Made by a program: the position numbers and the translations under genes. Below, piece after piece: positions 1 through 64,000 of a DNA stretch of 64,000 nt (positions are counted from its first letter, which is position 1; every line of letters starts with the position of its first letter). The DNA lies in the NCBI RefSeq assembly GCF_023701485.1, contig NZ_JAMQBK010000096.1, positions 1 to 64,000 on the forward strand, in the 5' to 3' direction. Source of the DNA: Aporhodopirellula aestuarii (GTDB lineage: Bacteria > Planctomycetota > Planctomycetia > Pirellulales > Pirellulaceae). The notes under the pieces are model-generated. The model was not told where the DNA came from and made no database searches. It was given only the letters and a program-made list of their open reading frames with translations.

Positions 1-34
1 GTTCTGGTGAACGGTTACGTAGAACGGGGAAGGA

Positions 35-562
35 TCACCAGCGTGCCGACTTTGGCAGCAATTCCATGGCCGCTTGTAGTTCCTCGCAAGCGGTCGCAAA
101 CTCCTTGGCCACCGGCAAGCACTCACGAGCCGAACCGGGAGTCGACGGCACGGGGCAGCCAGCCAAGCATTCGCAGAGTTCCTTGTAAGCGGCATCCACC
201 GCATCAATCGCGGCGGTGGCCCGATCACGAACATGCTGGGTCCGTCCCAGCCACAACTGATGCCACACCGGTGCCCAAAAATGACGCTGTTCATCAGGCA
301 TCCGCTTGAGCGGAATCTGATCACACAACCGCCGAGGCGAAAGCACATCCACCGCCTCGTCAATCAACGCACGAGCTTCCACCGACCGCCGATCCCACTG
401 GGGCAGCGTGTCATGAACAAACGACTCTTCAAAATCCGGATCAGCCTCAGCGTCTCCCGATTCCAAATCCGCCACCCAGCATCGCAGCCGCAGCAAGTAA
501 TTATTGGACAACCACTGGTGATTGAAATCCCCCCGCCGCCCAAACCAAGTTTGAGAACTCAT
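35..562 (-). CDS. Hypothetical protein, last gene of the Liv/kinase operon
   Basis: This encodes 175 residues that I do not recognise. The protein is acidic in its first half and largely helical in appearance, with many Trp, Leu and Arg residues, and has no signal peptide or membrane segment. Its ATG overlaps the stop of the preceding gene by four bases (ATGA at 559-562), so it is translationally coupled and belongs to the minus-strand operon that starts with the permease genes. A cytoplasmic partner of the signalling proteins upstream is an inference from position only. Confidence 0.6.
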   Translation of the reverse strand: MSSQTWFGRRGDFNHQWLSNNYLLRLRCWVADLESGDAEADPDFEESFVHDTLPQWDRRSVEARALIDEAVDVLSPRRLCDQIPLKRMPDEQRHFWAPVWHQLWLGRTQHVRDRATAAIDAVDAAYKELCECLAGCPVPSTPGSARECLPVAKEFATACEELQAAMELLPKSARW

Positions 563-1401
563 GATGACTTTAGCTCCGCTTGCAGCTGCTCAAAAACTTT
601 GCTCACTTCGTCACAACCAATCGACATCTCGTCACGTCCGTTCCAATCGTCCAGCTTAGAAACGAACTTGCAAACATCGCCCATTCGCTCGAACGAATCT
701 TTCTTCATTTCTCCCTCCAGCTTCGCCAGAAGTCCAGTTCCGAACAGATTCCGCCATTCGCTCGGCTGCTCGAACCACTCACTTTTCTCCTGGGTCTGAA
801 ACGTATCCAACGCTAATCCCTTGGCATCTTCGCCAAGTGCTAAACCCACTCCCGCAGCATCGAAAGGAGGATAAGCGTGAGACAGCAGAAAAGCCTCACA
901 AAACAGCGACACTGCAAGAACGTGCTCACGCTGTGTCCTCTCTGGAGGATCTAAAAGCCTGGGAAGTTTCTCGGTTGAACGATCGGGATCGCCTGCCCAT
1001 TTGAATACTTCAAGCCAACCCTCGTCATCTGGAACGTTGGGTTTGCCGAAACCGACATTTGCAGCGTACCAGCGATCAGAGTTAGCGTACTTTTGATCTT
1101 CGGCAAACTCTCGCAATTCGGCAGTTTGCAGCCCCGCTTGCCCACCTGTGTAGGCAACGACAACGGATGCACCATTCAAAGTTGACCGAACAGATTCGTT
1201 AGACGATATCCACTCTTCACCTAAATCTGTTCGATGAACAACTGCAACTTCCGTCGCGCTAGAAACACCAAATCCTTCAACTAGGGACTTGTCTCCGTGG
1301 TGGGGCACGACCTTCGATTCATCGAAGACCGAAGCAATCAATTTGATTGCTTCGGTCTTACGACTCTTTGAATCCAAAACCAAGAATTTTATTTCAGACA
1401 C
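559..1401 (-). CDS. Hypothetical protein, possible pseudo-receiver N-terminus
   Basis: This encodes 280 residues. The first 100 residues look like an alternating alpha/beta fold: a beta strand (KFLVLDS) followed by a helix, and a later strand (SVVVAYTGG). This resembles a response-regulator receiver but lacks the usual acidic pair and a convincing phosphoacceptor aspartate. The C-terminal half is helical and unrecognised. The start overlaps the preceding gene by 8 bp. Its position after a kinase-like and a receiver-like gene suggests a signalling role, but this is inference; no catalytic motif is visible. Confidence 0.6.
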   Translation of the reverse strand: MSEIKFLVLDSKSRKTEAIKLIASVFDESKVVPHHGDKSLVEGFGVSSATEVAVVHRTDLGEEWISSNESVRSTLNGASVVVAYTGGQAGLQTAELREFAEDQKYANSDRWYAANVGFGKPNVPDDEGWLEVFKWAGDPDRSTEKLPRLLDPPERTQREHVLAVSLFCEAFLLSHAYPPFDAAGVGLALGEDAKGLALDTFQTQEKSEWFEQPSEWRNLFGTGLLAKLEGEMKKDSFERMGDVCKFVSKLDDWNGRDEMSIGCDEVSKVFEQLQAELKSS

Positions 1402-2962
1402 GCTTCACGACTCCAATTTTGAATTCGGTTGCGCCAGCGGACTTCCCCGGCAGCACCCAGTTAAACACCGAACGATCTTGGTCAAGTCCGAGAAAACAAT
1501 CGTTTTGAAATGCGTTCAACGCATCCAATGTCTCTCCTTTGCGAGCGTTATGGAACTTGGTTGGAAGTTGTGTCATGCTCAGTAGCGGCTGCTTGTCATC
1601 ATTGTCGGCAACTCCTCTCACGCACGATAAACCGACTTCAACCGAGAAATAGCCAAAGTCACCAACAGCATCTAGAGAAGCTGTCACGGAATTTTCCGCT
1701 CCGCCCTCGTCACGGACGACACTCTTGAACAAGAAGAAGCTCTTTTTTATTACTCGCTGATATGATTCTTTGTCAGCAAGTATCATCTCAGGGCACATAT
1801 TGTCAGGCTTCATTCTCGCGATCTCTCGCGCAAACGCCACCGGACCCGTTGAGGCCAAGAGCGGAAAAATAAATGTTGCCGTGGTAGGAAGGTTTTCACC
1901 CGTTCCCAACAACGCACGTCCTCCGACGAACGCCTTCAAAGCTTCATAAACCCACTTTTCTTCCAACCATCGTAGAACGATTTGATCAATAGAATTCCGT
2001 ACGTCAGCATCCAAGGATTCATAAAGTTGGGTAATCGCAACACTAGGTTCTTCTGGATGACCCAATCGGTATCCATACGCAGCGAGCCTCCGAAGATAGG
2101 TTGCGAGCTCGCTATCTAGCTTCAGATCGCCCTTGTACCATTCCGCAAATACCGGAAAGTCGTGCGGAATTGGAAATTTCTCGCGATCCTCACTACTCTT
2201 GGAAGTAAACCAGTTTTTCGAGTATTCCGGCCAGAACAGGTTCTTTAAAGTGATGGTCCTTTTTTTGCAAAACTCATCCAATGCATTATGAACCTCTTCG
2301 GCCGGTGTTTCACCATGATCATTCTTCGACAGCGTATGGCATATCGCTACATCCCTACCAACATTGCGCAGTCGGCCTACTTCATGCTTTGGGGTTTTTT
2401 GCGTTGCAAGGATGAAATCCGCGTCCACGTACTCATTGGCTAATGCGTGCACCACCAAGAGCATTCCGTGCAGAATGTTTTCATTTAGATATTTTAGTTG
2501 ATCAGATAATTTTGATTTTCCCGTCGCTGCAGCAAGACATGAATCCACTCGTTGTCGAAACATAGTCTGTCGCAGAGCAAAACTGCCTTCATCTTCCCCG
2601 TCCATTCTTTTCAGCTGTACATCAAGATGCCGCGTTTCAAGCTCGATAAGCTTGAACTCCATGTCAAAAAAGAACAGGCAAAGCCCAGAAGCATTGCAGC
2701 AGGAATCAAGTGCTTCAACAAATATCTGATCAGCAGACTTTTTGACATCTGCGTTGTCTCTAATCCGCAAAGCAGTGGGAATACAGATCTGGCTTGAGGC
2801 GAGGGGAGCGGAAGGAAAGTTGTTCCACACGGGATGCCATGCGACAGGAGTGTCTACTCCGTACACTTCACGGGTGAGACTTCCGTCAACAGGGATTACC
2901 TCATCCATCCAATGTGCGGCGTAATCCATATCGTTGTCTTCAAACAAATAGACTTTTAGCAT
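1394..2962 (-). CDS. Receiver-like signalling protein of unknown output
   Basis: This encodes 522 residues. The N-terminus resembles a divergent CheY-like receiver: strand one LKVYLFEDND ends in acidic residues, and a strand near residue 100 (LCLFFFDMEF) carries an aspartate in the phosphoacceptor position. A clear Lys-containing fifth strand is not obvious. The remaining roughly 400 residues are helical, contain several Cys and Trp residues, and match no family that I know. The gene sits 2 bp downstream of the histidine-kinase-like gene, so it is the natural candidate for its phosphotransfer partner. Function is otherwise unknown. Confidence 0.65.
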   Translation of the reverse strand: MLKVYLFEDNDMDYAAHWMDEVIPVDGSLTREVYGVDTPVAWHPVWNNFPSAPLASSQICIPTALRIRDNADVKKSADQIFVEALDSCCNASGLCLFFFDMEFKLIELETRHLDVQLKRMDGEDEGSFALRQTMFRQRVDSCLAAATGKSKLSDQLKYLNENILHGMLLVVHALANEYVDADFILATQKTPKHEVGRLRNVGRDVAICHTLSKNDHGETPAEEVHNALDEFCKKRTITLKNLFWPEYSKNWFTSKSSEDREKFPIPHDFPVFAEWYKGDLKLDSELATYLRRLAAYGYRLGHPEEPSVAITQLYESLDADVRNSIDQIVLRWLEEKWVYEALKAFVGGRALLGTGENLPTTATFIFPLLASTGPVAFAREIARMKPDNMCPEMILADKESYQRVIKKSFFLFKSVVRDEGGAENSVTASLDAVGDFGYFSVEVGLSCVRGVADNDDKQPLLSMTQLPTKFHNARKGETLDALNAFQNDCFLGLDQDRSVFNWVLPGKSAGATEFKIGVVKRV

Positions 2963-2964
2963 CG

Positions 2965-4710
2965 CTAGTTTTCAATCCAGGAAATGTTGCGGATATTCAT
3001 AATGGACTTGAACTCTCTGCACTCTGAGTCTGACTCATTGTCTTTGATTTGCACTTCGCACCCGTTCAAAAATTTTTCTGCAATAAATCGAATGACGGAT
3101 CGACTCCTTGCACCAACGTGGCTTGCTTTGGATATTCTCTCAAATACTCGGCCACGCGGGTTTGCAAATGAGAGTGTCAGGGTGATGCCACCAAGCTCTG
3201 TATCGGCGATTGCGTGAATTTTGATTTTGTCTTCTTGATTGGTGGACTGAAGGAAATTCTCAAAAAGAACTGTCATCAGTCTCATCACGCCAGATAGCTC
3301 TGAGAATCGCGCAATGCTTACGGGGTCGTCTTTGTCGAGGCGAAATTTGTCGTCGAAGTGGTCCTTGTCAATCAAACAACTGCGTTCGTCGCTGAGAAAT
3401 TCAATCGCGATATTAGTCCCTCGATTCACCTGTCTCCAGGCCGCCCGAAGGCTCTCTGGGTTCGACAGTTTCAGGTTTTCGCATCGACCTACTAGTACTG
3501 ATTGTCGTGCGTGAAACATCGCGTACCTCGCGATATCATGTACGTTTTCTGGTGGAAATCGAATCAACCGTTCATTGCAGACGCTTTCATTACTGGCCGA
3601 CTGTTCGCGTACCTGCCGGGGAAAGAGGTGATCTGGTTCGATGCTCATTGACCAAAGCGTCAATACTGAACTTACAGCTTCGTACAATTGCGGCAGTGGG
3701 ATGACTTTATCGCCACGAAAACCATCTGGTTTTTCTAACGCATTCCAATCTTCTGAGTTGACCAGCCAACCATTCGACACCTTGCCCGCTAACGTTCGGA
3801 CTTGGTGCGCAAAAACGTCAACAGCCGCTTCGGCTCCAGTGCGTTCACCTTGTTCTAACGCCTGTACATGCCGGTATCCGGCTCCCACCGAGTCTGCGCA
3901 GTAGCTCGCAAGAAACCGAGCTTCTTCTGATGTCAGCTCTCTTGAAGAACCGAAAAACAGGCCTCCTCCGGGGGAAGCTTCCCAAGCCGATGTAGACGCT
4001 TGCCACTTCGGTTTTTCTTCAAGCGAGAGACTCCACCAAGCAATCGGGATAGCATAGAAAAACTTTACAGGCTCGCCTCTCATTGAGGTTAGGCTGCTCG
4101 CCTTCGAGCCCAGCTTGTCAACGAGGGTTGCGAATGAGTTTTCTATTCGTTTACCGCGACCACCATATTGATTCTGTGCGTTTGAACGTGGGACTTCCCA
4201 TGTACGAGTACACCACTCACTGCGGGGCTCTTGATATGCTGCGCCGCTCGCATGCAATCGGTTCTCTTCTCCTACTGTGCCCGCTAAATACCGCTGTGAA
4301 ATTTCAGCCGTTGTTTTCAGAGATTCCTGAAACTGCTCCAGCTCATCCTCCGTAGATGGGGCGTTGGAGTTGTCATGTGGGAGACCAACCTGAAATACTG
4401 GGTGACCTGCGATGTCGCTACCACTTTCGACGAGATCCAAAATGATTTTATTGTATGTGTTCGTCCCGACCGATGTCGGTGACGAAACGTACCCACGTGA
4501 GAAAAGCACACCCTCTCTCGGAAGTAAAAACACCAAATCTAGAACACATGTGTGTGAGCTTAGACCCGGGCAGTGCTCTTCGATTTCTCGCCGCAGTACT
4601 TTTGCGTGACTGCATGCTGCAGCCATTCGGGACTCTGCTGAACTGTTTGTCGCGTACAAGTCTGAGTACACAGCGAGATCGCGATTGGAATGCCGAAACT
4701 CGATTGACAT
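2965..4710 (-). CDS. Degenerate histidine-kinase-like protein
   Basis: This encodes 581 residues, soluble and without membrane segments. Residues about 295-312 contain an H-box-like helix (VFAHQVRTLAG, His302), as in the dimerisation domain of sensor kinases. The preceding 290 residues could be an input domain. The C-terminal 180 residues are placed where an HATPase domain should be, but clear N, G1 and G2 boxes are missing, so ATP binding is uncertain. The ATG directly abuts the stop of the periplasmic binding-protein gene (4710/4711). This suggests that kinase and transporter are made together and that transport status may be sensed. Confidence 0.6.
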   Translation of the reverse strand: MSIEFRHSNRDLAVYSDLYATNSSAESRMAAACSHAKVLRREIEEHCPGLSSHTCVLDLVFLLPREGVLFSRGYVSSPTSVGTNTYNKIILDLVESGSDIAGHPVFQVGLPHDNSNAPSTEDELEQFQESLKTTAEISQRYLAGTVGEENRLHASGAAYQEPRSEWCTRTWEVPRSNAQNQYGGRGKRIENSFATLVDKLGSKASSLTSMRGEPVKFFYAIPIAWWSLSLEEKPKWQASTSAWEASPGGGLFFGSSRELTSEEARFLASYCADSVGAGYRHVQALEQGERTGAEAAVDVFAHQVRTLAGKVSNGWLVNSEDWNALEKPDGFRGDKVIPLPQLYEAVSSVLTLWSMSIEPDHLFPRQVREQSASNESVCNERLIRFPPENVHDIARYAMFHARQSVLVGRCENLKLSNPESLRAAWRQVNRGTNIAIEFLSDERSCLIDKDHFDDKFRLDKDDPVSIARFSELSGVMRLMTVLFENFLQSTNQEDKIKIHAIADTELGGITLTLSFANPRGRVFERISKASHVGARSRSVIRFIAEKFLNGCEVQIKDNESDSECREFKSIMNIRNISWIEN

Positions 4711-5874
4711 TTAACCAGCCTTTCTGAGTACCTTGTCACCGTCGTTGGTCACGTCAATTATGTCGACACTACCTTCTGCATTCACTTTTAGCACTCCTAA
4801 AGGGGTACTGAGATCGCCATACTCATCAAGCGTTATTTCGCCAGCCACTCCATCAAATGGCGTTACGCTCTCGAGCGAGGCTGGAGTGACAGTATTGGAA
4901 TCGGCATAAGCTTGCACGATCATTCGCCCAGTGTCGTATGCAAAAGCCGGAATGAAATTCGGTGTAACGCCAAAGCGATTTTTGAATTTGTCCGACCATT
5001 CACTTCGTTTGTCCACGTGTTGCGGGAAGCCGAACGGAGGAGCGATGTACGCGATTCCCTCGTATCTTTCAAAAGACTCTTTGGTTGTTAGTAGTTCGTT
5101 GAAGTCCATGATGCACAGCACATTACCGTCTTCAAGCATGGACTCGCTTCGCAGTGCGTCCAAAATTGGAGCAACGTGCAATGAAAAACCGGCGACCAAG
5201 ATGACATCCGGCTTTGCGAACTTTGCTTTGAGTGCAAGCGTGCGGTAGTCGTCGTGCCCAAATTCGTATACTTCCCTCGTGAACTCGATACCGTTTTTCT
5301 CAAGCTCCGGTTGTACATATTCTGAAAACTCAGCCTGGATTTCAGGATTGTTTAGTGTGAATGCGAACACGCGTTTAGCGTCTCTGCTTATGGCGTAGTT
5401 TGCATAGACCGGACCTTCCGCCTTGAAGTGAGGCAGGATTCGCATTCGATTCTTGGGGGTTTCAGCGAGGTGTGCATCGTAGCTGACCGTAAGGTGTACG
5501 TCACACACATCATCAACAATGGGTGCAACCGCTTTTGTCATTTGCGAAACGCCTGAGATGTAGACATCAAATCCATTCGCCGCCTGCTTTTGAGCAATCG
5601 TTGCGGCGGTCTGCGGCTCGCCCCGGTTGTCCTGGATATCGAAGATGATCTGATCTCGATCAACGCCGAGTTCATCGCAAGCATCATCCACTCCCATTTG
5701 AAGACCATTTGCGTACTGCCCGCTAAAGCCTGCTACTGGGCCAGTCAGCGGAATGTTCACCGCTACATGAACACCTTCGGAGTTCGTCGTGTTGCCAGGC
5801 TGACGAGATGCGAAGAAGCCAATAGCGGCGATCGCTGCGACTAAGAGCAAGCCGCCGATTACTTTGTTATTCAT
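4711..5874 (-). CDS. ABC transporter substrate-binding protein, LivJ/Peripla_BP_6 type
   Basis: This encodes 387 residues. It begins with a single hydrophobic export segment (residues about 5-22) and continues with the typical type-I binding-protein start VNIPLTGPVAGFSGQY, followed by GLQMGVDDA and alternating alpha/beta lobes (AFAYDTGRMIVQAY near the C-terminus). Family members capture branched-chain amino acids, amides, urea or aromatic compounds in the periplasm. The ligand cannot be read from sequence. No lipobox cysteine is present, so it is probably anchored by the N-terminal helix or released. It lies 13 bp after the ATPase gene. Confidence 0.88.
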   Translation of the reverse strand: MNNKVIGGLLLVAAIAAIGFFASRQPGNTTNSEGVHVAVNIPLTGPVAGFSGQYANGLQMGVDDACDELGVDRDQIIFDIQDNRGEPQTAATIAQKQAANGFDVYISGVSQMTKAVAPIVDDVCDVHLTVSYDAHLAETPKNRMRILPHFKAEGPVYANYAISRDAKRVFAFTLNNPEIQAEFSEYVQPELEKNGIEFTREVYEFGHDDYRTLALKAKFAKPDVILVAGFSLHVAPILDALRSESMLEDGNVLCIMDFNELLTTKESFERYEGIAYIAPPFGFPQHVDKRSEWSDKFKNRFGVTPNFIPAFAYDTGRMIVQAYADSNTVTPASLESVTPFDGVAGEITLDEYGDLSTPLGVLKVNAEGSVDIIDVTNDGDKVLRKAG

Positions 5875-5887
5875 GAGACTTTACTTT

Positions 5888-7405
5888 CTATATTGGTTTT
5901 TGAGGTACAAGGATCAAAACCGCATTGCCTTGGGATGTCATTTGTTTGCACGTTTCGATGAAGGACTTTCCGTCATCGAGTCCGTTGAGGGGTTCGTCGT
6001 AGATGTTGAGTGAGTTCGACTTTGATAAGGCGAGCGCCAATCGCTGGCGTTCACCGCCGCTGAGTGTTGAACATTTACGTTTCTCGCGGCCTCGAAACAT
6101 CTCAGGTAGCGCCACGCCAGCGAGCGATGCTGTCTCTTTCAAGGTTAGGTCGGGAAATAACGCACTGCTTGCGGTGATACAGGAGACGCTGCTTGCGCGA
6201 GCGTCTTCGCTTTCGGTCGCGATCGTTTGCTGTCCGTCAATCGTGATTGAGCCTTGCTCGATGGGGATCGCACCGATGATTGCGTTGAGCAGAGTTGTCT
6301 TGCCCCAACCGTTGGGAGCTTGCAAGATGCCGATCTCTCCTGGCATGAGCGTGAGAGACAGCGGCGACGTGCTGCCGTCTTCGCCGACACCGATCACTTG
6401 TCTCGCACCGACGTTGACCACAAGGTCGGTGATTTGCAACGCGGGCCTGGGGGCATCGAAGGTGCTATCTGCCGTGCGGATGCGGGTTAGCGTGGCGGAG
6501 CGAACAAGCGTCTCTTCGACAACTTCATCGCCCTCACCGATCAACGCTTCGATCCAGGCTTCACGGGTCGATGAGATTGGCTGAGATGATCGCCGTGTTT
6601 GCTCGTCGCACTCGGCGATGTCACAAATACCATCGGCCAACGACCATCGGTGGGTGACGATGGGTAACAGGTGATGCTGGTTGAAGAGATGCTCGACGAT
6701 GACCAACGTGACACGATGCTGCTGGATCAAACGTCGCAGATAAACCAGAACATCTTGGATACCTTGCTGATCCAGTCCAGCGAGTGGTTCGTCAAGGAAC
6801 AGCACTTTCGCACCGGCCTGAATCGCTCGCGCGATGGCAACACGCTTAGACTGGCCAAGCGAAATTTTGTCGGCGGACGAGTCGTCGCGATCGACCAATC
6901 CAAGTTCGTCCAGGACGGTAGAAGTATGCTCGGACTTCGCGTGCGACCCGAACAGTGATCGCAGCGGGCTTTCGCTTCGTTGGTCTGGGGTGGCGATCGC
7001 GAGGTTGTCGCGCAACGATAGGCTTCCAAACAGACGCACGTCTTGCCAGCTCCGACCAACACCGGCTCGGGCGACGAACTCGGGACGGAAGTGATTCCAA
7101 GGATTGAGTTCTTGCCACCAACCCCGTGGGAATGTGAAGGTTGTTGGCTCATCACCGATCGAATAGGTGATTTCGCCTTGGTCAGGCTGTAGGTTGCCGG
7201 TGAGGATATTGATGAGGCTTGTTTTGCCCGAACCGTTTTCACCCGTCAACAACACGCATTGACCTCGACCAAGCGTGATATCAACGCCTCGCAGTACGGC
7301 GTTGCCATCGAAGGATTTAGTGATCCCGCAAGCCGACAACACCACGTCAACATCGCTACCGCGATGTGGCGTTTTCGTGGGTGCGGTGGTTGTTGCGGTG
7401 ACCAT
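5888..7405 (-). CDS. Fused double ABC ATPase (LivG-LivF type)
   Basis: This encodes 505 residues and contains two ABC nucleotide-binding domains. Domain 1 has Walker A GENGSGKTS near residue 57, an atypical signature (SLGQSKRV) and Walker B VLFLDEP. Domain 2 has Walker A APNGWGKTT, a canonical LSGGERQR signature and Walker B LNIYDEP. In most bacteria LivG and LivF are separate proteins; here they are one chain, so the heterodimer is covalently linked. It should energise the two permeases encoded upstream at 7584-9346. ATG 7405 is the first in-frame start and lies after a 178-bp gap. Confidence 0.9.
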   Translation of the reverse strand: MVTATTTAPTKTPHRGSDVDVVLSACGITKSFDGNAVLRGVDITLGRGQCVLLTGENGSGKTSLINILTGNLQPDQGEITYSIGDEPTTFTFPRGWWQELNPWNHFRPEFVARAGVGRSWQDVRLFGSLSLRDNLAIATPDQRSESPLRSLFGSHAKSEHTSTVLDELGLVDRDDSSADKISLGQSKRVAIARAIQAGAKVLFLDEPLAGLDQQGIQDVLVYLRRLIQQHRVTLVIVEHLFNQHHLLPIVTHRWSLADGICDIAECDEQTRRSSQPISSTREAWIEALIGEGDEVVEETLVRSATLTRIRTADSTFDAPRPALQITDLVVNVGARQVIGVGEDGSTSPLSLTLMPGEIGILQAPNGWGKTTLLNAIIGAIPIEQGSITIDGQQTIATESEDARASSVSCITASSALFPDLTLKETASLAGVALPEMFRGREKRKCSTLSGGERQRLALALSKSNSLNIYDEPLNGLDDGKSFIETCKQMTSQGNAVLILVPQKPI

Positions 7406-7583
7406 GTGATGCTTGTTTTGTGTTTGCGTACCGGTAGCGAACGTGGCTAACGCACTCGCCGTGCCGTTGCCTATTAGTTTTCCAAAAACAGCGTTTTCAG
7501 GACCAAAACAAGGTCATGGTCAATTTCTGTCAGTTGCTCGGCAACCCAGGGTAGCAAAAACGCTACCTCGGGCGATAGTTCGG
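7406..7583. other. Intergenic gap inside the Liv operon with a small hairpin
   Basis: This is a 178-bp gap between the LivM-type permease and the ATPase gene. A six-base stem (GGTAGC at 7550-7555 and GCTACC at 7562-7567, loop AAAAAC) lies shortly after the permease stop. It could attenuate transcription or mark an mRNA end, giving different amounts of permease and ATPase. I see no ORF of quality in it. Confidence 0.35.
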
Positions 7584-8483
7584 CTACTCAACCCGGTATT
7601 CACCTGCGACCCCTTGGGGTCGAAAGTGCATCATCAGGATCAGCATCAGGCCGTAAATCAACATTCTTAGATTCGCAGCCTGGGCGTCGGGCAGCGACAA
7701 AAATCGCAGGAGTTCGGGTAATCCCACCAGGATTGCGGCTCCCACGAAGGGGCCGCGAAAGTTACCGACGCCGCCAACGACGACCATGCTGAGCATCAAG
7801 ATGGATTCGTCGAGTGTGGCTGAAGTTGGATCGAGGTATCGGACATGGCTGGCATAAAGTGCCCCGGCGATCGCGACCAAGCCTGATGAAATCGCGAAGA
7901 CTTGGACTTTTAGTAGACGTGTGTTCTTGCCCAACCCTCGTGCAGCGAGCTCGTCTTCTCGCATCGCGACGAGCACCCGCCCCCAGGAGGAATCGGATAG
8001 CCTCCAAACAACGAGGGCGCACAAAGCCGCGACGACACTTGCAAAAGCGGCCATCGCAATCGGTGACACAATGCTGTACCCGAACAAGCTGGGTCGGTGG
8101 ATGCCGACGATGCCAAACGGTCCATTGGTCAAATTACGCAGCGAGCCAAGCGGTGCATCGACGCTGTGCCAGTTGTACAGGGCGCTGAAGATCAAGGCTT
8201 GCACGGCCAGACTCGCCAAGACAAAGAAGTCGCCCTTGAGTCGCCAGGAGCAAAGCGAAACCGCCAAACTCAACGCAGCGGAAACCAAGATGCCGACCGC
8301 GACGGCTGGCACGAAACCCCAGTCCAAATTGACAGACAAAAGCGCGTATGCGTAAGCGCCCACGGCGTAGTAGCCTGCGTGAGCAAGCGTCAGCAATCCT
8401 GCGTAACCGACGACCAAATTGAGACTAAGGGCGACGATCAAGTAGATGTCGAAGTAGACGATCAGGTGCAGTAAGTAGTTCAT
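7584..8483 (-). CDS. Branched-chain amino acid-type ABC permease, LivM family
   Basis: This encodes 299 residues, very hydrophobic, with about eight membrane segments. It shows the LivM hallmarks: the early stretch VGYAGLLTLAHAGYYAVGAY and the conserved EAA-like loop around REDELAARGLG before the last membrane segments. It forms the transmembrane pore together with the LivH-type partner. Its ATG overlaps the stop of that partner by four bases, so the two are made in equal amounts. The C-terminus ends in a short basic tail (FRPQGV) typical of the family. Confidence 0.9.
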   Translation of the reverse strand: MNYLLHLIVYFDIYLIVALSLNLVVGYAGLLTLAHAGYYAVGAYAYALLSVNLDWGFVPAVAVGILVSAALSLAVSLCSWRLKGDFFVLASLAVQALIFSALYNWHSVDAPLGSLRNLTNGPFGIVGIHRPSLFGYSIVSPIAMAAFASVVAALCALVVWRLSDSSWGRVLVAMREDELAARGLGKNTRLLKVQVFAISSGLVAIAGALYASHVRYLDPTSATLDESILMLSMVVVGGVGNFRGPFVGAAILVGLPELLRFLSLPDAQAANLRMLIYGLMLILMMHFRPQGVAGEYRVE

Positions 8484-9346
8484 TCGGCCTCCAGGCGTTG
8501 TCGACGGCCAAGCAGTCCATGTGGGAACAGAATCAACACGACCGCAAGCAGGCCGAACGAGACCGCTTCCTGCCAGCGGGCGGACATGTGCCAGACAACT
8601 TGCGAACGCAATAGGCCCAGGATCAAACCACCGACGACTGGACCAATGAAAGTGCTGCGTCCGCCGATGATGACGGCCACCACGGCGAGCAGGATCGCAT
8701 GCAGCCCGGTGTGAGCATCGAATCCCAAATCATAGGCAGACACCAACGCGGCGATGGACGCAAGCGCACCGGCAACCGCAAAGGACAGCAAGCGATAGCG
8801 ATGAACGTTGTGACCGTACAAAGCAAATTGCAATGGGTTGTCGGCCAACGCACGGAGGCGAAGACCAAGATCGGATCGACGCAGAAAGATCAGGAACGCG
8901 CCGATCGCAGCGGTCGCCCCGATCAACGACACCCACTGAGCACCAGTGACGATGACGCTGCCAAGATGAGACACCGAGTCCAGTCCGCGCCTGAGGCTTT
9001 TCGGATCGTTGCCCCAAATCATCGCGACCGCCTGGACAATGACGATGTAAGCGCCCAAGGAAGCGATGAGCTGGGCACCGCTGGCGGCACCTTTCTTTTC
9101 CAGCGGCAGGTGGATCGCTCGTTCGGCGACAAGGCTTAGGGACAGCCCGGCCATCACCGCGACGGGTGCCGTAAGCCACCAAGTCCCCGTTGCGTCTAAC
9201 AGGCTTAAAGCGACAAAAGGGACGGCGGCATAGATTCCTGCGAGGGCGATAAAGAAGACGCGAGTCGGCAGATAGACAGCCTGAAACGCGAGCGCAAGCA
9301 GAGCGATGCTCGCACCGGAAATCAGGCCGTTTACCCAAATCTGCAT
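8480..9346 (-). CDS. Branched-chain amino acid-type ABC permease, LivH family
   Basis: This encodes 288 residues. I place the start at ATG 9346 (MQIWVNGLISGASIALLALA) because it is preceded by AGGAAA at the correct distance and opens with a membrane helix. The longer reading frame upstream adds a soluble, low-quality extension. About eight membrane segments are visible, and the family loop with LRALADNPLQFALYG near residue 180 contacts the ATPase. It is the first gene of the minus-strand transporter and signalling operon, so the promoter should lie in 9347-9600. Confidence 0.88.
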   Translation of the reverse strand: MQIWVNGLISGASIALLALAFQAVYLPTRVFFIALAGIYAAVPFVALSLLDATGTWWLTAPVAVMAGLSLSLVAERAIHLPLEKKGAASGAQLIASLGAYIVIVQAVAMIWGNDPKSLRRGLDSVSHLGSVIVTGAQWVSLIGATAAIGAFLIFLRRSDLGLRLRALADNPLQFALYGHNVHRYRLLSFAVAGALASIAALVSAYDLGFDAHTGLHAILLAVVAVIIGGRSTFIGPVVGGLILGLLRSQVVWHMSARWQEAVSFGLLAVVLILFPHGLLGRRQRLEAE

Positions 9347-9872
9347 TTGTTTCCTTTGTTTCGCTGTGTCGATCCCTGAGTCGGACGACGCGATGTTGTT
9401 TGCTAGTTGGTGTTGCTCTTTTGCTACTCGCGGTCGCGTGGGTCGCTGAGCAAGCTGGGCTAGAGACTGACACAGTCGCTGTAAATGAACACATAAAATA
9501 CCTGCGCCCGCTCGGTTACGCTGCGCCACACGCCGATTGCCATACGGTTTCAGGCATGACAATGCACTTGCGATGCCATCGGGGGCGTTGATAGGGAGCG
9601 TGGCGAGGTTCACGGAGTACTCTCAGGTTTCGGTGTGGGCGGAAACAACCTTTCCATGTTTGCATCCAGCAGCAAGGAGCCGAGATCGTCGTCCATATCA
9701 GCGAGGCTAGGGTCAATAGACCCAGCTCCTGTAATGTGGAACTTGAAGTAATCTGTCGGTTCGTCGCCGTCATCGGAGTCGTGCTGATCCCGGGATTTGT
9801 TCATCTGGGCTGCTTTGGATTGGAATTTGGCTACGGTTGTTGGATGCTTGTCTGTATCTACTTGGTTGTTAC
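9347..9872. other. Upstream region of the Liv operon
   Basis: This is about 520 bp without a convincing conserved gene. It should contain the promoter of the minus-strand operon. A reading frame of 147 codons runs on the minus strand from 10053 to 9610, but its first third lies in the dispersed repeat at 9873-10040, whose other copy carries stops in the same frame. The rest is low-complexity Asp/Ser/Pro sequence. I treat this frame as doubtful. Confidence 0.4.
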
Positions 9873-10040
9873 GCGGACGCTTGTTACAGGATTTGGATGG
9901 TGGACTTTCCCGAAACAGCAGGAAAACCGCCTTTTCATCCGCCGACAATTCCATGCTGGCTGTAACAACCTGCCGTCCGTCGATCAGGTTCTCGTAACAG
10001 CAGTGTCCCTGGAAGTCGTCCGCGAGCAGCCGTGCTGTTC
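9873..10040. repeat. Dispersed TGTTACAG-bounded repeat, copy A
   Basis: This stretch is closely similar to 17272-17447 over about 165 bp. Shared blocks include CGGACGCTTGTTACAGGA, AAACCGCC, CTGTAACAACYTGCCG and CGTAACAGCA. It contains TGTTACAG (9882-9889), the inverted CTGTAACA (9960-9967) and GTAACAG near 9994. The copies are not both open in any frame, so this is a non-coding interspersed repeat rather than a gene. Confidence 0.75.
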
Positions 10041-10071
10041 GCTTGCTCCTCAACCGAGGTCAAAAAGATTG

Positions 10072-10160
10072 GTGTGCATTTAGCGAAGATGAGTGTTCCA
10101 AAAGATTGAACTGAAACGTAACGAGGAGATTGGGAACACTCATCCGCGCTGATCGCACAC
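10072..10160. repeat. Hairpin/MITE-like inverted-repeat element, copy 1
   Basis: The left arm at 10072-10099 (GTGTGCATTTAGCG then AAGATGAGTGTTCC) pairs with the right arm at 10132-10160 (GGGAACACTCATCC then GCGCTGATCGCACAC). This gives an imperfect stem of about 28 bp with a loop of about 32 bases. A second element of the same design lies at 12152-12249 on the other side of the exported hydrolase gene. No transposase is linked. Confidence 0.75.
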
Positions 10161-10217
10161 TAATGAAGAAAAGAGATTGAAACGCTTGGGAAGGAGGAAA
10201 ACGAATTAGGACCGTTT

Positions 10218-10237
10218 GACGGACGTCCGAGTCCGTC
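10218..10237 (-). terminator. Hairpin downstream of the exported CHAP-like gene
   Basis: A perfect seven-base stem (GACGGAC at 10218-10224, GTCCGTC at 10231-10237) with a six-base loop lies 30 bp beyond the stop of the minus-strand gene. No long T-run follows, so intrinsic termination is only likely. Confidence 0.4.
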
Positions 10238-10266
10238 GAAAGTTGCGTCAGTCTGATGTGCGTGCT

Positions 10267-11880
10267 CTACGCTCGAACGACCAGGAAGCGGGTGGGCCAG
10301 GCGGCGAAGACGCCGCCGGTGGCTCCTGGACGAATCGTGCGGGTGCGATACTCGAAGTTGGCGCCGGGGTTACTTTGTGGGTTGGGCACGTAGGACGATT
10401 CGGAGATCTCGATCGAGCCATTGGCGTTGACGCGCTCGACGAAAGCAACGTGGCCGTACCCGCCGACATCCCACTGGGCAACCGCACCGACTTGCGGCGT
10501 GGAGGTCGCTTGGAAGATTGACGTTCTGGCTTCCCAGACGTTTGCGTTGCCGGTCAACCCGTTGAGGCGGCTGGCGTTGATGCCGGTGACGTTAGCGGTT
10601 TGGCGAATGCGGCCTTCGACGTACCAAGTGCAGTTGCCTGCGGAAGTTCCCAAGTAGGTTGCACCGAAACGAGCGGGGGCGTAGCCACGATTTCGGAAAC
10701 CATTGTCCGTAGTGTAAGCACCACCCCACCAGTTCACTGGGATTGCCAGCGTGGATTGTGCGACGGCGGCTGGCGTGACGGTCGACGTCAATTCGGAGTT
10801 GGTGATCCCGGCGGCGTTGACGCTCTGGATGACGAAGTGGTGGCGGGCGTTGGCCGCGAGTCCGGTTGCGGTGTAGCTTGTTGTGTTCGCGCCGAGTGTG
10901 TCGAGTTTCTGCCAGCCATTGTTCCAGTACCAAACGCGGTATTCGGTCTCATTGGCTGCATCGTTCCAGTTCAGGCGGACTGCATTGCTGGCGGTTGCCG
11001 TTGCTTGGACAGCGACCTTCGATGGTGGCGTCGAGACGACGGCGTCAGCTTGCAGCCGCAGCGAGTAGTTCGTCGAGCCTTGGTAGGCGGTGACACGTAC
11101 GAAGTAGGTACCCGCAGCAAGTTGACGACTCATCGACTCGTTGTTCGATCCCCAATTTCCGCTGCTGGCGATTGTGGTGCCAGAGCCGTTGAGTAATTGC
11201 ATGTCCGCGTCATTCGTCATGCCGGTCATCGTGATCGCGACGTCACTGGTTTGGGCAAGCGTGAAGCGAACGTAATCGTCCCTGTCGCCACTGGTGCTGA
11301 CAAAGTCGTTCAAAGTCACGGCACCGCGAAGTGTGCCGATGTTTCGGGCGGCGGCCAGCGAATTACCAGCGTGATCGGGGGCGACAGCAGCGATTGCTTC
11401 GATGGCGAGGTCGAGCGTGTAGTTGCTGCTGGCAGCGCCGTAGGGGTAGGCTCGCACGAAGTAGGTGCCAGCATCCAACGTGCGGCTGATTGATTCGTTC
11501 CTTGCGCCACCGTTGGTGGACCATGCCAGTCGGGAACGGTTGGCGTTGTAGAGTTCCAGGTCAATGTCAGCGCCGAGGCCGGACATGGCGGCATCAACCG
11601 TCGATCGCCGGGTGAGCGTGAACTTGTAGAAGTCGTTGGTATCCCGAGGTCCAACGTATTCCTGGATCGTCCGATCACGGTCGGTGCCGATATCGTTGGC
11701 TTGGTTGAAGGTGTTGCCGCCCAAGTCGCCAGCCATGAGTTGGCGTCGTTCGAGGGTCTCCAAGCTCAAGCTCGCTCGATTGTCCTCGCGTTGTTGCGAT
11801 CGAGGCGATTCGTTTTGAAATAGCAAGCGATAAATCAAGGCGAAGATGGTTTGGAAGAATGGTACTACGTGTGAGAACAT
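10267..11880 (-). CDS. Exported PPC-FN3-CHAP protein, probable peptidoglycan hydrolase
   Basis: This encodes 537 residues from ATG 11880 (MFSHVVPFFQTIFALIYRLL), which gives a hydrophobic start; the longer frame upstream crosses a repeat-rich region. A planctomycete LEPR-XLL-like motif (LETLERRQLMAGD) follows at about residue 45. Two beta-rich bacterial pre-peptidase C-terminal (PPC) domains follow (about 55-155 and 165-275, each with a TYFVRA or TYFVRV turn). Next is a fibronectin type III domain (about 285-375), then a C-terminal CHAP-like amidase domain with Cys in GNCTWYV and His in GHVAFVE. It is probably an extracellular enzyme that cleaves peptide cross-links. It is a structural counterpart of 17680-19281. 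Confidence 0.8.
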   Translation of the reverse strand: MFSHVVPFFQTIFALIYRLLFQNESPRSQQREDNRASLSLETLERRQLMAGDLGGNTFNQANDIGTDRDRTIQEYVGPRDTNDFYKFTLTRRSTVDAAMSGLGADIDLELYNANRSRLAWSTNGGARNESISRTLDAGTYFVRAYPYGAASSNYTLDLAIEAIAAVAPDHAGNSLAAARNIGTLRGAVTLNDFVSTSGDRDDYVRFTLAQTSDVAITMTGMTNDADMQLLNGSGTTIASSGNWGSNNESMSRQLAAGTYFVRVTAYQGSTNYSLRLQADAVVSTPPSKVAVQATATASNAVRLNWNDAANETEYRVWYWNNGWQKLDTLGANTTSYTATGLAANARHHFVIQSVNAAGITNSELTSTVTPAAVAQSTLAIPVNWWGGAYTTDNGFRNRGYAPARFGATYLGTSAGNCTWYVEGRIRQTANVTGINASRLNGLTGNANVWEARTSIFQATSTPQVGAVAQWDVGGYGHVAFVERVNANGSIEISESSYVPNPQSNPGANFEYRTRTIRPGATGGVFAAWPTRFLVVRA

Positions 11881-12151
11881 GGGCGTCAGCTCCGAAAAGG
11901 TGGTTTCGATGCCACGGCGAACATCACCGCAGCTAGTAGCACACCTGTTCCAAAGACCCCTGTTACAGCTTTTTCGCGTCGAACATCGGTGAAAATGCAG
12001 GTTTTCGACGTCGCATTTTTGATTGAAACGGTAACAAGTCTCCAATTCCCCGCTGGTTTTGCGACACAACACATTGCGAGCCGTTCGACTATCAACCATT
12101 CCAGTGCTCTGACCTTCATCACCTGCTCCTGAATCGAGTTCGATAAAATCA

Positions 12152-12249
12152 GTGTTCGATTAGCGACGATGAGTGTTCCAAAGTTTTCAGTTGAGAGGAC
12201 TACGTGCGAGGTGAAGGAAATGGGGAACACTGATCTTCACTAATCGAAC
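12152..12249. repeat. Hairpin/MITE-like inverted-repeat element, copy 2
   Basis: The left arm at about 12153-12179 (TTCGATTAGCGACGATGAGTGTTCC as two parts, TTCGATTAGCGAC and GATGAGTGTTCC) pairs with the right arm at 12224-12249 (GGAACACTGATC then TTCACTAATCGAAC). It shares the inner stem and TTAGCGAMGATGAGTGTTCC with copy 1. The outermost bases differ but remain paired in both (GTGTGC/GCACAC against GTTCGA/TCGAAC). It lies just upstream of the exported hydrolase gene and of the plus-strand operon starting at 12448. Confidence 0.75.
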
Positions 12250-12447
12250 TCTAATAAAGACGATCGTCTGAAAAGCTTTGCGGGTCGCTTGCTGGCAGTG
12301 GGCGAGCGAGCGACAGCAGGGGCTGGTAAACTGAGGCTTCTACTTTGAGAGCAGCTTCACTTGGCCCGAAAGATGCAGTGCGTTCTCGGCGGGGTTCTCT
12401 TTGGGGATCACCCCGTTTTTTCCAGATATCACCGAAAGGTCTTGCCT

Positions 12448-13860
12448 GTGCAGGCGAATCAGAACATTGTCGCCTACCTTGGTCCAGCAGGAACGCACAC
12501 GCATGTCGCGGCGATGGATATCTTTGGTCCGGTCGACTTTGGTGGGTTTCAGTATCGGAACGTGACGACTTTGAGCGATATTCTTGAGGCTGTCGCCAGC
12601 GGCGAAGCAGGTTGGGGCGTCGCGCCCTACTTCAATACGACCAGCGGTACTGTCGAGGCGACGTTCCCGGCGGTCGTCGATGATGTGGCACGCTCTCATT
12701 TCGCTGAGCTGGAGGTTTGTTTGAGCGTGCCGGTGCGCATCGCTCACGATCTGCTGGGGAACTGCGCTGGGGCACCCGAGCTGATCCTGTCAAAACCGGA
12801 AGCGTACGCGCAGTGCAAGAAGACGTTGCTCCGTGAATTCCCAAATCACCGGTTTGAAAAGGCTGACAGTACGGCTCAAGCGGCGGCGCGTGCTGAAAAG
12901 GAACGAGGCCCGACGGCAGCCTTGGCGTCGAAGCAACTGCTCCCGTTTCATCGTAAGCTGCAACTGACTCAAGAAGCTTGCCAGGATGTGAAGGTCAACG
13001 TCACTCGATTCATGGTCGTGCGTCGCAAGGACTCAGCCCAAACTCTTGTCGACGAAGCATCAGGTGGTCTGAAGCGGCGAACTTGGATTTTGATCAACAA
13101 CAGTGACACGCGATCCAACCTTGCCAAGTTGCTTGCCGCTGCGGAACGTTGGGGACTGGGCACTTCGGCGATCAGTGGCAAAGTCACCGATCCCGAATCG
13201 GGTGAGATGCGTTTGTTGGTGGAACTGGACAGTGGGATCAACACATGGAAGACCAAACACTTTCTTTCGGAGGTTGCCTACCTCGGCCCGATCGTGATCG
13301 GATCGCCACACGTCTTGGAACGCCCTTGCCCGATGGGCGCTCGCAAGTGGGCGGAAGCTCATGCCATCGAACATGATTCGACGGGGCGATTGGATCTTTT
13401 CAATCGACTCGACCCAATCGTTCGACAGGGGCTAGTTGGGGTGCAGCGGCAGCGACTCTTCGAGCATCCTGAAGTGAAGACGATGGAAAGCGTTTGGCAA
13501 TACCTGGGGGTCGAGCCTGATCGGATGCTGAATACACAGTGCTATGTCGACCGAGAGGGTGGTCAATTCTTGTTCTGTGTGGTCCGTGGGGATCAGCGAG
13601 TTGGTTTTGGAAAGGTTAAGGCATTGTTTGGAAAGCAATGGCAACGCGCGGAAGAGTTGGATCTACAGAACGCGGGTCAGCGGGTCGGTGCGATCTCGCC
13701 GCTGACGGTGCCAGCGGGTGCAAAGGTGGTGTTCGATCAACTCGTTCCGAAGGGCTGCTATTTGTTCCTGGGCAGTGGCGACGAAACGATCAGTGTGTCC
13801 ATCCATGCGGACGAGCCAATCTTTGCAAACGCAGATCGCTGTGACATCCATGCCCAGTAG
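12448..13860 (+). CDS. Prephenate dehydratase-like - ACT - YbaK-like fusion protein
   Basis: This encodes 470 residues from GTG 12448, chosen because AAAGG lies 8 bp upstream and the protein then starts just before the family signature YLGPAGTHTH. Residues 1-190 form a prephenate dehydratase-like domain ending in the catalytic NVTRF motif (about 183). The usual PIEN-SSG loop reads PYFNTTSG, and SHP reads SKP. Residues about 208-285 form an ACT regulatory domain. Residues about 315-470 resemble YbaK/ProX aminoacyl-tRNA deacylases. I know no standard protein with this order. It could make a phenylpyruvate-like product or a modified prephenate, and its real substrate is open. Confidence 0.75.
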   Translation: MQANQNIVAYLGPAGTHTHVAAMDIFGPVDFGGFQYRNVTTLSDILEAVASGEAGWGVAPYFNTTSGTVEATFPAVVDDVARSHFAELEVCLSVPVRIAHDLLGNCAGAPELILSKPEAYAQCKKTLLREFPNHRFEKADSTAQAAARAEKERGPTAALASKQLLPFHRKLQLTQEACQDVKVNVTRFMVVRRKDSAQTLVDEASGGLKRRTWILINNSDTRSNLAKLLAAAERWGLGTSAISGKVTDPESGEMRLLVELDSGINTWKTKHFLSEVAYLGPIVIGSPHVLERPCPMGARKWAEAHAIEHDSTGRLDLFNRLDPIVRQGLVGVQRQRLFEHPEVKTMESVWQYLGVEPDRMLNTQCYVDREGGQFLFCVVRGDQRVGFGKVKALFGKQWQRAEELDLQNAGQRVGAISPLTVPAGAKVVFDQLVPKGCYLFLGSGDETISVSIHADEPIFANADRCDIHAQ

Positions 13861-13887
13861 CAACCTTGAGGGATCAACGAGAACCGA

Positions 13888-14424
13888 ATGCGAGTGTTGA
13901 CGAGCCAAAGCGAAGTGATCCTGCGAGTCTTGCAGAGCTGCACGAGTACACTGCCTGATGTGAAGACTCGTCCGTGGGGTTCCACTGCACTGGTCGACGA
14001 GGTCGAGACGTTGATTGTGGTCGGCTACGGTGCCGATATGATTGCATCGCAGATGCTGGCCAGGCGAAAGCGAGCCTATCATGCCGCAATGAACTGTGGA
14101 TTGCTCGATTTGTTGTTTGCTGACGTGACCAAGTCGCCAGTATTTAAGGATGCTTCGTTTCACGCGGCCTGCGGCTTATTGCATGATTTGAAGAATGGTT
14201 GTGACGTGACGAAGGAAAGTGTCAAGCAGGTATTGCGTGATGTTATCGAGCCTTCGATCACGCTAGGATTCTTGAAATCGGATAATTCAGATGTTATCGC
14301 GATTCGTCCGTACACCCGTCGGCCCGTGATGGATCAGCAGAGCACACAAAAGGTAATTGGTTTGTACGGAGCAATTTGGGGAGCGATGGCCTTCGGGAAA
14401 TCAGAGGTGGGCGACCATGAATAA
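13888..14424 (+). CDS. Hypothetical protein in the dehydratase-fusion operon
   Basis: This encodes 178 residues with no recognised domain. It is predicted to be mixed alpha/beta, with a strand and turn at LIVVGYGADM followed by helices, and no signal peptide. It starts 27 bp after the fusion gene and overlaps the receiver-methyltransferase gene by 8 bp, so it is part of the same operon. A role in the same pathway or complex is inferred from this packing only. Confidence 0.65.
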   Translation: MRVLTSQSEVILRVLQSCTSTLPDVKTRPWGSTALVDEVETLIVVGYGADMIASQMLARRKRAYHAAMNCGLLDLLFADVTKSPVFKDASFHAACGLLHDLKNGCDVTKESVKQVLRDVIEPSITLGFLKSDNSDVIAIRPYTRRPVMDQQSTQKVIGLYGAIWGAMAFGKSEVGDHE

Positions 14425-15970
14425 AAAAATTCGCATTGCATTCGTTGACGACAATGCCGAGCAACAACTTCGCCTGATTCTTGGGGAACGAGGGTATCCG
14501 AATCGGACCTTTCGAGATGAAAGCGGTCGCGAATTTGAGCTGGTTGCCTATTCTCATCCAGATGTTTTTCTTGAGGCGATGACGCTTGGAGAACTGAATT
14601 GCAAGGCGGCACTGTTGGATATCGACTTTTCGGCAGTCGTCGACAAACAGCTTCGCATGGTCGACGGTGGAACTCTCCGTAAAGAGAAGTGGGGAATCGA
14701 AGTTTTACACACGGTCAAGCGGATCGACCCTGATTTCCCAGTCGTGATGTTGACGTCGCTGGATGGTTTGGGGCTTGCCTTTGACTCCGGAAAACTTGGT
14801 GCCGACGGTTACATTAACAAGTCGGAGGTGACGTACGATTCTGAGCGATTCTTCAGAGAGCTTGCCGACGAGACAAAAGCGGTAAAATCAAGTTGGAAGG
14901 ATCTCGACGAGTCCGAGACTGCTGAGCTTGAGGCATCGTATCGTTCCGAATGTTCAAAGCTCGCCAGGATCGTCATGCACGCGATTGGGGCGTGCAACTT
15001 GCGAAGTATCTACAGCCACGAGCATCTTGCAACGGCTGATGAGTTTGCCAGCGAATACGACGAAGCGGAAAGGAAGAAGGTCGCTACGGTTGCGTACTAC
15101 CAATACGAGACCGATCGGATCGCCGAGCTGATCCAACGGATGCTCGATGGCGTGTCTTCGGATCAACGACTGCGCATCCTTGATGTTGGATGTGGCACCG
15201 GACGGATCGAGGAGGCTCTTTGTGAATCCGATCTTAGTGAACGGATCGACTTGGTTGCGGTCGACTTTTCGGGGGCGATGATTCGCTCTGCCCATGCCAA
15301 GCTGAAGCAGCGATCGCAGACTTGCGACGTGCATTTGGGGATGCTCGGGGCTTCCACAACCGGAAAGCTCAACGTCAGCCTGTTTCGTGCGACGGCGGAA
15401 CGACTGGGGTTTCTCGGGGAAGGCGATGCAATGTCGTTCGACTTGGTTGTCTTGGGTTTTGGTTTCCTGAGTTACGTCAACTATCGCGAGGTGTTGAAAT
15501 CCAACACGGGCGATGAAGGTCCGGGTGGTGTCTTCGATCTACTTCGTCCCGGTGGCAAACTTGTTTTCTCGGTCTACAACGAAGCCTCGGCAGTTTACGA
15601 TCGAATCGCACGAACCCATACGGCTAATGACGAGATGCCGGTGGCTGCGGTGATGGACCCCGCGACGGGGTTCCTGCAAGTGGATTTGACTCGAAACTTT
15701 GCTTGTGATCCGTTCACGGTCGATCGAATCACACGATTTGTTCGACAAGGTGGACTAACGATCGACCCCGAAGATGTGGAGACGTTCCCCACGCTGCATC
15801 TGATGGTCAATCAATCTGAGTGTGCTGACCTGCCAACGCACCCAATTTTCGCTCCTGGTCGCTGGGACCAGTCGCTGTACGAATTGGATCGCCGGTTGTC
15901 CAAGGTGATGCCGAATCGAGGGCACTACATCGTGGGCGTTGCGAGCCGACCGAAAGGAGAGTCGAAGTGA
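14417..15970 (+). CDS. Response-regulator receiver fused to SAM methyltransferase
   Basis: This encodes 517 residues from ATG 14417 (MNKKIRIAFVDDN). Residues about 5-140 form a receiver domain with the acidic pair Asp11-Asp12, the phosphoacceptor region LLDID (Asp68 or Asp70), a switch residue in MLTS, and a Lys in YINKSE. Residues about 235-510 form a class I methyltransferase with the SAM-binding motif ILDVGCGTG (about 254-262) and a later LRPGGKLVFSVYN strand typical of small-molecule methyltransferases. Phosphorylation could therefore control methylation. The only kinase-like gene in the window is at 2965-4710. The stop overlaps the next start by 4 bp. Confidence 0.82.
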   Translation: MNKKIRIAFVDDNAEQQLRLILGERGYPNRTFRDESGREFELVAYSHPDVFLEAMTLGELNCKAALLDIDFSAVVDKQLRMVDGGTLRKEKWGIEVLHTVKRIDPDFPVVMLTSLDGLGLAFDSGKLGADGYINKSEVTYDSERFFRELADETKAVKSSWKDLDESETAELEASYRSECSKLARIVMHAIGACNLRSIYSHEHLATADEFASEYDEAERKKVATVAYYQYETDRIAELIQRMLDGVSSDQRLRILDVGCGTGRIEEALCESDLSERIDLVAVDFSGAMIRSAHAKLKQRSQTCDVHLGMLGASTTGKLNVSLFRATAERLGFLGEGDAMSFDLVVLGFGFLSYVNYREVLKSNTGDEGPGGVFDLLRPGGKLVFSVYNEASAVYDRIARTHTANDEMPVAAVMDPATGFLQVDLTRNFACDPFTVDRITRFVRQGGLTIDPEDVETFPTLHLMVNQSECADLPTHPIFAPGRWDQSLYELDRRLSKVMPNRGHYIVGVASRPKGESK

Positions 15971-16671
15971 CGATTACCGGAAAGCATGTGTTGATCACGG
16001 GTGGCAGTAGCGGGATTGGGCTGGAACTAGCAGAACAATTACTAGTCTTGGAAAACAGTGTCGAGATTCTCGATATCCAAGCTCCAATGGAGAGTCTACC
16101 ACAAGCAATTTTTCATCAAGCAGATTTGTCGTGCGGTGAGAGTATTGCTCAAGCGATCGGCGCAATCAGCGAACCACTGGATATCATCATCAACAACGCG
16201 GGCGTGCTGGTGCGGGGCGGCATTTTGGACAACTCGGAGGATGAGTTTGATCGCTCGTTCAATGTCAATTTGAAAGGAGCGTGGCTCATACTGAAACATG
16301 TGGTCGAAATGAAGAAACTTGTTTCAAACCCGACCATTTTGCAAATGTGTTCCACCGTCGGTCTTGAACCGGCACCGCACCTTCGGGTCTACAGCCTGAC
16401 GAAACAGACGATCCACCGTTTCGTTCAAGCATTGCGAGCTGACTTCCCAGAGTGGACGGTGAAAGCGGCGTATCCAGGTGCCGTGAAGACGCCTATGACC
16501 ACGGTGGGAATGTCTGACGAAGAATACGACAAGTTGATTCTGGAGCGTTGGGGCGTGAATTTCACGGCGGCTGAAACGGCCACTGCCATCCTTTCGCTGC
16601 TCGCCGCACCTGAAAACGACTTGGTTTACGATCCGCGAGCAAGAGGATACTCGCTAACAAATCTTGGATGA
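15967..16671 (+). CDS. Short-chain dehydrogenase/reductase (SDR)
   Basis: This encodes 234 residues from GTG 15967, overlapping the methyltransferase stop by 4 bp (GTGA). It is a classical SDR with the NAD(P)-binding TGGSSGIG near the N-terminus, NNAGV near residue 78, an active-site Ser in the MCSTVG strand and the catalytic Tyr-x-x-x-Lys in YSLTK. It oxidises an alcohol or reduces a ketone, with the substrate unknown. As the last gene of the operon with a prephenate dehydratase-like enzyme and a methyltransferase, it suggests a short small-molecule pathway. Confidence 0.88.
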   Translation: MTITGKHVLITGGSSGIGLELAEQLLVLENSVEILDIQAPMESLPQAIFHQADLSCGESIAQAIGAISEPLDIIINNAGVLVRGGILDNSEDEFDRSFNVNLKGAWLILKHVVEMKKLVSNPTILQMCSTVGLEPAPHLRVYSLTKQTIHRFVQALRADFPEWTVKAAYPGAVKTPMTTVGMSDEEYDKLILERWGVNFTAAETATAILSLLAAPENDLVYDPRARGYSLTNLG

Positions 16672-16687
16672 ATCGATGTTGCAAAAT

Positions 16688-17197
16688 TTAGATCGAGAGT
16701 CCGAGTCGTTTGGCAATCACCAGGTAGCGTTTCCGGGCCAGTGGGTTGTGTTCCACAAGCCAGTTGAGTGTTTCCTGGTCTTGCTTGGTGGTGGTTGCCC
16801 CCAGTTCAATAAGTAGTTCAAGGGCCTGTTGAGATACTTCGGCTGTTACGGCGGCAAATAGCAATAGCGAGCAATCTCCAACTCGCAGATTCGGGTCTGC
16901 GCCTAGAGTTAGCAAGGTCTCGCTGACACGCCTGTAATCGTCACCGAAAAGGATCAGTTCAGCGGCGATGGAGAGTGGTGGATCACGCCGGGACTGTGGT
17001 TCTGGGTTCGGCGATACTCCGAGTTGAACGAGTTCAGTGCATTCATCGCAAAGTTGCGTCAAAGGCACCTGATCTCCACACGCGCCTTCCAAAAGGTCGC
17101 TGAGAAGGTCCGTACCGTACGACAAAATCAGTTGGGGATGTTGACGAACCGCTTTTGTGGCCGACTCGAATTCGACTATGTATTGTGATGGCTGCAT
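16688..17197 (-). CDS. Ankyrin-repeat-like protein
   Basis: This encodes 169 residues, convergent with the SDR gene and separated from it by 16 bp. The sequence has ankyrin-like units: LVQLGVSPNP, LLTLGADPNL and LIELGATTTK recur at about 40-50 residue intervals, each preceded by a helix pair. Such proteins bind other proteins. No signal peptide is visible, so it is probably cytoplasmic. Partners are unknown. Confidence 0.7.
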   Translation of the reverse strand: MQPSQYIVEFESATKAVRQHPQLILSYGTDLLSDLLEGACGDQVPLTQLCDECTELVQLGVSPNPEPQSRRDPPLSIAAELILFGDDYRRVSETLLTLGADPNLRVGDCSLLLFAAVTAEVSQQALELLIELGATTTKQDQETLNWLVEHNPLARKRYLVIAKRLGLSI

Positions 17198-17271
17198 CTT
17201 CGTTTTGTCCTGAAGGCGGCGGTGAAATGGTGCACGGTGGTAGATGCCGGTGTCTACCTATTTGCCTATTT
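17198..17271. other. Short gap with a small hairpin upstream of the ankyrin-like gene
   Basis: GGTAGA and TCTACC at about 17240-17258 can form a six-base stem. This could be the leader or promoter area of the minus-strand ankyrin-like gene. I see nothing else. Confidence 0.25.
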
Positions 17272-17447
17272 CACGGACGCTTGTTACAGGAGATTGGATC
17301 GTGGATTTGTGCAAGACAGCAGAAAAACCGCCCCTGCATCCACCGACTATTTCTCTCGGTCTGTAACAACTTGCCGCCCGTCGAATTAATCGGCGTAACA
17401 GCACTGCCACAGGAAGATTCGCGTGAGCATGCGTCTTGATCGCGGGT
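17272..17447. repeat. Dispersed TGTTACAG-bounded repeat, copy B
   Basis: This is closely similar to 9873-10040. It carries TGTTACAG at 17282-17289, CTGTAACA at 17361-17368 and a third GTAACAG near 17394, at nearly the same spacing as copy A. The minus-strand reading frame open in copy A is interrupted here, so selection is not on a protein. Confidence 0.75.
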
Positions 17448-17502
17448 AGTTTCCGGGCAGCTCCCTTAGTTGCTACGACAACGGAGCCATGAATTAGGCG
17501 GT

Positions 17503-17610
17503 TGTTACAGGCTCTCCGCGAAACCCCGTTTTTCGCGAGCGGTTCTCAGCCATTCTTTTTCAGTGTTTCAATGCCCCAAAGCCTTCTCCAGTCTTGAAGT
17601 TCCTGTAACA
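17503..17610. repeat. Inverted TGTTACAG pair, element C
   Basis: TGTTACAGG at 17503 and CCTGTAACA at 17602-17610 face each other about 100 bp apart, each next to a GCGGTT-type flank. The interior does not match copies A and B closely, so the bounded ends seem to be the conserved part. It lies just upstream of the exported protein gene at 17680. Confidence 0.55.
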
Positions 17611-17679
17611 GGCGGTTTTGTAGTGCCAGGGTGGGTAGTCGTCCACGTCGGGCGGCACTAACCAACCCTGGAGACTTCC

Positions 17680-19281
17680 ATGACTACTTCCGCGAAACGC
17701 CGCCGTCTTTCAAACCACATCACTCGCAAGCCTCAAGCTCAGAACCTGGAGGATCGCCGATTGATGGACGCGGACGACTCCTTCGGCGGTGCCGTTTTCC
17801 TGGGCACGGATCGTGATATCGAGACGAGTGGCTGGGTTCGCCGCTGGTCCGATCCTCACGATTTTCGATCGTTCCGTATCACGGAACGCTCAAAGGTGAT
17901 CATCGAGGCGAACAACTTAACCAACGACGTTGATATTCATTTGCTCGCCCAAGACCAGTCGCGATTGGATAGCTCGACCCGCAGTGGGACGCGAAACGAG
18001 CGAATCGATGCTGTGCTCAACGCTGGGACTTACGTGGTTGATGTTGATGCTGAAAGCTGGTCGTGGGCGAGATACGGGCTTTCGATCAACATTGACCCGG
18101 TTGCATCAAAACCCGACGCGACCGTGGTGCGTGCGACCCGAGTCTCCACTGACTGGGCTCGGCTGACGTGGAACAATGTGGCGGGTGAGGATTCTTACTC
18201 GGTTTGGCAGTACCACAACGGTCGTGAGACGCGACTCGGGACGTTAAACGCGAATCAAACCACGTTTACCGCTCGCAACCTCTCGCCTGGCAGCAGCTAT
18301 TACTTCCGTGTGGATGCGACGAACGAGGCGGGCACCTCACGTTCTCGTTGGCAATACGTCCGCACGCAAAGGGAACGGGTTGACATCTCGCCCGGAATCT
18401 CATTGGAGAAGATTTCAGAAGGTTCGGTTCGAGTTGGCTGGAGCAATGCGTCTTTTGAGGATGGCTACCGCGTCCAGCGCTGGGGCACTCGTGGGTGGGA
18501 AAACGTCAAGTCGGTTGGTCGTGACCAAACCTCGACGATCGTGTCAGGGTTGCAGTCAGGTCAGACTCACTACTTCCGCGTTGAAGCATTTAACGGTCAA
18601 GGGACGGATCACACTTCATGGAAGTCGATCTCGCTCGTCACCGATTGGTCTCAGGATTCATCGGTCGTGAACGCTCGAAACCAGCTCAGCAGCTTCAGTT
18701 CGTGGGACGCGAATGTCTACCGTCAATTGCGTTACATTCCATTGAACAATAGCCAGGGAAGTCGCTCAGCGGACGCCTACGCCCGTGTGATCGAACAATT
18801 CAAGGTGGAAGACAGGTCTCATCGAACCAACATCAGCAATCGTTACACTAAAGGCGGGTACGACAACCTGGATACTCGCTGTAACATCTTCGCGGGCGAC
18901 GTGATGCGAGGCATGGGAGCCAACCTTCCGCAGAAGCCCAACGGCGACCAGATGTTCCAGAACGCGAACTCGATGAACTTGTGGCTCAACAGCCAGTCCG
19001 GACGCAACGCTGGTTGGCGAGCGGTCGACGTCACCACGCAAGCTGGACTCGCCCAAGTCCTTGCCCATGTTCGAGCCGGTCGACCAGCGTTGGCATCGCT
19101 CGAAGCGTCACGGCCCACCGCTGGCGGCCACATCGCCGTCATCCGTCCTGATCAGCCATCGACTGTTCGTAGCGTTGGTGATTTGCGCGTGGCTCAAGCG
19201 GGAGACGATAATTTTGCCAATGGCACTCTGACACGTGGTTTCGGTGGCACTCGTGGTGTCCAGGTTTTCATCCACGACTGA
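17680..19281 (+). CDS. Exported PPC-FN3-FN3 protein with C-terminal cysteine-hydrolase-like domain
   Basis: This encodes 533 residues. A basic N-terminus (MTTSAKRRRLSNHITRK) is followed by the planctomycete LEPR-XLL-like motif LEDRRLMDAD (about 25-34). Then come a PPC-like beta domain (about 45-140), two fibronectin type III domains (about 150-235 and 243-330) and a C-terminal domain with Cys in TRCNIFAGDV and His in GGHIAVIRP. These fit a papain-like NlpC/CHAP-type amidase or endopeptidase. It is probably exported and active on cell-wall or surface peptides. It matches 10267-11880 in domain design, with a different catalytic domain subtype. Confidence 0.75.
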   Translation: MTTSAKRRRLSNHITRKPQAQNLEDRRLMDADDSFGGAVFLGTDRDIETSGWVRRWSDPHDFRSFRITERSKVIIEANNLTNDVDIHLLAQDQSRLDSSTRSGTRNERIDAVLNAGTYVVDVDAESWSWARYGLSINIDPVASKPDATVVRATRVSTDWARLTWNNVAGEDSYSVWQYHNGRETRLGTLNANQTTFTARNLSPGSSYYFRVDATNEAGTSRSRWQYVRTQRERVDISPGISLEKISEGSVRVGWSNASFEDGYRVQRWGTRGWENVKSVGRDQTSTIVSGLQSGQTHYFRVEAFNGQGTDHTSWKSISLVTDWSQDSSVVNARNQLSSFSSWDANVYRQLRYIPLNNSQGSRSADAYARVIEQFKVEDRSHRTNISNRYTKGGYDNLDTRCNIFAGDVMRGMGANLPQKPNGDQMFQNANSMNLWLNSQSGRNAGWRAVDVTTQAGLAQVLAHVRAGRPALASLEASRPTAGGHIAVIRPDQPSTVRSVGDLRVAQAGDDNFANGTLTRGFGGTRGVQVFIHD

Positions 19282-19303
19282 TGACGGAGGCTCCGGAAAT
19301 CAA

Positions 19304-19339
19304 CAAGCCGTCGCCGACCGATTGGTGGGCGGCGGCTTG
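19304..19339 (+). terminator. Strong hairpin after the exported protein gene
   Basis: A 12-base stem (CAAGCCGTCGCC at 19304-19315, GGCGGCGGCTTG at 19328-19339, one G-U pair) with a 12-base loop starts 22 bp past the stop codon. There is no long T-run, but the stem is stable and well placed for termination. Confidence 0.6.
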
Positions 19340-19650
19340 TGTAATCGTGCAACCCGGAGGTGTGCTTGAACCCGGACAGCGCGTCATTCAACCACCAAAC
19401 CGGCTTTAAGCCATCGCCATTCCAATTGACTGAGCATGGCATGTTTCGGGAGTCGGCAAGTGGACTAAGCGGTTGTTACAGGAAGATCGCATTTTAAAAA
19501 GCGATTCAACGAAGAAAATCGACGGGCGTAACTGAAAGTAACGGACCTAGTAGTTCTCGCATCCGAAACGGCCTTCGTAACAAACCACTGGGAAACAAGC
19601 CGTTTGGTAACTGACCGTGTGGTCGGGATCAACAAACTCGGAGTACAAGA
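19340..19650. other. Non-coding stretch with TGTTACAG-type repeat
   Basis: This is about 310 bp without a gene. TGTTACAGGA lies at 19474-19483 after a GCGGT flank as in the other repeats, and GTAAC words recur at about 19530-19610 (GTAACTG, GTAACGG, GTAACAA, GTAACTG). It looks like a degraded member of the TGTTACAG repeat family and also holds the promoter region of the next gene. Confidence 0.45.
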
Positions 19651-20624
19651 ATGAGCGTGCTTAATAGCTGCAGTGTCTGTCCAGGCCAATTGAATGCGAC
19701 GCCGACCTTCAACGACTTCGACACTGATCGTCTGAATTTCGTCGATGCGTTTGACGCGTTACAGTCAATGGGCTGTCTGTTCCCCCTTGAAGGTCACACC
19801 GAGTTCGATTCTGACAAGTACTCAACCAGTCGATCGAGGGTGGCGTGCTTCGCTTTTTCCAGTGGTCACGTGAATCGCTGAAACTGCGAGTTGATTTGAG
19901 CAAGTTGTTGTCAAAACCGAATGCTGGTGACGATGATTTTTGGAAAGCATACGAAATCCTTACTGAGCTCTTTCATCGCATCGCGGTTGCGACCGAAATA
20001 GTGGCGGCTGACTTCGCGGACGAAGATATGGGTGATTTCTTTCATGCGTACCATCGCCGTATCGCAGACTTCCTTTGTTGGCTTGCCGAATGCGACGATG
20101 ACCCGTTGCCGTCGTCCTCACCGAACTACCCCTGGGTTTTTCGGCGGGAAGTGTTGACCGCAAATTTTCTGGTTCATTGCTTGATGGGGCAAGATTCAGG
20201 AGCAGATTTCCTTGACACCTCTGACAGGATGCAAGATGCGATGCTTCGGTTGGCGATGGGCAACGCGGTCATCGCCCGTCGGCAGGTGATCGCCGACGTG
20301 GATCGGGAGCTAGCGATCGTTTGGGAAGTGCGGTTTCTTGACGAACGCGATTTTGGGGCACTCGCACAATTGCGAGAAGCGGCCCATCAGTGGGACGGCG
20401 ATCAAATCAATGGTGGTGATTTGTGTATCGCTATAAAACGAGGTCTATCGGGCTTAAGCTTGCTTTCGTGTGAACGCTGGGACAATGCCTATCAGGCATG
20501 CACCGACCTTTGGACCATAGTCCATGGCAATCGCTGCAGTGAGAAGCGATCGAGCGGCACAAGTTCCGATGTTGGGCAGGCCGTTAGTCAACAGATCACG
20601 CACATCTTCAAGATCATCGCTTGA
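19651..20624 (+). pseudogene. Frameshifted paralogue of the 21254-22243 gene
   Basis: The frame starting at ATG 19651 gives DAFDALQSMGCLFPLEG, matching DALLKLHECECLFPLDG of the intact gene at 21254-22243. At about 19816-19820 the match moves to another frame (QSIEGGVLRFFQWS against LMIGGGVLHFSMWS) and continues to the stop at 20624. With the shift the alignment has no gap at this site, so one base is missing, or a -1 slip or a sequencing error must be assumed. The second part keeps family features (FLCWL, GDLCI, WDNAYQACTDLW). The function of the family is unknown. Confidence 0.7.
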
Positions 20625-20662
20625 GCCAAGTGTTACTCGAACAAGGCGTCGATCTCGCAGCC

Positions 20663-20781
20663 TGTTACAGCCATCAACGAAAAATGAACCCTCGTGCGAC
20701 GGTGAGAGGACCAAGGACAGGGGTGAACCACACGCCTCATCAAGTCTCAAACGGACAGAAGGCGATTGAACTCCTGTAACA
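20663..20781. repeat. Inverted TGTTACAG pair, element E
   Basis: CCTGTTACAGCC (TGTTACAG at 20663-20670) and CTCCTGTAACAGCCC (CTGTAACA at 20774-20781) bracket about 105 bp of unique sequence in the gap between the frameshifted gene and the small gene at 20800. The layout matches element C. Confidence 0.5.
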
Positions 20782-20799
20782 GCCCAGCGGGTAACACGC

Positions 20800-21246
20800 A
20801 TGGTGATAGATGATCCCTTTCCGTTTGACCTCAACCGAGCTGACCACATGAACGAGAACCCCAAGTACAAACCTGAACCCGTTCAAACTGAGCCCTTGCA
20901 TTCCTTCCTGGAGCGGATCAAAGCGAACGGGAAAGGGATGCCGCAACACATGGTCGTCAACCACGACGGTATGCCGCTGTATGCACAGTCCATCCCCTTC
21001 ATGCTGATCACTGGCGGGACAATTTTAAGCGACCCCTACCACGACCGCGAATTGCGAGTCGTTGCTTTTGAGGACGTTGCGATGGCGACGCATCCCGCCA
21101 AGGAAGCGGACCGTGAAGACCAAACGGGAAACCAAGCCAGCGACGGTGATTCAGACCAGGCAGCAATGCCCAGGCTTCCAACCATTGTCCGGGTTGTTGT
21201 CCAAGGATCTGACGAAGAGAAGCTGTTCCTCAGCGACTTCAATTGA
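20800..21246 (+). CDS. Small hypothetical protein
   Basis: This encodes 148 residues, acidic, with a conserved-looking core (LHSFLERIKANGKGMPQHMV, then a short strand-rich part MLITGGTILSD). The tail is rich in Asp, Glu and Gln and ends in IVRVVVQGSDEEKLFLSDF. It has no signal peptide and I recognise no family. It ends 7 bp before the paralogue gene at 21254 and shares its strand, so it probably belongs to the same unit with the hydrolase at 22240. Confidence 0.55.
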   Translation: MVIDDPFPFDLNRADHMNENPKYKPEPVQTEPLHSFLERIKANGKGMPQHMVVNHDGMPLYAQSIPFMLITGGTILSDPYHDRELRVVAFEDVAMATHPAKEADREDQTGNQASDGDSDQAAMPRLPTIVRVVVQGSDEEKLFLSDFN

Positions 21247-21253
21247 TCAAGAG

Positions 21254-22243
21254 ATGTCCTTATCGAACCTATCCGAAGAAACTCTACAAAAAGGTGAAAG
21301 CTGGGGGATGCGTGCCACTGAACCAGATATCGACGCTGAGTGCTTGGAGTTGACTGATGCTCTGCTGAAGTTGCACGAGTGCGAGTGCTTGTTCCCACTT
21401 GATGGTTCTGAAAGCTATGACGAAGACGCCTTCTTGGATCTGATGATCGGTGGGGGTGTGCTCCATTTTTCGATGTGGTCAGACGTGGTGCTAGAAGCAG
21501 CTGAACGGGCTGGTCGCACGGCTAAGAACATCAATCGAGGAATACTGTCCTACTCCGATGCGAAAGCAATTCACGCCGAAGCATTGGGTCGCCTAGCCAA
21601 GGCTGCTGGGATGGTCTCACAAAGTCATGCCGATGGCCCCATCGCCGAGTACTTTTCCCAACTTGCGTCACGTGTCACTGATTACTTGTGTTGGTTTACC
21701 GGTGGGTGCTCGACAAGAAGCTACTCTGCCTCCCCCTATCTTGAGTCTCAGGAGATCTTAAACGCCCGACAATGGCTTGGTTCGTTCATGCAACTCGATT
21801 CGTGTGACAGTTCCCGCCGCGCGATCACAGTTATCCATGAATCCGTTGAGACATTGCGACTTGCTGGGGCAATCGTTGTCGATCGTGACGATGTGGTCGA
21901 CGATGCTATGGGAACGCTCGCACATGTACTTAAAGTGCGGATCGTCGGACGACTCGACCGCGTTTGGAATCAGCGACTCGTTGAATCGGTCGCACGATGG
22001 GTCGCCAATGAAATCACCACGGGTGATCTATGTATTCAAGCGAAAATATCCCTGTCTTCATGCACTTATATTTCACCAGGACAATGGGAGAAGGCTTTCG
22101 CTGCGTTGTCAGACGCCTGGGTCGTTACCCAAGGGAGAGGTCTCGGTGATGCGTATTGCAGTGAGCTCGCCAACGACTTTCAACGCGACATTCAACAACA
22201 ACTTACTCGGATTGCCATCACGTGCTTTAGCCAAGTTCAATGA
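21254..22243 (+). CDS. Hypothetical protein, intact member of a duplicated family
   Basis: This encodes 329 residues from ATG 21254 (MSLSNLSEETLQ), with a GAG upstream. The protein is helical and soluble, with the family blocks CLFPLDG, GGGVLHFSMWSD, DYLCWF, GDLCIQAK and WEKAFAALSDAW shared with the frameshifted copy at 19651-20624. It has no known domain. The stop overlaps the ATG of the alpha/beta hydrolase by four bases, so the two proteins are translationally coupled and may act together. Confidence 0.7.
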   Translation: MSLSNLSEETLQKGESWGMRATEPDIDAECLELTDALLKLHECECLFPLDGSESYDEDAFLDLMIGGGVLHFSMWSDVVLEAAERAGRTAKNINRGILSYSDAKAIHAEALGRLAKAAGMVSQSHADGPIAEYFSQLASRVTDYLCWFTGGCSTRSYSASPYLESQEILNARQWLGSFMQLDSCDSSRRAITVIHESVETLRLAGAIVVDRDDVVDDAMGTLAHVLKVRIVGRLDRVWNQRLVESVARWVANEITTGDLCIQAKISLSSCTYISPGQWEKAFAALSDAWVVTQGRGLGDAYCSELANDFQRDIQQQLTRIAITCFSQVQ

Positions 22244-23112
22244 AAGCTCGATCCCGTGCGACGGCAGGGAAACCAGCGGCGTGGAAGTTGGCGTTTTCGA
22301 CGCTCGCTTTCGTTGCCGGAGTTACGACTTGCTGCAATTGCTTGCCAGACGCCGGCCGGAAACAGCCAACTCGCTTGATCATCCTTGTTCCCGGAACATT
22401 TTCAAAGAATTCTGAGTGGTCGCGAGTTGATGTACCAGTACCAACACTGGCGAAATCGCTCAGGCAACAGCTTCGTACCACTGATTCGCTGGTGGCGTTT
22501 CAGTGGTCGGGTCAATTGAGCCATCAGGCTCGATTGGACGCCGCGATCCAATTAGCCGATTACGTCGCGAATCAACGGCCACAGTTCGATGAAATCCATT
22601 TAGTGGGGCATTCCTATGGTGGCAGCGTCGCCCTAGCTGCCAGCGGACAACTCAATGAAAGGGTCGAGTCCGTTATCTGCCTTGGAACCCCGCACGTCTA
22701 TGTCAAATGCTGTGCGTCGTCTGAACCCATGAACCTCCCAGTGTATTGCCCGCCGTCGACACTCGAAAACGTTTACCGAATCATCACTATTGATGATGTC
22801 GATGATCGAGTGGTTGACGAAATCTCCAATGCACTATTGTGCGGCGTCACGGAACGTCAAGCCCTTGATGCCACCAAGCCCTGGGAGCTGCCCTTCGGCG
22901 AGATTACACCAGCGGAAGCCAAGCCAACGTCGACTCAACGGCTATTTGAGTCGTCCAACGTGTTCGCCTCACGCGATTTCAAGTTTGCAGATGTACAGAT
23001 CGTGATTGACCATAACCAAGCTCATTTGCTTGGGATCACGCCCCACACACGACTACATGACCCAGCGATCTCGCAGTTGCTCTTACGCGTCATCAGCCTT
23101 GGAGGCGAGTAA
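22240..23112 (+). CDS. Alpha/beta hydrolase, lipase-like, probably exported
   Basis: This encodes 290 residues. It starts with an Ala-rich hydrophobic segment (residues about 15-28) followed by two cysteines (TTCCNC), compatible with a signal peptide or lipoprotein signal. The oxyanion region LVPGTFSKNSEW and the nucleophile elbow GHSYGG (about residue 124) identify an alpha/beta hydrolase of lipase or esterase type. Candidate catalytic Asp and His lie in the C-terminal third (the late VIDHNQAHLLG includes a plausible His). Substrate is unknown. It is coupled by ATGA overlap to the preceding unknown gene. Confidence 0.75.
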   Translation: MKARSRATAGKPAAWKLAFSTLAFVAGVTTCCNCLPDAGRKQPTRLIILVPGTFSKNSEWSRVDVPVPTLAKSLRQQLRTTDSLVAFQWSGQLSHQARLDAAIQLADYVANQRPQFDEIHLVGHSYGGSVALAASGQLNERVESVICLGTPHVYVKCCASSEPMNLPVYCPPSTLENVYRIITIDDVDDRVVDEISNALLCGVTERQALDATKPWELPFGEITPAEAKPTSTQRLFESSNVFASRDFKFADVQIVIDHNQAHLLGITPHTRLHDPAISQLLLRVISLGGE

Positions 23113-23434
23113 AACTCTGATCAACACGCCCCGCTCCATCGTTTGTTTACATCACGCAAAGGAAATGGCATTTGGCGACAACCTGCATAGTTGGGAATGA
23201 AACGTCTCCACAGCGAATTTGGAGCAGTAATTCAATGATGCTACATAACACTAACCCGCAGCATCAATGCAAAGTAAAACACTGCATTGTCCTCACGATC
23301 CGCAATCCCGTGCGACATAGCCCAGATTATTGGATGCTGAACGCTTGCGCGATCGTTACGAACGGAATCGTGACTGCGGAGGAGACGCACTGCTGCCGTA
23401 TTAGAAGTTCCGGTTCGGCTGCGCAAACGGTGTA
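23113..23434. other. Intergenic stretch, nothing recognised
   Basis: This is about 320 bp between the convergent hydrolase gene and the minus-strand gene ending at 23435. No hairpin with a T-run, repeat or convincing frame was found. Longer frames that cross it are shadows with poor composition. Confidence 0.4.
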
Positions 23435-23779
23435 TTACCTTCTCGCAAATGCTTGGCTCGCAGCGAGGCAAGACTTCAACCACTGTGCTTCGCTTGGGTT
23501 GAGCGTCAACATCCCAGTGATGCCATCGGTCACATCGACGGGCGTGTTCCAGCCGATGTCGCCGCCACGCAGAATCGCAACGCCCGTTGCCCGATCTCGT
23601 GTGAACACCCATTGCTCGCCGAAAAGATTTTCAAAGTAGCCGATGTACTGATCGGCCTGGGAGTCATCAACAATTGGTGGATCGCCTGATCCAGGAACGT
23701 GATGATTACTGATTTTCAACAGTGGTTCGGACATCGAAAAGTGTTCTCTCAGTTCACCTAGAATGCATGGGTCGTTCAT
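23435..23779 (-). CDS. Hypothetical protein
   Basis: This encodes 114 residues (or 100 if it starts at the internal Met of MSEPLLKIS). It looks like a compact alpha/beta protein with a central FGEQWVFTRDRATGVAILRGG hairpin, here split as FGEQWVFTRDRATG and VAILRGG, and a C-terminal helix. There are no known motifs and no strong ribosome site. The composition is more protein-like than the overlapping plus-strand frames. Confidence 0.5.
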   Translation of the reverse strand: MNDPCILGELREHFSMSEPLLKISNHHVPGSGDPPIVDDSQADQYIGYFENLFGEQWVFTRDRATGVAILRGGDIGWNTPVDVTDGITGMLTLNPSEAQWLKSCLAASQAFARR

Positions 23780-23975
23780 TCATCGCAAGAACTAATCGCG
23801 TTGTCGTCACGATTGCCTCTCGCTGCTATCGAACGTAGCGATGCATTCGATGGCAAGCAAGCTGATCGAACTGGATGCGTTCCACTTTTTAGAAAGTCGT
23901 TCGCCTCAACTTCGTCCATCAAAACAAGCGGCACACAAAGCGAAGCAAACCGCATTCAAAGACACACTGAAAAGG

Positions 23976-24212
23976 TTAACGCCGGCGCGTGCCAGCACGC
24001 TTCAATCCTTTGGCGACAAAGTCGAACGCGTCGGCCGGCTTGTAGTCTTCGAGCACGTCGAAGAAGCACGCCAGCACTCGCTTGGTCTCGGCGACGTTGA
24101 TCTTCACACCTTGGGTGTCGGCGCGGGCGGCGACTTGGTTGTAGATGTCACCGAGTGTGGATGAGTGCTGAGTAGCGGTCGACTTCTTAGTCGCTGACTT
24201 CTTTTTGGCCAT
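23976..24212 (-). CDS. Small basic hypothetical protein
   Basis: This encodes 78 residues. A Lys/Thr-rich N-terminal tail (AKKKSATKKSTATQ) is followed by a helical domain and ends in a basic KRAGTRRR tail. AAGGAA lies 10 bp before the ATG. The charge pattern suggests nucleic-acid binding, but no named family is visible. It lies 90 bp downstream of the glycosyltransferase and radical SAM operon on the same strand, so it may be its last gene. Confidence 0.6.
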   Translation of the reverse strand: MAKKKSATKKSTATQHSSTLGDIYNQVAARADTQGVKINVAETKRVLACFFDVLEDYKPADAFDFVAKGLKRAGTRRR

Positions 24213-24301
24213 GACGAATTATTCCTTGCCGGAGTTGAAGACTGTAAATTCCTAGCAAGAGTTTTAGCTGTTTGGAGGCGTGATGAGAACACTACTGCAT
24301 C

Positions 24302-24949
24302 TCACTTGCCCCTGAGTCCTTCAAACCAATTGTCGATAGGTTCGTGAAACGATTGGTGGTGAACGATTCGGATTGCTTGCCAATGATTCAGTCCGAAGCC
24401 GCGATAGTTCCACTCACACGGCAGGCAGTAAGTTGGCGCTCTCGTTTCGAGCAGGGCCTTGGTGAGAGCGACTTCGTCTTCACCGCCTCTGTAGAGTTTT
24501 CGCCATCGACTCATCGCTCGTCGGATGATTGGCGAGCGACGTAGGAACAGAACTCCAGAGTTGAATGATGGCACGCACATCAAATCGGGAGCGACTTTGT
24601 GGATTCGTCGCGATAACCCGTGAATGGCAGCGGCATGGTAACCGTAGCGATCTGTGAGCAGATCAAGCGGTTTCGCGGCGTCGCTGTGCAGGATTACCGT
24701 GTCAGTGTCGAGGTAGAGCGTTCGTGCATACGGCAGTCGAGGGATGAAAGCCGGTTTGACCGCGTAACCTGGCTGACCGGGCCACTCAACAACAACGACT
24801 TGATCGACATCAGGTACGTCGGCCAAGTCGGTCACCAACGTGATTGGCAAGTCGAGGTGTTTACGAACCGATTCAATGGATCGGACGAGGGGTTGTCGCA
24901 TCCGCTCGCCGATCGCAACGTAAAGGATTCCCTTGTTGCCTTCGCTCAT
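24302..24949 (-). CDS. Glycosyltransferase, GT8/nucleotide-sugar type
   Basis: This encodes 215 residues from ATG 24949 (MSEGNKGILYVAIGE). The frame stays open upstream, but that part is the shadow of the Pro-rich gene. It has the GT-A layout: a first strand GILYVAIG, the metal-binding DTD in TLYLDTDTV near residue 100, FNSGVLFLRR near 152, and a late CEWNYRGFG. It should transfer a sugar from a nucleotide donor to an unknown acceptor. One base separates it from the stop of the Pro/Trp-rich peptide gene, so the two are coupled. Confidence 0.78.
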   Translation of the reverse strand: MSEGNKGILYVAIGERMRQPLVRSIESVRKHLDLPITLVTDLADVPDVDQVVVVEWPGQPGYAVKPAFIPRLPYARTLYLDTDTVILHSDAAKPLDLLTDRYGYHAAAIHGLSRRIHKVAPDLMCVPSFNSGVLFLRRSPIIRRAMSRWRKLYRGGEDEVALTKALLETRAPTYCLPCEWNYRGFGLNHWQAIRIVHHQSFHEPIDNWFEGLRGK

Positions 24950-24950
24950 C

Positions 24951-25355
24951 TCAAATCCAGATGTCACCCGAGGATTTTTCTGATCCGTTCGGTTCGATGT
25001 CTGCGGGATCGGGAGTACCGGGGTGACCGGGCGGCATGTTGTCGGGCCACCAGAAACCGGGCGGCAAGTGGTAGGGGTGATCGGGCGGAAGCCGCGGCCA
25101 GACGTGCCGCGGCGGCGGGACGAGTACTTCGGTCGAGCCTTCGGGTTCAGGCGGCCAGGGCCAATCCTCGGGCCACCAGTCGGGACGCTCATCGTTCTCT
25201 GAGGCGGAGGTATCGTCATCAGTGCTTGAGCCTTCAGGCGGATCGGTGGGTGGCGGCATTGGTGGTGATGGACTGCCAGGCGGATCGAATGGCGGAACGA
25301 ATGGGTGCCATGGCGGCGGATCGTCGCCACTGAATGAACCAGGTGGATGTCTCAT
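24951..25355 (-). CDS. Pro/Trp-rich protein, possible modified-peptide precursor
   Basis: This encodes 134 residues, about 40 of them Pro and nine Trp, with no Cys. It has PP or PPP steps through most of its length (DPPPWHPFVPPFDPPG), an acidic Ser/Asp linker in the middle, then WW and WPW clusters (DWWPEDWPWPPEPEG, GFWWPDNMPPGHPG) and a final DIWI. AAGGAGTG lies 9 bp before the ATG, and the start overlaps the radical SAM stop by ATGA, so it is clearly translated. No signal peptide is seen. Its place between a radical SAM enzyme and two glycosyltransferases suggests a modification substrate; a structural or adhesive protein is the alternative. Confidence 0.72.
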   Translation of the reverse strand: MRHPPGSFSGDDPPPWHPFVPPFDPPGSPSPPMPPPTDPPEGSSTDDDTSASENDERPDWWPEDWPWPPEPEGSTEVLVPPPRHVWPRLPPDHPYHLPPGFWWPDNMPPGHPGTPDPADIEPNGSEKSSGDIWI

Positions 25356-26158
25356 TGAATCTCACTCCTTTGAGTCGGGTCGGGATGTTTGAACGGCACA
25401 CGCTTGCTGGGACAGAGTCCGCATTGAGGAATCGCTTTGGTTTGAACGAACGATCGCAAGTCTTCGTCGCTGGCGCTCGGTGGGCATGCCTTGTAGTCAC
25501 GAAACAGTTGCCATGCAGGCTCAGTCTCGATCCGCAGACGTTGCTCCATCAATGCGTGGTAGGCAAGTGCGGGGCACTTGAATAGGAAAGTGCGAAATAG
25601 TTGAGTGCACGTTTTCTGCATACAGATCTTGAACGCTGCAGCGGGATTGGAATCGAATGGCATTGGTTTGCCGTCTTCGAGTCGGTACTGTCGCATCCAG
25701 CCGCGATGCGATTGTCGGATCTTGATTTGGATGCCGGGATAGCCGGCCCGCCATTGCCACACCGTCTTCCTCACTTCGTTGAATCGAGCCAGATAGGGTT
25801 CGTGCGTTCCATGCTGGCTGACTTCGAGTCGGCAGTCGGTTTCGTCGAGCGTTGCCGGCAGATCGAGATGGCGATTGAAGAAAAATCCGTTAGTGACGAG
25901 CATCAAGTCGGAGTCGGGCCACGATTCGCGGGCCAATCGCAGGTGCTCGATCAGGTGAGGATTCAACAGCGGTTCACCCCCGAGCAACGCAAAACGCTTC
26001 GGTCGAATTCGATGCAACCAGTGCGAGTACTCACGTCGCGCGTCATCCGGCGTCGGCATTTGCCCTGCCAGATGAAAGTTGCTGTAGTGGCTGCACTGTT
26101 GACACGAAAGGTTGCAACCGTGAGCAAGGTGGAACTCAAGAGCCGGGATTTCGATCAT
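25352..26158 (-). CDS. Radical SAM protein with C-terminal Cys cluster
   Basis: This encodes 268 residues from ATG 26158, overlapping the upstream glycosyltransferase stop by ATGA; a GTG six bases earlier is possible. The canonical 4Fe-4S/SAM motif CNLSCQQC sits at about residues 16-23, followed by the SAM-binding LLGGEPLLN near 60. The C-terminal third holds further cysteines (FKICMQKTC, KCPALAY, KACPP, CGLCPS) as in SPASM or Twitch auxiliary-cluster enzymes. Such enzymes install C-C, C-S or epimer changes in peptides or modify sugars. Context makes the Pro/Trp-rich product a candidate substrate. Confidence 0.85.
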   Translation of the reverse strand: MIEIPALEFHLAHGCNLSCQQCSHYSNFHLAGQMPTPDDARREYSHWLHRIRPKRFALLGGEPLLNPHLIEHLRLARESWPDSDLMLVTNGFFFNRHLDLPATLDETDCRLEVSQHGTHEPYLARFNEVRKTVWQWRAGYPGIQIKIRQSHRGWMRQYRLEDGKPMPFDSNPAAAFKICMQKTCTQLFRTFLFKCPALAYHALMEQRLRIETEPAWQLFRDYKACPPSASDEDLRSFVQTKAIPQCGLCPSKRVPFKHPDPTQRSEIQ

Positions 26159-26820
26159 CGCCACATCACCTTTCGCAATCCGTGCTTCTTGAGACCGGCG
26201 TCGAGGAACTCAGGACGGCGGCGAACGTAGCCTGGCGGATCAACATGTTCATGTTTGAACGAATGATTCACATCGACGGCGACGTTCATGCCGGCGATCT
26301 TTGCTCGCCAGAAGAAATCCCAGTGCTCTTCGACCTTCAGCGTTTCGTCCCAGCGGATCGCTTGGAGAATGTCACGATAAGCAACAAAACAATTGCCGAC
26401 GTAGTGACACCAGCGAATCGAACGATGTTGCTTGTAGTTGCCATGAGCGATCCGCAGCACACGGTCCTCGACACGGAGCATTTTCGGACGCTCTTCGTCG
26501 TTGCTCAGGGCGGCCAATAAATCGAGATCGTGATGCTTATTCAGCGTCCCGATCAACTCAGGCAATCGCGTTTGGTTCGTGACAAGATGGTCGTCGTCCG
26601 TGAAGATGACTACCGGCGTGTCGCCGGCGTCGAGCAACCGATTGCGACCGGCGGACAATCCGATGTCGTAGGGAGTGATGATGACCTTATCGACCATTGC
26701 CCTCCCCGTACAGGACGCTCTCGGCAAGTCGTCTCTGCTTGCGCATTGATTTGACCTGCTTTTCTGCATGACTTCGTGGTTTCGTATCCCGTCAGGTTGC
26801 CACTTCGGGCATCGGGACAA
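26155..26820 (-). CDS. Glycosyltransferase-like protein, N-terminally short
   Basis: This encodes 221 residues, or about 180 if it starts at ATG 26697 (MVDKVIITPYD). It has a GT-A core: GLSAGRNRLLDAG, the metal-binding DDD in VIFTDDDHLV, then EEHWDFFWR and HEHVDPPGYVRRRPEF as in GT2/GalNAc-transferase-like proteins. The usual first strand of the Rossmann-like domain (nucleotide contact) is missing or replaced by an unusual Cys/Arg-rich leader, so it may be truncated or start unusually. It is the first gene of the coupled minus-strand operon. Confidence 0.68.
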   Translation of the reverse strand: MSRCPKWQPDGIRNHEVMQKSRSNQCASRDDLPRASCTGRAMVDKVIITPYDIGLSAGRNRLLDAGDTPVVIFTDDDHLVTNQTRLPELIGTLNKHHDLDLLAALSNDEERPKMLRVEDRVLRIAHGNYKQHRSIRWCHYVGNCFVAYRDILQAIRWDETLKVEEHWDFFWRAKIAGMNVAVDVNHSFKHEHVDPPGYVRRRPEFLDAGLKKHGLRKVMWR

Positions 26821-27136
26821 TCAGGCATGATTTGCGAAAGGGGTTAACAGCAACCTGTTAACCAGCGGTCTGTTACTGCTACCGCAAAATTTATCGGCGT
26901 GTGCGGTTAACAGACACGCGAGTTTGAAGAGGCCGATACCGAGTCTCCTAGTCGCTGGCTTTGCCGGTTGAATCAATCGATCGGCGGCGAGAGATTCGAT
27001 ATCGCCGCTGAGTCTTACTACGCAGTCGGTTGGCGATTGCGAGGAACGGATCGGCCGATAGGCTCATCGTTTCAGCGGGGTACAAATACTCTGCCACTCC
27101 GATTGTTACCGGATTTGCAAGGTTTTTGGTCGCACA
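26821..27136. other. Intergenic region with GTTAAC/TGTTA repeats
   Basis: This is about 315 bp between the divergent glycosyltransferase operon and the transposase gene. Near 26840-26920 it holds GGTTAACAG, CCTGTTAACCAG, CTGTTACTG and GGTTAACAG, a cluster related to but distinct from the TGTTACAG words of region 2. It should contain promoters for both directions. No clear IS end was recognised. Confidence 0.4.
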
Positions 27137-28213
27137 ATGGCGAACATTGTCCACCCGCTTTTGACACTCTTGGCGTCGCTGACGCGGCAGGAGCTGGCCC
27201 AGCAGATTCGTTACCTGAAAGCGGAGAACGAGATCCTTCGGTCAAAGTTACCTGGTCGCGTCACGCTGGACAATCGTGAAAGGAACACGCTGGTCAAACA
27301 CGGCAAAAAGCTGGGCGGGAAGATCAAGGACGTGATGACGATCGTCTCGTATTCGACGTTCCGGCGTTGGGTCCGGAAGATGGAAGATGACACGCGCGCC
27401 CCTGCGAAAAAGTCGGCCAAGCGAGGCACCGGCCGCCCAAAGATCGAGGAAGACGTTCGCGAAACCATCCTGCGGATCCGCAAGGAGACAGGGTTTGGCT
27501 ACACGAAGATTCTGCAGGAGTTGCGGCGGATGGGCGTTCACGTTTCTCGCCAAACGGTCAAGAACGCGATCGTCGACGCCGGTTTCGCACCAACGCCCGG
27601 CGATCACCCCGACACTTGGCACAAGTTTCTGAAACGCCACGCCGATACGCTGTGGCAGTGCGACTTCGCGTGCAAGAAAAAGTGGACGTTGAAAGGCCTG
27701 GTCGACGTTTACTTCATGGTCTTCATTCATCTTGGCACGCGGCAAATTTGGATTTCGCCGTGTACCGAGAACCCGACGGGCGAATGGACGACGCAGCAGG
27801 GCCGCAACTTTCAAATGCACATCGACGACAATGAGCTAAAATGCGAGATCCTAATGCGGGACCGCGATCGAAAGTACGTTGACTCGTTTGACGACGTATT
27901 CAAGACTTCAGATTGCAAAGTAAAGCTCACACCGATCCGGTCGCCCAACTTGCAGGCTCACGTTGAGCGGGTGGTCCAAACGATCAAACACGAAGTGCTC
28001 AACGCGTTCTGCATCGTGACCAACGAGCACCTCGACGGCATTCTTCACACGACGCAGAGTTGGTACAACCAGCGTCGAGGCCATTCATCCCGAGATCACC
28101 TGCCGCCGATTCGCGACGACGTGGTCACGGTACCAATCAAGTTCAGCAAAGACAGCGTCGTCTGTGATTCGGAACTGGGCGGTCACCTGCTGTCGTACCG
28201 GCACGTGGCTTGA
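27137..28213 (+). CDS. DDE integrase-core transposase
   Basis: This encodes 358 residues. A short coiled segment (LAQQIRYLKAENEILRSKL) leads into a helix-turn-helix region and an rve-type integrase core. The catalytic residues are visible: Asp in WQCDFACKKKW, Asp in MRDRDRKY and Glu in AHVERVVQTIKHE. It is close to the IS481/IS3-like integrase-core proteins common in planctomycetes. It seems intact. No flanking terminal inverted repeats or target duplication could be identified by eye, so the element boundaries are not given. Confidence 0.88.
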   Translation: MANIVHPLLTLLASLTRQELAQQIRYLKAENEILRSKLPGRVTLDNRERNTLVKHGKKLGGKIKDVMTIVSYSTFRRWVRKMEDDTRAPAKKSAKRGTGRPKIEEDVRETILRIRKETGFGYTKILQELRRMGVHVSRQTVKNAIVDAGFAPTPGDHPDTWHKFLKRHADTLWQCDFACKKKWTLKGLVDVYFMVFIHLGTRQIWISPCTENPTGEWTTQQGRNFQMHIDDNELKCEILMRDRDRKYVDSFDDVFKTSDCKVKLTPIRSPNLQAHVERVVQTIKHEVLNAFCIVTNEHLDGILHTTQSWYNQRRGHSSRDHLPPIRDDVVTVPIKFSKDSVVCDSELGGHLLSYRHVA

Positions 28214-28270
28214 TTCTGGTCAATGAGGCGTGCTTCATGTTCGGTTCATCGTAGTGCAATGCTTGTGCGT

Positions 28271-28903
28271 TCAGCTCTGAGAAAATACTTGGCTCGAAGG
28301 ATTGCTTGATTCGAGACTGTGCATGATACAGCTTGCAATTTTGCGTCCGCCGTCGTGTGATGGTTCGATCGGTGAAACCTCGGCATAGTCGCTGGCTTCG
28401 TCGCAGAGCAGGCGTAGGTCAATCACATCTAATCCGAACCCGAAAGCGGTTCGCGTGATGATGTCGTTGATGACCGCCAAACCGCACCGGCCGGCGTCGT
28501 CCAAGTTCGGAATGCTGTCGTAGATCGTGCAAACCCGCAGCGGCAAATTGCGTTGCAACAGCGACTCGATCAGTTCGCGATATTCATTCTGGAACCCCGC
28601 CAGCGAAGCCTTCATCTTGGCCAAGGCATCTCGGACGTTGCCGCTATCTTGGCCGAACAGATTACATTCAAGGTAGATCGCGTCGTTACCGCCAACGCTC
28701 AAGACCAAGTCGGTTGCGTCGGTAGGAATTCGCTCGATCTGTCGATGCACCGAGCTGATAACGGCTCCGTCGACGGCAAGCAAAGTCGCTCGATCGGCAT
28801 CGGGCAACATTTCGCAAAGGTGCTCGTGGACCGATTTTCCGTCGCCGACATAGGTCTTGTTGTCGAAGATGGAATCGCCGAGAAGGATCGTGTGCTTGGT
28901 CAT
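28271..28903 (-). CDS. SGNH/GDSL-type hydrolase
   Basis: This encodes 210 residues from ATG 28903 (MTKHTILLGDSIFDN). Block I GDSIFD provides the nucleophile Ser, block III is GGNDAIY and block V IEPSHDGGRKIA gives the catalytic Asp/His region. There is no signal peptide, so it is cytoplasmic. It probably removes an acyl or acetyl group from an unknown ester. The 3' neighbour on the same strand is only 14 bp upstream, indicating an operon with the genes up to 30141. Confidence 0.85.
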   Translation of the reverse strand: MTKHTILLGDSIFDNKTYVGDGKSVHEHLCEMLPDADRATLLAVDGAVISSVHRQIERIPTDATDLVLSVGGNDAIYLECNLFGQDSGNVRDALAKMKASLAGFQNEYRELIESLLQRNLPLRVCTIYDSIPNLDDAGRCGLAVINDIITRTAFGFGLDVIDLRLLCDEASDYAEVSPIEPSHDGGRKIASCIMHSLESSNPSSQVFSQS

Positions 28904-28916
28904 GGGTTGAATCTCG

Positions 28917-29294
28917 CTAGTCGTCAAAAAAATCGTCGACCGCGTCACCGATCATGTAGTGGATGTCGGTTTGTGCGGTCCATTTATCGAGCTGGAACGT
29001 CTCGGCGATTTGCTGGAGCCGAGGCTGGGGCGTCGCATTGCCGTGGTAGATAACCGAGATCTGTCTCGCTGGCGACCACAGCACTCGGCCCCGCGGAACA
29101 TCGAAGTACTCCGCCGACGCATCCAGCCCCAATTGCATTCCGGCTTCTGGCCAGAAGTCATTGTGCGCATAATCGCTGTCGCAGAACCCAGCCTGCACAT
29201 CATCTTCATCGGGTAGATGATGAAACGCGACGATCTTTGATCCGTTGTCCCACCAGATTCCGATCAAAGGTTGCGGATGATTCACTTTCGGCAT
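28917..29294 (-). CDS. Hypothetical protein
   Basis: This encodes 125 residues. It is beta-rich (LIGIWWDNGSKIVAFHHL, GRVLWSPARQISVIYHG) with an acidic C-terminus (GDAVDDFFDD). No catalytic motif is recognised. It overlaps the MazG-like gene by 13 bp and precedes the SGNH hydrolase gene by 14 bp, so it is part of that operon. Planctomycete-specific proteins of this size are common, but I cannot name the family. Confidence 0.65.
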   Translation of the reverse strand: MPKVNHPQPLIGIWWDNGSKIVAFHHLPDEDDVQAGFCDSDYAHNDFWPEAGMQLGLDASAEYFDVPRGRVLWSPARQISVIYHGNATPQPRLQQIAETFQLDKWTAQTDIHYMIGDAVDDFFDD

Positions 29295-29731
29295 TTCCCG
29301 AGCACTCCCGCAATGTCGGGTGAATCGAAGCCACCCGACTTTGTTCCCTTTCCGGTTTTGTCGTTCGCGGCCGTCTTGGTCATGTTGGAACGATACACTT
29401 CGTCGAGCAAAGGTTCGGCCGGCATTCCCGTTGCGACCGCGTCACCGAGCAACACGGTCATCCGATCCGCCCAAGCATCCGCGGCAGCAACCAGATCGCC
29501 TTCGTTGTGAGCTTCGACCCATTCGGCCAATTCTTCGATCGCCATCAACGCACGTCGTGTTAGATGAGCCTTCGGTTCATCTTCCCGGCCATAGGACGCA
29601 AGAACCTGACGCAAACTGCGTGCGAGATCACGATCCAGATCCGCGTCATGTTGCAGCAAGCACGGCGAGTCAGCGACGACTTCACCGATCTGGCAATGGA
29701 ACTGAGTGACTTTGTTAAGTTGTCGTTTCAT
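29282..29731 (-). CDS. MazG-like/PRA-PH-fold nucleotide pyrophosphohydrolase
   Basis: This encodes 149 residues from ATG 29731 (MKRQLNKVTQFHCQIGE). The helix with EELAEWVEA supplies the EExxE metal-binding motif. The second helix AADAWADRMTVLLGDAVATGM fits the partner ExxD helix, with Ala in the usual Glu place. The family tail is EVYRSNMTKT followed by a disordered GKGTKSGG segment. Enzymes of this fold hydrolyse NTPs or phosphoribosyl-ATP to monophosphates. The changed Glu may lower activity. It is common in phage and accessory regions. Confidence 0.75.
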   Translation of the reverse strand: MKRQLNKVTQFHCQIGEVVADSPCLLQHDADLDRDLARSLRQVLASYGREDEPKAHLTRRALMAIEELAEWVEAHNEGDLVAAADAWADRMTVLLGDAVATGMPAEPLLDEVYRSNMTKTAANDKTGKGTKSGGFDSPDIAGVLGKCRK

Positions 29732-29751
29732 TTGCTTGGCCGCTTCTTGGG

Positions 29752-30141
29752 TCACACTTGCTTTCCGGTTCGGTCGCTGAACATCCATCGACGATCCGCG
29801 AAATCAAAATTGCCTTCGTTTCGGAACAGCATGACGCTGACGTGGTCGGGAACATTGAACAGCATCTCGGGTTGATCATCGACGTACATCGTCACGCCAT
29901 ACTCGGCGATGACGGCAGCCTTGCCGTCCATCCGATCGACCAGAACCAGTTCGTCATAGCGAATCTGATGATGGTCAAGATCAGCAATCGTTTTCTCGCG
30001 ATCATTCCGGTACGTGATGATGATCACCCGCCCCGGCCAAGACTGAGTCCACGCCGCAAAGAACTTGGGAGCTTCAGTGATCGTGCCGTCGAGGTCCAGT
30101 CCGAGGGTGGGCTTCACTATTTCCGGTGGATGTCGTTTCAT
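29752..30141 (-). CDS. HAD-family hydrolase
   Basis: This encodes 129 residues. Motif I is LDLDGTIT (nucleophile Asp), motif II is in VIIITYRND, and motif IV is MYVDDQPEM. The small size and absence of a cap domain resemble minimal HAD nucleotidases or phosphatases carried by phages. It starts a minus-strand run that continues with the MazG-like gene 20 bp downstream. Substrate is unknown; a nucleotide or sugar phosphate is probable. Confidence 0.85.
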   Translation of the reverse strand: MKRHPPEIVKPTLGLDLDGTITEAPKFFAAWTQSWPGRVIIITYRNDREKTIADLDHHQIRYDELVLVDRMDGKAAVIAEYGVTMYVDDQPEMLFNVPDHVSVMLFRNEGNFDFADRRWMFSDRTGKQV

Positions 30142-30145
30142 CGCT

Positions 30146-31012
30146 CTACAGCCTTCGCTTCACTGTGTTGATCCAGTAATCCGACCGCCAGTTTTCGCCA
30201 GGGTTCCTTTTTTGCAATTGATCACAGCGTTCTGTGAGTCCAGCCTTCAACTTGTCGTTTGCTTTTGTGACAATGTATCCCGTGGCAAAATCACCAACCA
30301 CCAAGAACTCGCTGGAAAGATGCCATTCGATTGCCTGAACAAGGCAAATCGCCGCATCCAACTTATCTTGTAGCACCTTATTTGGTTTTTCAGCACGCTC
30401 GGCTTCTCTTAGCCATTCTGATAGTTCCGCAATCTGAAAACGCTCAGATTGTTCTGTCAAATGGCGACATAGAAAACACCAGTCTTCAGCCACGAACGTT
30501 TTACGCCGCGCGGGATTGTATTTTGGTAGACGGCCCGTACTCCTTTTGTCGCTCAACACCCAGTCGTTCGCGATCAAATAGAGAACAGGATATGTTTCCA
30601 ACAGTATCACAGACGAATCGAGTGCGTTGAACGGATCTGAAGGTCCACCGAAATGACGGCAAAATTCCCAAATCGGTGCTTCCGGTCCAAACATTGGAAG
30701 CCGCACAGCAGGCTCATGGGTAGCAGACCGTTGCATGCCACCGTATCTTCGACCCACGAGTGACGAAACAATATCTTCGACAGGACGAGACCCGCTTTCA
30801 TTTACTACAATATGAGGCTGATCAACGAAGATAATCGCTTGCCGTGCATCGGCACGAAGCGAATCAATTAACTGTTTTGCATGAGGGAAATCGGCTGTCG
30901 TTGGACTGAGAATAAGCTCGCACTTTTGATCGCCATCGACCGAAGCACCAGCAATCGCACCTTTGTTTGTTGACGACCACGCCGAGTCAAAACCAAAAAG
31001 AACCGTTTTCAT
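30146..31012 (-). CDS. DUF429 family protein
   Basis: This encodes 288 residues from ATG 31012 (MKTVLFGFDSAWSSTNKGA). The N-terminal FGFDSAWS and the mid-protein IIFVDQP, VGRRYGG and LLETYPVLYL blocks fit DUF429, an RNase H-like fold protein family of unknown activity, with conserved acidic residues that probably bind metal. The C-terminal LQDKLDAAICLVQAIEWHL matches the last helix of this family. It lies 4 bp from the HAD gene. A nuclease role is plausible but not demonstrated. Confidence 0.75.
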   Translation of the reverse strand: MKTVLFGFDSAWSSTNKGAIAGASVDGDQKCELILSPTTADFPHAKQLIDSLRADARQAIIFVDQPHIVVNESGSRPVEDIVSSLVGRRYGGMQRSATHEPAVRLPMFGPEAPIWEFCRHFGGPSDPFNALDSSVILLETYPVLYLIANDWVLSDKRSTGRLPKYNPARRKTFVAEDWCFLCRHLTEQSERFQIAELSEWLREAERAEKPNKVLQDKLDAAICLVQAIEWHLSSEFLVVGDFATGYIVTKANDKLKAGLTERCDQLQKRNPGENWRSDYWINTVKRRL

Positions 31013-31037
31013 ACAAATATCCTTTATTAATCCCCTG

Positions 31038-31313
31038 CTAATTCTCAACAATCTGCTTGATTGTCGTGCGTGCCACACGCCATGTTCGCTGGCGTGCGCG
31101 GCTTGGCATTCCGAGCCAAATCATAAGCGATCCGAGGCCGGCTTGCGGGATCAGGCCTGCGGACAACAAGAACAGGCGGAAGTCGATGCCCGACTCTTTC
31201 CCAAGAGCTCCGAAGGCGTCGGGGTCTAGGTAGCAATACAACGCCATTCCTAAACTGGCCAACAAGATTTGCGTGCCGTAAAACAGCGAGATGAGCTTGG
31301 CGATCTTTCGCAA
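31038..31313 (-). CDS. Small two-helix membrane protein
   Basis: This encodes 91 residues with hydrophobic segments at about residues 8-28 and 45-65 and a basic tail (RARQRTWRVARTTIKQ). No known family was recognised. It could be a small inner-membrane protein; a toxin-like or holin-like role cannot be excluded. It lies 25 bp upstream of the DUF429 gene on the same strand. Confidence 0.6.
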   Translation of the reverse strand: MRKIAKLISLFYGTQILLASLGMALYCYLDPDAFGALGKESGIDFRLFLLSAGLIPQAGLGSLMIWLGMPSRARQRTWRVARTTIKQIVEN

Positions 31314-31376
31314 CCTTGGTTTCCGATGAGAACGGGAGAATGTCGGGATGGTACGGAGTGAACTCGGGACGCTTGC

Positions 31377-31661
31377 TCAAAGTCCCATTTGCGACTTCGC
31401 TTTGACTTTGTCGTGTGAGAACGTGATCGAGATGATCTTGTCATCGTTCTGCCAAACCATGTTTCTCATGTCGATTGAGATGCCGCCGAAGCTGGCATCG
31501 CTGCTGGCTTGTTCGGTGCCGGTGCCGAGGATCGCTTCAACCTCGTCGAGCGTCATGCCGGTTTCAATTTGCGAGTAGTTGTCTTTGGTGATCGGGTTGC
31601 CGCCGCAACCGCTGAAGATGAAACACAGCGAAAGTGCGAGCAAGAGTTTGAGGGAGTTCAT
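31377..31661 (-). CDS. Small lipoprotein, SmpA/OmlA-like
   Basis: This encodes 94 residues from ATG 31661, with AAAGGT upstream. A lipoprotein signal peptide with lipobox IFSGCGG is followed by NYSQIETGMTLDEVEAILG, the typical helix pair of SmpA/BamE and beta-lactamase-inhibitor-like small lipoproteins. It ends with a beta sheet (MVWQNDDKIISITFSHDKV). It should sit lipid-anchored at the membrane and probably plays a structural or protein-binding role. Confidence 0.8.
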   Translation of the reverse strand: MNSLKLLLALSLCFIFSGCGGNPITKDNYSQIETGMTLDEVEAILGTGTEQASSDASFGGISIDMRNMVWQNDDKIISITFSHDKVKAKSQMGL

Positions 31662-31831
31662 GAAGTAACCTTTGGGTAAGACTGGGGTGTGAAGTGGACG
31701 GTGATGCAACGATAGCGGCATACCGGGCGTTGTCACGACTTGGAAGATTCTTTGACAAGTTCGCGGGCCGCCGCCGAAACGACGGCCCGAAATATGGCAA
31801 CGCCCGAAAACCAGAGGACATCGGGCGCGCA

Positions 31832-32404
31832 TCAACTTTGCGAACGCAGCTCTTGCCGCAACTCCATCCACAAACGGCCGAGCCAATTTCGGCCTTCCCA
31901 CGCATAGCCCATCGGCAAATCGGAATCTGGCACGCGGACGGCACCCCAGAACAAATTATTGACGCGGCGGCCTCGCGAACTGCAATCTTCCACAATCGGC
32001 CTCTCGCCGCTGGCGATCAACTTGCGACCCAAATCAGAATGCCGCGAAACCTTCAACCGCAGGCACAGACGCATATTGGCGACATCAGCATCACTAAGCG
32101 GCGCGACCACATGCCGATCGCGGAACCTTTTGGCGACCATCTTCGCTCGCATCGGCGACTTCCAACGGCGAATCTCATCGCGAGCCTCGGCATCATTGGC
32201 CGCATATCGCAACGCCTGAAACATCGCCTCGCAATGCCACCATTTCTGGCCTTCATACTCGACCGGATGCGGACTCATATTGCTGAGCCATCCACCTGGC
32301 TCGGCAACTTTTCGGATGAGGATTTGATCTTCGGCGGCGGGAAAGATCGGGGTGGGGACTTTGGCAGGACTTGAAACATGGGCAGCGGCAATCGGCATAG
32401 GCAT
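31832..32404 (-). CDS. NADAR domain protein (YbiA-like)
   Basis: This encodes 190 residues. The NADAR signature is clear: WLSNMSPHPVEYEG, then WWHCEAMFQALRY, MRAKMVAKRFRD and later NLFWG. YbiA-type enzymes cleave the N-glycosidic bond of riboflavin intermediates or ADP-ribosylated bases; NADAR proteins are linked to NAD-derived and ADP-ribose conflict systems. The start is ATG 32404, with ATG 32398 possible. It is divergent from the SLOG gene at 32704. Confidence 0.85.
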   Translation of the reverse strand: MPMPIAAAHVSSPAKVPTPIFPAAEDQILIRKVAEPGGWLSNMSPHPVEYEGQKWWHCEAMFQALRYAANDAEARDEIRRWKSPMRAKMVAKRFRDRHVVAPLSDADVANMRLCLRLKVSRHSDLGRKLIASGERPIVEDCSSRGRRVNNLFWGAVRVPDSDLPMGYAWEGRNWLGRLWMELRQELRSQS

Positions 32405-32703
32405 TCCTCACGGGAAGTTGCAGGATGAAAACGTCTGCCTACGTGAGTCCGAAATCGGTGCCCGCGTTAACTCCGCGTGTTTTGGTTTCGTCGGAACGGT
32501 AATTCGCTGCGATTTTGCTTTGCGCTTGTAAATTCGCTCTCCTCGATTGGCCGCTGTTTCCGGGAGCGAATTTACAAGCCGAACGTCCGGCCCCCGAACT
32601 TGTCAGAAATCCTGTCACGCGAGTCCATCGCTTCAGATTCTTGGTTCAAGAAATGGAGGCCATTGGTTCGCGTCTCTTTTCCACCCTTTCTGGAGTCAGC
32701 CAT

Positions 32704-33081
32704 TTGAAAGTCATCATTGCCGGATCTCGCAGCATCGCGCGTCTTAGCTCACGACGCTGGGACTACGAAAAACTGACAAGCATCGTCGACAACGCCATTG
32801 CCGATTCGGGTTTTGAAATCACCGAAGTGATCAGTGGCGGTGCGGGTGGACCGGATCGCGCCGGCGAGCAATGGGCCGCCCGCAACAGCGTTCCGGTCAC
32901 GATCATCAAACCCAATTGGAAACTCGGCCGCGGCGCGGGTTTGATTGCCAATCGCCAACTCGCCGAAGCTGGCGACGCATTGATCGCTCTTCACGACGGC
33001 GAAAGCACCGGCACCCAGGACATGATCGGCCACATGAAAGCGGCCGGACTGCCGGTGCATGTGGTCGTGATCGTTTCCTAG
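32704..33081 (+). CDS. SLOG/DUF2493-type nucleotide-binding protein
   Basis: This encodes 125 residues from TTG 32704, preferred because GGAG lies 8 bp upstream and the protein then begins with the family start LKVIIAGSRSI; ATG 32653 is the longer choice. GSRSI, ISGGAGGPDRAGEQWA and RNRQLAEAGDALIALH-like blocks (here LIANRQLAEAGDALIAL) mark a SLOG fold, as in YspA and DprA-like ligand sensors. These bind nucleotides or NAD-derived ligands. It is divergent from the NADAR gene, a pairing consistent with ADP-ribose biology. Confidence 0.78.
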   Translation: MKVIIAGSRSIARLSSRRWDYEKLTSIVDNAIADSGFEITEVISGGAGGPDRAGEQWAARNSVPVTIIKPNWKLGRGAGLIANRQLAEAGDALIALHDGESTGTQDMIGHMKAAGLPVHVVVIVS

Positions 33082-33223
33082 CCCCCTCCATTGCGGATTT
33101 TTTCCACTCGGAAGCCCTCGCAGGGTTAACGCGAAGCCGTTTCCTGCAACAGGTAGATATTCAAACGCGCGCACGCGCGAAGCTCTTTTTTGCCCCTCGA
33201 CAGTCCCATCCCAGGAGTCCGAT

Positions 33224-34858
33224 TTGACAGCAGTTCAAACTCCCCCAACCCATCGCCCGTCACCGAACGAACGAACGCAAGTAGACCATCGCTCGCCAAT
33301 CCCCAGCCTCAAGCCGAAGCCAAAACTTAAGACGAAGCGATCCCAAGCCGACAAACGGATCGATTACCTACTCAAAACCAAGTTCGACGACGATCCCGAA
33401 TTTCGGCCTTTGCTTGTCGAGCTTGCCGAACTCGACCCGACGCCCAAGAAAAAGTATCTCGCCTGGCTGGCCAAACACTGGTTGGACGATTGGAAAGCCA
33501 CCCCGGACGATCAACAACGCGTCGCCGAGTGCCTCGCAACCCATCACAAAGGAGCCAAATACTTTTCGCCGTTGTCCTGGACCGGACTGCGATTAGAAGA
33601 CGCCGGATACCACGCCGACATCTTTCGCTACACACCACAAACGATCAGCAGAATCTCGGGAAGGATCGCCGAGATCATCCGCATTGACGAGGGAGACAAG
33701 CAGATTCGCAAAGGGAACCCAGTCGCGTTGGCTGGAGCCGAGATCGTTCACCGCGATGATCAATTCACCATCATTCGCATTCGCACAGGAGAGGCACTCA
33801 AACGATTTGGCCAGAACACATCCTGGTGTGTTCGGCATGGCAACCCGCTGGGCTATCCGTTTCCGTTCGACTTCATTTTGGATCACGAAGGTGAGCGGTA
33901 TCTGGCCAACCGAAAGGAGGTTCGCGACCGATGGGATAGGATTCCGCCCCGGAGCGTCGTCGAGCCGATCAACGAGATTCGCGGTCGAGTTTTCGATAGC
34001 CACGAAAAGGAGCTCGCACAAGTTCGGCGAGCCATCGCGTGTCAACGGAGGCTCGCTCGAGAAGACGAAGTTCAGATTTTGAAGATTCCCGATCTAGCGA
34101 TCGAATACGCCGCCTACATGTTCGCCGGACCCTGGAAAGAGTTCGAGGAATCGGTCCGAGTCGCAGATTTGACGGCCACGCAGGCGGTTCGGTACGCGGT
34201 TGAAGTTCGCAAATCGCGATGGCGGCGTTTTGAGAACAAGATCAAGCGATCACGAGGCCCGCTGAACGCTTATCGACGAGAATTCCCAGGTTCGATTCCC
34301 AAGAGTGACGAGGAGATTTTCAGGGAGCAGATTCAAGATTGGCGATGCCGCATGCCGCGCGCCAATGCTTACTGTCTAAAAAGAAGTTCGCAAGGCCGAG
34401 CCGAGTTGCTACAGCGGGATCGTCGCTACGACGCTAGCATCGCCAGCCGACCCTACTCACTCGACCGCTACACTCGCTTTTTGGCATCATTGGCAACATC
34501 CCCGATGGCGAGTCGGTATCGGGACAAGGTGAGATCCTATTTTGCTGATTTTGAAAGTGATGACGGAAGGTCCATTAGCCTTCCGATCGCCAGAAAGTTG
34601 TGCTTGCGGTTTTCACAGCGGATGAAGTCTCTGGAATCAGAAATTGCGAAGGACTCTGTTTGTTCGTTTAACTACGCCATTGCGATGAAGGAAAGATTCT
34701 TGGAAGGCGAGGTGGCAATCTTTGCTGATCCAATAGTTGCACCGAAATATCGCCGGCGTTTCATTCAGCGGACTCCCAAAGAATCGAACGCAAGCTCATC
34801 ACGAAGTGAATTTGGTCGCTTGATTTTGCCGGCAAACTTCAAAGTTGCTTGGCAGTAG
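33224..34858 (+). CDS. Large unknown protein with a Trp-Cys core motif
   Basis: This encodes 544 residues from TTG 33224, supported by AGGAG seven bases upstream. A basic Pro-rich head (residues 1-45) leads to helices. A central block (about 185-225) reads ALKRFGQNTSWCVRHGN, then a strand-rich FDFILDHEGERYLA. This G-x-x-T-x-WC pattern recurs in phage and PcfJ-like accessory proteins, but I cannot name the function. The rest is highly basic and helical, which suggests nucleic-acid or protein binding. Confidence 0.6.
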   Translation: MTAVQTPPTHRPSPNERTQVDHRSPIPSLKPKPKLKTKRSQADKRIDYLLKTKFDDDPEFRPLLVELAELDPTPKKKYLAWLAKHWLDDWKATPDDQQRVAECLATHHKGAKYFSPLSWTGLRLEDAGYHADIFRYTPQTISRISGRIAEIIRIDEGDKQIRKGNPVALAGAEIVHRDDQFTIIRIRTGEALKRFGQNTSWCVRHGNPLGYPFPFDFILDHEGERYLANRKEVRDRWDRIPPRSVVEPINEIRGRVFDSHEKELAQVRRAIACQRRLAREDEVQILKIPDLAIEYAAYMFAGPWKEFEESVRVADLTATQAVRYAVEVRKSRWRRFENKIKRSRGPLNAYRREFPGSIPKSDEEIFREQIQDWRCRMPRANAYCLKRSSQGRAELLQRDRRYDASIASRPYSLDRYTRFLASLATSPMASRYRDKVRSYFADFESDDGRSISLPIARKLCLRFSQRMKSLESEIAKDSVCSFNYAIAMKERFLEGEVAIFADPIVAPKYRRRFIQRTPKESNASSSRSEFGRLILPANFKVAWQ

Positions 34859-34928
34859 ACTGACGACGTTTCATTTCTCCGCCGCTCGCGAATGATTCGC
34901 AGGCGGCGTTTTCTCTTACCGCTAACCT

Positions 34929-35897
34929 TCATGACCAGACATCATTACCAAGTCGGTAAACCCTACGCGGCCAAATTGATTCGCGTCGCAATCCGCCCGA
35001 TCGAGAACGACCTAAGTCTGTCGGTTCATCTATTGCGGTTGGAATTCGCGGTGTACCGGATGGCCCATCATCACGAAGCCAGCCAAACGGGCGATCGTGT
35101 GGTTTTGTTGCTGCTTGGTTGACTTTGTGTTGCAGTTCCTTGTCCGACCAAGGAGGGTTGCAGATTGGGTTGTAGTGCTCAGTCAGTATGGCGAGAGAAG
35201 TGGCTGGATCGAGACCAAAGCCGTGAACCAGTGCAGTTGCCGCAGCATAAGTCTGCGAGTGACCGCCACTGCCGGCGATCGCGGGCGGCATCGCGTTGAT
35301 ATAGGCGATTGCCCGCGATTCCACGTCGTTGCCTACACGCAGCGACTGTGGCGGCAACACAGCGGTTTGTTGCGGCGGTTTCGCCGTTCCACGTTGACAG
35401 ATGACTGCATCCGCCAACGCTTTGACGCATGCGGCCAGCATGAGCGAGGGAACGGCGGACGGTTCGCCGTCGAGCGTTTCGTACGTTTCGCCGTCGGGAT
35501 GAACACTTGGACCAACGACGGTTTGCGTTCCGGTTGAACGCAATTCGACGATCATCGAGCCATCGCTCGGATCGGTATGCTTTTCAGTGGTCGCACCGAT
35601 CGCGATGTACCAGCGATGGGATCGTGGGGCTGACCTTCGTCCGGTGATCGCTGGCGTTGGTGGCAGATAACTGTCAGCCAATTCGATAGCTTCGGGACAA
35701 TCGAGATCAACGTCGACGAGCCAACCAGACGGCTCGCCAAGGATGATTCCGATATTGCCTTGATCGGGAAAGACCTCCGGGTTCAATCGAAGATTCGTCC
35801 AGTCACGTCGTGCCGGTGACTTCGATCGCGGGCGCAGCGGCACGCAGTACCAGCCACGCTGGCGATAGTTTGTGACTTGCTCCCGCACATCGGCCAT
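34929..35897 (-). CDS. Bifunctional primase-polymerase (AEP) domain protein
   Basis: This encodes 322 residues from ATG 35897, overlapping the preceding stop by one base (TGATG). Residues about 1-165 form a prim-pol domain: GWYCVPLRPRSKSPAR at the start, the catalytic VDVDLD near 60, SHRWY near 95 and a histidine-containing VVGPSVHPDGETYE. Residues about 200-285 resemble the primase C-terminal helical part. No fused helicase is present, so it is shorter than typical phage or plasmid prim-pol/D5 proteins. It would start DNA chains for a mobile element. Confidence 0.82.
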   Translation of the reverse strand: MADVREQVTNYRQRGWYCVPLRPRSKSPARRDWTNLRLNPEVFPDQGNIGIILGEPSGWLVDVDLDCPEAIELADSYLPPTPAITGRRSAPRSHRWYIAIGATTEKHTDPSDGSMIVELRSTGTQTVVGPSVHPDGETYETLDGEPSAVPSLMLAACVKALADAVICQRGTAKPPQQTAVLPPQSLRVGNDVESRAIAYINAMPPAIAGSGGHSQTYAAATALVHGFGLDPATSLAILTEHYNPICNPPWSDKELQHKVNQAATKPHDRPFGWLRDDGPSGTPRIPTAIDEPTDLGRSRSGGLRRESIWPRRVYRLGNDVWS

Positions 35898-36157
35898 CAA
35901 AAGGGTGCCTCTTCCAATGCTGCGTTTGGAATCTCGCCGATCGACTGTTTGATGATGCGGTCGTATTTCTGGCCGGCGATCGAGCGGACCGTCAGTGTTT
36001 CGGTCGCCGCGAGTAAACCTGATTCGGCGATATCAATCGCTTCTTCGGCGTTCGTTGGACAAGGATCTTGCTGCACACGAACAGGATGTTGAGTCGGCTC
36101 ATGGCTAGCTGTTCTGTTTTTCGGACCACGACAGAACAAAGTTCTCCTGCGTTTCAT
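35897..36157 (-). CDS. Small hypothetical protein coupled to the primase-polymerase
   Basis: This encodes up to 86 residues; a later GTG would give about 58 residues starting before PCPTNAEEAIDIAESG. The helical core continues LTVRSIAGQKYDRIIKQSIGE and ends NAALEEAPF. It has no known family. The stop overlaps the primase start by one base, so it is probably real. The longer start overlaps the tyrosine phosphatase gene by 53 bp, which favours the shorter version. Confidence 0.5.
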   Translation of the reverse strand: MKRRRTLFCRGPKNRTASHEPTQHPVRVQQDPCPTNAEEAIDIAESGLLAATETLTVRSIAGQKYDRIIKQSIGEIPNAALEEAPF

Positions 36158-36671
36158 TTTCCGGAGCTTTCCAACTCGCTCGTTCCACGTCTGCTTGTCG
36201 CAATTGGGTCAGCAAGCCCAGTACGATCTCGGGCGACGCGAGACCATGTCTTTGGAGCCAGCAACAAATTGTCGAACCCGTTCGCCCCATGCCGCCGAAG
36301 CAGTGAACATAGACGGGACGATTGGCGGCCATCGAAAGGTCGATCGCATCCAGAATGCTTCGCATCCGATCGACCGAGGTTGTGCCGCCGTCGGGAATCG
36401 GAAAACGAAGATGGGCGATTCGATCGTTTTGCTGGTCCGCGAGTCGGCGGAGTTCGTCGTCATAGCGAACGAAGGGGATGCCGCAATTATTCGTCTCGTT
36501 TTCTTCTTGCAAATTGATGAACGTCCGCATGCCAGCGTCATACAGCGACTTGATCCGCTGGCGATGATCGGTTGGATCCGCGCGACCTGGGTAAGCGCCT
36601 GCAAGCAACAGTTCGTCAACAACCCAATACGTCCGGTTACACGGCGTCGGCTTGGATGGGTGGGTGAACAT
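36105..36671 (-). CDS. Dual-specificity/tyrosine phosphatase-like protein
   Basis: This encodes 188 residues from ATG 36671 (MFTHPSKPTPCNRTYWV). The active-site loop HCFGGMGRTGS gives the Cys-x5-Arg signature near residue 125, preceded by a general-acid candidate Asp in PIPDGGTTS. It is a cytoplasmic CDC14/DSP-like phosphatase, found in many phages and planctomycetes. It may remove phosphate from proteins or from small phosphoesters such as ADP-ribose phosphate. It is divergent from the macro-like gene at 36755. Confidence 0.82.
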   Translation of the reverse strand: MFTHPSKPTPCNRTYWVVDELLLAGAYPGRADPTDHRQRIKSLYDAGMRTFINLQEENETNNCGIPFVRYDDELRRLADQQNDRIAHLRFPIPDGGTTSVDRMRSILDAIDLSMAANRPVYVHCFGGMGRTGSTICCWLQRHGLASPEIVLGLLTQLRQADVERASWKAPENETQENFVLSWSEKQNS

Positions 36672-36754
36672 GAGGGGGATACTCAATCGAAGTCTCCAAT
36701 GGAGCGAGGTAGACTGACAAGCCTTCACGCGGCCAGATAGAAAAGGAAAACGTC

Positions 36755-37753
36755 ATGACTTGGTTCACAAAGCTTACCGGAATCGAGGAAGAATCGCCTG
36801 AGCAGGTTCGCCGAGAATTATCCATCGAAGGCGACCAGATCGTTTGCCCCAACGGAAAACGGTTTGCGTTTGGACGTTTGGAAACACCGAAGCTGTCGGA
36901 ACTTCGCCAAACCGTTTCGCAACTTGACGTTCCGGCGAATCCATCGACGATTCGCGAACACGTTGGCGACGTTCGCCAGTTGCACGCGGACTCGGCCAAT
37001 GTGGGCGATCTGTTTCAAGTCGCGTCACAATTCAACCTGTTGGAAATGACCGGTCCATCGGTCACGCCCGAACGAGGCGTCGGCATCTATGAAAACGACC
37101 CAACGCAAGGCCCGGCATGCGCAATCGCGTGCGGAGCCGGCACGATCTATCGCAACTACTTTGCACCGGTCGGCGATCGCATCGGCCAATCCGCTGACCA
37201 CCAAATCGACTGCTCCGCCGACCTCGGACAAAAACTCGGCAACCAAGACGGCCAGCTTTGGCAGATGCAAAACGGCTATCTCTTCCCGTCCGATGATGGC
37301 CTTCGCCGCATCACGGACCATCTGCAATCGGCAAGCGAACCAGAACGCGACGAACTTCGCGGCGAGTTGCGGATCGGCCTGCAATGGCAAGCCGACGTGA
37401 CGCTACCACATTCCGAACATCGCGTCAGCCAAGCATACTGTTCAGCGTTGCCGGTCGCCTACGGTCGCCAGCGAGTCGAACTGTGGACGGACTTTGCGAA
37501 GCTAATCCTCGACGCCGCTTACGAAGCGACGCTATTGGCTGCCGTCATCAACGCGTCACGCGCCGGCGTCAACACCGTTCACCTCACACTGCTCGGCGGC
37601 GGCGTGTTTGGCAACGATGACGCTTGGATTTTGGGCGCAATCGAAAGAGCGTTCTTGAAGACGAAGTCGCATGGACTGGATGTAAGAATCGTCTCATACC
37701 GACAACCAAAGGCTGTCGTTGCTGGTCTCATCCAACGGATAAACGAAACTTGA
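36755..37753 (+). CDS. Macro-domain-like protein
   Basis: This encodes 332 residues; AAGGA lies seven bases before ATG 36755. The N-terminal 80 residues are helical. The C-terminal 230 residues resemble a divergent macro domain: GIYENDPTQGPACAIACGAG, then YRNYFAPVG, a central YCSALPVAYG, and AVINASRAGVNTVHLTLLGGGVFGN (here split as AVINASRAG and VNTVHLTLLGGGVFGN), like the phosphate-binding strand and loop that hold ADP-ribose. It could bind or hydrolyse ADP-ribose derivatives. Together with NADAR and SLOG genes it forms an NAD-related theme. Confidence 0.6.
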   Translation: MTWFTKLTGIEEESPEQVRRELSIEGDQIVCPNGKRFAFGRLETPKLSELRQTVSQLDVPANPSTIREHVGDVRQLHADSANVGDLFQVASQFNLLEMTGPSVTPERGVGIYENDPTQGPACAIACGAGTIYRNYFAPVGDRIGQSADHQIDCSADLGQKLGNQDGQLWQMQNGYLFPSDDGLRRITDHLQSASEPERDELRGELRIGLQWQADVTLPHSEHRVSQAYCSALPVAYGRQRVELWTDFAKLILDAAYEATLLAAVINASRAGVNTVHLTLLGGGVFGNDDAWILGAIERAFLKTKSHGLDVRIVSYRQPKAVVAGLIQRINET

Positions 37754-37772
37754 TTAAAGCCGCCGGGATGCG

Positions 37773-38075
37773 TCATTCGCTGCGACGGGCTCGATCCCAA
37801 ACGCTACCCACGTCGGGGGCTTCTTCGGTTGGGGCGTTCTTGCCCTTCCGCTCATCGAAGCTGATCGAGTCCAGGTACAACCGCTCAACCTTCGCCCGCG
37901 CCAAGTCTGTCGTACGAAGGAATTTCAGGCTGCTGTTGATGGTCGGTTCGTAGTTGAAGCAATGGATGTTGATCCGTTCCCCCAACCGCTCCCAGCCGTA
38001 CTCCGTGATTAGGTATTCCAGAATCGCCTTGAGCGTGACGCCATGCAGCGGATTGTTGGGCTGGGGTTGATTCAT
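37773..38075 (-). CDS. VF530/DUF2132 family DNA-binding-like protein
   Basis: This encodes 100 residues from ATG 38075 (MNQPQPNNPLHGVTLK). The family blocks HGVTLKAILEYL, YGWERLGERI, INIHCFNYEP and SSLKFLRTT-ARAKVE are all present. It is a small helical protein related to VF530 of Vibrio, proposed to bind DNA. The C-terminal 35 residues are acidic and variable. It converges with the macro-like gene with 19 bp between. Confidence 0.85.
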   Translation of the reverse strand: MNQPQPNNPLHGVTLKAILEYLITEYGWERLGERINIHCFNYEPTINSSLKFLRTTDLARAKVERLYLDSISFDERKGKNAPTEEAPDVGSVWDRARRSE

Positions 38076-38289
38076 GGCTATCTCGGGGACTCTCGAACTC
38101 TCTATCTGACGGCCGATTTTCGTTAACTGGGCTGCCCATGTTAACCCAGAGACTTCGAGAGTTTCGGTCGTCCTGTCCGGGCCAGACGGCGGGAAAAGAA
38201 TGGTTAGGCACGGTGGCCTGACCGTCCAAGACGCAGGCGAAAAACGACCCCGCTGGCCAAAGTCTCGCAAAATACGGGGGCAAACGCAA

Positions 38290-38317
38290 AAAGGCCGATG
38301 CGTGTGCATCGGCCTTT
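38290..38317 (-). terminator. Strong hairpin with T-run on the minus strand
   Basis: A perfect 12-base stem (AAAGGCCGATGC at 38290-38301, GCATCGGCCTTT at 38306-38317, loop GTGT) is followed by TTTTTG when read on the minus strand. It sits between the accessory genes and the plasmid-like region. No minus-strand gene lies directly upstream of it, so it could insulate the VF530 gene or be a relic of the junction. Confidence 0.6.
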
Positions 38318-38469
38318 GGCGTTAAATGGTGGGCAGCAGCATTTCGCTACTGTCCACGAAGGCTCCCCGAGACGTACGTCGTTCGAACAGCGGGCATTGT
38401 CGAGCTAGGTGCTTGGCAGCGTAAGAACTTACGTCAATCTGCGGACATCCAATTTTTCCCGTGGTCAGA

Positions 38470-38710
38470 CGTTTCAGACCTCCCAATCATCCCACCATCA
38501 CGACGTCGCAGACGGAAGTCAGAAATCTCGCAGCAGGAACAGGGGATCGCAACAGCACGTCGATATCAGGCCCTTCTTGATGAAGGTACCGTCCAGACGC
38601 GTGCGGAGCTTGCCCGCTATCTGGGTGTCAGTCGGGCACGTGTTACTCAGGTTCTGCGACGACTGAAAAGCGATGACGATCCGGATGAAGCGCAGCGCTC
38701 GTCGGCATAG
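38470..38710 (+). pseudogene. HTH-domain fragment without a start codon
   Basis: Reading the plus strand in the frame ending with TAG at 38708-38710 gives SQQEQGIATARRYQALLDEG, then TRAELARYLGVSRARVTQVLRRL. This is a clean helix-turn-helix as seen in ParB-like and recombinase-linked regulators of planctomycete mobile elements. The frame stays open upstream, but no ATG, GTG or TTG stands at a sensible place. It may be a decayed gene at the left edge of the plasmid-like region, or use an unusual start. Confidence 0.5.
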
Positions 38711-38788
38711 GGTGAACGACAATGTCGGGACCGCATTTGGAGATGTGGCCAACTGGAGAAACCACAAATTATGGCGTAGTCTGATCAC

Positions 38789-39967
38789 ATGGCGAAAAAG
38801 CGTTCTTCACCACCGAAATCCCCCGCGGCACTGCCTGCCGGTTTCCCGCAGCTACTCAGTGATGTCAAGCTGCGTATCCGGACGTCCCAGACGCGAGCGA
38901 TGCTCTCAGTCAATGCGGAAGTTCTCAAGCTGTATTGGGACATCGGCCAGATGATTGACCGGCGACAGCAAAAGGAGGGCTGGGGCACTTCAGTGATTCC
39001 ACGGCTTTCGGCGGAACTTCGCAACGAATTGCCCGAGCTGAAGGGCTTTTCCGAACGAAATATTAAGCGAATGCTGGCCTTTCATCGTGCCTACACTGTT
39101 CCGGATGCATTTGTGCCACAGGCTGTGGCACAAATGCCCGATGCCGAAAAAAGGCCACAAACCGTGGCACAATCTGGAGCGGATTCGCTGCTGTGGCAAA
39201 TCCCGTGGGGACACCACGTCTGGCTGCTTGAGAAAGTCAAAGACATTGAAGCCCGCCGTTGGTACATGGAGCAAACGCTCGTCAACGGCTGGAGCCGCAA
39301 TGTACTGACGACGATGATCGAGTCACAGGCTCACACAAGGGCCGGCAAAGCGGTCACAAACTTCCAAGATCAGCTGCCGTCTCCGCAATCAGACCTGGCG
39401 CGCGAGATTCTCAAAGATCCGTACGTGTTCGACTTCCTGACGCTCGAAGAACCGTTCCACGAGCGGGAGTTGGAAACGGAACTCGTCCGTCATTTGGAAA
39501 AGTTCCTGCTCGAATTGGGACAAGGCTTTGCCTTCGTCGGACGGCAATACCGTATCGACGTCGCCGACGAAGACTACTACATCGATCTGCTGTTCTATCA
39601 TCTGCGATTGCGAGCGTTTGTTGTCATTGACCTGAAGATCGGACCCTTCAAGCCCGAATATGCCGGGAAGATCAACTTCTATTGCAATGTCGTCAATGAC
39701 ACACTGCGCCATGCTGACGACCAACCAACAATCGGCCTGATCCTGTGTCAGACGAAAGACAACGTACTCGCCGAATATGCACTGACGGGAATCGACAAGC
39801 CGATTGGCGTATCGGGCTACGAATTGACTCGTTCGCTTCCCGATAGCCTGCAATCCGCGTTACCAACAGTTGAGCAGATTGAAGCAGAGCTTGCTTCAAG
39901 CCAGATTGCCAAGACGGCAAAGCCGCGCATGGCCGGAAAAAAGTCTTCGAAACGAAAAGACTCCTGA
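38789..39967 (+). CDS. DUF1016/YhcG family PD-(D/E)xK nuclease-like protein
   Basis: This encodes 392 residues. The N-terminal DUF1016 domain (about 22-190) has VLKLYWDIGQMI, FSERNIKRMLAF and the WGHHVWLLEKVKD block. The C-terminal nuclease-like domain (about 205-365) has the metal-site pattern YYIDLLFYHLRLRAFVVIDLK (written in parts: YYIDLLFYH and FVVIDLKIG). Between them lies a spacer with a short internal repeat (VAQMPDAE, TVAQSG). Family members occur in mobile islands and restriction-like loci; the exact role is not settled. AAAGCG precedes the start; the gene stands alone. Confidence 0.87.
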   Translation: MAKKRSSPPKSPAALPAGFPQLLSDVKLRIRTSQTRAMLSVNAEVLKLYWDIGQMIDRRQQKEGWGTSVIPRLSAELRNELPELKGFSERNIKRMLAFHRAYTVPDAFVPQAVAQMPDAEKRPQTVAQSGADSLLWQIPWGHHVWLLEKVKDIEARRWYMEQTLVNGWSRNVLTTMIESQAHTRAGKAVTNFQDQLPSPQSDLAREILKDPYVFDFLTLEEPFHERELETELVRHLEKFLLELGQGFAFVGRQYRIDVADEDYYIDLLFYHLRLRAFVVIDLKIGPFKPEYAGKINFYCNVVNDTLRHADDQPTIGLILCQTKDNVLAEYALTGIDKPIGVSGYELTRSLPDSLQSALPTVEQIEAELASSQIAKTAKPRMAGKKSSKRKDS

Positions 39968-40082
39968 TCGACATTCTCATCCGGTGATGATGATCGAGCA
40001 TCGGGGAAGCGCAGCGCTTTTCACTATAGAGTGAGGGCCGTGTTCATTTTGAAGTTGCTCAGTTTCGTGAGAATATCTCGTT

Positions 40083-40331
40083 ATGCCTGACGAATTTCCC
40101 CGTAAACGATCACTTGATCAGTCTGATATTGACTCGCTTCGCCAGCACATGCACGCCATCGAACGGCTCCATGCCGAGGCAGATTTTATTCGGCTGAAAT
40201 TGGCTGAGTATCGCCAGTCGGATTACGCAAGCACAGCAATTCACAACGGCGTGGCCTCGTTGCAAGACACTGCTGAATTCATACGAGAGGTAATCCAAGA
40301 ATTGACTGAACGCGAGCGTCCGACCACCTAA
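40083..40331 (+). CDS. Small helical hypothetical protein
   Basis: This encodes 82 residues, charged and almost entirely helical (SDIDSLRQHMHAIERLHAEA, TAEFIREVIQELTERER). It might be a coiled-coil or small regulator. No known family was recognised. It lies 35 bp upstream of the gene at 40367 on the same strand and is probably cotranscribed with it. Confidence 0.6.
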   Translation: MPDEFPRKRSLDQSDIDSLRQHMHAIERLHAEADFIRLKLAEYRQSDYASTAIHNGVASLQDTAEFIREVIQELTERERPTT

Positions 40332-40366
40332 TGTGCAAGCACACGACTCAACACAAGGAATAACCC

Positions 40367-40804
40367 ATGACAGTTTCACAATCTCTTGATTCGCTTACCT
40401 TGGACACCGAAACCCCCGACGAGTTTTACCTTGGCCTTGTCCGCTTTGACGTACGTGAAGCAAAGCGAATACTGGCTGCAAAGAAACGAAAACCAACTCT
40501 CTACAAGTGCGAGTTGGAACCACTGAAAAAAGAAGTTCAGCGGCCCGATCCGCCAAAGCTCGAAAATGGCAAGATCGTAGTCACCGCGGGTAGAATGGCA
40601 CTCGACTGGGATTTGATACATGCACCAGATATTGACCTAAGAGTTCCGATTTTACTCGCGAGACTTCCCGATCCACTCCGTGGAATCTGGCCGATCGACG
40701 GTTGGTATCGCATCGCAAATGCCATCGATGCGGGACTTGACTGCCTTCCGTGTTACATCCTGTCCAAGCAGGATACCGCCCGCATCATTGAGTGGCCGGA
40801 GTAG
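40367..40804 (+). CDS. ParB/Srx-like small protein
   Basis: This encodes 145 residues. The N-terminal part is basic (FDVREAKRILAAKKRKPT). The C-terminal part has DLRVPILLARLPDPLRGIWP, then IDGWYRIANAIDAGLDCLPCYIL. The latter resembles the DGxHR-x-x-A motif of ParB/sulfiredoxin-like domains, with Trp-Tyr in place of Gly/His. Such plasmid proteins bind nucleotides or DNA. GGAA lies eight bases upstream of the ATG. The tail contains a possible metal-binding Cys pair (LDCLPC). Confidence 0.6.
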   Translation: MTVSQSLDSLTLDTETPDEFYLGLVRFDVREAKRILAAKKRKPTLYKCELEPLKKEVQRPDPPKLENGKIVVTAGRMALDWDLIHAPDIDLRVPILLARLPDPLRGIWPIDGWYRIANAIDAGLDCLPCYILSKQDTARIIEWPE

Positions 40805-41172
40805 CGGTATATCTTGACGGTGATGGCCTCACGGAAGATGCCTCCCGTGTAGTGGTGAGTGGTGAGTGGTGAGTGCTCGTAGCGTTGGCAAGTCTAGCGT
40901 GACGGTCCCTATTGCGGTGCAAGGGCTGCGGGCTTCCGGCGTCGCCATCGGTTTTCATCGGCTTCGCTCTCGAAAACCGGGGACCCCGGGCCAGACTCCC
41001 ACCCACTTTCGGCACGCCCGTCACCCTTGACCGCGGGCTGCGTCACGCTGTGATTCCCACGCTCACTCGCCACGCCGAGAAAGCATTTTATCCACTTCCC
41101 CATCCACCCATGCCACGGGCACCACCATAGAGAAAAAGAACCGGCTTTTTACTTCCGATTCCCTTTTTCAAC
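40805..41172. other. Intergenic region with a heptamer tandem repeat
   Basis: This is about 370 bp without a supported gene. At 40852-40875 there are more than three copies of GTGGTGA in tandem. The rest is GC-rich (CCGGGGACCCCGGGCC near 40979) and resembles intergenic filler. The end is T-rich and leads into the small zinc-ribbon gene. Confidence 0.5.
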
Positions 41173-41337
41173 ATGTCACCAATCATTACATATCCGATCA
41201 ATTGCCTCAAGAAAATTGACGATTCGCTGCTTTCGCATAGCGATTGTTGCGGAGCAAGGCTCATCCGTGGCAAAGACGACTGCTTCGTCTGTACAGCCTG
41301 TCAACAACTGTGCTGTGAAGACCATTGGGACCGGTAG
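41173..41337 (+). CDS. Small zinc-ribbon-like protein, 54 residues
   Basis: ATG 41173 to TAG 41337 gives 54 residues. The second half is Cys-rich: DCCGARLIRGKDDCFVCTAC, then QQLCCEDHWDR. The CC, CxxC and CC-x3-H spacing fits a zinc-binding knuckle like those of small phage or plasmid proteins. A pyrimidine-rich leader without a Shine-Dalgarno motif (TTCCCTTTTTCAAC) precedes the start, as for the next three genes. A weak hairpin (GGACCG/CGGTTT) overlaps its stop and runs into TTCATTCTTTTT. Confidence 0.62.
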   Translation: MSPIITYPINCLKKIDDSLLSHSDCCGARLIRGKDDCFVCTACQQLCCEDHWDR

Positions 41338-41375
41338 CGGTTTCATTCTTTTTGTCTACTTTCCTTTCTTTTTCC

Positions 41376-41771
41376 ATGACAGCATTCCTCCCTTCAATCA
41401 TCGTCAACGGCTCCGCCTATCTCATCGATGAGGAAAACTCTCGCCTGATCGAAGCCCGCAAGCAAGAACGCATCGTGAAGCTTCCACGTCTGAAGATGCA
41501 GGAGATTCCCTACGATGCTTCGGACTCCAGCTACAGTTTCCAACCGTCGGACGACAAGCCCTTTGTCATTACCAACGGTGCGGGTGTTACCTACGGACCT
41601 CATGTCGTGCGGGCATGCCTTGCCATACTGCAACAGCTTGCCGACGAACACGACGGACTCGACTACCTGCAGGTCTTCGAAGATCCAACAAACAGAAAAC
41701 GAGATCCACTCTGGTTCATTGAGGATGGTGATGGCGGGGCAATTTCAGCCTTGCTTCCATCCGACTACTGA
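41376..41771 (+). CDS. Hypothetical protein, first long gene of the cassette-like array
   Basis: This encodes 131 residues from ATG 41376 (MTAFLPSIIVNGSAYLI), which follows a T/C-rich leader without a visible ribosome site. It has mixed alpha/beta content, with VRACLAILQQLADEHDGLDYLQVFED near the C-terminus (long helix then strand, cited in parts as VRACLAILQQL and DYLQVFED). I recognise no family. It is followed within 20 bp by a strong hairpin. Confidence 0.6.
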   Translation: MTAFLPSIIVNGSAYLIDEENSRLIEARKQERIVKLPRLKMQEIPYDASDSSYSFQPSDDKPFVITNGAGVTYGPHVVRACLAILQQLADEHDGLDYLQVFEDPTNRKRDPLWFIEDGDGGAISALLPSDY

Positions 41772-41790
41772 GTGCTTTGCCACTCTTCCG

Positions 41791-41826
41791 TCCGTGGTCG
41801 ATTCCTTGGCCACGGACGCTTTTTAA
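41791..41826 (+). terminator. Intrinsic terminator after the 41376 gene
   Basis: The stem GTCCGTGG (41791-41798) and CCACGGAC (41811-41818) is followed by GCTTTTTAA. This is a classical hairpin plus T-run on the plus strand. Confidence 0.75.
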
Positions 41827-41846
41827 TTTCCTTTCCCCTATTTGCA

Positions 41847-42254
41847 ATGGGTCAATACTTCAAAGCCGTTAACACAGACAAACAAGAATACATCTGCCCG
41901 TGGTGCATCAGTGGCGGTGCAAAGCTCTGGGAATGGGCAGCGAACCCACAAGGCTCCATCTTCACGCTTCTCCTTCGTAAGAGCGATGAAGGCGGTGGTG
42001 GAGATTTCTACGGCTACCACAAAGGCTGCGATGAAGGCGGGCCAATTACGGCCCCTGTTTCGCATATCGCCGGACGTTGGGCCGGCGATCGAGTATGCCT
42101 CCTCGGTGACTACGATTCGTCAGGGCTGTATCAGGAGCTTACCTCATTTCGCAACATCAGTCGCGAGCTTGTCGATGAGTGGAACACATTCATTGAGCTG
42201 CCCAATCGGAAGTTGAGATTCAACGCGAAGTGCAGTTGTTGGCAGCGTGAGTAA
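41847..42254 (+). CDS. Hypothetical protein of a plasmid/accessory family with Cys-x2-Cys
   Basis: This encodes 135 residues from ATG 41847 (MGQYFKAVNTDKQEYICPWC). The start MGQYFKAVN and the internal GAKLWEWA, GGGDFYGY, GRWAGDRVCLLGDYDSSG blocks mark a small recurring family of unknown function in bacteria and phages. Cysteines at CPWC and near the end (CSCW) may bind metal. Part of its C-terminus is duplicated at 42740-42844. A pyrimidine-rich leader precedes the ATG. Confidence 0.68.
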   Translation: MGQYFKAVNTDKQEYICPWCISGGAKLWEWAANPQGSIFTLLLRKSDEGGGGDFYGYHKGCDEGGPITAPVSHIAGRWAGDRVCLLGDYDSSGLYQELTSFRNISRELVDEWNTFIELPNRKLRFNAKCSCWQRE

Positions 42255-42267
42255 CGCAGAGTCTTCG

Positions 42268-42299
42268 GCCCGTTCGGAATTTTTCCTGGGCGGGCTTTT
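42268..42299 (+). terminator. Intrinsic terminator after the 41847 gene
   Basis: The stem GCCCGTTCGG (starting 42268) pairs with CCTGGGCGGGC (ending 42295), allowing G-U pairs, and is followed by TTTTC. It lies 14 bp beyond the stop. Confidence 0.72.
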
Positions 42300-42322
42300 C
42301 CCATTTCTTCCTCCCCCACCTC

Positions 42323-42661
42323 ATGTCCATCGATCTCACGAAATACCTCGAAATCACACGATTCGAATATGATCCTGAACGTCTTCAAATTCTCGACGAC
42401 GAACTGATGTTTGTTGCGGAGCTAGGACGTCCGAGTCTGATCCTTCCGAACGATTCACTAATCCATGCTCAAGGCCGCCTGATGGCGGCGGCTCCCGAAC
42501 TACGTCGCCGACTCGCAAGTCTGCAGATTCTGTACGAAAAGGAGTGCCCGGCGAACCGACGCAAAAAATTCGTCCTCGACCATACTTGGGAGTTCATCGA
42601 CGGCATTCTCGACGAGTCATTGAAGAACGCCGCCGATCCTGACACGGCTCGTACGGCGTAG
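42323..42661 (+). CDS. Hypothetical protein, next gene of the array
   Basis: This encodes 112 residues from ATG 42323 (MSIDLTKYLEITRFEYD). The protein is helical and acidic/basic mixed, with PELRRRLASLQILYEKE as a long helix. No family was recognised. The ATG follows a pyrimidine tract (TTCTTCCTCCCCCACCTC) 24 bp after the previous terminator, repeating the spacing of the preceding gene. Confidence 0.6.
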   Translation: MSIDLTKYLEITRFEYDPERLQILDDELMFVAELGRPSLILPNDSLIHAQGRLMAAAPELRRRLASLQILYEKECPANRRKKFVLDHTWEFIDGILDESLKNAADPDTARTA

Positions 42662-42672
42662 AGATTCTCGTT

Positions 42673-42705
42673 GGCGGCTCACGAAGTTCCTTTCCGTGGG
42701 CCGCC
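42673..42705 (+). terminator. Hairpin terminator after the 42323 gene
   Basis: GGCGGCTCACG (42673-42683) pairs with CGTGGGCCGCC (42695-42705) over 11 bases with one G-U pair. TCTTCTATTT follows. Confidence 0.7.
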
Positions 42706-42739
42706 TCTTCTATTTGCGTAACTTCAATTACAGAAGTGT

Positions 42740-42844
42740 AGGAACATCAGTCGCCCGCTTGCCGACGAATGGAACGCCTTAATCGAGCTTCCTGAGAAGC
42801 AGCTCATATTCGATTCAGTATGCACTTGTTGGCAACGAGAGTAA
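42740..42844 (+). pseudogene. Duplicated C-terminal fragment of the 41847 gene
   Basis: Translating from 42740 gives RNISRPLADEWNALIELPEK then CTCWQRE and a TAA stop. This matches RNISRELVDEWNTFIELPNR and CSCWQRE at the end of the intact protein. The upstream part of the gene is absent. The similarity continues into a matching terminator, so a whole cassette end was duplicated. Confidence 0.8.
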
Positions 42845-42861
42845 CAGCGGCGTTGCTCATC

Positions 42862-42887
42862 GCCCGCTCAGGTCATCCTGGGCGGGC
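42862..42887 (+). terminator. Hairpin after the duplicated fragment
   Basis: GCCCGCTCAGG (42862-42872) and CCTGGGCGGGC (42877-42887) form an 11-base stem with a TCAT loop. This is a copy of the 42268 hairpin with a shorter loop and no long T-run (GTATCTTTTA follows). Confidence 0.65.
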
Positions 42888-42994
42888 GTATCTTTTATAG
42901 GTTTTCGAACACCGCGGAGTGCATCGCCTTCGCTTCTGGCCCATCTCCAACTCGGGCCATTTTGCTTCAGCGATCCGCTCCGACGGGCGCGGCC

Positions 42995-45070
42995 CTAATT
43001 CTTCTCGCTCGAATCTATCTTTTTCAATTTATCGGCTGGCAAACTGTATTTCTTCGCAAGGGACGCCATCGCACCTTTCACATCGTTCTCGGTCGGAAGA
43101 TCGCCGGTTCCAGAATGGACTATTGCCGTAACATTTTCACCGTTTAATTCCGAAAGCCCGGTCACAATAAAGTGCAACTCAGTACCAACTCGATTTCCGT
43201 CTTTATCAATCGGGAAGAAGCAACGAATTTGCACTCCTGCATTGGTTTCAAAGCCGTCTATTCCGCTGATAAAGTGCATTGATTTACCCGTAAATGCGAG
43301 TCTTTCTGGCTCAAAATCACGAGGGAATCTTTTGGTTCCAGCTGTTAATTTTTTCCATGCTTCTTCATCTCCTTCTTGATACGCACGTGCCAGTGCAGCC
43401 ATTTGTCTTTCATATGCAGGCATATCTGCTGGTTTTACAATTCCAACCCACTCATTCTTCATATCATCCACCAAAGCCTGGTTCACCTCGGGCAACGCCT
43501 TCTGCGCCTCGGCACGTGCTTTAAGCCTGTCTCTGATACTGAGACGAGTCGTAGTAATACGAGGATCAAGCCCATTTGAATTTGTCGTAGCCGGCCGCTC
43601 CGAAGCATTGCTTTGCTTCTGGTTTTCTGTCGACGAGTCGGACGCCTCGCCAAACGCCAGCGATGTCTGAAACAAGATTCCGAGAGCCGCTTCCTTTTCG
43701 ATTTGCTCCCACAGCAGGTGACTCTTATCCCACCGTTCAACTTGATTGCGTATCTGCGGGGCGCTATTGCGAAAGAAAGCTTCAACTTTCTTCTCATCAC
43801 GAGATTCCAGAACCGCCGTAAACGCATCTCCGTCAACTTCAAAGGCAGTTATCATCGCAGTGCTGTGCAATATCTCTCGATAATCTTCACTCGAGGCAAA
43901 TTGTTTTAAACGCCTATACGCTCCGTTCGCAACCTCCGCCGTTTCATTGGTAAGCGCCCTAAATCGCTTCTTTAGATCTTCCTGCCTTGACCGACGTTCT
44001 TCTGGGTTACGAAGCAGCTCAATGTCGGTAACTTCGTTTGCAAAAAATTCAAGCCACGTACGACCTTCGGAGTCATTAGGTTTCTTGACCTTCATTAACT
44101 TCGTCACTCTTTCGGAATCTTTCGGCCATTCAAGCGCAGTCTCGATTCTGTCAAGGCTGGCCTTGAGATTCAGAATCACCTTGGCAATGTCAGATCTGGA
44201 AGTGGCTGGAGTCCAATGGCATGCGACTAGCCCGAGTGGGTTTGAGTTTGAGACAAATTCCGGCGCAGTGACGATATAGTTGAGACTTCCCACAGGAAGC
44301 TCGCGATCGTTTGGATCTACAGCTATATGTGTGAATGCCGTTGCAGCTGCCTTTGGCAAAGATTTCCAACCGTCTTCACCGTATAGGAACCGGTTGCTTT
44401 TCCCGTAGATCGCTGCGTGAAGAGAGCTGAATTTAATCTCTGCTGAATTCAAGCCCGTTAGCTTTTCGCATTGGGCGTAATCCTTTTTTTGTAGAGCATC
44501 AAGCAGCGAGCGTAGTGACACTTCTAATTCGTCTTTCCTGCTCGTGCTCAGCTCCAAGACCGCCCAGGAACTTTTCAGGTGATCAAGTAGAGCCTGGTTT
44601 ACCTCAGGCAAAGCCTTTTGAGCCTTGGCTTCGGAATTTCTCTTTCGGAGCAATTCCGCAAGATTGACTTTTACTTTACCGATGTCGGATTGGACTCCGT
44701 CGGAGTCATATGTACGAGCAGCCACAGCCGGACGGAGGCCGTAAAGAACCGTGTCCGTTTTGTCGGCAACGGCAGCTCCGACCTTTGATGCGGGAATGAT
44801 CTGCACGTCATCGCCCGTAAAGCGTTTCGTTCCGCTGGGTTTGCTGACGACAAACTCTTTGATCTTCGAGTTGTCCTTGCCGTCCATGATCGGAACGACG
44901 TCCATCGCCTTCAGCACCTGGCCATCTTTCAGATACAACGTCACAGGTGAAGCCGTGTACTGTCGATTCAGCTTCTCCTGCGAAGTTTCAGAAGCTTGCC
45001 CGAACACCGGCGACGTGCTGCAGCCTAGCAACAGAACGCACAACGAATACGTGATACGAGCAAGGAACAT
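42995..45070 (-). CDS. Secreted protein with an internal domain duplication
   Basis: This encodes 691 residues with an N-terminal signal peptide (MFLARITYSLCVLLLGCSTS). After a short domain on DGQVLKAMDVVPIMDG, the block AQKALPEVNQALLDHLKSSW (near 144) starts a domain of about 125 residues. This reappears near 540 as AQKALPEVNQALVDDMKNEW. Both end in a strand-rich part (GSLNYIVTAPEF and ELHFIVTGL). The two copies have diverged strongly elsewhere. The middle is helical. No enzyme motif is seen, so it is probably a structural periplasmic or surface protein. Confidence 0.7.
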   Translation of the reverse strand: MFLARITYSLCVLLLGCSTSPVFGQASETSQEKLNRQYTASPVTLYLKDGQVLKAMDVVPIMDGKDNSKIKEFVVSKPSGTKRFTGDDVQIIPASKVGAAVADKTDTVLYGLRPAVAARTYDSDGVQSDIGKVKVNLAELLRKRNSEAKAQKALPEVNQALLDHLKSSWAVLELSTSRKDELEVSLRSLLDALQKKDYAQCEKLTGLNSAEIKFSSLHAAIYGKSNRFLYGEDGWKSLPKAAATAFTHIAVDPNDRELPVGSLNYIVTAPEFVSNSNPLGLVACHWTPATSRSDIAKVILNLKASLDRIETALEWPKDSERVTKLMKVKKPNDSEGRTWLEFFANEVTDIELLRNPEERRSRQEDLKKRFRALTNETAEVANGAYRRLKQFASSEDYREILHSTAMITAFEVDGDAFTAVLESRDEKKVEAFFRNSAPQIRNQVERWDKSHLLWEQIEKEAALGILFQTSLAFGEASDSSTENQKQSNASERPATTNSNGLDPRITTTRLSIRDRLKARAEAQKALPEVNQALVDDMKNEWVGIVKPADMPAYERQMAALARAYQEGDEEAWKKLTAGTKRFPRDFEPERLAFTGKSMHFISGIDGFETNAGVQIRCFFPIDKDGNRVGTELHFIVTGLSELNGENVTAIVHSGTGDLPTENDVKGAMASLAKKYSLPADKLKKIDSSEKN

Positions 45071-45247
45071 TCATCTCTCCGACAGAAACACTTCGACGTG
45101 ACCGAGCGTCTTCCATCATAGCAAACGAAATCCCCGAGTTCATCCGCGGTTCGACGCCGATGGCAAAGTCCAGCTTGCGAACGAACGTGCCTTGAGATAG
45201 TCAGAGAAGTTGTTGACATCGGCTGGTATGGTGGCATTCTGCGTGAC

Positions 45248-45862
45248 ATGCCTAAACGGCCAGTGCCCTACACAGAGCAAAGCGTTGAAGACCTTCTCGC
45301 GGTGTTGTTGCGTTCTGAGAGAATGGTTTCACAAGTCGCGAATCAGCGGATCGATTCCTTGATCCACGCGACACGGCACGAATTGGGAATTACGAAAGTC
45401 GCATACGCTCGCCTGATGGCGGGGATTGAACTCGGGAGACGAGTCGAAGAAGCAAGGTCTCAGTACGATAAGCCTAGTTGTTTGAATTCGAGTGCGGCGG
45501 CGATCGACTTCTGTCGAGTTCATTTTGCCCGCACTATTTGTGACGCGTTACAGGAAGAATTTCACATCGTCACACTGAACACCAAGCTGCATTTCATCGA
45601 CTCTCACCTGATCACGATTGGCACGTTGGACGCATCACTGGTTCACCCGCGTGAAGTGTTTCGTCCTGCCATCAAAGACGCTGCAAGCTCTGTTGTCCTC
45701 GCACATAATCATCCGTCCGGTGACGCTACACCCAGTCGGGAAGACTACGCCGTCACTGATCGGCTTCAGCAAGTTGGTGAAACACTCGGGATAACGGTCG
45801 TTGATCATATTGTCATGGCCAGAGGCGGCTGTATCAGCATTAACGAGCAACGCAATCGCTAG
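45248..45862 (+). CDS. RadC-like JAB domain protein
   Basis: This encodes 204 residues. The C-terminal JAB/MPN domain carries the metal motif HNHPSGDATPS with the downstream Asp (REDYAVTDRL). The N-terminal helical part (LGITKVAYARLMAGIELGRR) is the usual RadC helix-hairpin region. It is a hydrolase-like fold of unsettled biochemical role, common on plasmids and integrative elements. The next gene, parA, begins 50 bp downstream. Confidence 0.88.
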   Translation: MPKRPVPYTEQSVEDLLAVLLRSERMVSQVANQRIDSLIHATRHELGITKVAYARLMAGIELGRRVEEARSQYDKPSCLNSSAAAIDFCRVHFARTICDALQEEFHIVTLNTKLHFIDSHLITIGTLDASLVHPREVFRPAIKDAASSVVLAHNHPSGDATPSREDYAVTDRLQQVGETLGITVVDHIVMARGGCISINEQRNR

Positions 45863-45912
45863 CCGCGATAGCTTCCCTCGACTGCCTCGCTATTTCGCGC
45901 TACGCTGACCGT

Positions 45913-46776
45913 GTGGAGCCTGCCAGCCAGCATCGAGCCGAGATCATCACGGTACTTAACCTCAAAGGTGGAGTCGGCAAAACGCATACATCCTGGCTGC
46001 TTGCTGGGGTTTGCGAAGAGCGCGGACTCAAGTGCTTGTGCATCGATCTGGACGCCCAACGCAATCTGACGCGAAATCTGATTGAAGGCGCGTCGCCCGT
46101 GCCTGGTATTGAGATGCTTTTTCATCCAGGAAGCGACAGTGACGCCGAACAACTCATCCGACGTTCGCGATTCGAGCACATCGACTTAATTCCTGCCAGC
46201 TACGCGGTCGCACCGTTCGACTTGTCGAATCAAGATCAATGGGAGTCCGTAGATTCTCAGCGATCACTGCACGACGCATTGGACCCACTCCGGGACCGCT
46301 ACGATTTCATCCTATGTGATTGCCCACCGCGTTTGTCGTTGGTCAGCTTTGCGTCCCTCGTCGCGTCCGATCACTGTTTGATTCCATTGGAGGCCGCCGA
46401 CTGGGGAGCACAAGGCGTGACGCAAGTCACCGAAGCGGTGCATTACGTGCAGAAACGAGAGAACGCTCGCCTTCATCTGCTTGGTTATCTGATCTCACGA
46501 TTCAAGACTGCTCGTTCCTACCAGCACAGCTATCTCACTGAGCTTCGCAAGCACTTTGGCGAATTCGCCTTTGACATAGTCGTGTCAGATCTGGCAGGCT
46601 TTGAGAAGAGTGTCACCCACGCCCACCCCGTCAACCTCCGGAAGCCCCACAGCCGCGAAGCCAAAATCGCCCGGCGGCTCTTCGACGAAGTCTGTGAGCG
46701 GATCGGAAAAAACGCTGACAGCCGCTCAGGCAATCGCCAGTCAAACGTTTCAGAAATCGTCAGCACTGCCGTTTGA
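45913..46776 (+). CDS. parA: ParA-family partition ATPase
   Basis: This encodes 287 residues from GTG 45913. The deviant Walker A is KGGVGKTHTS (about residue 19), Walker A' is in CIDLDAQRNLT, and Walker B lies in YDFILCDCPPRLS. These mark a ParA/Soj ATPase that moves plasmid or chromosome partition complexes over the nucleoid. It has no N-terminal HTH, so it is the short (type Ib or chromosomal-like) form. ParB follows directly, giving a complete partition pair next to a replication gene. Confidence 0.92.
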   Translation: MEPASQHRAEIITVLNLKGGVGKTHTSWLLAGVCEERGLKCLCIDLDAQRNLTRNLIEGASPVPGIEMLFHPGSDSDAEQLIRRSRFEHIDLIPASYAVAPFDLSNQDQWESVDSQRSLHDALDPLRDRYDFILCDCPPRLSLVSFASLVASDHCLIPLEAADWGAQGVTQVTEAVHYVQKRENARLHLLGYLISRFKTARSYQHSYLTELRKHFGEFAFDIVVSDLAGFEKSVTHAHPVNLRKPHSREAKIARRLFDEVCERIGKNADSRSGNRQSNVSEIVSTAV

Positions 46777-46804
46777 CCAGCCCGCATCTTCACATCAGGG
46801 ACCC

Positions 46805-47587
46805 ATGGAAGGCCGACGCAGGCTACATGGAGCGTTTGCGATTGACATAACTCTCATTGAACCCGATCCCAACCAGCCGCGAAAACGCATTGACCCAAAC
46901 CACCTCACCGAACTGACCCAGTCGCTCAAACGCCACGGCGTACTTCAACCGATCAGCGTACGGTTGATTAAAGAAACCGGACGCTACCGCATCGTCGCGG
47001 GCGAGTGTCGCTACACAGCGGCAAGAGAAGCGGGACTTTCAGACCTACCGTGCTGGCTCAAGAGCCCGAAAGAAAACGAGGTACTTGTCGAGCAAATTGT
47101 CGAGAACTGGGTACGCAGCGATCTGAATCCATTTGAGCTAGCAGATTCATTGGCGATTCTCCGTGACGCCAATGGCTATACGCAGAAGATGCTCGCCGAA
47201 GAGACCGGCAAATCACCAGGAGAAATCTCCAAACTGTTGTCGATTCTTGGCCTCAATCCCGATGTGCAAAGCCTTGCCCGCCGTGACGAAACAGGGCGGA
47301 TTTCCAAACGGCATCTGTATTCGATTTCACGGCTCCCAGCCCCAATGCAGTCCGTCGTGTTGGAAAAAGTTCAGACTCAGAATCTCACCGCTGTCGATGT
47401 TGAGCGAATTGCCGAACGGTTGAGCCGTCAACAAGAAACCGGCGACCGACGCGGGCAGCCGAAGTTTCGTCGAGCATTCAAAGTATCCCAAGGAACCGTT
47501 ACGTTCTCGTTCCATTCAGATTCGGTTTCTGACAAAGACCTGCTGCATGCGTTACATCAAGTCCGACAGCAGCTGGGCGAAGACTGA
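46805..47587 (+). CDS. parB: ParB-family partition protein
   Basis: This encodes 260 residues from ATG 46805 (AGGGA upstream); an in-frame GTG at 46694 would add 37 residues overlapping parA. The CTP-binding N-domain has the typical PNQPRKRID, then LKRHGVLQPISVR and GECRYTAAREAGL. The HTH is QKMLAEETGKSPGEISKLLS. The protein binds parS-like centromere sites and clamps DNA. No 16-bp parS palindrome was identified by eye. A short hairpin with a T-run follows the stop. Confidence 0.9.
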   Translation: MEGRRRLHGAFAIDITLIEPDPNQPRKRIDPNHLTELTQSLKRHGVLQPISVRLIKETGRYRIVAGECRYTAAREAGLSDLPCWLKSPKENEVLVEQIVENWVRSDLNPFELADSLAILRDANGYTQKMLAEETGKSPGEISKLLSILGLNPDVQSLARRDETGRISKRHLYSISRLPAPMQSVVLEKVQTQNLTAVDVERIAERLSRQQETGDRRGQPKFRRAFKVSQGTVTFSFHSDSVSDKDLLHALHQVRQQLGED

Positions 47588-47600
47588 AACAGTCTGTTTT
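47581..47600 (+). terminator. Terminator of the parAB operon
   Basis: AGACTG (47581-47586), AAA, CAGTCT (47590-47595) and GTTTTA form a compact hairpin that overlaps the parB stop codon. Confidence 0.6.
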
Positions 47601-47784
47601 ACGCTTAAGCAAACGACTCTTTCTCAAAGTTTCCCGGGGAAACTGAGTGTTGAATCTCGATGATCGTCGTCGAGGCTGATCGGCGTGAATACATCACGCG
47701 ACCTATTACCCCCTTCCGTCAATTCCGATTGTCGATCTGTTACAGACAAAACGTCGATGTGCTGCGGACATTTTCACCGATGAG

Positions 47785-48132
47785 TTACGGACATCAGCGT
47801 CCGAACCATTTCCATAGACACGCCTTGCACAAGCCGAAATCACCTGTTCGTCCGCAACTGCTGACAACATACGGACGTTTTTGGTGGTGCTGTTCACTCA
47901 ATTCCATGAGGCTCGTTGCCGCATTCGGCTTTGGTTGGCCGTAAACACGCTCGTTTGCTTCCGCTTCGACAAGGAGCGGACACTCGTCGATGATTTACGG
48001 ACCGTCCCAGATATCTTACGGACGCAACTTCGACGTGTTACGGACCGTTGTTCGCTGCGTTGTGGACAGATTCATTGCCAGCACATCCACAGGATTCGCT
48101 TCATTAAGAGCACCATCCGCATCCGTCCGTAA
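47785..48132. other. oriV: Iteron-type replication origin region
   Basis: Within the 560-bp non-coding region upstream of the initiator gene, TTACGGAC occurs at 47785-47792, 47995-48002, 48016-48023 and 48038-48045. ATACGGAC lies at 47869 and the inverted GTCCGTAA at 48125-48132. Three of these are 21-22 bp apart, about two DNA turns, as for plasmid iterons. GCGGACA variants lie near 47764 and 47977. An AT-rich segment follows at 48150-48175. This fits a binding array for the RepA-type protein encoded next. Confidence 0.72.
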
Positions 48133-48153
48133 GTCATCGCCCTGTAGTGTTGT

Positions 48154-49710
48154 GTGTTAATAATAAACAAAAATAAACTCCCACCCAACGCGAGGGCGCG
48201 AGGAGTGACAATTGCAGCTTGGCCCGGCCCGTCACTTGTGGCAGGATTCCGGGTGTTGTCCGACATTCGCATCGCCCATCGGCAAATACCAGTGAAGTCT
48301 CGCGGACGTGATCAGCTAAATCTGATCGACTTTCCGATCGCAGGCCTTCAGTACCAGCAGCCCAAAGACAGCGAAGGAAAACGACCTGATGAACTGGTCT
48401 GCGTGATCGACTCATACGACCGAGAGCTCGACAAGGTCGTACCGCGAAAGCTGACTCGCCGGACCGCATCCAGACATGGCTTTCCGACGCCACTCGAAGA
48501 CGAAGTGCTTGTCGGCTTGCTCACACTTACGCGATTGAAAAACAATTTCACATTGCCACGCATCGAATTTCGTAATGCTGAATTGTTCGACCTCATGGGT
48601 TGGCCACACAATGGATCCAGTACAACACGTCTTGGCATCGCACTTGATCGCCTGACCGGTTTGACCCTGAAGTATGAAAACTCGTGGACCACTGAAGACG
48701 GAAGCTTTGAGAAGGAATTCACGACGGGTATTCTCGAGTCATACAACTTCGCCAAACAAGTGCAGGGACGACGTTCGGGTTCGAGCGTATTCAGTTGGGT
48801 TCAGTGGGCTTCCGAAGTCTTTGCCGACATCCAGCGTGGAAACGTGAAAGAACTGAATACCGACGAGTATTTCAGCCTGCAGCTGCCTATCTCCCGCCGC
48901 ATCTATCGCTTTCTCGACAAACAACTCGTACAGAATGCTCACTTCGAGATGGAGCTTACGACATTCGCCGGTCACATCGGACTGTCTGAAACCAAGCACA
49001 TCGGAAAGATTAAGGAACGCTTGGCATCGGCTTTCGCTGAGCTTGAACAAATACCCTCGTTCTGCCTTCCCGCGACAGTTGAGCAGCGATTTATAAAGCG
49101 TGGCCCCGGAGATTGGTTGCTCATTGCCCATCGCTCTGCCGCTACAGAATCGCAAGCTGTTGGAACGTCCCCGACCGTTCGTACCGCTGTCGGTACCGAG
49201 GGTGCCGCGAGCCTCGTGTGTGATTTCTACACGGCGTGGAATGGCGCCACGTACCATAGGCCGACTTCACGAGAACTGGATCAGGCTCAGTCAATCATTG
49301 ATACTTTCGGAATCGATGCCGCAAGTGCGGTGTTGCCGCTGGTAGTCAAGGAAATGAAACACCTTTTTCCCGAAGCGAAGGCCTTTGGTGCCACGATGCG
49401 CTATTGGGGTGACGCTCACAAGACCTATCGAAAACGACAAGAACAAGCGAAACAGCGTGCTTGTGAACACGAGGAAAATCTACAAGCATCGAAAAAGAAC
49501 GAATATGAAGTACGACGCCGCGAAACGTTACGCCAGCGTTGGGAGTCGTTGTCGGAATCACGACGCGAGCAGATTCGAGTTCGTGTGCGAAGCAATTGCA
49601 GCGGAACCGTCCGTCAGTTTCTGGACCAGAAAAAATACAAAGACCCACTCGTGATGCTCGCCTGCCTTGAGTGTCTTAATGCCGACGACGCTGATCTGGC
49701 GAGTCTGTAG
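48154..49710 (+). CDS. RepA-type plasmid replication initiator
   Basis: This encodes 518 residues from GTG 48154, or 485 from GTG 48253, which gives a more family-like start (VLSDIRIAHRQIPVKSRGRDQ). The N-terminal part matches replication initiator protein A: LNLIDFPIAGLQ, RELDKVVPRKLT, FGFPTP-like (here HGFPTPLEDEVLVGLLTL), FELMGW-like (LFDLMGWPHNG), and YFSLQLPISRRIYRFLDK. The C-terminal 180 residues are helical and charged with a Glu/Lys/Arg-rich coiled segment. It should bind the iterons upstream and open the origin. Confidence 0.85.
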   Translation: MLIINKNKLPPNARARGVTIAAWPGPSLVAGFRVLSDIRIAHRQIPVKSRGRDQLNLIDFPIAGLQYQQPKDSEGKRPDELVCVIDSYDRELDKVVPRKLTRRTASRHGFPTPLEDEVLVGLLTLTRLKNNFTLPRIEFRNAELFDLMGWPHNGSSTTRLGIALDRLTGLTLKYENSWTTEDGSFEKEFTTGILESYNFAKQVQGRRSGSSVFSWVQWASEVFADIQRGNVKELNTDEYFSLQLPISRRIYRFLDKQLVQNAHFEMELTTFAGHIGLSETKHIGKIKERLASAFAELEQIPSFCLPATVEQRFIKRGPGDWLLIAHRSAATESQAVGTSPTVRTAVGTEGAASLVCDFYTAWNGATYHRPTSRELDQAQSIIDTFGIDAASAVLPLVVKEMKHLFPEAKAFGATMRYWGDAHKTYRKRQEQAKQRACEHEENLQASKKNEYEVRRRETLRQRWESLSESRREQIRVRVRSNCSGTVRQFLDQKKYKDPLVMLACLECLNADDADLASL

Positions 49711-50275
49711 GCACGTCGCACGCCTCGCCGCAAAGCTGATCGCGACTGCGATCAGGCAGACGATCACCTCGGCGATCAGCAGAGCTGACTCGCTTTTGGC
49801 TTGGCGGAGCCAAGACCGCCCTCTCGACGAGGGCAAGCACTCGCGGGACTATCGCCCGCGACGCCCCCGCTTTCGACAACGCCGCGACTCGTTCCTCGTC
49901 GACAGGCTGCTACAGCGGGGGCGTCGCGGCCTCCTTCGTCGGCCCGCTCCTGCTTGCCGCACACCACTCTCCCGCCCAAGGCGGCGCCGCTGTCAGCCGA
50001 CTGGCTGACGTTCAACTCGCTCCACTCACCTCGCACCTCTGTCCGCTCAATGAGTTCGAGGACGTCGAAAGCGAAATACGTCAGCGTTGCGATTCCTTCG
50101 ATTGCCTCAGACTTGTCCACCGAAAATGACTGCCGCCGAGAGGCGGCAGCAGCGGACCGCACATCTCCTCACCAGCACTTTTGCTTGCGCCCTCGACCGA
50201 TCAGTGGCATTGTTGCGTTTCCAGCAACTGTGCTGGAAACGTAAGTCCCGCTCCTTAACGTGAAAGGGTTTAGTG
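49711..50275. other. Intergenic region after repA with a hairpin and ambiguous frames
   Basis: This is about 565 bp. CTGATCGC-GACT-GCGATCAG at 49736-49755 is a perfect eight-base stem suited to end repA transcription. Beyond it, long frames exist on both strands between 49776 and 50244. The minus-strand frame contains a protein-like stretch (EAIEGIATLTYFAFDVLELI), but neither frame has a good start or family. I leave both uncalled. Confidence 0.4.
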
Positions 50276-50524
50276 ATGGCGAAGAAACCGCCCGAGAAGG
50301 TCTTCCGAATCGGCCATGTGTCGGCCAGCGTCTTTCTGAATGACGCCGCAACGGACAGCGGTTCACGCAGCTTTCGCAGTGTGAACATTCAGCGCTCGTA
50401 CCGGGATGGCGATGAAACAAAGTTCGTTTCATCATTCACAATGGCCGACCTTCCGCAGGCCATCCGAGTTCTGCAACTTGCTCAGCAGTACGTTGAGCAG
50501 GCCGAAGCCGAGTTCGGTGGATGA
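50276..50524 (+). CDS. Small hypothetical protein of the plasmid-like region
   Basis: This encodes 82 residues from ATG 50276 (MAKKPPEKVFRIGHVSASVF). A strand-rich first half with VNIQRSYRDGDETKFVSSF is followed by a helix (LPQAIRVLQLAQQYVEQAE). The compact beta-beta-alpha form, similar to ssDNA- or DNA-binding small proteins, is suggestive, but I cannot name a family. AAAGGG lies ten bases upstream. Confidence 0.65.
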   Translation: MAKKPPEKVFRIGHVSASVFLNDAATDSGSRSFRSVNIQRSYRDGDETKFVSSFTMADLPQAIRVLQLAQQYVEQAEAEFGG

Positions 50525-50584
50525 CACAACCACACGCAATGGACTTGCAACGCGACGGGCCGAATTATCGGTCCGTCGCATTCC

Positions 50585-50836
50585 TTACGCTTCGTCTGAG
50601 GCAGCTTCACTTTGCGTGCCACCTAGACATCGTAGTGTCTTGGGTTCTTCTTCCGTCGGAGGCTCGTTTGCACAGACTCGCAGAATACTTGCATAGTCGA
50701 ACGGGTACGGCCATGGCAGCGAATCCAAGGCTTCCGGCTCACCAAACTCGATTTCTTCTGCGAACCTCACACAGTGTTCATAGATTTCTCGTGTGATGAC
50801 GAATTCTTCGCCGGGTTCAAGACCTTGCTTACTCAC
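50585..50836 (-). CDS. Small hypothetical protein
   Basis: This encodes 83 residues, acidic, starting MSKQGLEPGEEFVITREIYE, with an aromatic-rich centre (LPWPYPFDY) and a charged disordered end. No known domain was found. It lies 52 bp downstream of the primase gene on the same strand and could be cotranscribed. The sequence quality is better than that of the overlapping plus-strand frames. Confidence 0.55.
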   Translation of the reverse strand: MSKQGLEPGEEFVITREIYEHCVRFAEEIEFGEPEALDSLPWPYPFDYASILRVCANEPPTEEEPKTLRCLGGTQSEAASDEA

Positions 50837-50888
50837 GCGTCGTTTCTCCGATGGCTTGGCATCACTTCTTGCCGCCTTTTTTCTGCGA

Positions 50889-52106
50889 CTAACCTTTGCT
50901 CATAATTTTATCATCTAGTCGCCTTCGTAGCACCTTCCACTCCTCAAAAGAAAGGGATTCTGGTTGACGCGAGGCAAAACGCCCGCAGTCAGTTTGAGAG
51001 GACCACCCAAGTTTGATTGACAGGCCTTCCAGCTGATGCAGCTTCCAAAGCAGGCTCCTAACGCCGTCTTCACCTTCGGGATCTGTGTCAGGCATCAGGA
51101 CCACGTTTCCGCCGGCAACCTGCCGAGCGAATCGAGCAATTTTATTGACTTGTACGTCAGTCGCTTTATTGGAACACAGGCCGACGGCCGCCACATCGAA
51201 ACAGTCCAGACGAATGACGTCGTTCGGCCCCTCTACGACCACCAGGCCAATGGTACTCAGTGCCTCGTCCAGCCGCCCGTCTACTAATCGCTCGCGACCC
51301 TGCTGCCCGTAAAGCTCCAAACCTCGATGAAAGCCCTTTACGAAGCGATGTTTCATCGGCTTTCCCTTTTCGGGTCGCCCCTTGCGTTCCCACTCAAAAC
51401 AATGCTGTTCAAACGCAGGATCTCGACCGAAATACGAAAGAATTTCAGCCTTCTCGTTTTCATAGGCATACACAATGCGTCCCCGGAGCAATCCCTTCGC
51501 GGAATTCGGCAGATAGCCAAGCTTCCAGCGGCGCGCCACCTCGGGCGTCAGCCACGGTCGCTTGCGGAAATATGTTGCCGCCGCGGGGTTCATCTGATCG
51601 ACATCAACAAGCAATTGTTGGTGAAGTGTTACCAATTCGCGGGCCCGAATATTTGCTGAGTCTTTCAGTGGAACATTGTGCTCCGGCTTTGACGGATTCA
51701 CCACAGCCGACGACGTCAGCGGTCTTGCTTTGGTCTCTTCGGATAAAGCTTTGGGCGGTTCGCCGGTCAGCACGCGAAGCAATTGAACGGCTTCTCTGAA
51801 TTCGGACCCTCGGAGCTTACCACCTTGAGGCGGCTTTCGTTTTTCCAGCCCCCAAAGCAACGTCAATAGGTTCCCTCGTACGCCGCACGAATGACAGTAG
51901 ATCCGCTTCGCGACGTCTGAAACGTTGACCGTGAGCGTCCCGTACGAACTGTCAGCGCAGGATTCATTGAACACACAGGGCATGCGATGTTCGCCCAGGT
52001 TGTTCTGAGGAAGTGATTGACCGTATTGCAAAAGCACACGTTCAACCGGGGTCTCCGCAATGAGTTCGTCGACGTCTTTCATGTAGGGTGCATTTTGAAA
52101 AGCCAT
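50889..52106 (-). CDS. CHC2 zinc-finger/Toprim primase
   Basis: This encodes 405 residues from ATG 52106. The N-terminal CHC2-type finger is in HRMPCVFNESC followed by IYCHSCGVRGNLL. The linker FRKRPWLTPEVARRWKLGY is typical of DnaG-like proteins (start of the RNA polymerase domain). The Toprim part has VVVEGPNDVIRL with the catalytic Glu and LMPDTDPEGEDGV with the DxD motif. It is a plasmid or phage primase that makes primers for lagging-strand or element replication. It is divergent from the replication-relaxation gene. Confidence 0.88.
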   Translation of the reverse strand: MAFQNAPYMKDVDELIAETPVERVLLQYGQSLPQNNLGEHRMPCVFNESCADSSYGTLTVNVSDVAKRIYCHSCGVRGNLLTLLWGLEKRKPPQGGKLRGSEFREAVQLLRVLTGEPPKALSEETKARPLTSSAVVNPSKPEHNVPLKDSANIRARELVTLHQQLLVDVDQMNPAAATYFRKRPWLTPEVARRWKLGYLPNSAKGLLRGRIVYAYENEKAEILSYFGRDPAFEQHCFEWERKGRPEKGKPMKHRFVKGFHRGLELYGQQGRERLVDGRLDEALSTIGLVVVEGPNDVIRLDCFDVAAVGLCSNKATDVQVNKIARFARQVAGGNVVLMPDTDPEGEDGVRSLLWKLHQLEGLSIKLGWSSQTDCGRFASRQPESLSFEEWKVLRRRLDDKIMSKG

Positions 52107-52160
52107 CAAGTCGAAACGGAAGGAAATAGTTCAAATTGATGCTACGCTGGTCCGCATCTG

Positions 52161-53042
52161 ATGACAACGACTTCCCCCCAGCTTCACATCACCGATCGAG
52201 ACCTCGAACTGCTCGGTGCTATCGAACTTCACCCGTTAACGGCGGAACAGCTTCTTCGTCTCAGCAACACTTTCCGTCAGCCATTTACCCAACTTCGCCT
52301 GCTTCAAAGACGCCTTAAGCGCCTTGCGGATTCGGGCATCATTCGTAGTTGGCCCTATTCGACGACAACCGGAGCTTCTCCACATTACTTCAAGCTAAAC
52401 CGAACCGGCTTTCGGCTGCTGCATGGCGAATACGAGCCCTTGCCGAAGCGGCGGTACTTTGAGGCGATCGCTGCCGGGCATCATCATCATACTCGGTGTT
52501 TGGGTGACGTCCTTGTTCACGTTCTCAACAACATCATCAGCAGCGGTGCAGTGCTCCAGAATTTCACGCGTGAGAACAGTTGTCGTATAGACGCTGATGG
52601 GTTCATTTTATTTCCGGACTGCACTTTTCAACTGTCACTGCAGTCTGGCCACAAGTTTCGTTACTTTGTTGAGCTGGATAACGGGACCGAACGAATTCGA
52701 TCCGCGATTCACACCGAGTCGATCGAACGAAAGATTCGCGGCTACGACGCATACCAATCTCAATTTGATGCTCTCGACCCGCTGCGTCCGGTCGTGCTGT
52801 TCATCACGACTCGCAGTAGCGAACGAACACGTCACATTCTGGCCGCAGCTCGCAAGACGATGCGAAATCCGAAGCGGACCGTATTTCTGGTGACTGACTT
52901 ACGAACGTTTCTCTCTGCCGCCGATCCGATCAGTGACGTCTGTCTGACGGATAATCGTGGCCGACAACGAGGATTGGTACCTGCGCAAAGCAAGATTTCG
53001 TCACCGTCAAAGTCAATCGCGCTGGCACCGGCGTTGTGCTAA
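52161..53042 (+). CDS. Replication-relaxation family protein (Replic_Relax)
   Basis: This encodes 293 residues. The N-terminal winged helix (RDLELLGAIELHPLTAEQLLRLS, cited in parts RDLELLGAI and LTAEQLLRLS) and the following HFxLxxxG-type strand (HYFKLNRTGFRLL) fit PF13814-like relaxation proteins. An HHHHTRCLGDV block, VELDNGTE and VVLFITTRS near the C-terminus suggest a nuclease-like fold. Such proteins are encoded by conjugative and replicative plasmids next to TraD-like ATPases, as here. Confidence 0.8.
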   Translation: MTTTSPQLHITDRDLELLGAIELHPLTAEQLLRLSNTFRQPFTQLRLLQRRLKRLADSGIIRSWPYSTTTGASPHYFKLNRTGFRLLHGEYEPLPKRRYFEAIAAGHHHHTRCLGDVLVHVLNNIISSGAVLQNFTRENSCRIDADGFILFPDCTFQLSLQSGHKFRYFVELDNGTERIRSAIHTESIERKIRGYDAYQSQFDALDPLRPVVLFITTRSSERTRHILAAARKTMRNPKRTVFLVTDLRTFLSAADPISDVCLTDNRGRQRGLVPAQSKISSPSKSIALAPALC

Positions 53043-53265
53043 TCTCTGGTACCCTGTCGGGAGGCTATTCCCGAGCCGGCATTGTTCGCCGACGAGCGGA
53101 CACTGTTTTCTTCCCACGCCAGACGCGTTTCGACTGGTGTCGTCGGTGTGGCGCACCGTCGACCCATCGATCCTTGCGGGCCATATGTGCCCCGTGTTCC
53201 GGGAAGCGGTCGCCGAGTGATGGAAGCACGGCCACGGCAGGCCCCGCCCCAACGGCACAAGGCAG
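53036..53265 (+). other. Possible short zinc-ribbon frame before the ATPase gene
   Basis: In this 220-bp gap one plus-strand frame contains FDWCRRCGAPSTHRS followed by ICAPCSGK, a CxxC-x13-CxxC pattern like a zinc ribbon. The frame runs on into the start of the ATPase gene in another phase. It may be a small gene or a relic; no ribosome site was seen. Confidence 0.3.
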
Positions 53266-55524
53266 ATGTCCGAGGGGCGGGTTCCCAAATTCAACTCTGT
53301 GCGTATCCGCATTCAACCGCCGGCACTGTGTGATCGCGGCCCTCGCAGTGTCGAAGCCATGCTCGACGCATTGCATCAAGCCAATCCTCATCGTCGCCCG
53401 TTAACTCTGGAGATTGGATCTGCAGCTGGCGAGATCGCATTTTTTGCAGATGTGCCAGCCGAGTTAAAAGCCACCTTCCTCGAAGAACTACAGGATGCCT
53501 TTCCGGGCGTCAGTGTCGAGATTATTCCTTCGACGGAAAAGAAAGATGGTCGCAAGTCTTCGTCTGTCTGCCTGGTACTTGCACCTGATGTCTTTCCAAT
53601 TCGCATGTTTCACGAATTTGATGATTTGCGGGAACGTGCTCGGCACGATCCTCTGGCAGGCATTCTCGCGCAGCTTCGACCAACTGCCACGTCAAGCGCA
53701 AGGCTTCGTATTACGGTTCGTCCCGCAACAGTTAGGCAACGCATGCGAGCGGCCTGTCGCGTTGAACAATTGGGACGGTTTTTCGCGTGGGATCGCATAA
53801 GACGATTGCATTACGCCCTTTGCACAAGCCCGCTACTTAGCGAACGAGCAGTGGCTCGGCTGTGCCGTACTCTTTCCCGCCGGCGTCGCGTGGCATTTCC
53901 CGGAGTCACTGACAAACTCAGCCGTCACTTATTTGACACGACGATTGTTGTGTCGGTTTCTGCATCCAACCTGGTGACAGATCGAGTCGCTGAGCGAACT
54001 GCTGAAGTGATCGGAGCATTTGGGCGATTCACCTCGGCGAACGCATGGTTTCGAACGCTACAAGCAAAAACCAATCGACCATTGAGAAGATTGCCGTCTT
54101 GTCTGATGAATGCATCCGAGTTGGCGACGCTCTGGCATATTCCGACCGCAAGTAGCGAAGTCGCCAAACTGAGTCGTGCCGGAGTACGAGAGCTGGAACC
54201 GCCGCGACTGCTTCCGTCGAAACAAACAAATAACAGCGACATGACCGAACTTGGCCGCGTGCGATTTCGGGGCGAGAGACGGCGATTTGGAATTCTCACA
54301 GACGATCTCCGCAGGCATCTTTTCGTCTGTGGACGCACTGGAACCGGCAAGAGCACGCTCATCCGATCGATGGTCGGTGACGCGATGCGATCAGGTAAAA
54401 GCGTTTGCGTAATCGATCCACACGGCGATCTGGTTGATGCCATCCTCGATGATGTGCCGCGGCATCGCACCAACGATGTTATCCTTTTCTCTGCCGCCGA
54501 CCGCGACTGTCCCGTCGCGTTCAATCCGCTTTATTGTGAGTCAGTCGAGCAGCGCCCGCTCATTGCCGACAGCATCGTGGTTTCGTTGAAGAAACTATAT
54601 GGCGATTCCTGGGGGCCGCGACTTGAACAGATCTTGCGTAACAGTGTCCTGGCACTGCTGGAACAGGACGATGCGACGCTGCTTTCGGTGCAGCGACTAC
54701 TGACGAGCAAAGCCTGGCGAAAGTCATGCGTTTCCCGGATCAGCGATCCGGTCATTCGGGGATTCTGGGTCGACATCTTTGGGACGTGGAATGATCGGTT
54801 TCGCGAAGAAGCCGTATCACCCGTGCTCAACAAGCTCGACGCATTCCTGGCCAGCCCGATCGCCCGAGCCATCACCTGTCAGCCGAAGTCAACGATTCGG
54901 ATTCGATCAATCCTCGACAACCCAAAGTCGATCTTTCTCTGTAATCTTTCCAAGGGGCTCATTGGTGAGCAAACCAGCAATGTCCTCGGCGGCTTTCTTG
55001 TGGCCGCGATTCAGACAGCGGCGTTAAGTCGCGCCGATGTGCCTGAGGATCAACGCACCGACGTTCAAGTCTACATCGACGAGTTTCATTCGTTTGTTTC
55101 CGCCGGAAATAGCAGTTTCGCAACAATTCTTTCTGAGAGCCGAAAATACCGAGTCAGCTTTGCCGCACTGGCGACACAGTTTCTGGAACAGATCGATGAG
55201 GAGACACTATCGGCCGTTTTGGGCAACTGTGGCTCAACCGTAGCCTTTCGCAGCGGGATTCGAGACGCGGAGACGCTCGCAATGCATTTGGGAGGATGCG
55301 TTACACCTGATGACATCGTGAATCTGCCAAACTTCACCGCTTACGCCAAACTGCTGATGCGCGGTGAACCGAGCCGGTCGCCATTTCTTATGAACACAAT
55401 CCGCACCAAATCAACGCCCGCAGGTAGACGGCAGATCGTCGAACGTGTTTCGCGGCAGAAGTACGGTGTCGCACGGCCCCATTCCTTAGGCGAATCGCAC
55501 CCTCTTCGGCTTTCTTCGGCTTGA
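53266..55524 (+). CDS. VirD4/TraD-like conjugative coupling ATPase
   Basis: This encodes 752 residues. The N-terminal 300 residues are beta/alpha and variable. The ATPase domain has Walker A VCGRTGTGKSTLIRSM (about 350), IDPHGDLVDAILDDV with RHRTNDVILFSAAD, and Walker B VYIDEFHSFVS (about 605), then the family SESRKYRVSFAALATQFLEQI. This is the HerA/TraD/TraM-recognition type of ATPase that pumps DNA during conjugation. No relaxase or other secretion gene is visible in the window. No transmembrane N-terminus is obvious. Confidence 0.85.
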   Translation: MSEGRVPKFNSVRIRIQPPALCDRGPRSVEAMLDALHQANPHRRPLTLEIGSAAGEIAFFADVPAELKATFLEELQDAFPGVSVEIIPSTEKKDGRKSSSVCLVLAPDVFPIRMFHEFDDLRERARHDPLAGILAQLRPTATSSARLRITVRPATVRQRMRAACRVEQLGRFFAWDRIRRLHYALCTSPLLSERAVARLCRTLSRRRRVAFPGVTDKLSRHLFDTTIVVSVSASNLVTDRVAERTAEVIGAFGRFTSANAWFRTLQAKTNRPLRRLPSCLMNASELATLWHIPTASSEVAKLSRAGVRELEPPRLLPSKQTNNSDMTELGRVRFRGERRRFGILTDDLRRHLFVCGRTGTGKSTLIRSMVGDAMRSGKSVCVIDPHGDLVDAILDDVPRHRTNDVILFSAADRDCPVAFNPLYCESVEQRPLIADSIVVSLKKLYGDSWGPRLEQILRNSVLALLEQDDATLLSVQRLLTSKAWRKSCVSRISDPVIRGFWVDIFGTWNDRFREEAVSPVLNKLDAFLASPIARAITCQPKSTIRIRSILDNPKSIFLCNLSKGLIGEQTSNVLGGFLVAAIQTAALSRADVPEDQRTDVQVYIDEFHSFVSAGNSSFATILSESRKYRVSFAALATQFLEQIDEETLSAVLGNCGSTVAFRSGIRDAETLAMHLGGCVTPDDIVNLPNFTAYAKLLMRGEPSRSPFLMNTIRTKSTPAGRRQIVERVSRQKYGVARPHSLGESHPLRLSSA

Positions 55525-55615
55525 AAACGATTGCGGACAGAAGGTGCGCGGGGTAGGGTGGCCATTACAAAACATTTACCTGGTTGGTCCGATGACTAGA
55601 CTCGCAGGAGTGACA

Positions 55616-58600
55616 ATGCTTGTTACCACATCGCATCTTAATTTTCGGTTTATTTCCGTGGCACGTATGTCATTATTCTGCGTGAGCTTGACCGCGACCC
55701 TTTTTGCTTCGAATGCTGCCAATGCACAGGACCAACCGTTGCTGAGGACGGTTGTTCAGAGCGACGCCGATGTCTCACCGGTGGGCAACTTCCCAGGACC
55801 AGAGGATATCGACATCGATGACGATGCCAATATCGACAGGGGCACGTGGACTCACCCGGATGCAATTGACAATAGTGTACAGTCACTGATTCTTTTCCAC
55901 CCGGACGTCAACTCCCACGACATTCTTCTCCAGAACTTTGGGGGCGGCGAATTGACCTTTGACGCCAAGTGGACTGGCGCGCAATGGTTAACGCTGAAGC
56001 TACAAGGCAATGAAGAAGGAAGCCCGTCCGCTTCGGGTTCCCTTCAGAACACTCCGACGACTCTAACTTTGGTCGCTAATCGAAAAGGGCTCCCCGGTGG
56101 AACTCGCCAAACTGGCGATCTTAAGATCACCGCAAAGGCAGGCGATCAAAATGTGGGCGAGAGAACGTTCAGAATTGCCGTTGACGTCCCGGACTTTGAA
56201 GGCGATTTCCGAGGATTTGGGCGAGTTACCCATGTCAACGGGCAGTTGGCGGATTTACCAGCCGTCGACATTCACATGAGCGTCTTCAGAGCTGCGGACG
56301 GCACGATTCGCGGAAAAATCAATTCAGACGAGTCACTTACTTTTCCAGCGGACGTTCCGGTTTCCGGGGCTATCATTTTTTCAGGAACGAATCGCTTTAA
56401 ACTTGCCGGCTCTTATCGACTCGACGGAGCGTCTCCAACGTTGGAGTACGACAAGACCGAGCTGAATCCGTTCCTCTCCGAACTTAGACGCGAAATTACG
56501 CTTGTCGGGGAAACCGATGCCAATAATCCACAACGAGTGATTGGACAATACACTGAGATCATTTCTGGAATTTCGTCTGAGCCACTGCGTCTGACGGGCA
56601 CATTCGCCCTCGACAGAATCAGATCAGCTCCTGGCAAGAGAGAGCGTGCAATCGGTACGTGGACACCTTCAAATTTGGTCGAGGGGCTGATCCGAGACGG
56701 CGAAACAACATCGGCGGCAATTGACATTGACGAGCGGGTGCTCATTGACGACGTCCGTGTTCATGTCGACATCGCTCATCCGCGAACAAAGGATTTGGTC
56801 ATCAATCTCGTTGGTCCGGATCCAGACGGTGAAGGTCCAATTGAGCCGAAACGTGTAACGCTATGCAAAGATGTTAGCGGCGAAGATCTCAACGGCACGT
56901 ACCCAACCGACTTCTACCCAAAGGACGGGAAAGAAGCACTGAGTGTTTTTCGGGGCAGGTTTTCGGATGATCACGGATTCTGGCAGCTGTCAGCGGGTAG
57001 ATGGACGCTAGAGATCCAGGACGTCGCCGACGGCCCTGGCGCCACACAGCGACTTAAAGAATGGCGATTGGAAGTTGACGGCCCGCAAGTTTATTCCGTG
57101 TCGGGAAAAGTAACCGATGCTTCCGCCGGAAATGCACCTCTTGCAGATGCGCAAGTCACAATTTCCGGAGGTGCCTTTAACCCTTCTCCGGTGACAGGTG
57201 ACGATGGCACCTTCAAGGTTGATCTGTTGAGCCCTCATTTTTATCAAGTTACGTCTGGCAAATCTGGCTACAAATCGAAGTCCGAAACCATTTTCATTTC
57301 CAAAAACCATGCGATCAACTTCTCACTCGCGAAAACAGAAATCGTAGGATTCGTTCCTCAAGACGACGAAGCGTTTGCTGCCACTACTGACGATCTTCAA
57401 CCGGCACAGGAGGGTTCGACGCAGTTCGTAACGACGTCCATCATGCTCGCTTCCGCGTTGGTTAATTTTCAGCCACCGGAACCTAAGCCGGGGCGATTAC
57501 TTGGAGGATACAACCTGTTCACTTCTGGTGGCGTGCTGCCGAGTACTGCAGTTCCCAGCCTTTCACTGAAGGGCTACATGCTCGATGCAACCACTTTCGA
57601 CAATGACAGGCACCCGAAGACTTCAGTGGCTCGGCCGTTTCCTCAAGTGGAGGATACGGACGTCAGCCTCGTACCACTGCCGCCACAGAATCCCCTTGCT
57701 CTACTGCCTGGTGACGGCGCATATGTGAGTCCGTTCGAACCTGACCCAGATGGCCTTGATCGCAAGAATTATCGCATGCGCTGTAGTCTCGGCGGACAGT
57801 GGTTTAACCCTAACCTGGCGGGCATCGTTGACGTAGGAAGTCGCGCAGGCAACTTACATCTGGTCGTCGGATCGCGTGTGTTCGGCACGAACTGGACACC
57901 AACCGGCGACGCCGACAGTGGGTCATCGGATTTTGCTGGTGGCTTCGGCTTAATCGATGGAAGCTTCAGGCTGCTGGATGCCGACTCACCCCCTGCATTG
58001 CAATTGCTCGCCTTTACGTTCGACGATCTGGCCAGCGTGCCGACGGGCCAGCAGTTCATTGAATCGTTGAAGGAAGGAGCGGAGCACCTAGCGAACGGAA
58101 GGCGTTATCGAAGTACGGTGAAATTCGTTAACGGTAACCGTAGCGTAACGCTCGACCAATTGAGAGCTTTGTACGACGCGAAAGTGGGTGCAACAGACAT
58201 GGTGTCGGCAGATCATCTAGTACATGCCGTTGCGACGTTTCGTGACTTGTTGGAAGGTTACGACATGGCGAAACCTGCCGTCCAGGAGGAATTCGACGAA
58301 ATTCTCCTGTCGCACTTGCCATCGTCGGTGGTCAGCACAACACCCAGAGAACGACTAAGTGAGCTTCTTTCGCAAAGCGTGAATGATTTGCTACGTGGTC
58401 AGTCGCTGCTGGGCAACCATTTTTTCCGCGAGGCGATTCAAATCGTCCTACCGCTGAATCTCGACAGTGATTCGGATGTCGACAAGCCGAAGTTTCGGGT
58501 AAAGAACCCAGCCTTGAAAGAGCAACCCAAGTATGAGGAAGCCATCGCAGCCTACGAACACGGATTGAAGGTAGCGATGTTGATCTACCAACGCTCAGCG

Positions 58601-61045
58601 GTTCGGGATGCCATTCGTAGTTCCGGGACGGCATTGCCGGACTTCCCGCAGTTCGTTCGGATTAAGTATCCTACTGCGGCACCTTATCCGTCCCCGGAAC
58701 AATGGGGCATTAATCCGGAAAACGTACTTGCTGAAGGCGCGCAAATGACACGAGCGCTCCGTCAATGGTCTTTGGCACATATTGGCGTGGCGAGTCGCCT
58801 TTACTTGCTGTCAGCCGGCGACATCACACCTGACGGTGAACTACCGCCCAAGGCACAGGATGCTGTACTTCTGCTCAAACGAGTTGGGCATGGTGCATAC
58901 CTGCAGGCAGCTCTCCTGGCATCTCGTCAGGATCGCGAGTCCTATCAACGGAATCTCGGCCTGGAAATCAATAGTAACGTCCTGTTGGCGCGAGACACAT
59001 TCGATTCATTGAATCGGCGACTTCCGCCAATGGGGCGGTCAAGGGATTTCATTTCATCTGCTGACGTTCGAACGTTTCTGCGTCGAGCGCAAAAAGCTGT
59101 TGTCGAAGCGATTCACTTCGAAAAGGAGGCGCGGTTGAAAACAAATTTCGTGGATATCAACAAGCGCGATGCATTTGTCAATGAACTGAAAGAGCAGCAG
59201 GCCCGATTCAAAGCGCCACTCGAAGAACTGGCTGGCATTGATGTCGAGAACGACCATGTCACAGTGAACGGCGCTGAAGTCACATTAAGCAACCTTCGTT
59301 CGCCAACTGACATTAAGTACTTCAACAACGAAGTGTTGCGGCGAATGCAACGCCTCTTGGGTAATCCAAAGGGCTACGATCCCAGCGACAACGCAAACGA
59401 TTTAGGAACGATTGGAGCTGCCATTCTCCGATTAGACAACGCACAGATCGGTGTTAGAAAAGCGAAAGACGATCTCGGTCTCATCCCTCGTTTCGTTGCG
59501 ATCGAAGAAAAACGGGCTGGAGTAATAAAGGTTGCGGTAAACAAACAAGGCGACACTGTAAGAGCTTTGGAATTGGCTGTCGCGGCATTCAACAGTGTGA
59601 AGGTTTCCGCGTCCAAAACGGCAGGCATTGGTTCGCAAGGCCCATTTGTTCAGGGGTCGGTAACAGTTGCCGTTGATGTGGGAGTCTTGCCGACAGCATT
59701 GCTAAGGAACGAACAAAACCGAGCTGTGCAGATGCGTGAGATAGCTACGCTTGACGCAAATCGAGATGCGACAGTATCAAAACTATTGTTGCAAATGTCG
59801 GGTGCGACACTCAATGTCGAAAAAGCGGCAAATGAAGCACTGGCGGCGAACGCCGCCCTGCAGGATGAGATTGGCCGCATGTATCGATTAACCGATGACC
59901 TGCATCGAGCCCAGTTGACCGCCGATACCGCTTGGTACAACGATCCAACCTACACCATTGAAATGACAGTCGCTCAGTCTTACGCGCGCGACAAACTTCA
60001 GGCGGCAGTGATCCGGGTGTATGATCTCGCGCGTGCCATGGGGTACGCATGGGGAGAAGATTATTTGAGTCCAGTCAAAGACAAGGGCACGCCTCCAAGA
60101 ATCGGAAACGTGGTCCATGCAGGATTGGAGTTCTGGGAACTTACCAGTGTTGATGACCTGTTCACTATCACCAACGCACAGCAGTGCGCTGACGCACTCG
60201 AAGCGTTAGAAAACTGGGATTTCCTCCTTCGACACGGTGAAGCCGGAGGAGACCTCACTCCGTTTCGGCAGTCAAATGGCTCAAACGAAGTAGCTCGAGT
60301 CTTGTCGCTGCGTAAAGATCTCTTGAATCTTAAGAATCATCCGATCGCGAGACAGAAGGAATTGCTACGCGAATATATTCGGAAGAATACATTTGGAACC
60401 AATAATAGCTTCTTGTTGCGGTTTCCGATTAGCCTCGAAGTGTACGAATACTTTGATCCGGATCCCGGTGACGAGATCCCTGGTTTGCATGTCAATCCCC
60501 ACTTCGACCCAAACAATTGGAACCAGACAATCGATGCAATTGCAGTGCGAGTCGTGCCCGATCAGCTAGGCCAGTTCTATCGGGATCCGACACAGGCGAA
60601 GGACGTTCCGCAGTTTTGGCTGGCCATGACAGGCGAAACGACGAAGAGAACTTACTTCGCGCAGCCCGAGACCAACGCGGCTGTTGGTGGAGGCGATGCC
60701 CTGAAGCGGATAACGATTCCGGAATTTCAGCGGCTCAATCTCCTTACGAGCTCTGGACAGATTGACCACTCAAACAAATTTGTCGATAGCTTTCTCGCGT
60801 CGGTCGAAAGCGTGGAACCAATCGGCGGATGGCCGACAACATACCTGAAATCTGGCACCAGCACGTACTACCATCTTAAATCCAAGATCAGGAACCTTCC
60901 GGTCGGAGCAACAGACTGGTATTTGGTGTTTAACGGCAGTGATACACGCAACCACAACATTGACATTACTAAGATTAATGATGTTGAAATCTACATCCGG
61001 TACAACCATGGGCCGCCCCCGGAAATTTTCGGAATCGATAATTAG
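55616..61045 (+). CDS. Very large secreted multidomain protein
   Basis: This encodes 1,809 residues from ATG 55616, with AGGAG six bases before it. A signal peptide ends at SNAANAQ. Residues about 88-190 look like a BACON/Ig-type beta domain. Residues about 345-490 form a proprotein-convertase P-like domain (LIDDVRVHVDIAHPRTKDLV cited in parts, and GRWTLEIQDVADG). About 492-575 is a carboxypeptidase-regulatory-like beta domain (SGKVTDASAG). The long C-terminal part (about 800-1800) is helical with coiled segments. No protease triad is seen. Placed before S74 and SpvB genes, it may be a scaffold or toxin component. Confidence 0.72.
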   Translation: MLVTTSHLNFRFISVARMSLFCVSLTATLFASNAANAQDQPLLRTVVQSDADVSPVGNFPGPEDIDIDDDANIDRGTWTHPDAIDNSVQSLILFHPDVNSHDILLQNFGGGELTFDAKWTGAQWLTLKLQGNEEGSPSASGSLQNTPTTLTLVANRKGLPGGTRQTGDLKITAKAGDQNVGERTFRIAVDVPDFEGDFRGFGRVTHVNGQLADLPAVDIHMSVFRAADGTIRGKINSDESLTFPADVPVSGAIIFSGTNRFKLAGSYRLDGASPTLEYDKTELNPFLSELRREITLVGETDANNPQRVIGQYTEIISGISSEPLRLTGTFALDRIRSAPGKRERAIGTWTPSNLVEGLIRDGETTSAAIDIDERVLIDDVRVHVDIAHPRTKDLVINLVGPDPDGEGPIEPKRVTLCKDVSGEDLNGTYPTDFYPKDGKEALSVFRGRFSDDHGFWQLSAGRWTLEIQDVADGPGATQRLKEWRLEVDGPQVYSVSGKVTDASAGNAPLADAQVTISGGAFNPSPVTGDDGTFKVDLLSPHFYQVTSGKSGYKSKSETIFISKNHAINFSLAKTEIVGFVPQDDEAFAATTDDLQPAQEGSTQFVTTSIMLASALVNFQPPEPKPGRLLGGYNLFTSGGVLPSTAVPSLSLKGYMLDATTFDNDRHPKTSVARPFPQVEDTDVSLVPLPPQNPLALLPGDGAYVSPFEPDPDGLDRKNYRMRCSLGGQWFNPNLAGIVDVGSRAGNLHLVVGSRVFGTNWTPTGDADSGSSDFAGGFGLIDGSFRLLDADSPPALQLLAFTFDDLASVPTGQQFIESLKEGAEHLANGRRYRSTVKFVNGNRSVTLDQLRALYDAKVGATDMVSADHLVHAVATFRDLLEGYDMAKPAVQEEFDEILLSHLPSSVVSTTPRERLSELLSQSVNDLLRGQSLLGNHFFREAIQIVLPLNLDSDSDVDKPKFRVKNPALKEQPKYEEAIAAYEHGLKVAMLIYQRSAVRDAIRSSGTALPDFPQFVRIKYPTAAPYPSPEQWGINPENVLAEGAQMTRALRQWSLAHIGVASRLYLLSAGDITPDGELPPKAQDAVLLLKRVGHGAYLQAALLASRQDRESYQRNLGLEINSNVLLARDTFDSLNRRLPPMGRSRDFISSADVRTFLRRAQKAVVEAIHFEKEARLKTNFVDINKRDAFVNELKEQQARFKAPLEELAGIDVENDHVTVNGAEVTLSNLRSPTDIKYFNNEVLRRMQRLLGNPKGYDPSDNANDLGTIGAAILRLDNAQIGVRKAKDDLGLIPRFVAIEEKRAGVIKVAVNKQGDTVRALELAVAAFNSVKVSASKTAGIGSQGPFVQGSVTVAVDVGVLPTALLRNEQNRAVQMREIATLDANRDATVSKLLLQMSGATLNVEKAANEALAANAALQDEIGRMYRLTDDLHRAQLTADTAWYNDPTYTIEMTVAQSYARDKLQAAVIRVYDLARAMGYAWGEDYLSPVKDKGTPPRIGNVVHAGLEFWELTSVDDLFTITNAQQCADALEALENWDFLLRHGEAGGDLTPFRQSNGSNEVARVLSLRKDLLNLKNHPIARQKELLREYIRKNTFGTNNSFLLRFPISLEVYEYFDPDPGDEIPGLHVNPHFDPNNWNQTIDAIAVRVVPDQLGQFYRDPTQAKDVPQFWLAMTGETTKRTYFAQPETNAAVGGGDALKRITIPEFQRLNLLTSSGQIDHSNKFVDSFLASVESVEPIGGWPTTYLKSGTSTYYHLKSKIRNLPVGATDWYLVFNGSDTRNHNIDITKINDVEIYIRYNHGPPPEIFGIDN

Positions 61046-61108
61046 TCCAGCGTTCCCGAAAGCAACCTGAACATTTACCGTGGCACATCAACGTATTGGA
61101 GCTGTCGA

Positions 61109-62278
61109 ATGAAAACTCAGATCGTACTCATGCTTGTCAGCGTCTGCTTTTGCACGATGGCGACCGCCCAGGAATCTGCGAGATTGCTTCCATTCCAGGG
61201 CCATCTGACACAACCAAAGATGGGTAGCCCCGGCAAATATGAACCAGTTGCTAACGGCAAGTACTCCATCCTGATGTCACTGTACACGGAACCGACTGGT
61301 GGAACGCGTATCTGGGATGAAAGCCACAAAGATGTCCCGGTCGTGAACGGGTTAGTGAATCTAATAGCAGGCTCGATTAAGCCGCTGCCAGCCGGTGAGG
61401 TCTTTGGGAATGTCATTTTTGTGGGAATCACAATTGACGAGGACGGCGATCCAACGACGCCTGATCTGGAAATGGTGCCGCGTCAACAGTTGATCCCGGC
61501 GCTTTTTGCCCATTCTGCATTCAAAGCAAAGGAGGCGAAGCGCGCGGATATTGCGAAAGAATCAGGCCATGCTACGACAGCTGATTTCGCGAAAGAAGCC
61601 CAGCACGCGGCAGTTGCTGATAAGGCATCGAAAGCGGACACCGCGACTAAGGCCACCTCTGCGACCTCTGCGACGAAGGCCGCAAATGCAGACAAATTGG
61701 AAGGACATGCGTGGAGTGAAGTGTTTCCAAAATCCGGGGGGCAACTGGGCGGTCAGTTGATACTCCATGGGAAGGGTATGCGTTTGGGTAAAGCGTCAAT
61801 TCACTTTTCTCAAAAGGCTTTTAATTTTCCGGATCGAACAGTCATCGATCCAGGTGAACGCCTTGACGTATCGGGCGGTGTCCTCGTTAGCGGAAATACC
61901 ACAGTCAAAAAAATTCTGGATGTAGAAGGGCCCTTCATAAGGGCCAACAAAGCGAAGATCTTGTGCAAAAGCCTGGTAGAAGTGTCTAGCCGCGATATTA
62001 AGGAGGACGTCTCCCTTCTAACGCCTGATTGCGCAGCGGCAATACTCGAGCAATTGGAACCGGTTTCGTTTCGATACAAAGGAAGCGACAACGAGAAACA
62101 TCTCGGCTTCATTGCGGAAGACACTCCAAGACCAGTGAGCGATGTGGACGGTAAGGCCATTCAGATCACAGAAGTGGTAACCGTGCTCACTAAGGTTGTT
62201 CAGACACAGCAGAAACAAATTGACCAACTTATGGCTGAGATTGCTCACCTGAAACATACCAGAACCACGTCCAACTGA
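61109..62278 (+). CDS. Secreted S74 chaperone-tipped fibre protein 1
   Basis: This encodes 389 residues; GGAG precedes the ATG by seven bases. It has a signal peptide (MKTQIVLMLVSVCFCTMATA). The N-terminal domain ARLLPFQGHLTQPK to LEMVPRQQLIPALFAH is shared with the next gene. An Ala/Lys/Asp heptad-like region (about 135-195) ends in the tail-fibre-like NADKLEGHAW. The C-terminal Peptidase_S74 domain has SSRDIKEDVSLL and LGFIAEDTP. S74 domains trimerise fibres and then cut themselves off; the usual SD of the Ser site reads SS here. It is probably a surface or tail-fibre-like trimer. Confidence 0.8.
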   Translation: MKTQIVLMLVSVCFCTMATAQESARLLPFQGHLTQPKMGSPGKYEPVANGKYSILMSLYTEPTGGTRIWDESHKDVPVVNGLVNLIAGSIKPLPAGEVFGNVIFVGITIDEDGDPTTPDLEMVPRQQLIPALFAHSAFKAKEAKRADIAKESGHATTADFAKEAQHAAVADKASKADTATKATSATSATKAANADKLEGHAWSEVFPKSGGQLGGQLILHGKGMRLGKASIHFSQKAFNFPDRTVIDPGERLDVSGGVLVSGNTTVKKILDVEGPFIRANKAKILCKSLVEVSSRDIKEDVSLLTPDCAAAILEQLEPVSFRYKGSDNEKHLGFIAEDTPRPVSDVDGKAIQITEVVTVLTKVVQTQQKQIDQLMAEIAHLKHTRTTSN

Positions 62279-62357
62279 TCGAATCTAATATGCCCGAATC
62301 GATTAAATCACAAGCTTGCCTGCAAGCGACTTACTCTCAACAACTTTGGAGTTTCCA

Positions 62358-63671
62358 ATGAACGTCAGATGGTTGGTTTTGTGTTTCAGCATCTGTGCTT
62401 CAACGATTGCCACTGCTCAGGAACCAGCTCGCTTGCTTCCATTTCAAGGGCACCTGACCAAGCCAAAAGAAGGCGCTGTGAACAAATACGAACCCGTCGC
62501 CACCGGGTCGTACACAATCCTCGTTTCCCTCTATTCATCGCCGGAAGGTGGACAAGGTTTGGTGTGGGGCCCCGAGCGTCAAGAGAACATCCCGGTCGTC
62601 AACGGTTTGGTAAATTTGCTGATTGGTTCCAACAAAGCGTTCCCAGCCGATCCGAAGTTCTTCGCTCAGACACTGTTTGTCGGGGTGACCGTTGATAAGG
62701 ACAATGATCCACTGACGCCTGATCTCGAAATGGTGCCGCGGCAGCAATTGTTACCGGCACTGTTCGCTCATGGAGCGAAACATGCCCTGCGTGCCGACAT
62801 TGCGACAAACTCCGAAAATTCACAATTGGCGGCTTCGGCCACTAATGCGATCAATTCCGATAAGCTTGGCGGGCAAACGCTAAACCAGATTAAGGAACTC
62901 GTCAATACGGCCGCAGGTTCAGCTGTGCCAATATCGGGAGGTTCAATTGCTGGATCGCTCGACGTGAAAAAGGGAATCACCTCAACTCGCCTCGATCTTG
63001 GGAATCAAGCTGCACTTTCTCTCTTTGAAAAAACTAACGTCGAAGAAGTTGAACGCTATCTTGTGATTCGTGGGGCAGAGGGAAACTACGCGATTGGAGG
63101 GGGTGAGTTTGAAAAACGAATAGGTATAAGGATTCAAGGGGTCACCGTCTTTGAGAATAATGTTAGAGCTCCGGATCTGAGTGCACGTAATATTAACTGT
63201 TCTGTTGTAGTCGGAGCTAGGGTAGCAGCGTCAGAATATGTTCAGACACGCCGACTCGAAACCCCAACCATCTCTACTACCTTGGCTAGAGGTGTTCCCC
63301 TAGTGATCAAACATTACGTGCAAATTGACGGAGCCTGTAAAGCCAGCAGCTTTACGGAAACATCATCTCGGGAACTCAAACGTGATGTCAAGCCACTATC
63401 AACCCATGAAGCGGCGAAAACGCTAAGAGAACTTAATCCAGTGTCATTCGAGTATATATCTGATGAGAAGGGTGATAGGCAATTTGGATTCATCGCCGAG
63501 GAAGTTCCAGCAGCATGCTCTACCAGCGACCGCAAGTCAGTTCAGTTGATGGAGATGATCGCGGTGTTGACTAAAGTGGTTCAGCAACAGGCTGAATCGG
63601 TTGACGAACTCAACGGACGAGTCAAGAAACTTGAATTATTATTGCAGGCCAACAAACCACGCATCAAATAG
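62358..63671 (+). CDS. Secreted S74 chaperone-tipped fibre protein 2
   Basis: This encodes 437 residues from ATG 62358 (GGAG six bases upstream), with a signal peptide ending STIATAQ. It is a paralogue of 61109-62278: the same LLPFQGHLTKPK start, LEMVPRQQLLPALFAH and a C-terminal S74 domain (SSRELKRDVKPLS, FGFIAEEVP, then a coiled coil VVQQQAESVDELNGRVKKLE). The middle is longer and beta-rich (the shaft). Tandem duplication with a divergent shaft suggests two different ligand-binding fibres. The Ser-Lys pair needed for autocleavage appears present. Confidence 0.8.
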   Translation: MNVRWLVLCFSICASTIATAQEPARLLPFQGHLTKPKEGAVNKYEPVATGSYTILVSLYSSPEGGQGLVWGPERQENIPVVNGLVNLLIGSNKAFPADPKFFAQTLFVGVTVDKDNDPLTPDLEMVPRQQLLPALFAHGAKHALRADIATNSENSQLAASATNAINSDKLGGQTLNQIKELVNTAAGSAVPISGGSIAGSLDVKKGITSTRLDLGNQAALSLFEKTNVEEVERYLVIRGAEGNYAIGGGEFEKRIGIRIQGVTVFENNVRAPDLSARNINCSVVVGARVAASEYVQTRRLETPTISTTLARGVPLVIKHYVQIDGACKASSFTETSSRELKRDVKPLSTHEAAKTLRELNPVSFEYISDEKGDRQFGFIAEEVPAACSTSDRKSVQLMEMIAVLTKVVQQQAESVDELNGRVKKLELLLQANKPRIK

Positions 63672-63722
63672 TGCCTGGGTTGTCCGCTGATTGAATATCT
63701 ATTTGGGTTTGAGTAGTGCGGA

Positions 63723-64000
63723 ATGAATCACGAAAATACTAGTAAGCCCGTCTGCCTGTTATGCAGGACTGTTGCCCTCCTTCTTACCACGATCACATGC
63801 CTTGCTGCAACTGCTTTACACGCTGCTGACGACAAATCTGGCGTCTCACCGAACGTGATTTCGCTTCCGAGCGGCGCGGGCTCAATCGAGGGCCTTGGCG
63901 AGTCGTTCGAGCCACAATTGAACACGGGAACGGCTGCCTACTCAATACCGATTCAGGTGCAGCCTGGTGTCGCTGGTCATGAGCCAAGTCTTTCATTGCG
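63723..64000 (+). CDS. SpvB/TcB-type toxin-locus protein, N-terminal part
   Basis: This encodes 92 residues up to the window edge, still open. A signal-like stretch (VALLLTTITCLAATALHAAD) is followed by the SpvB N-terminal signature VISLPSGAGSIEGLGESFEP, then LNTGTAAYSIPIQVQPG and PSLSL. This is the typical beginning of the SpvB and TcdB/TcB beta-propeller proteins that often lead to Rhs repeats. The rest lies outside. With the S74 fibres and the large secreted protein it points to an insecticidal-toxin-like or Rhs surface locus. Confidence 0.8.
   Translation, partial: MNHENTSKPVCLLCRTVALLLTTITCLAATALHAADDKSGVSPNVISLPSGAGSIEGLGESFEPQLNTGTAAYSIPIQVQPGVAGHEPSLSL

Follow-up and report, generated by a model that had tools for sequence, protein, structure and literature searches.

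The four-gene locus described here lies on the minus strand of a 64,000-nucleotide stretch of Aporhodopirellula aestuarii DNA (the window) and is, with near certainty, a prophage remnant. The best overall explanation, which we rate slightly better than even, is that the window carries what remains of the right end of a temperate planctomycete phage whose cassette glycosylates a Ser-rich tail protein, with a radical SAM enzyme that oxidises a sugar and a Pro/Trp-rich protein as the partner of that enzyme. The earlier note on this DNA suggested a peptide-modification pathway for a Pro/Trp-rich, possibly glycosylated product and missed the phage origin and decay of the locus.

The features are listed in Table 1. 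The gene coupling reported before, by ATGA overlaps (26155/26158 and 25352/25355) and a one-base gap at 24950, is present in the sequence, as is the ribosome site nine bases before the Pro/Trp-rich ATG, and the composition given for the product is right (40 Pro, nine Trp and no Cys in 134 residues). The operon layout with two glycosyltransferases also stands, with qualifications at both ends. The first glycosyltransferase is a fragment that covers only positions 57-166 of the 168 of the Pfam model Glycos_transf_2; its DNA begins to resemble the prophage B paralogue at 26701. The last gene has no Pfam match over the cut-off; its designation as glycosyltransferase-like comes from a similar ORF within the fuller cassette of L069/L262.

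Table 1. Features of the window that belong to the locus or to related prophage DNA.
Feature	Position	Strand	Remark
Pro/Trp-rich protein, 134 aa	24951..25355	-	final cassette gene in most fuller relatives
Twitch-type radical SAM protein, 268 aa	25352..26158	-	
GT2-family glycosyltransferase fragment, lacking the N-terminal part	26155..26697	-	from Pfam and DNA similarity to prophage B
Glycosyltransferase-like ORF, 215 aa	24302..24949	-	relative inside the L069/L262 cassette
AAGGAG, ribosome-binding-site-like	25365..25370	-	5' of the Pro/Trp-rich ATG
Small Lys/Arg-rich ORF	23976..24212	-	found 3' of the Pro/Trp-rich gene at several related loci too
Second prophage remnant	35061..36067	-	84.5% DNA identity to prophage B

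Two fuller copies of the cassette are found on contig C83 of the same genome, with radical SAM proteins 88% and 65% identical to that of the window. A small fragment lies on contig C105, where G000:C105:12412-12962 (L007) is 93% identical to window 24999-25493 and the spacing of the alignments implies that the glycosyltransferase-like ORF is absent. The window and prophage B share two stretches only, 25033-26701 and 35061-36067, the latter of which matches the helicase-like C-terminal and primase-polymerase-like N-terminal parts of prophage B (names assigned by eye). A transposase/integrase-core ORF on the plus strand (27137-28213) stands just upstream of the truncated GT2 gene and may be connected with the disappearance of the cassette's left part. 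That the window copy is a dead fragment with no present function, which is compatible with any reading of the intact family, is in our judgement evenly balanced: the GT2 gene is truncated, most prophage genes are gone and further right-end fragments exist, such as that on C105, but the reading frames of both the radical SAM and the Pro/Trp-rich gene are unbroken, and their differences from the prophage B copy are mostly silent (dN 0.07 and dS 0.50 for the radical SAM gene, dN 0.28 and dS 1.43 for the Pro/Trp-rich gene).

Short right-end fragments, which keep the radical SAM C-terminus and the Pro/Trp-rich gene, recur in several genomes and often begin at radical SAM residue ~200; because Pro-rich or radical SAM sequences served as queries, remnants that retain them are over-represented. 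Junction ORFs were seen at L188:7314-8147, L231:4747-5931, L189:6748-7776 and L182:6448-8010, in which a Pro/Trp-rich segment is fused to a tail-chaperone-like protein or a serine recombinase, or an integrase-like or tape-measure-like start is joined towards the radical SAM C-terminus. This is the pattern expected from internal prophage deletions. A mobile Pro-rich cassette had been considered on account of a Pro-rich gene behind an integrase-like ORF and the fusion to a tail-chaperone-like ORF; it was dropped because the L189 and L182 ORFs are junctions with the radical SAM C-terminus or a tape measure, for which internal-deletion remnants are the simpler explanation. Two prophages without a Pro/Trp-rich gene (L259, around 12-16 kb, and L041) seemingly end at tRNA arrays, as judged by eye from tRNA-like translated ORFs.

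On C83 the cassette genes form the end of the phage gene block, behind the tail genes and in the same orientation. They run from a tape-measure-like gene (labelled from weak PHROG matches, E 0.0011 and 0.0043, and from position), a 263-aa gene, a tail protein of 717 or 971 aa (labelled from position) and a 185-aa Cys-motif protein to a GT25-sulfotransferase fusion, a GT2, a second GT2, the radical SAM protein and the Pro/Trp-rich protein. One copy carries a sulfotransferase and a GT11-type transferase between the two GT2 genes, and the other a 341-aa ORF without Pfam match after the second GT2. Glycosyltransferase genes thus stand beside structural genes, as in a phage virion glycosylation cassette, and neither a peptidase nor an exporter was noticed in the ORF listings or in that part of the cassette searched against Pfam. 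The earlier view that the sugar transferases belong to the same cassette as the radical SAM gene is borne out in the relatives: of 58 loci, 55 have a GT2 gene no more than 2.2 kb upstream of the radical SAM gene, and two of the three exceptions (L065 and L066) are GT25-radical SAM fusions. This survey took in 65 loci with eight repeats dropped, its GT2 matches lump both GT2 genes, and there are 62 distinct radical SAM sequences, so the counts include three repeats.

The tail proteins are rich in Ser (195 of 717 residues in L005:15527-17680 and 388 of 971 in L006:14867-17782), with 182 and 373 Ser, respectively, past position 340. All six Ser codons are used in this domain, which points to selection on the protein and not to a DNA repeat. 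Where 7.9 kb or more of upstream sequence is available (48 distinct radical SAM loci), a Ser-rich ORF is present at 39 loci; the window is among the nine without. The N-terminal tail domain occurs at 83 places in 52 of the 241 genomes of the family. The best 49 of these places were compared with 73 of the 91 radical SAM places, and in 40 of the 49 a radical SAM gene follows at a distance of up to 14 kb (median 6.2 kb); five of the other nine have less than 3 kb of contig downstream, while G233:C1:9175094 and G146:C4 are real absences. Four of nine more distant prophage loci among those listed have a Ser-rich ORF, two of them (L249 and L254) with a divergent radical SAM gene.

Profile searches of the 241 genomes revealed that the radical SAM gene (91 places in 48 genomes) and the Pro/Trp-rich gene (103 places in 50 genomes) are a conserved pair. 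Full-length radical SAM places, aligned from residue 4 or earlier to residue 262 or later, number 68 of the 91, and at 61 of these a Pro/Trp-rich gene stands within 600 bp on the same strand, downstream in 47, upstream in 12 and on both sides in two. Twelve of the other 23 places have a Pro-rich gene downstream. The earlier note had held that a radical SAM gene without a Pro/Trp-rich neighbour, or related loci lacking the peptide gene, would speak against it; both are encountered in part, at seven of the 68 full-length places, and conversely a cassette at G146:C4 (L240) has the Pro/Trp-rich gene without a radical SAM gene. No radical SAM gene is near 28 of the 103 Pro/Trp-rich places, and 20 of these 28 were inspected and mostly judged to be fragments or deletion junctions. 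One case (G247:C12, L229) is a long Pro-rich match without a stop among genes that do not look phage-derived, and some Pro/Trp-rich places show internal stops. Co-evolution of distances gave a partial correlation of 0.66 for the radical SAM and Pro-rich proteins over 29 loci. The bootstrap difference from the radical SAM/GT2 pair spans zero (-0.01 to 0.28 over 40 loci and -0.26 to 0.28 over 32 loci), and where an additional gene separates GT2 from radical SAM (22 loci), GT2 is the better correlated of the two (0.89 vs 0.78). This approach could not tell the partners of the radical SAM enzyme apart.

The Pro/Trp-rich proteins are 120-183 residues long and conserved over much of that length. Among 18 sequences, 33 columns are invariant, including R57, W60, D64, W67, W86, H93 and Y95, and the start codon overlaps the radical SAM stop in many loci. 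The gene is under purifying selection: for the 114 sequence pairs (of 153) with pS <0.7, the median dN/dS is 0.21. A chance ORF was rejected on the basis of this value and of the adjacency to the radical SAM gene. The earlier note knew of no described RiPP class with such a precursor, and Pfam, NCBIfam, PHROGs and PDB sequences gave no family match at the limits used. The protein defines an undescribed family tied to the radical SAM family.

The radical SAM protein of the window matches PF04055 over the Pfam cut-off. The CX3CX2C motif (C15, C19 and C22) is present in all 68 sequences, and four Cys outside it (C179, C195, C246 and C249) are equally invariant; C184 (58 of 68) and C225 (27 of 68) are less constant, and six Cys outside the core motif are conserved in 19 close sequences. 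These counts bear both on the single four-Cys [4Fe-4S] auxiliary cluster of twitch dehydrogenases and on the SPASM domain with two auxiliary clusters found in many, though not all, peptide maturases. The predicted fold is by far nearest to SpeY (PDB 7wzv, 7wzx and 7x0b), which also ranked top for a first, weak model (pLDDT 68) built from the 19 close sequences. SpeY is a twitch radical SAM dehydrogenase of spectinomycin biosynthesis, to which the window enzyme is ~16% identical. The predicted structure consists of the core and a short C-terminal cluster domain, as in the twitch dehydrogenases of the SpeY/BtrN type, of which BtrN (PDB 4m7t) acts in butirosin biosynthesis. The four invariant extra Cys resemble the four-Cys auxiliary cluster of BtrN, as PMC9012708 describes it, and the enzyme may bind an auxiliary iron-sulfur cluster. 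Among the 25 of 26 NCBIfam matches listed, no maturase model exceeds its cut-off (best viperin_w_prok, 37.4 vs 180). We infer that the enzyme acts on sugars, with some confidence.

Relatives of the enzyme are encoded by 528 of 588 candidate stretches in viral contigs and by only two of 50,697 phage records. In Synechococcus phage S-SCSM2R the gene, annotated as a maturase, lies among five glycosyltransferase genes, with neighbours annotated as 3-amino-5-hydroxybenzoic acid synthase, inosamine amidinotransferase and 2OG-Fe(II) oxygenase. Guanidino-cyclitols are classically made by a dehydrogenase, an aminotransferase and an amidinotransferase. Several distant relatives adjoin glycosyltransferases or are fused to them, as in the GT2-radical SAM fusion L070, and a carbamoyltransferase gene and one for a DegT aminotransferase are found near the radical SAM gene in L110 and L080; others adjoin genes without Pfam match or other radical SAM genes. 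A Pro-rich ORF within 2.5 kb on the same strand was found at none of 67 distant viral loci (41 of 41 in the positive control of the screen), nor was a Ser-rich ORF in the available flank of these 67. Within the loci covered, both ORFs are therefore particular to the planctomycete branch. On four viral contigs (L102, L104, L109 and L112), a stretch of ~8 kb seems, from the matches, to hold three different radical SAM genes.

In the mechanism that we propose, the transferases, together with the sulfotransferase domains, would build O-glycans on the Ser-rich domain of the tail protein; glycosylation of the tail by the cassette is probable. The SpeY-like enzyme would oxidise a hydroxyl to a keto group on a sugar or cyclitol, either in the glycan or in its donor, in a two-electron step with a putative auxiliary iron-sulfur cluster as electron acceptor. 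The Pro/Trp-rich protein would be a dedicated partner of the enzyme, most likely extended in shape and associated with the virion, and would carry, present or organise the modified sugar. We regard it as rather doubtful that this protein is a virion component which the SpeY-like enzyme itself modifies, on the protein or on its sugar. A radical-SAM-matured phage protein of this kind would, to our knowledge, fall outside every RiPP class.

The Pro/Trp-rich protein could itself be the radical SAM substrate, with a crosslink, epimerisation or dehydrogenation at its conserved Trp/Pro/Asp motif, as part of a RiPP-like or protein-maturation pair. The tight adjacency in both gene orders, the overlapping start and stop codons, the invariant W60, W67 and W86, the purifying selection and the additional C-terminal Cys of the close radical SAM sequences fit this idea, which we nevertheless consider unlikely. 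The fold nearest to SpeY, the maturase models below their cut-offs and the missing Pro-rich ORF beside the 67 distant relatives, several of which adjoin or are fused to glycosyltransferases, weaken a RiPP-type pathway, although the conserved pair and the cassette sugar transferases of the earlier reading stand. Membership in a RiPP class was set aside when the match to a named maturase family failed. The seven unpaired radical SAM genes, the reverse case in L240, and a product conserved over much of its length, unlike a leader with a short core, also argue against it. Less probable still, the cassette would alter host surface glycans in lysogeny (superinfection exclusion or serotype conversion), with the Pro/Trp-rich gene as unrelated right-end cargo. 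That gene is last in most loci and present in many remnants, and temperate-phage glycosyltransferases with such effects are described in PMC12619734, but the cassette lies behind the tail genes, in the same orientation and beside the Ser-rich tail protein.

Tail glycosylation, the reading that we prefer, combines virion glycosylation and twitch dehydrogenases, each already known separately. Few systems of phage virion glycosylation are known to us. Serine-rich repeat adhesins likewise have a long Ser-rich stretch encoded beside glycosyltransferases; here it belongs to a phage tail protein. Unlike SpeY, the enzyme here is encoded among glycosyltransferase genes in a phage cassette, together with a tail protein rich in Ser. 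Mycobacteriophage virions carry glycans on tail and capsid proteins (Freeman et al. 2023, as cited in PMC12619734), whereas modification here, if any, would involve a Ser-rich tail domain, GT25-sulfotransferase fusions, a radical SAM enzyme and a Pro/Trp-rich protein. If true, the combination of Ser-rich tail, glycosyltransferases, sulfotransferase domains and radical SAM would widen virion chemistry, and members of the wide viral radical SAM family may act on sugars. Among the open-access titles listed, none concerns the planctomycete cassette or joins virion glycosylation with twitch dehydrogenases, which is weak evidence of novelty.

Across the class, 16 of 397 sampled genomes have the Pro/Trp-rich gene, all 16 from the same family. 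A tblastn search of the 50,697 phage records with one member found none, with a low-complexity filter on that may hide matches. The gene also occurs on 12 viral contigs of unassigned host. Three IMG/VR provirus contigs (L058, L062 and L064) stop three bases past the aligned radical SAM stretch, at the expected Pro/Trp-rich start, which suggests that provirus trimming or gene calling omits the Pro/Trp-rich gene.
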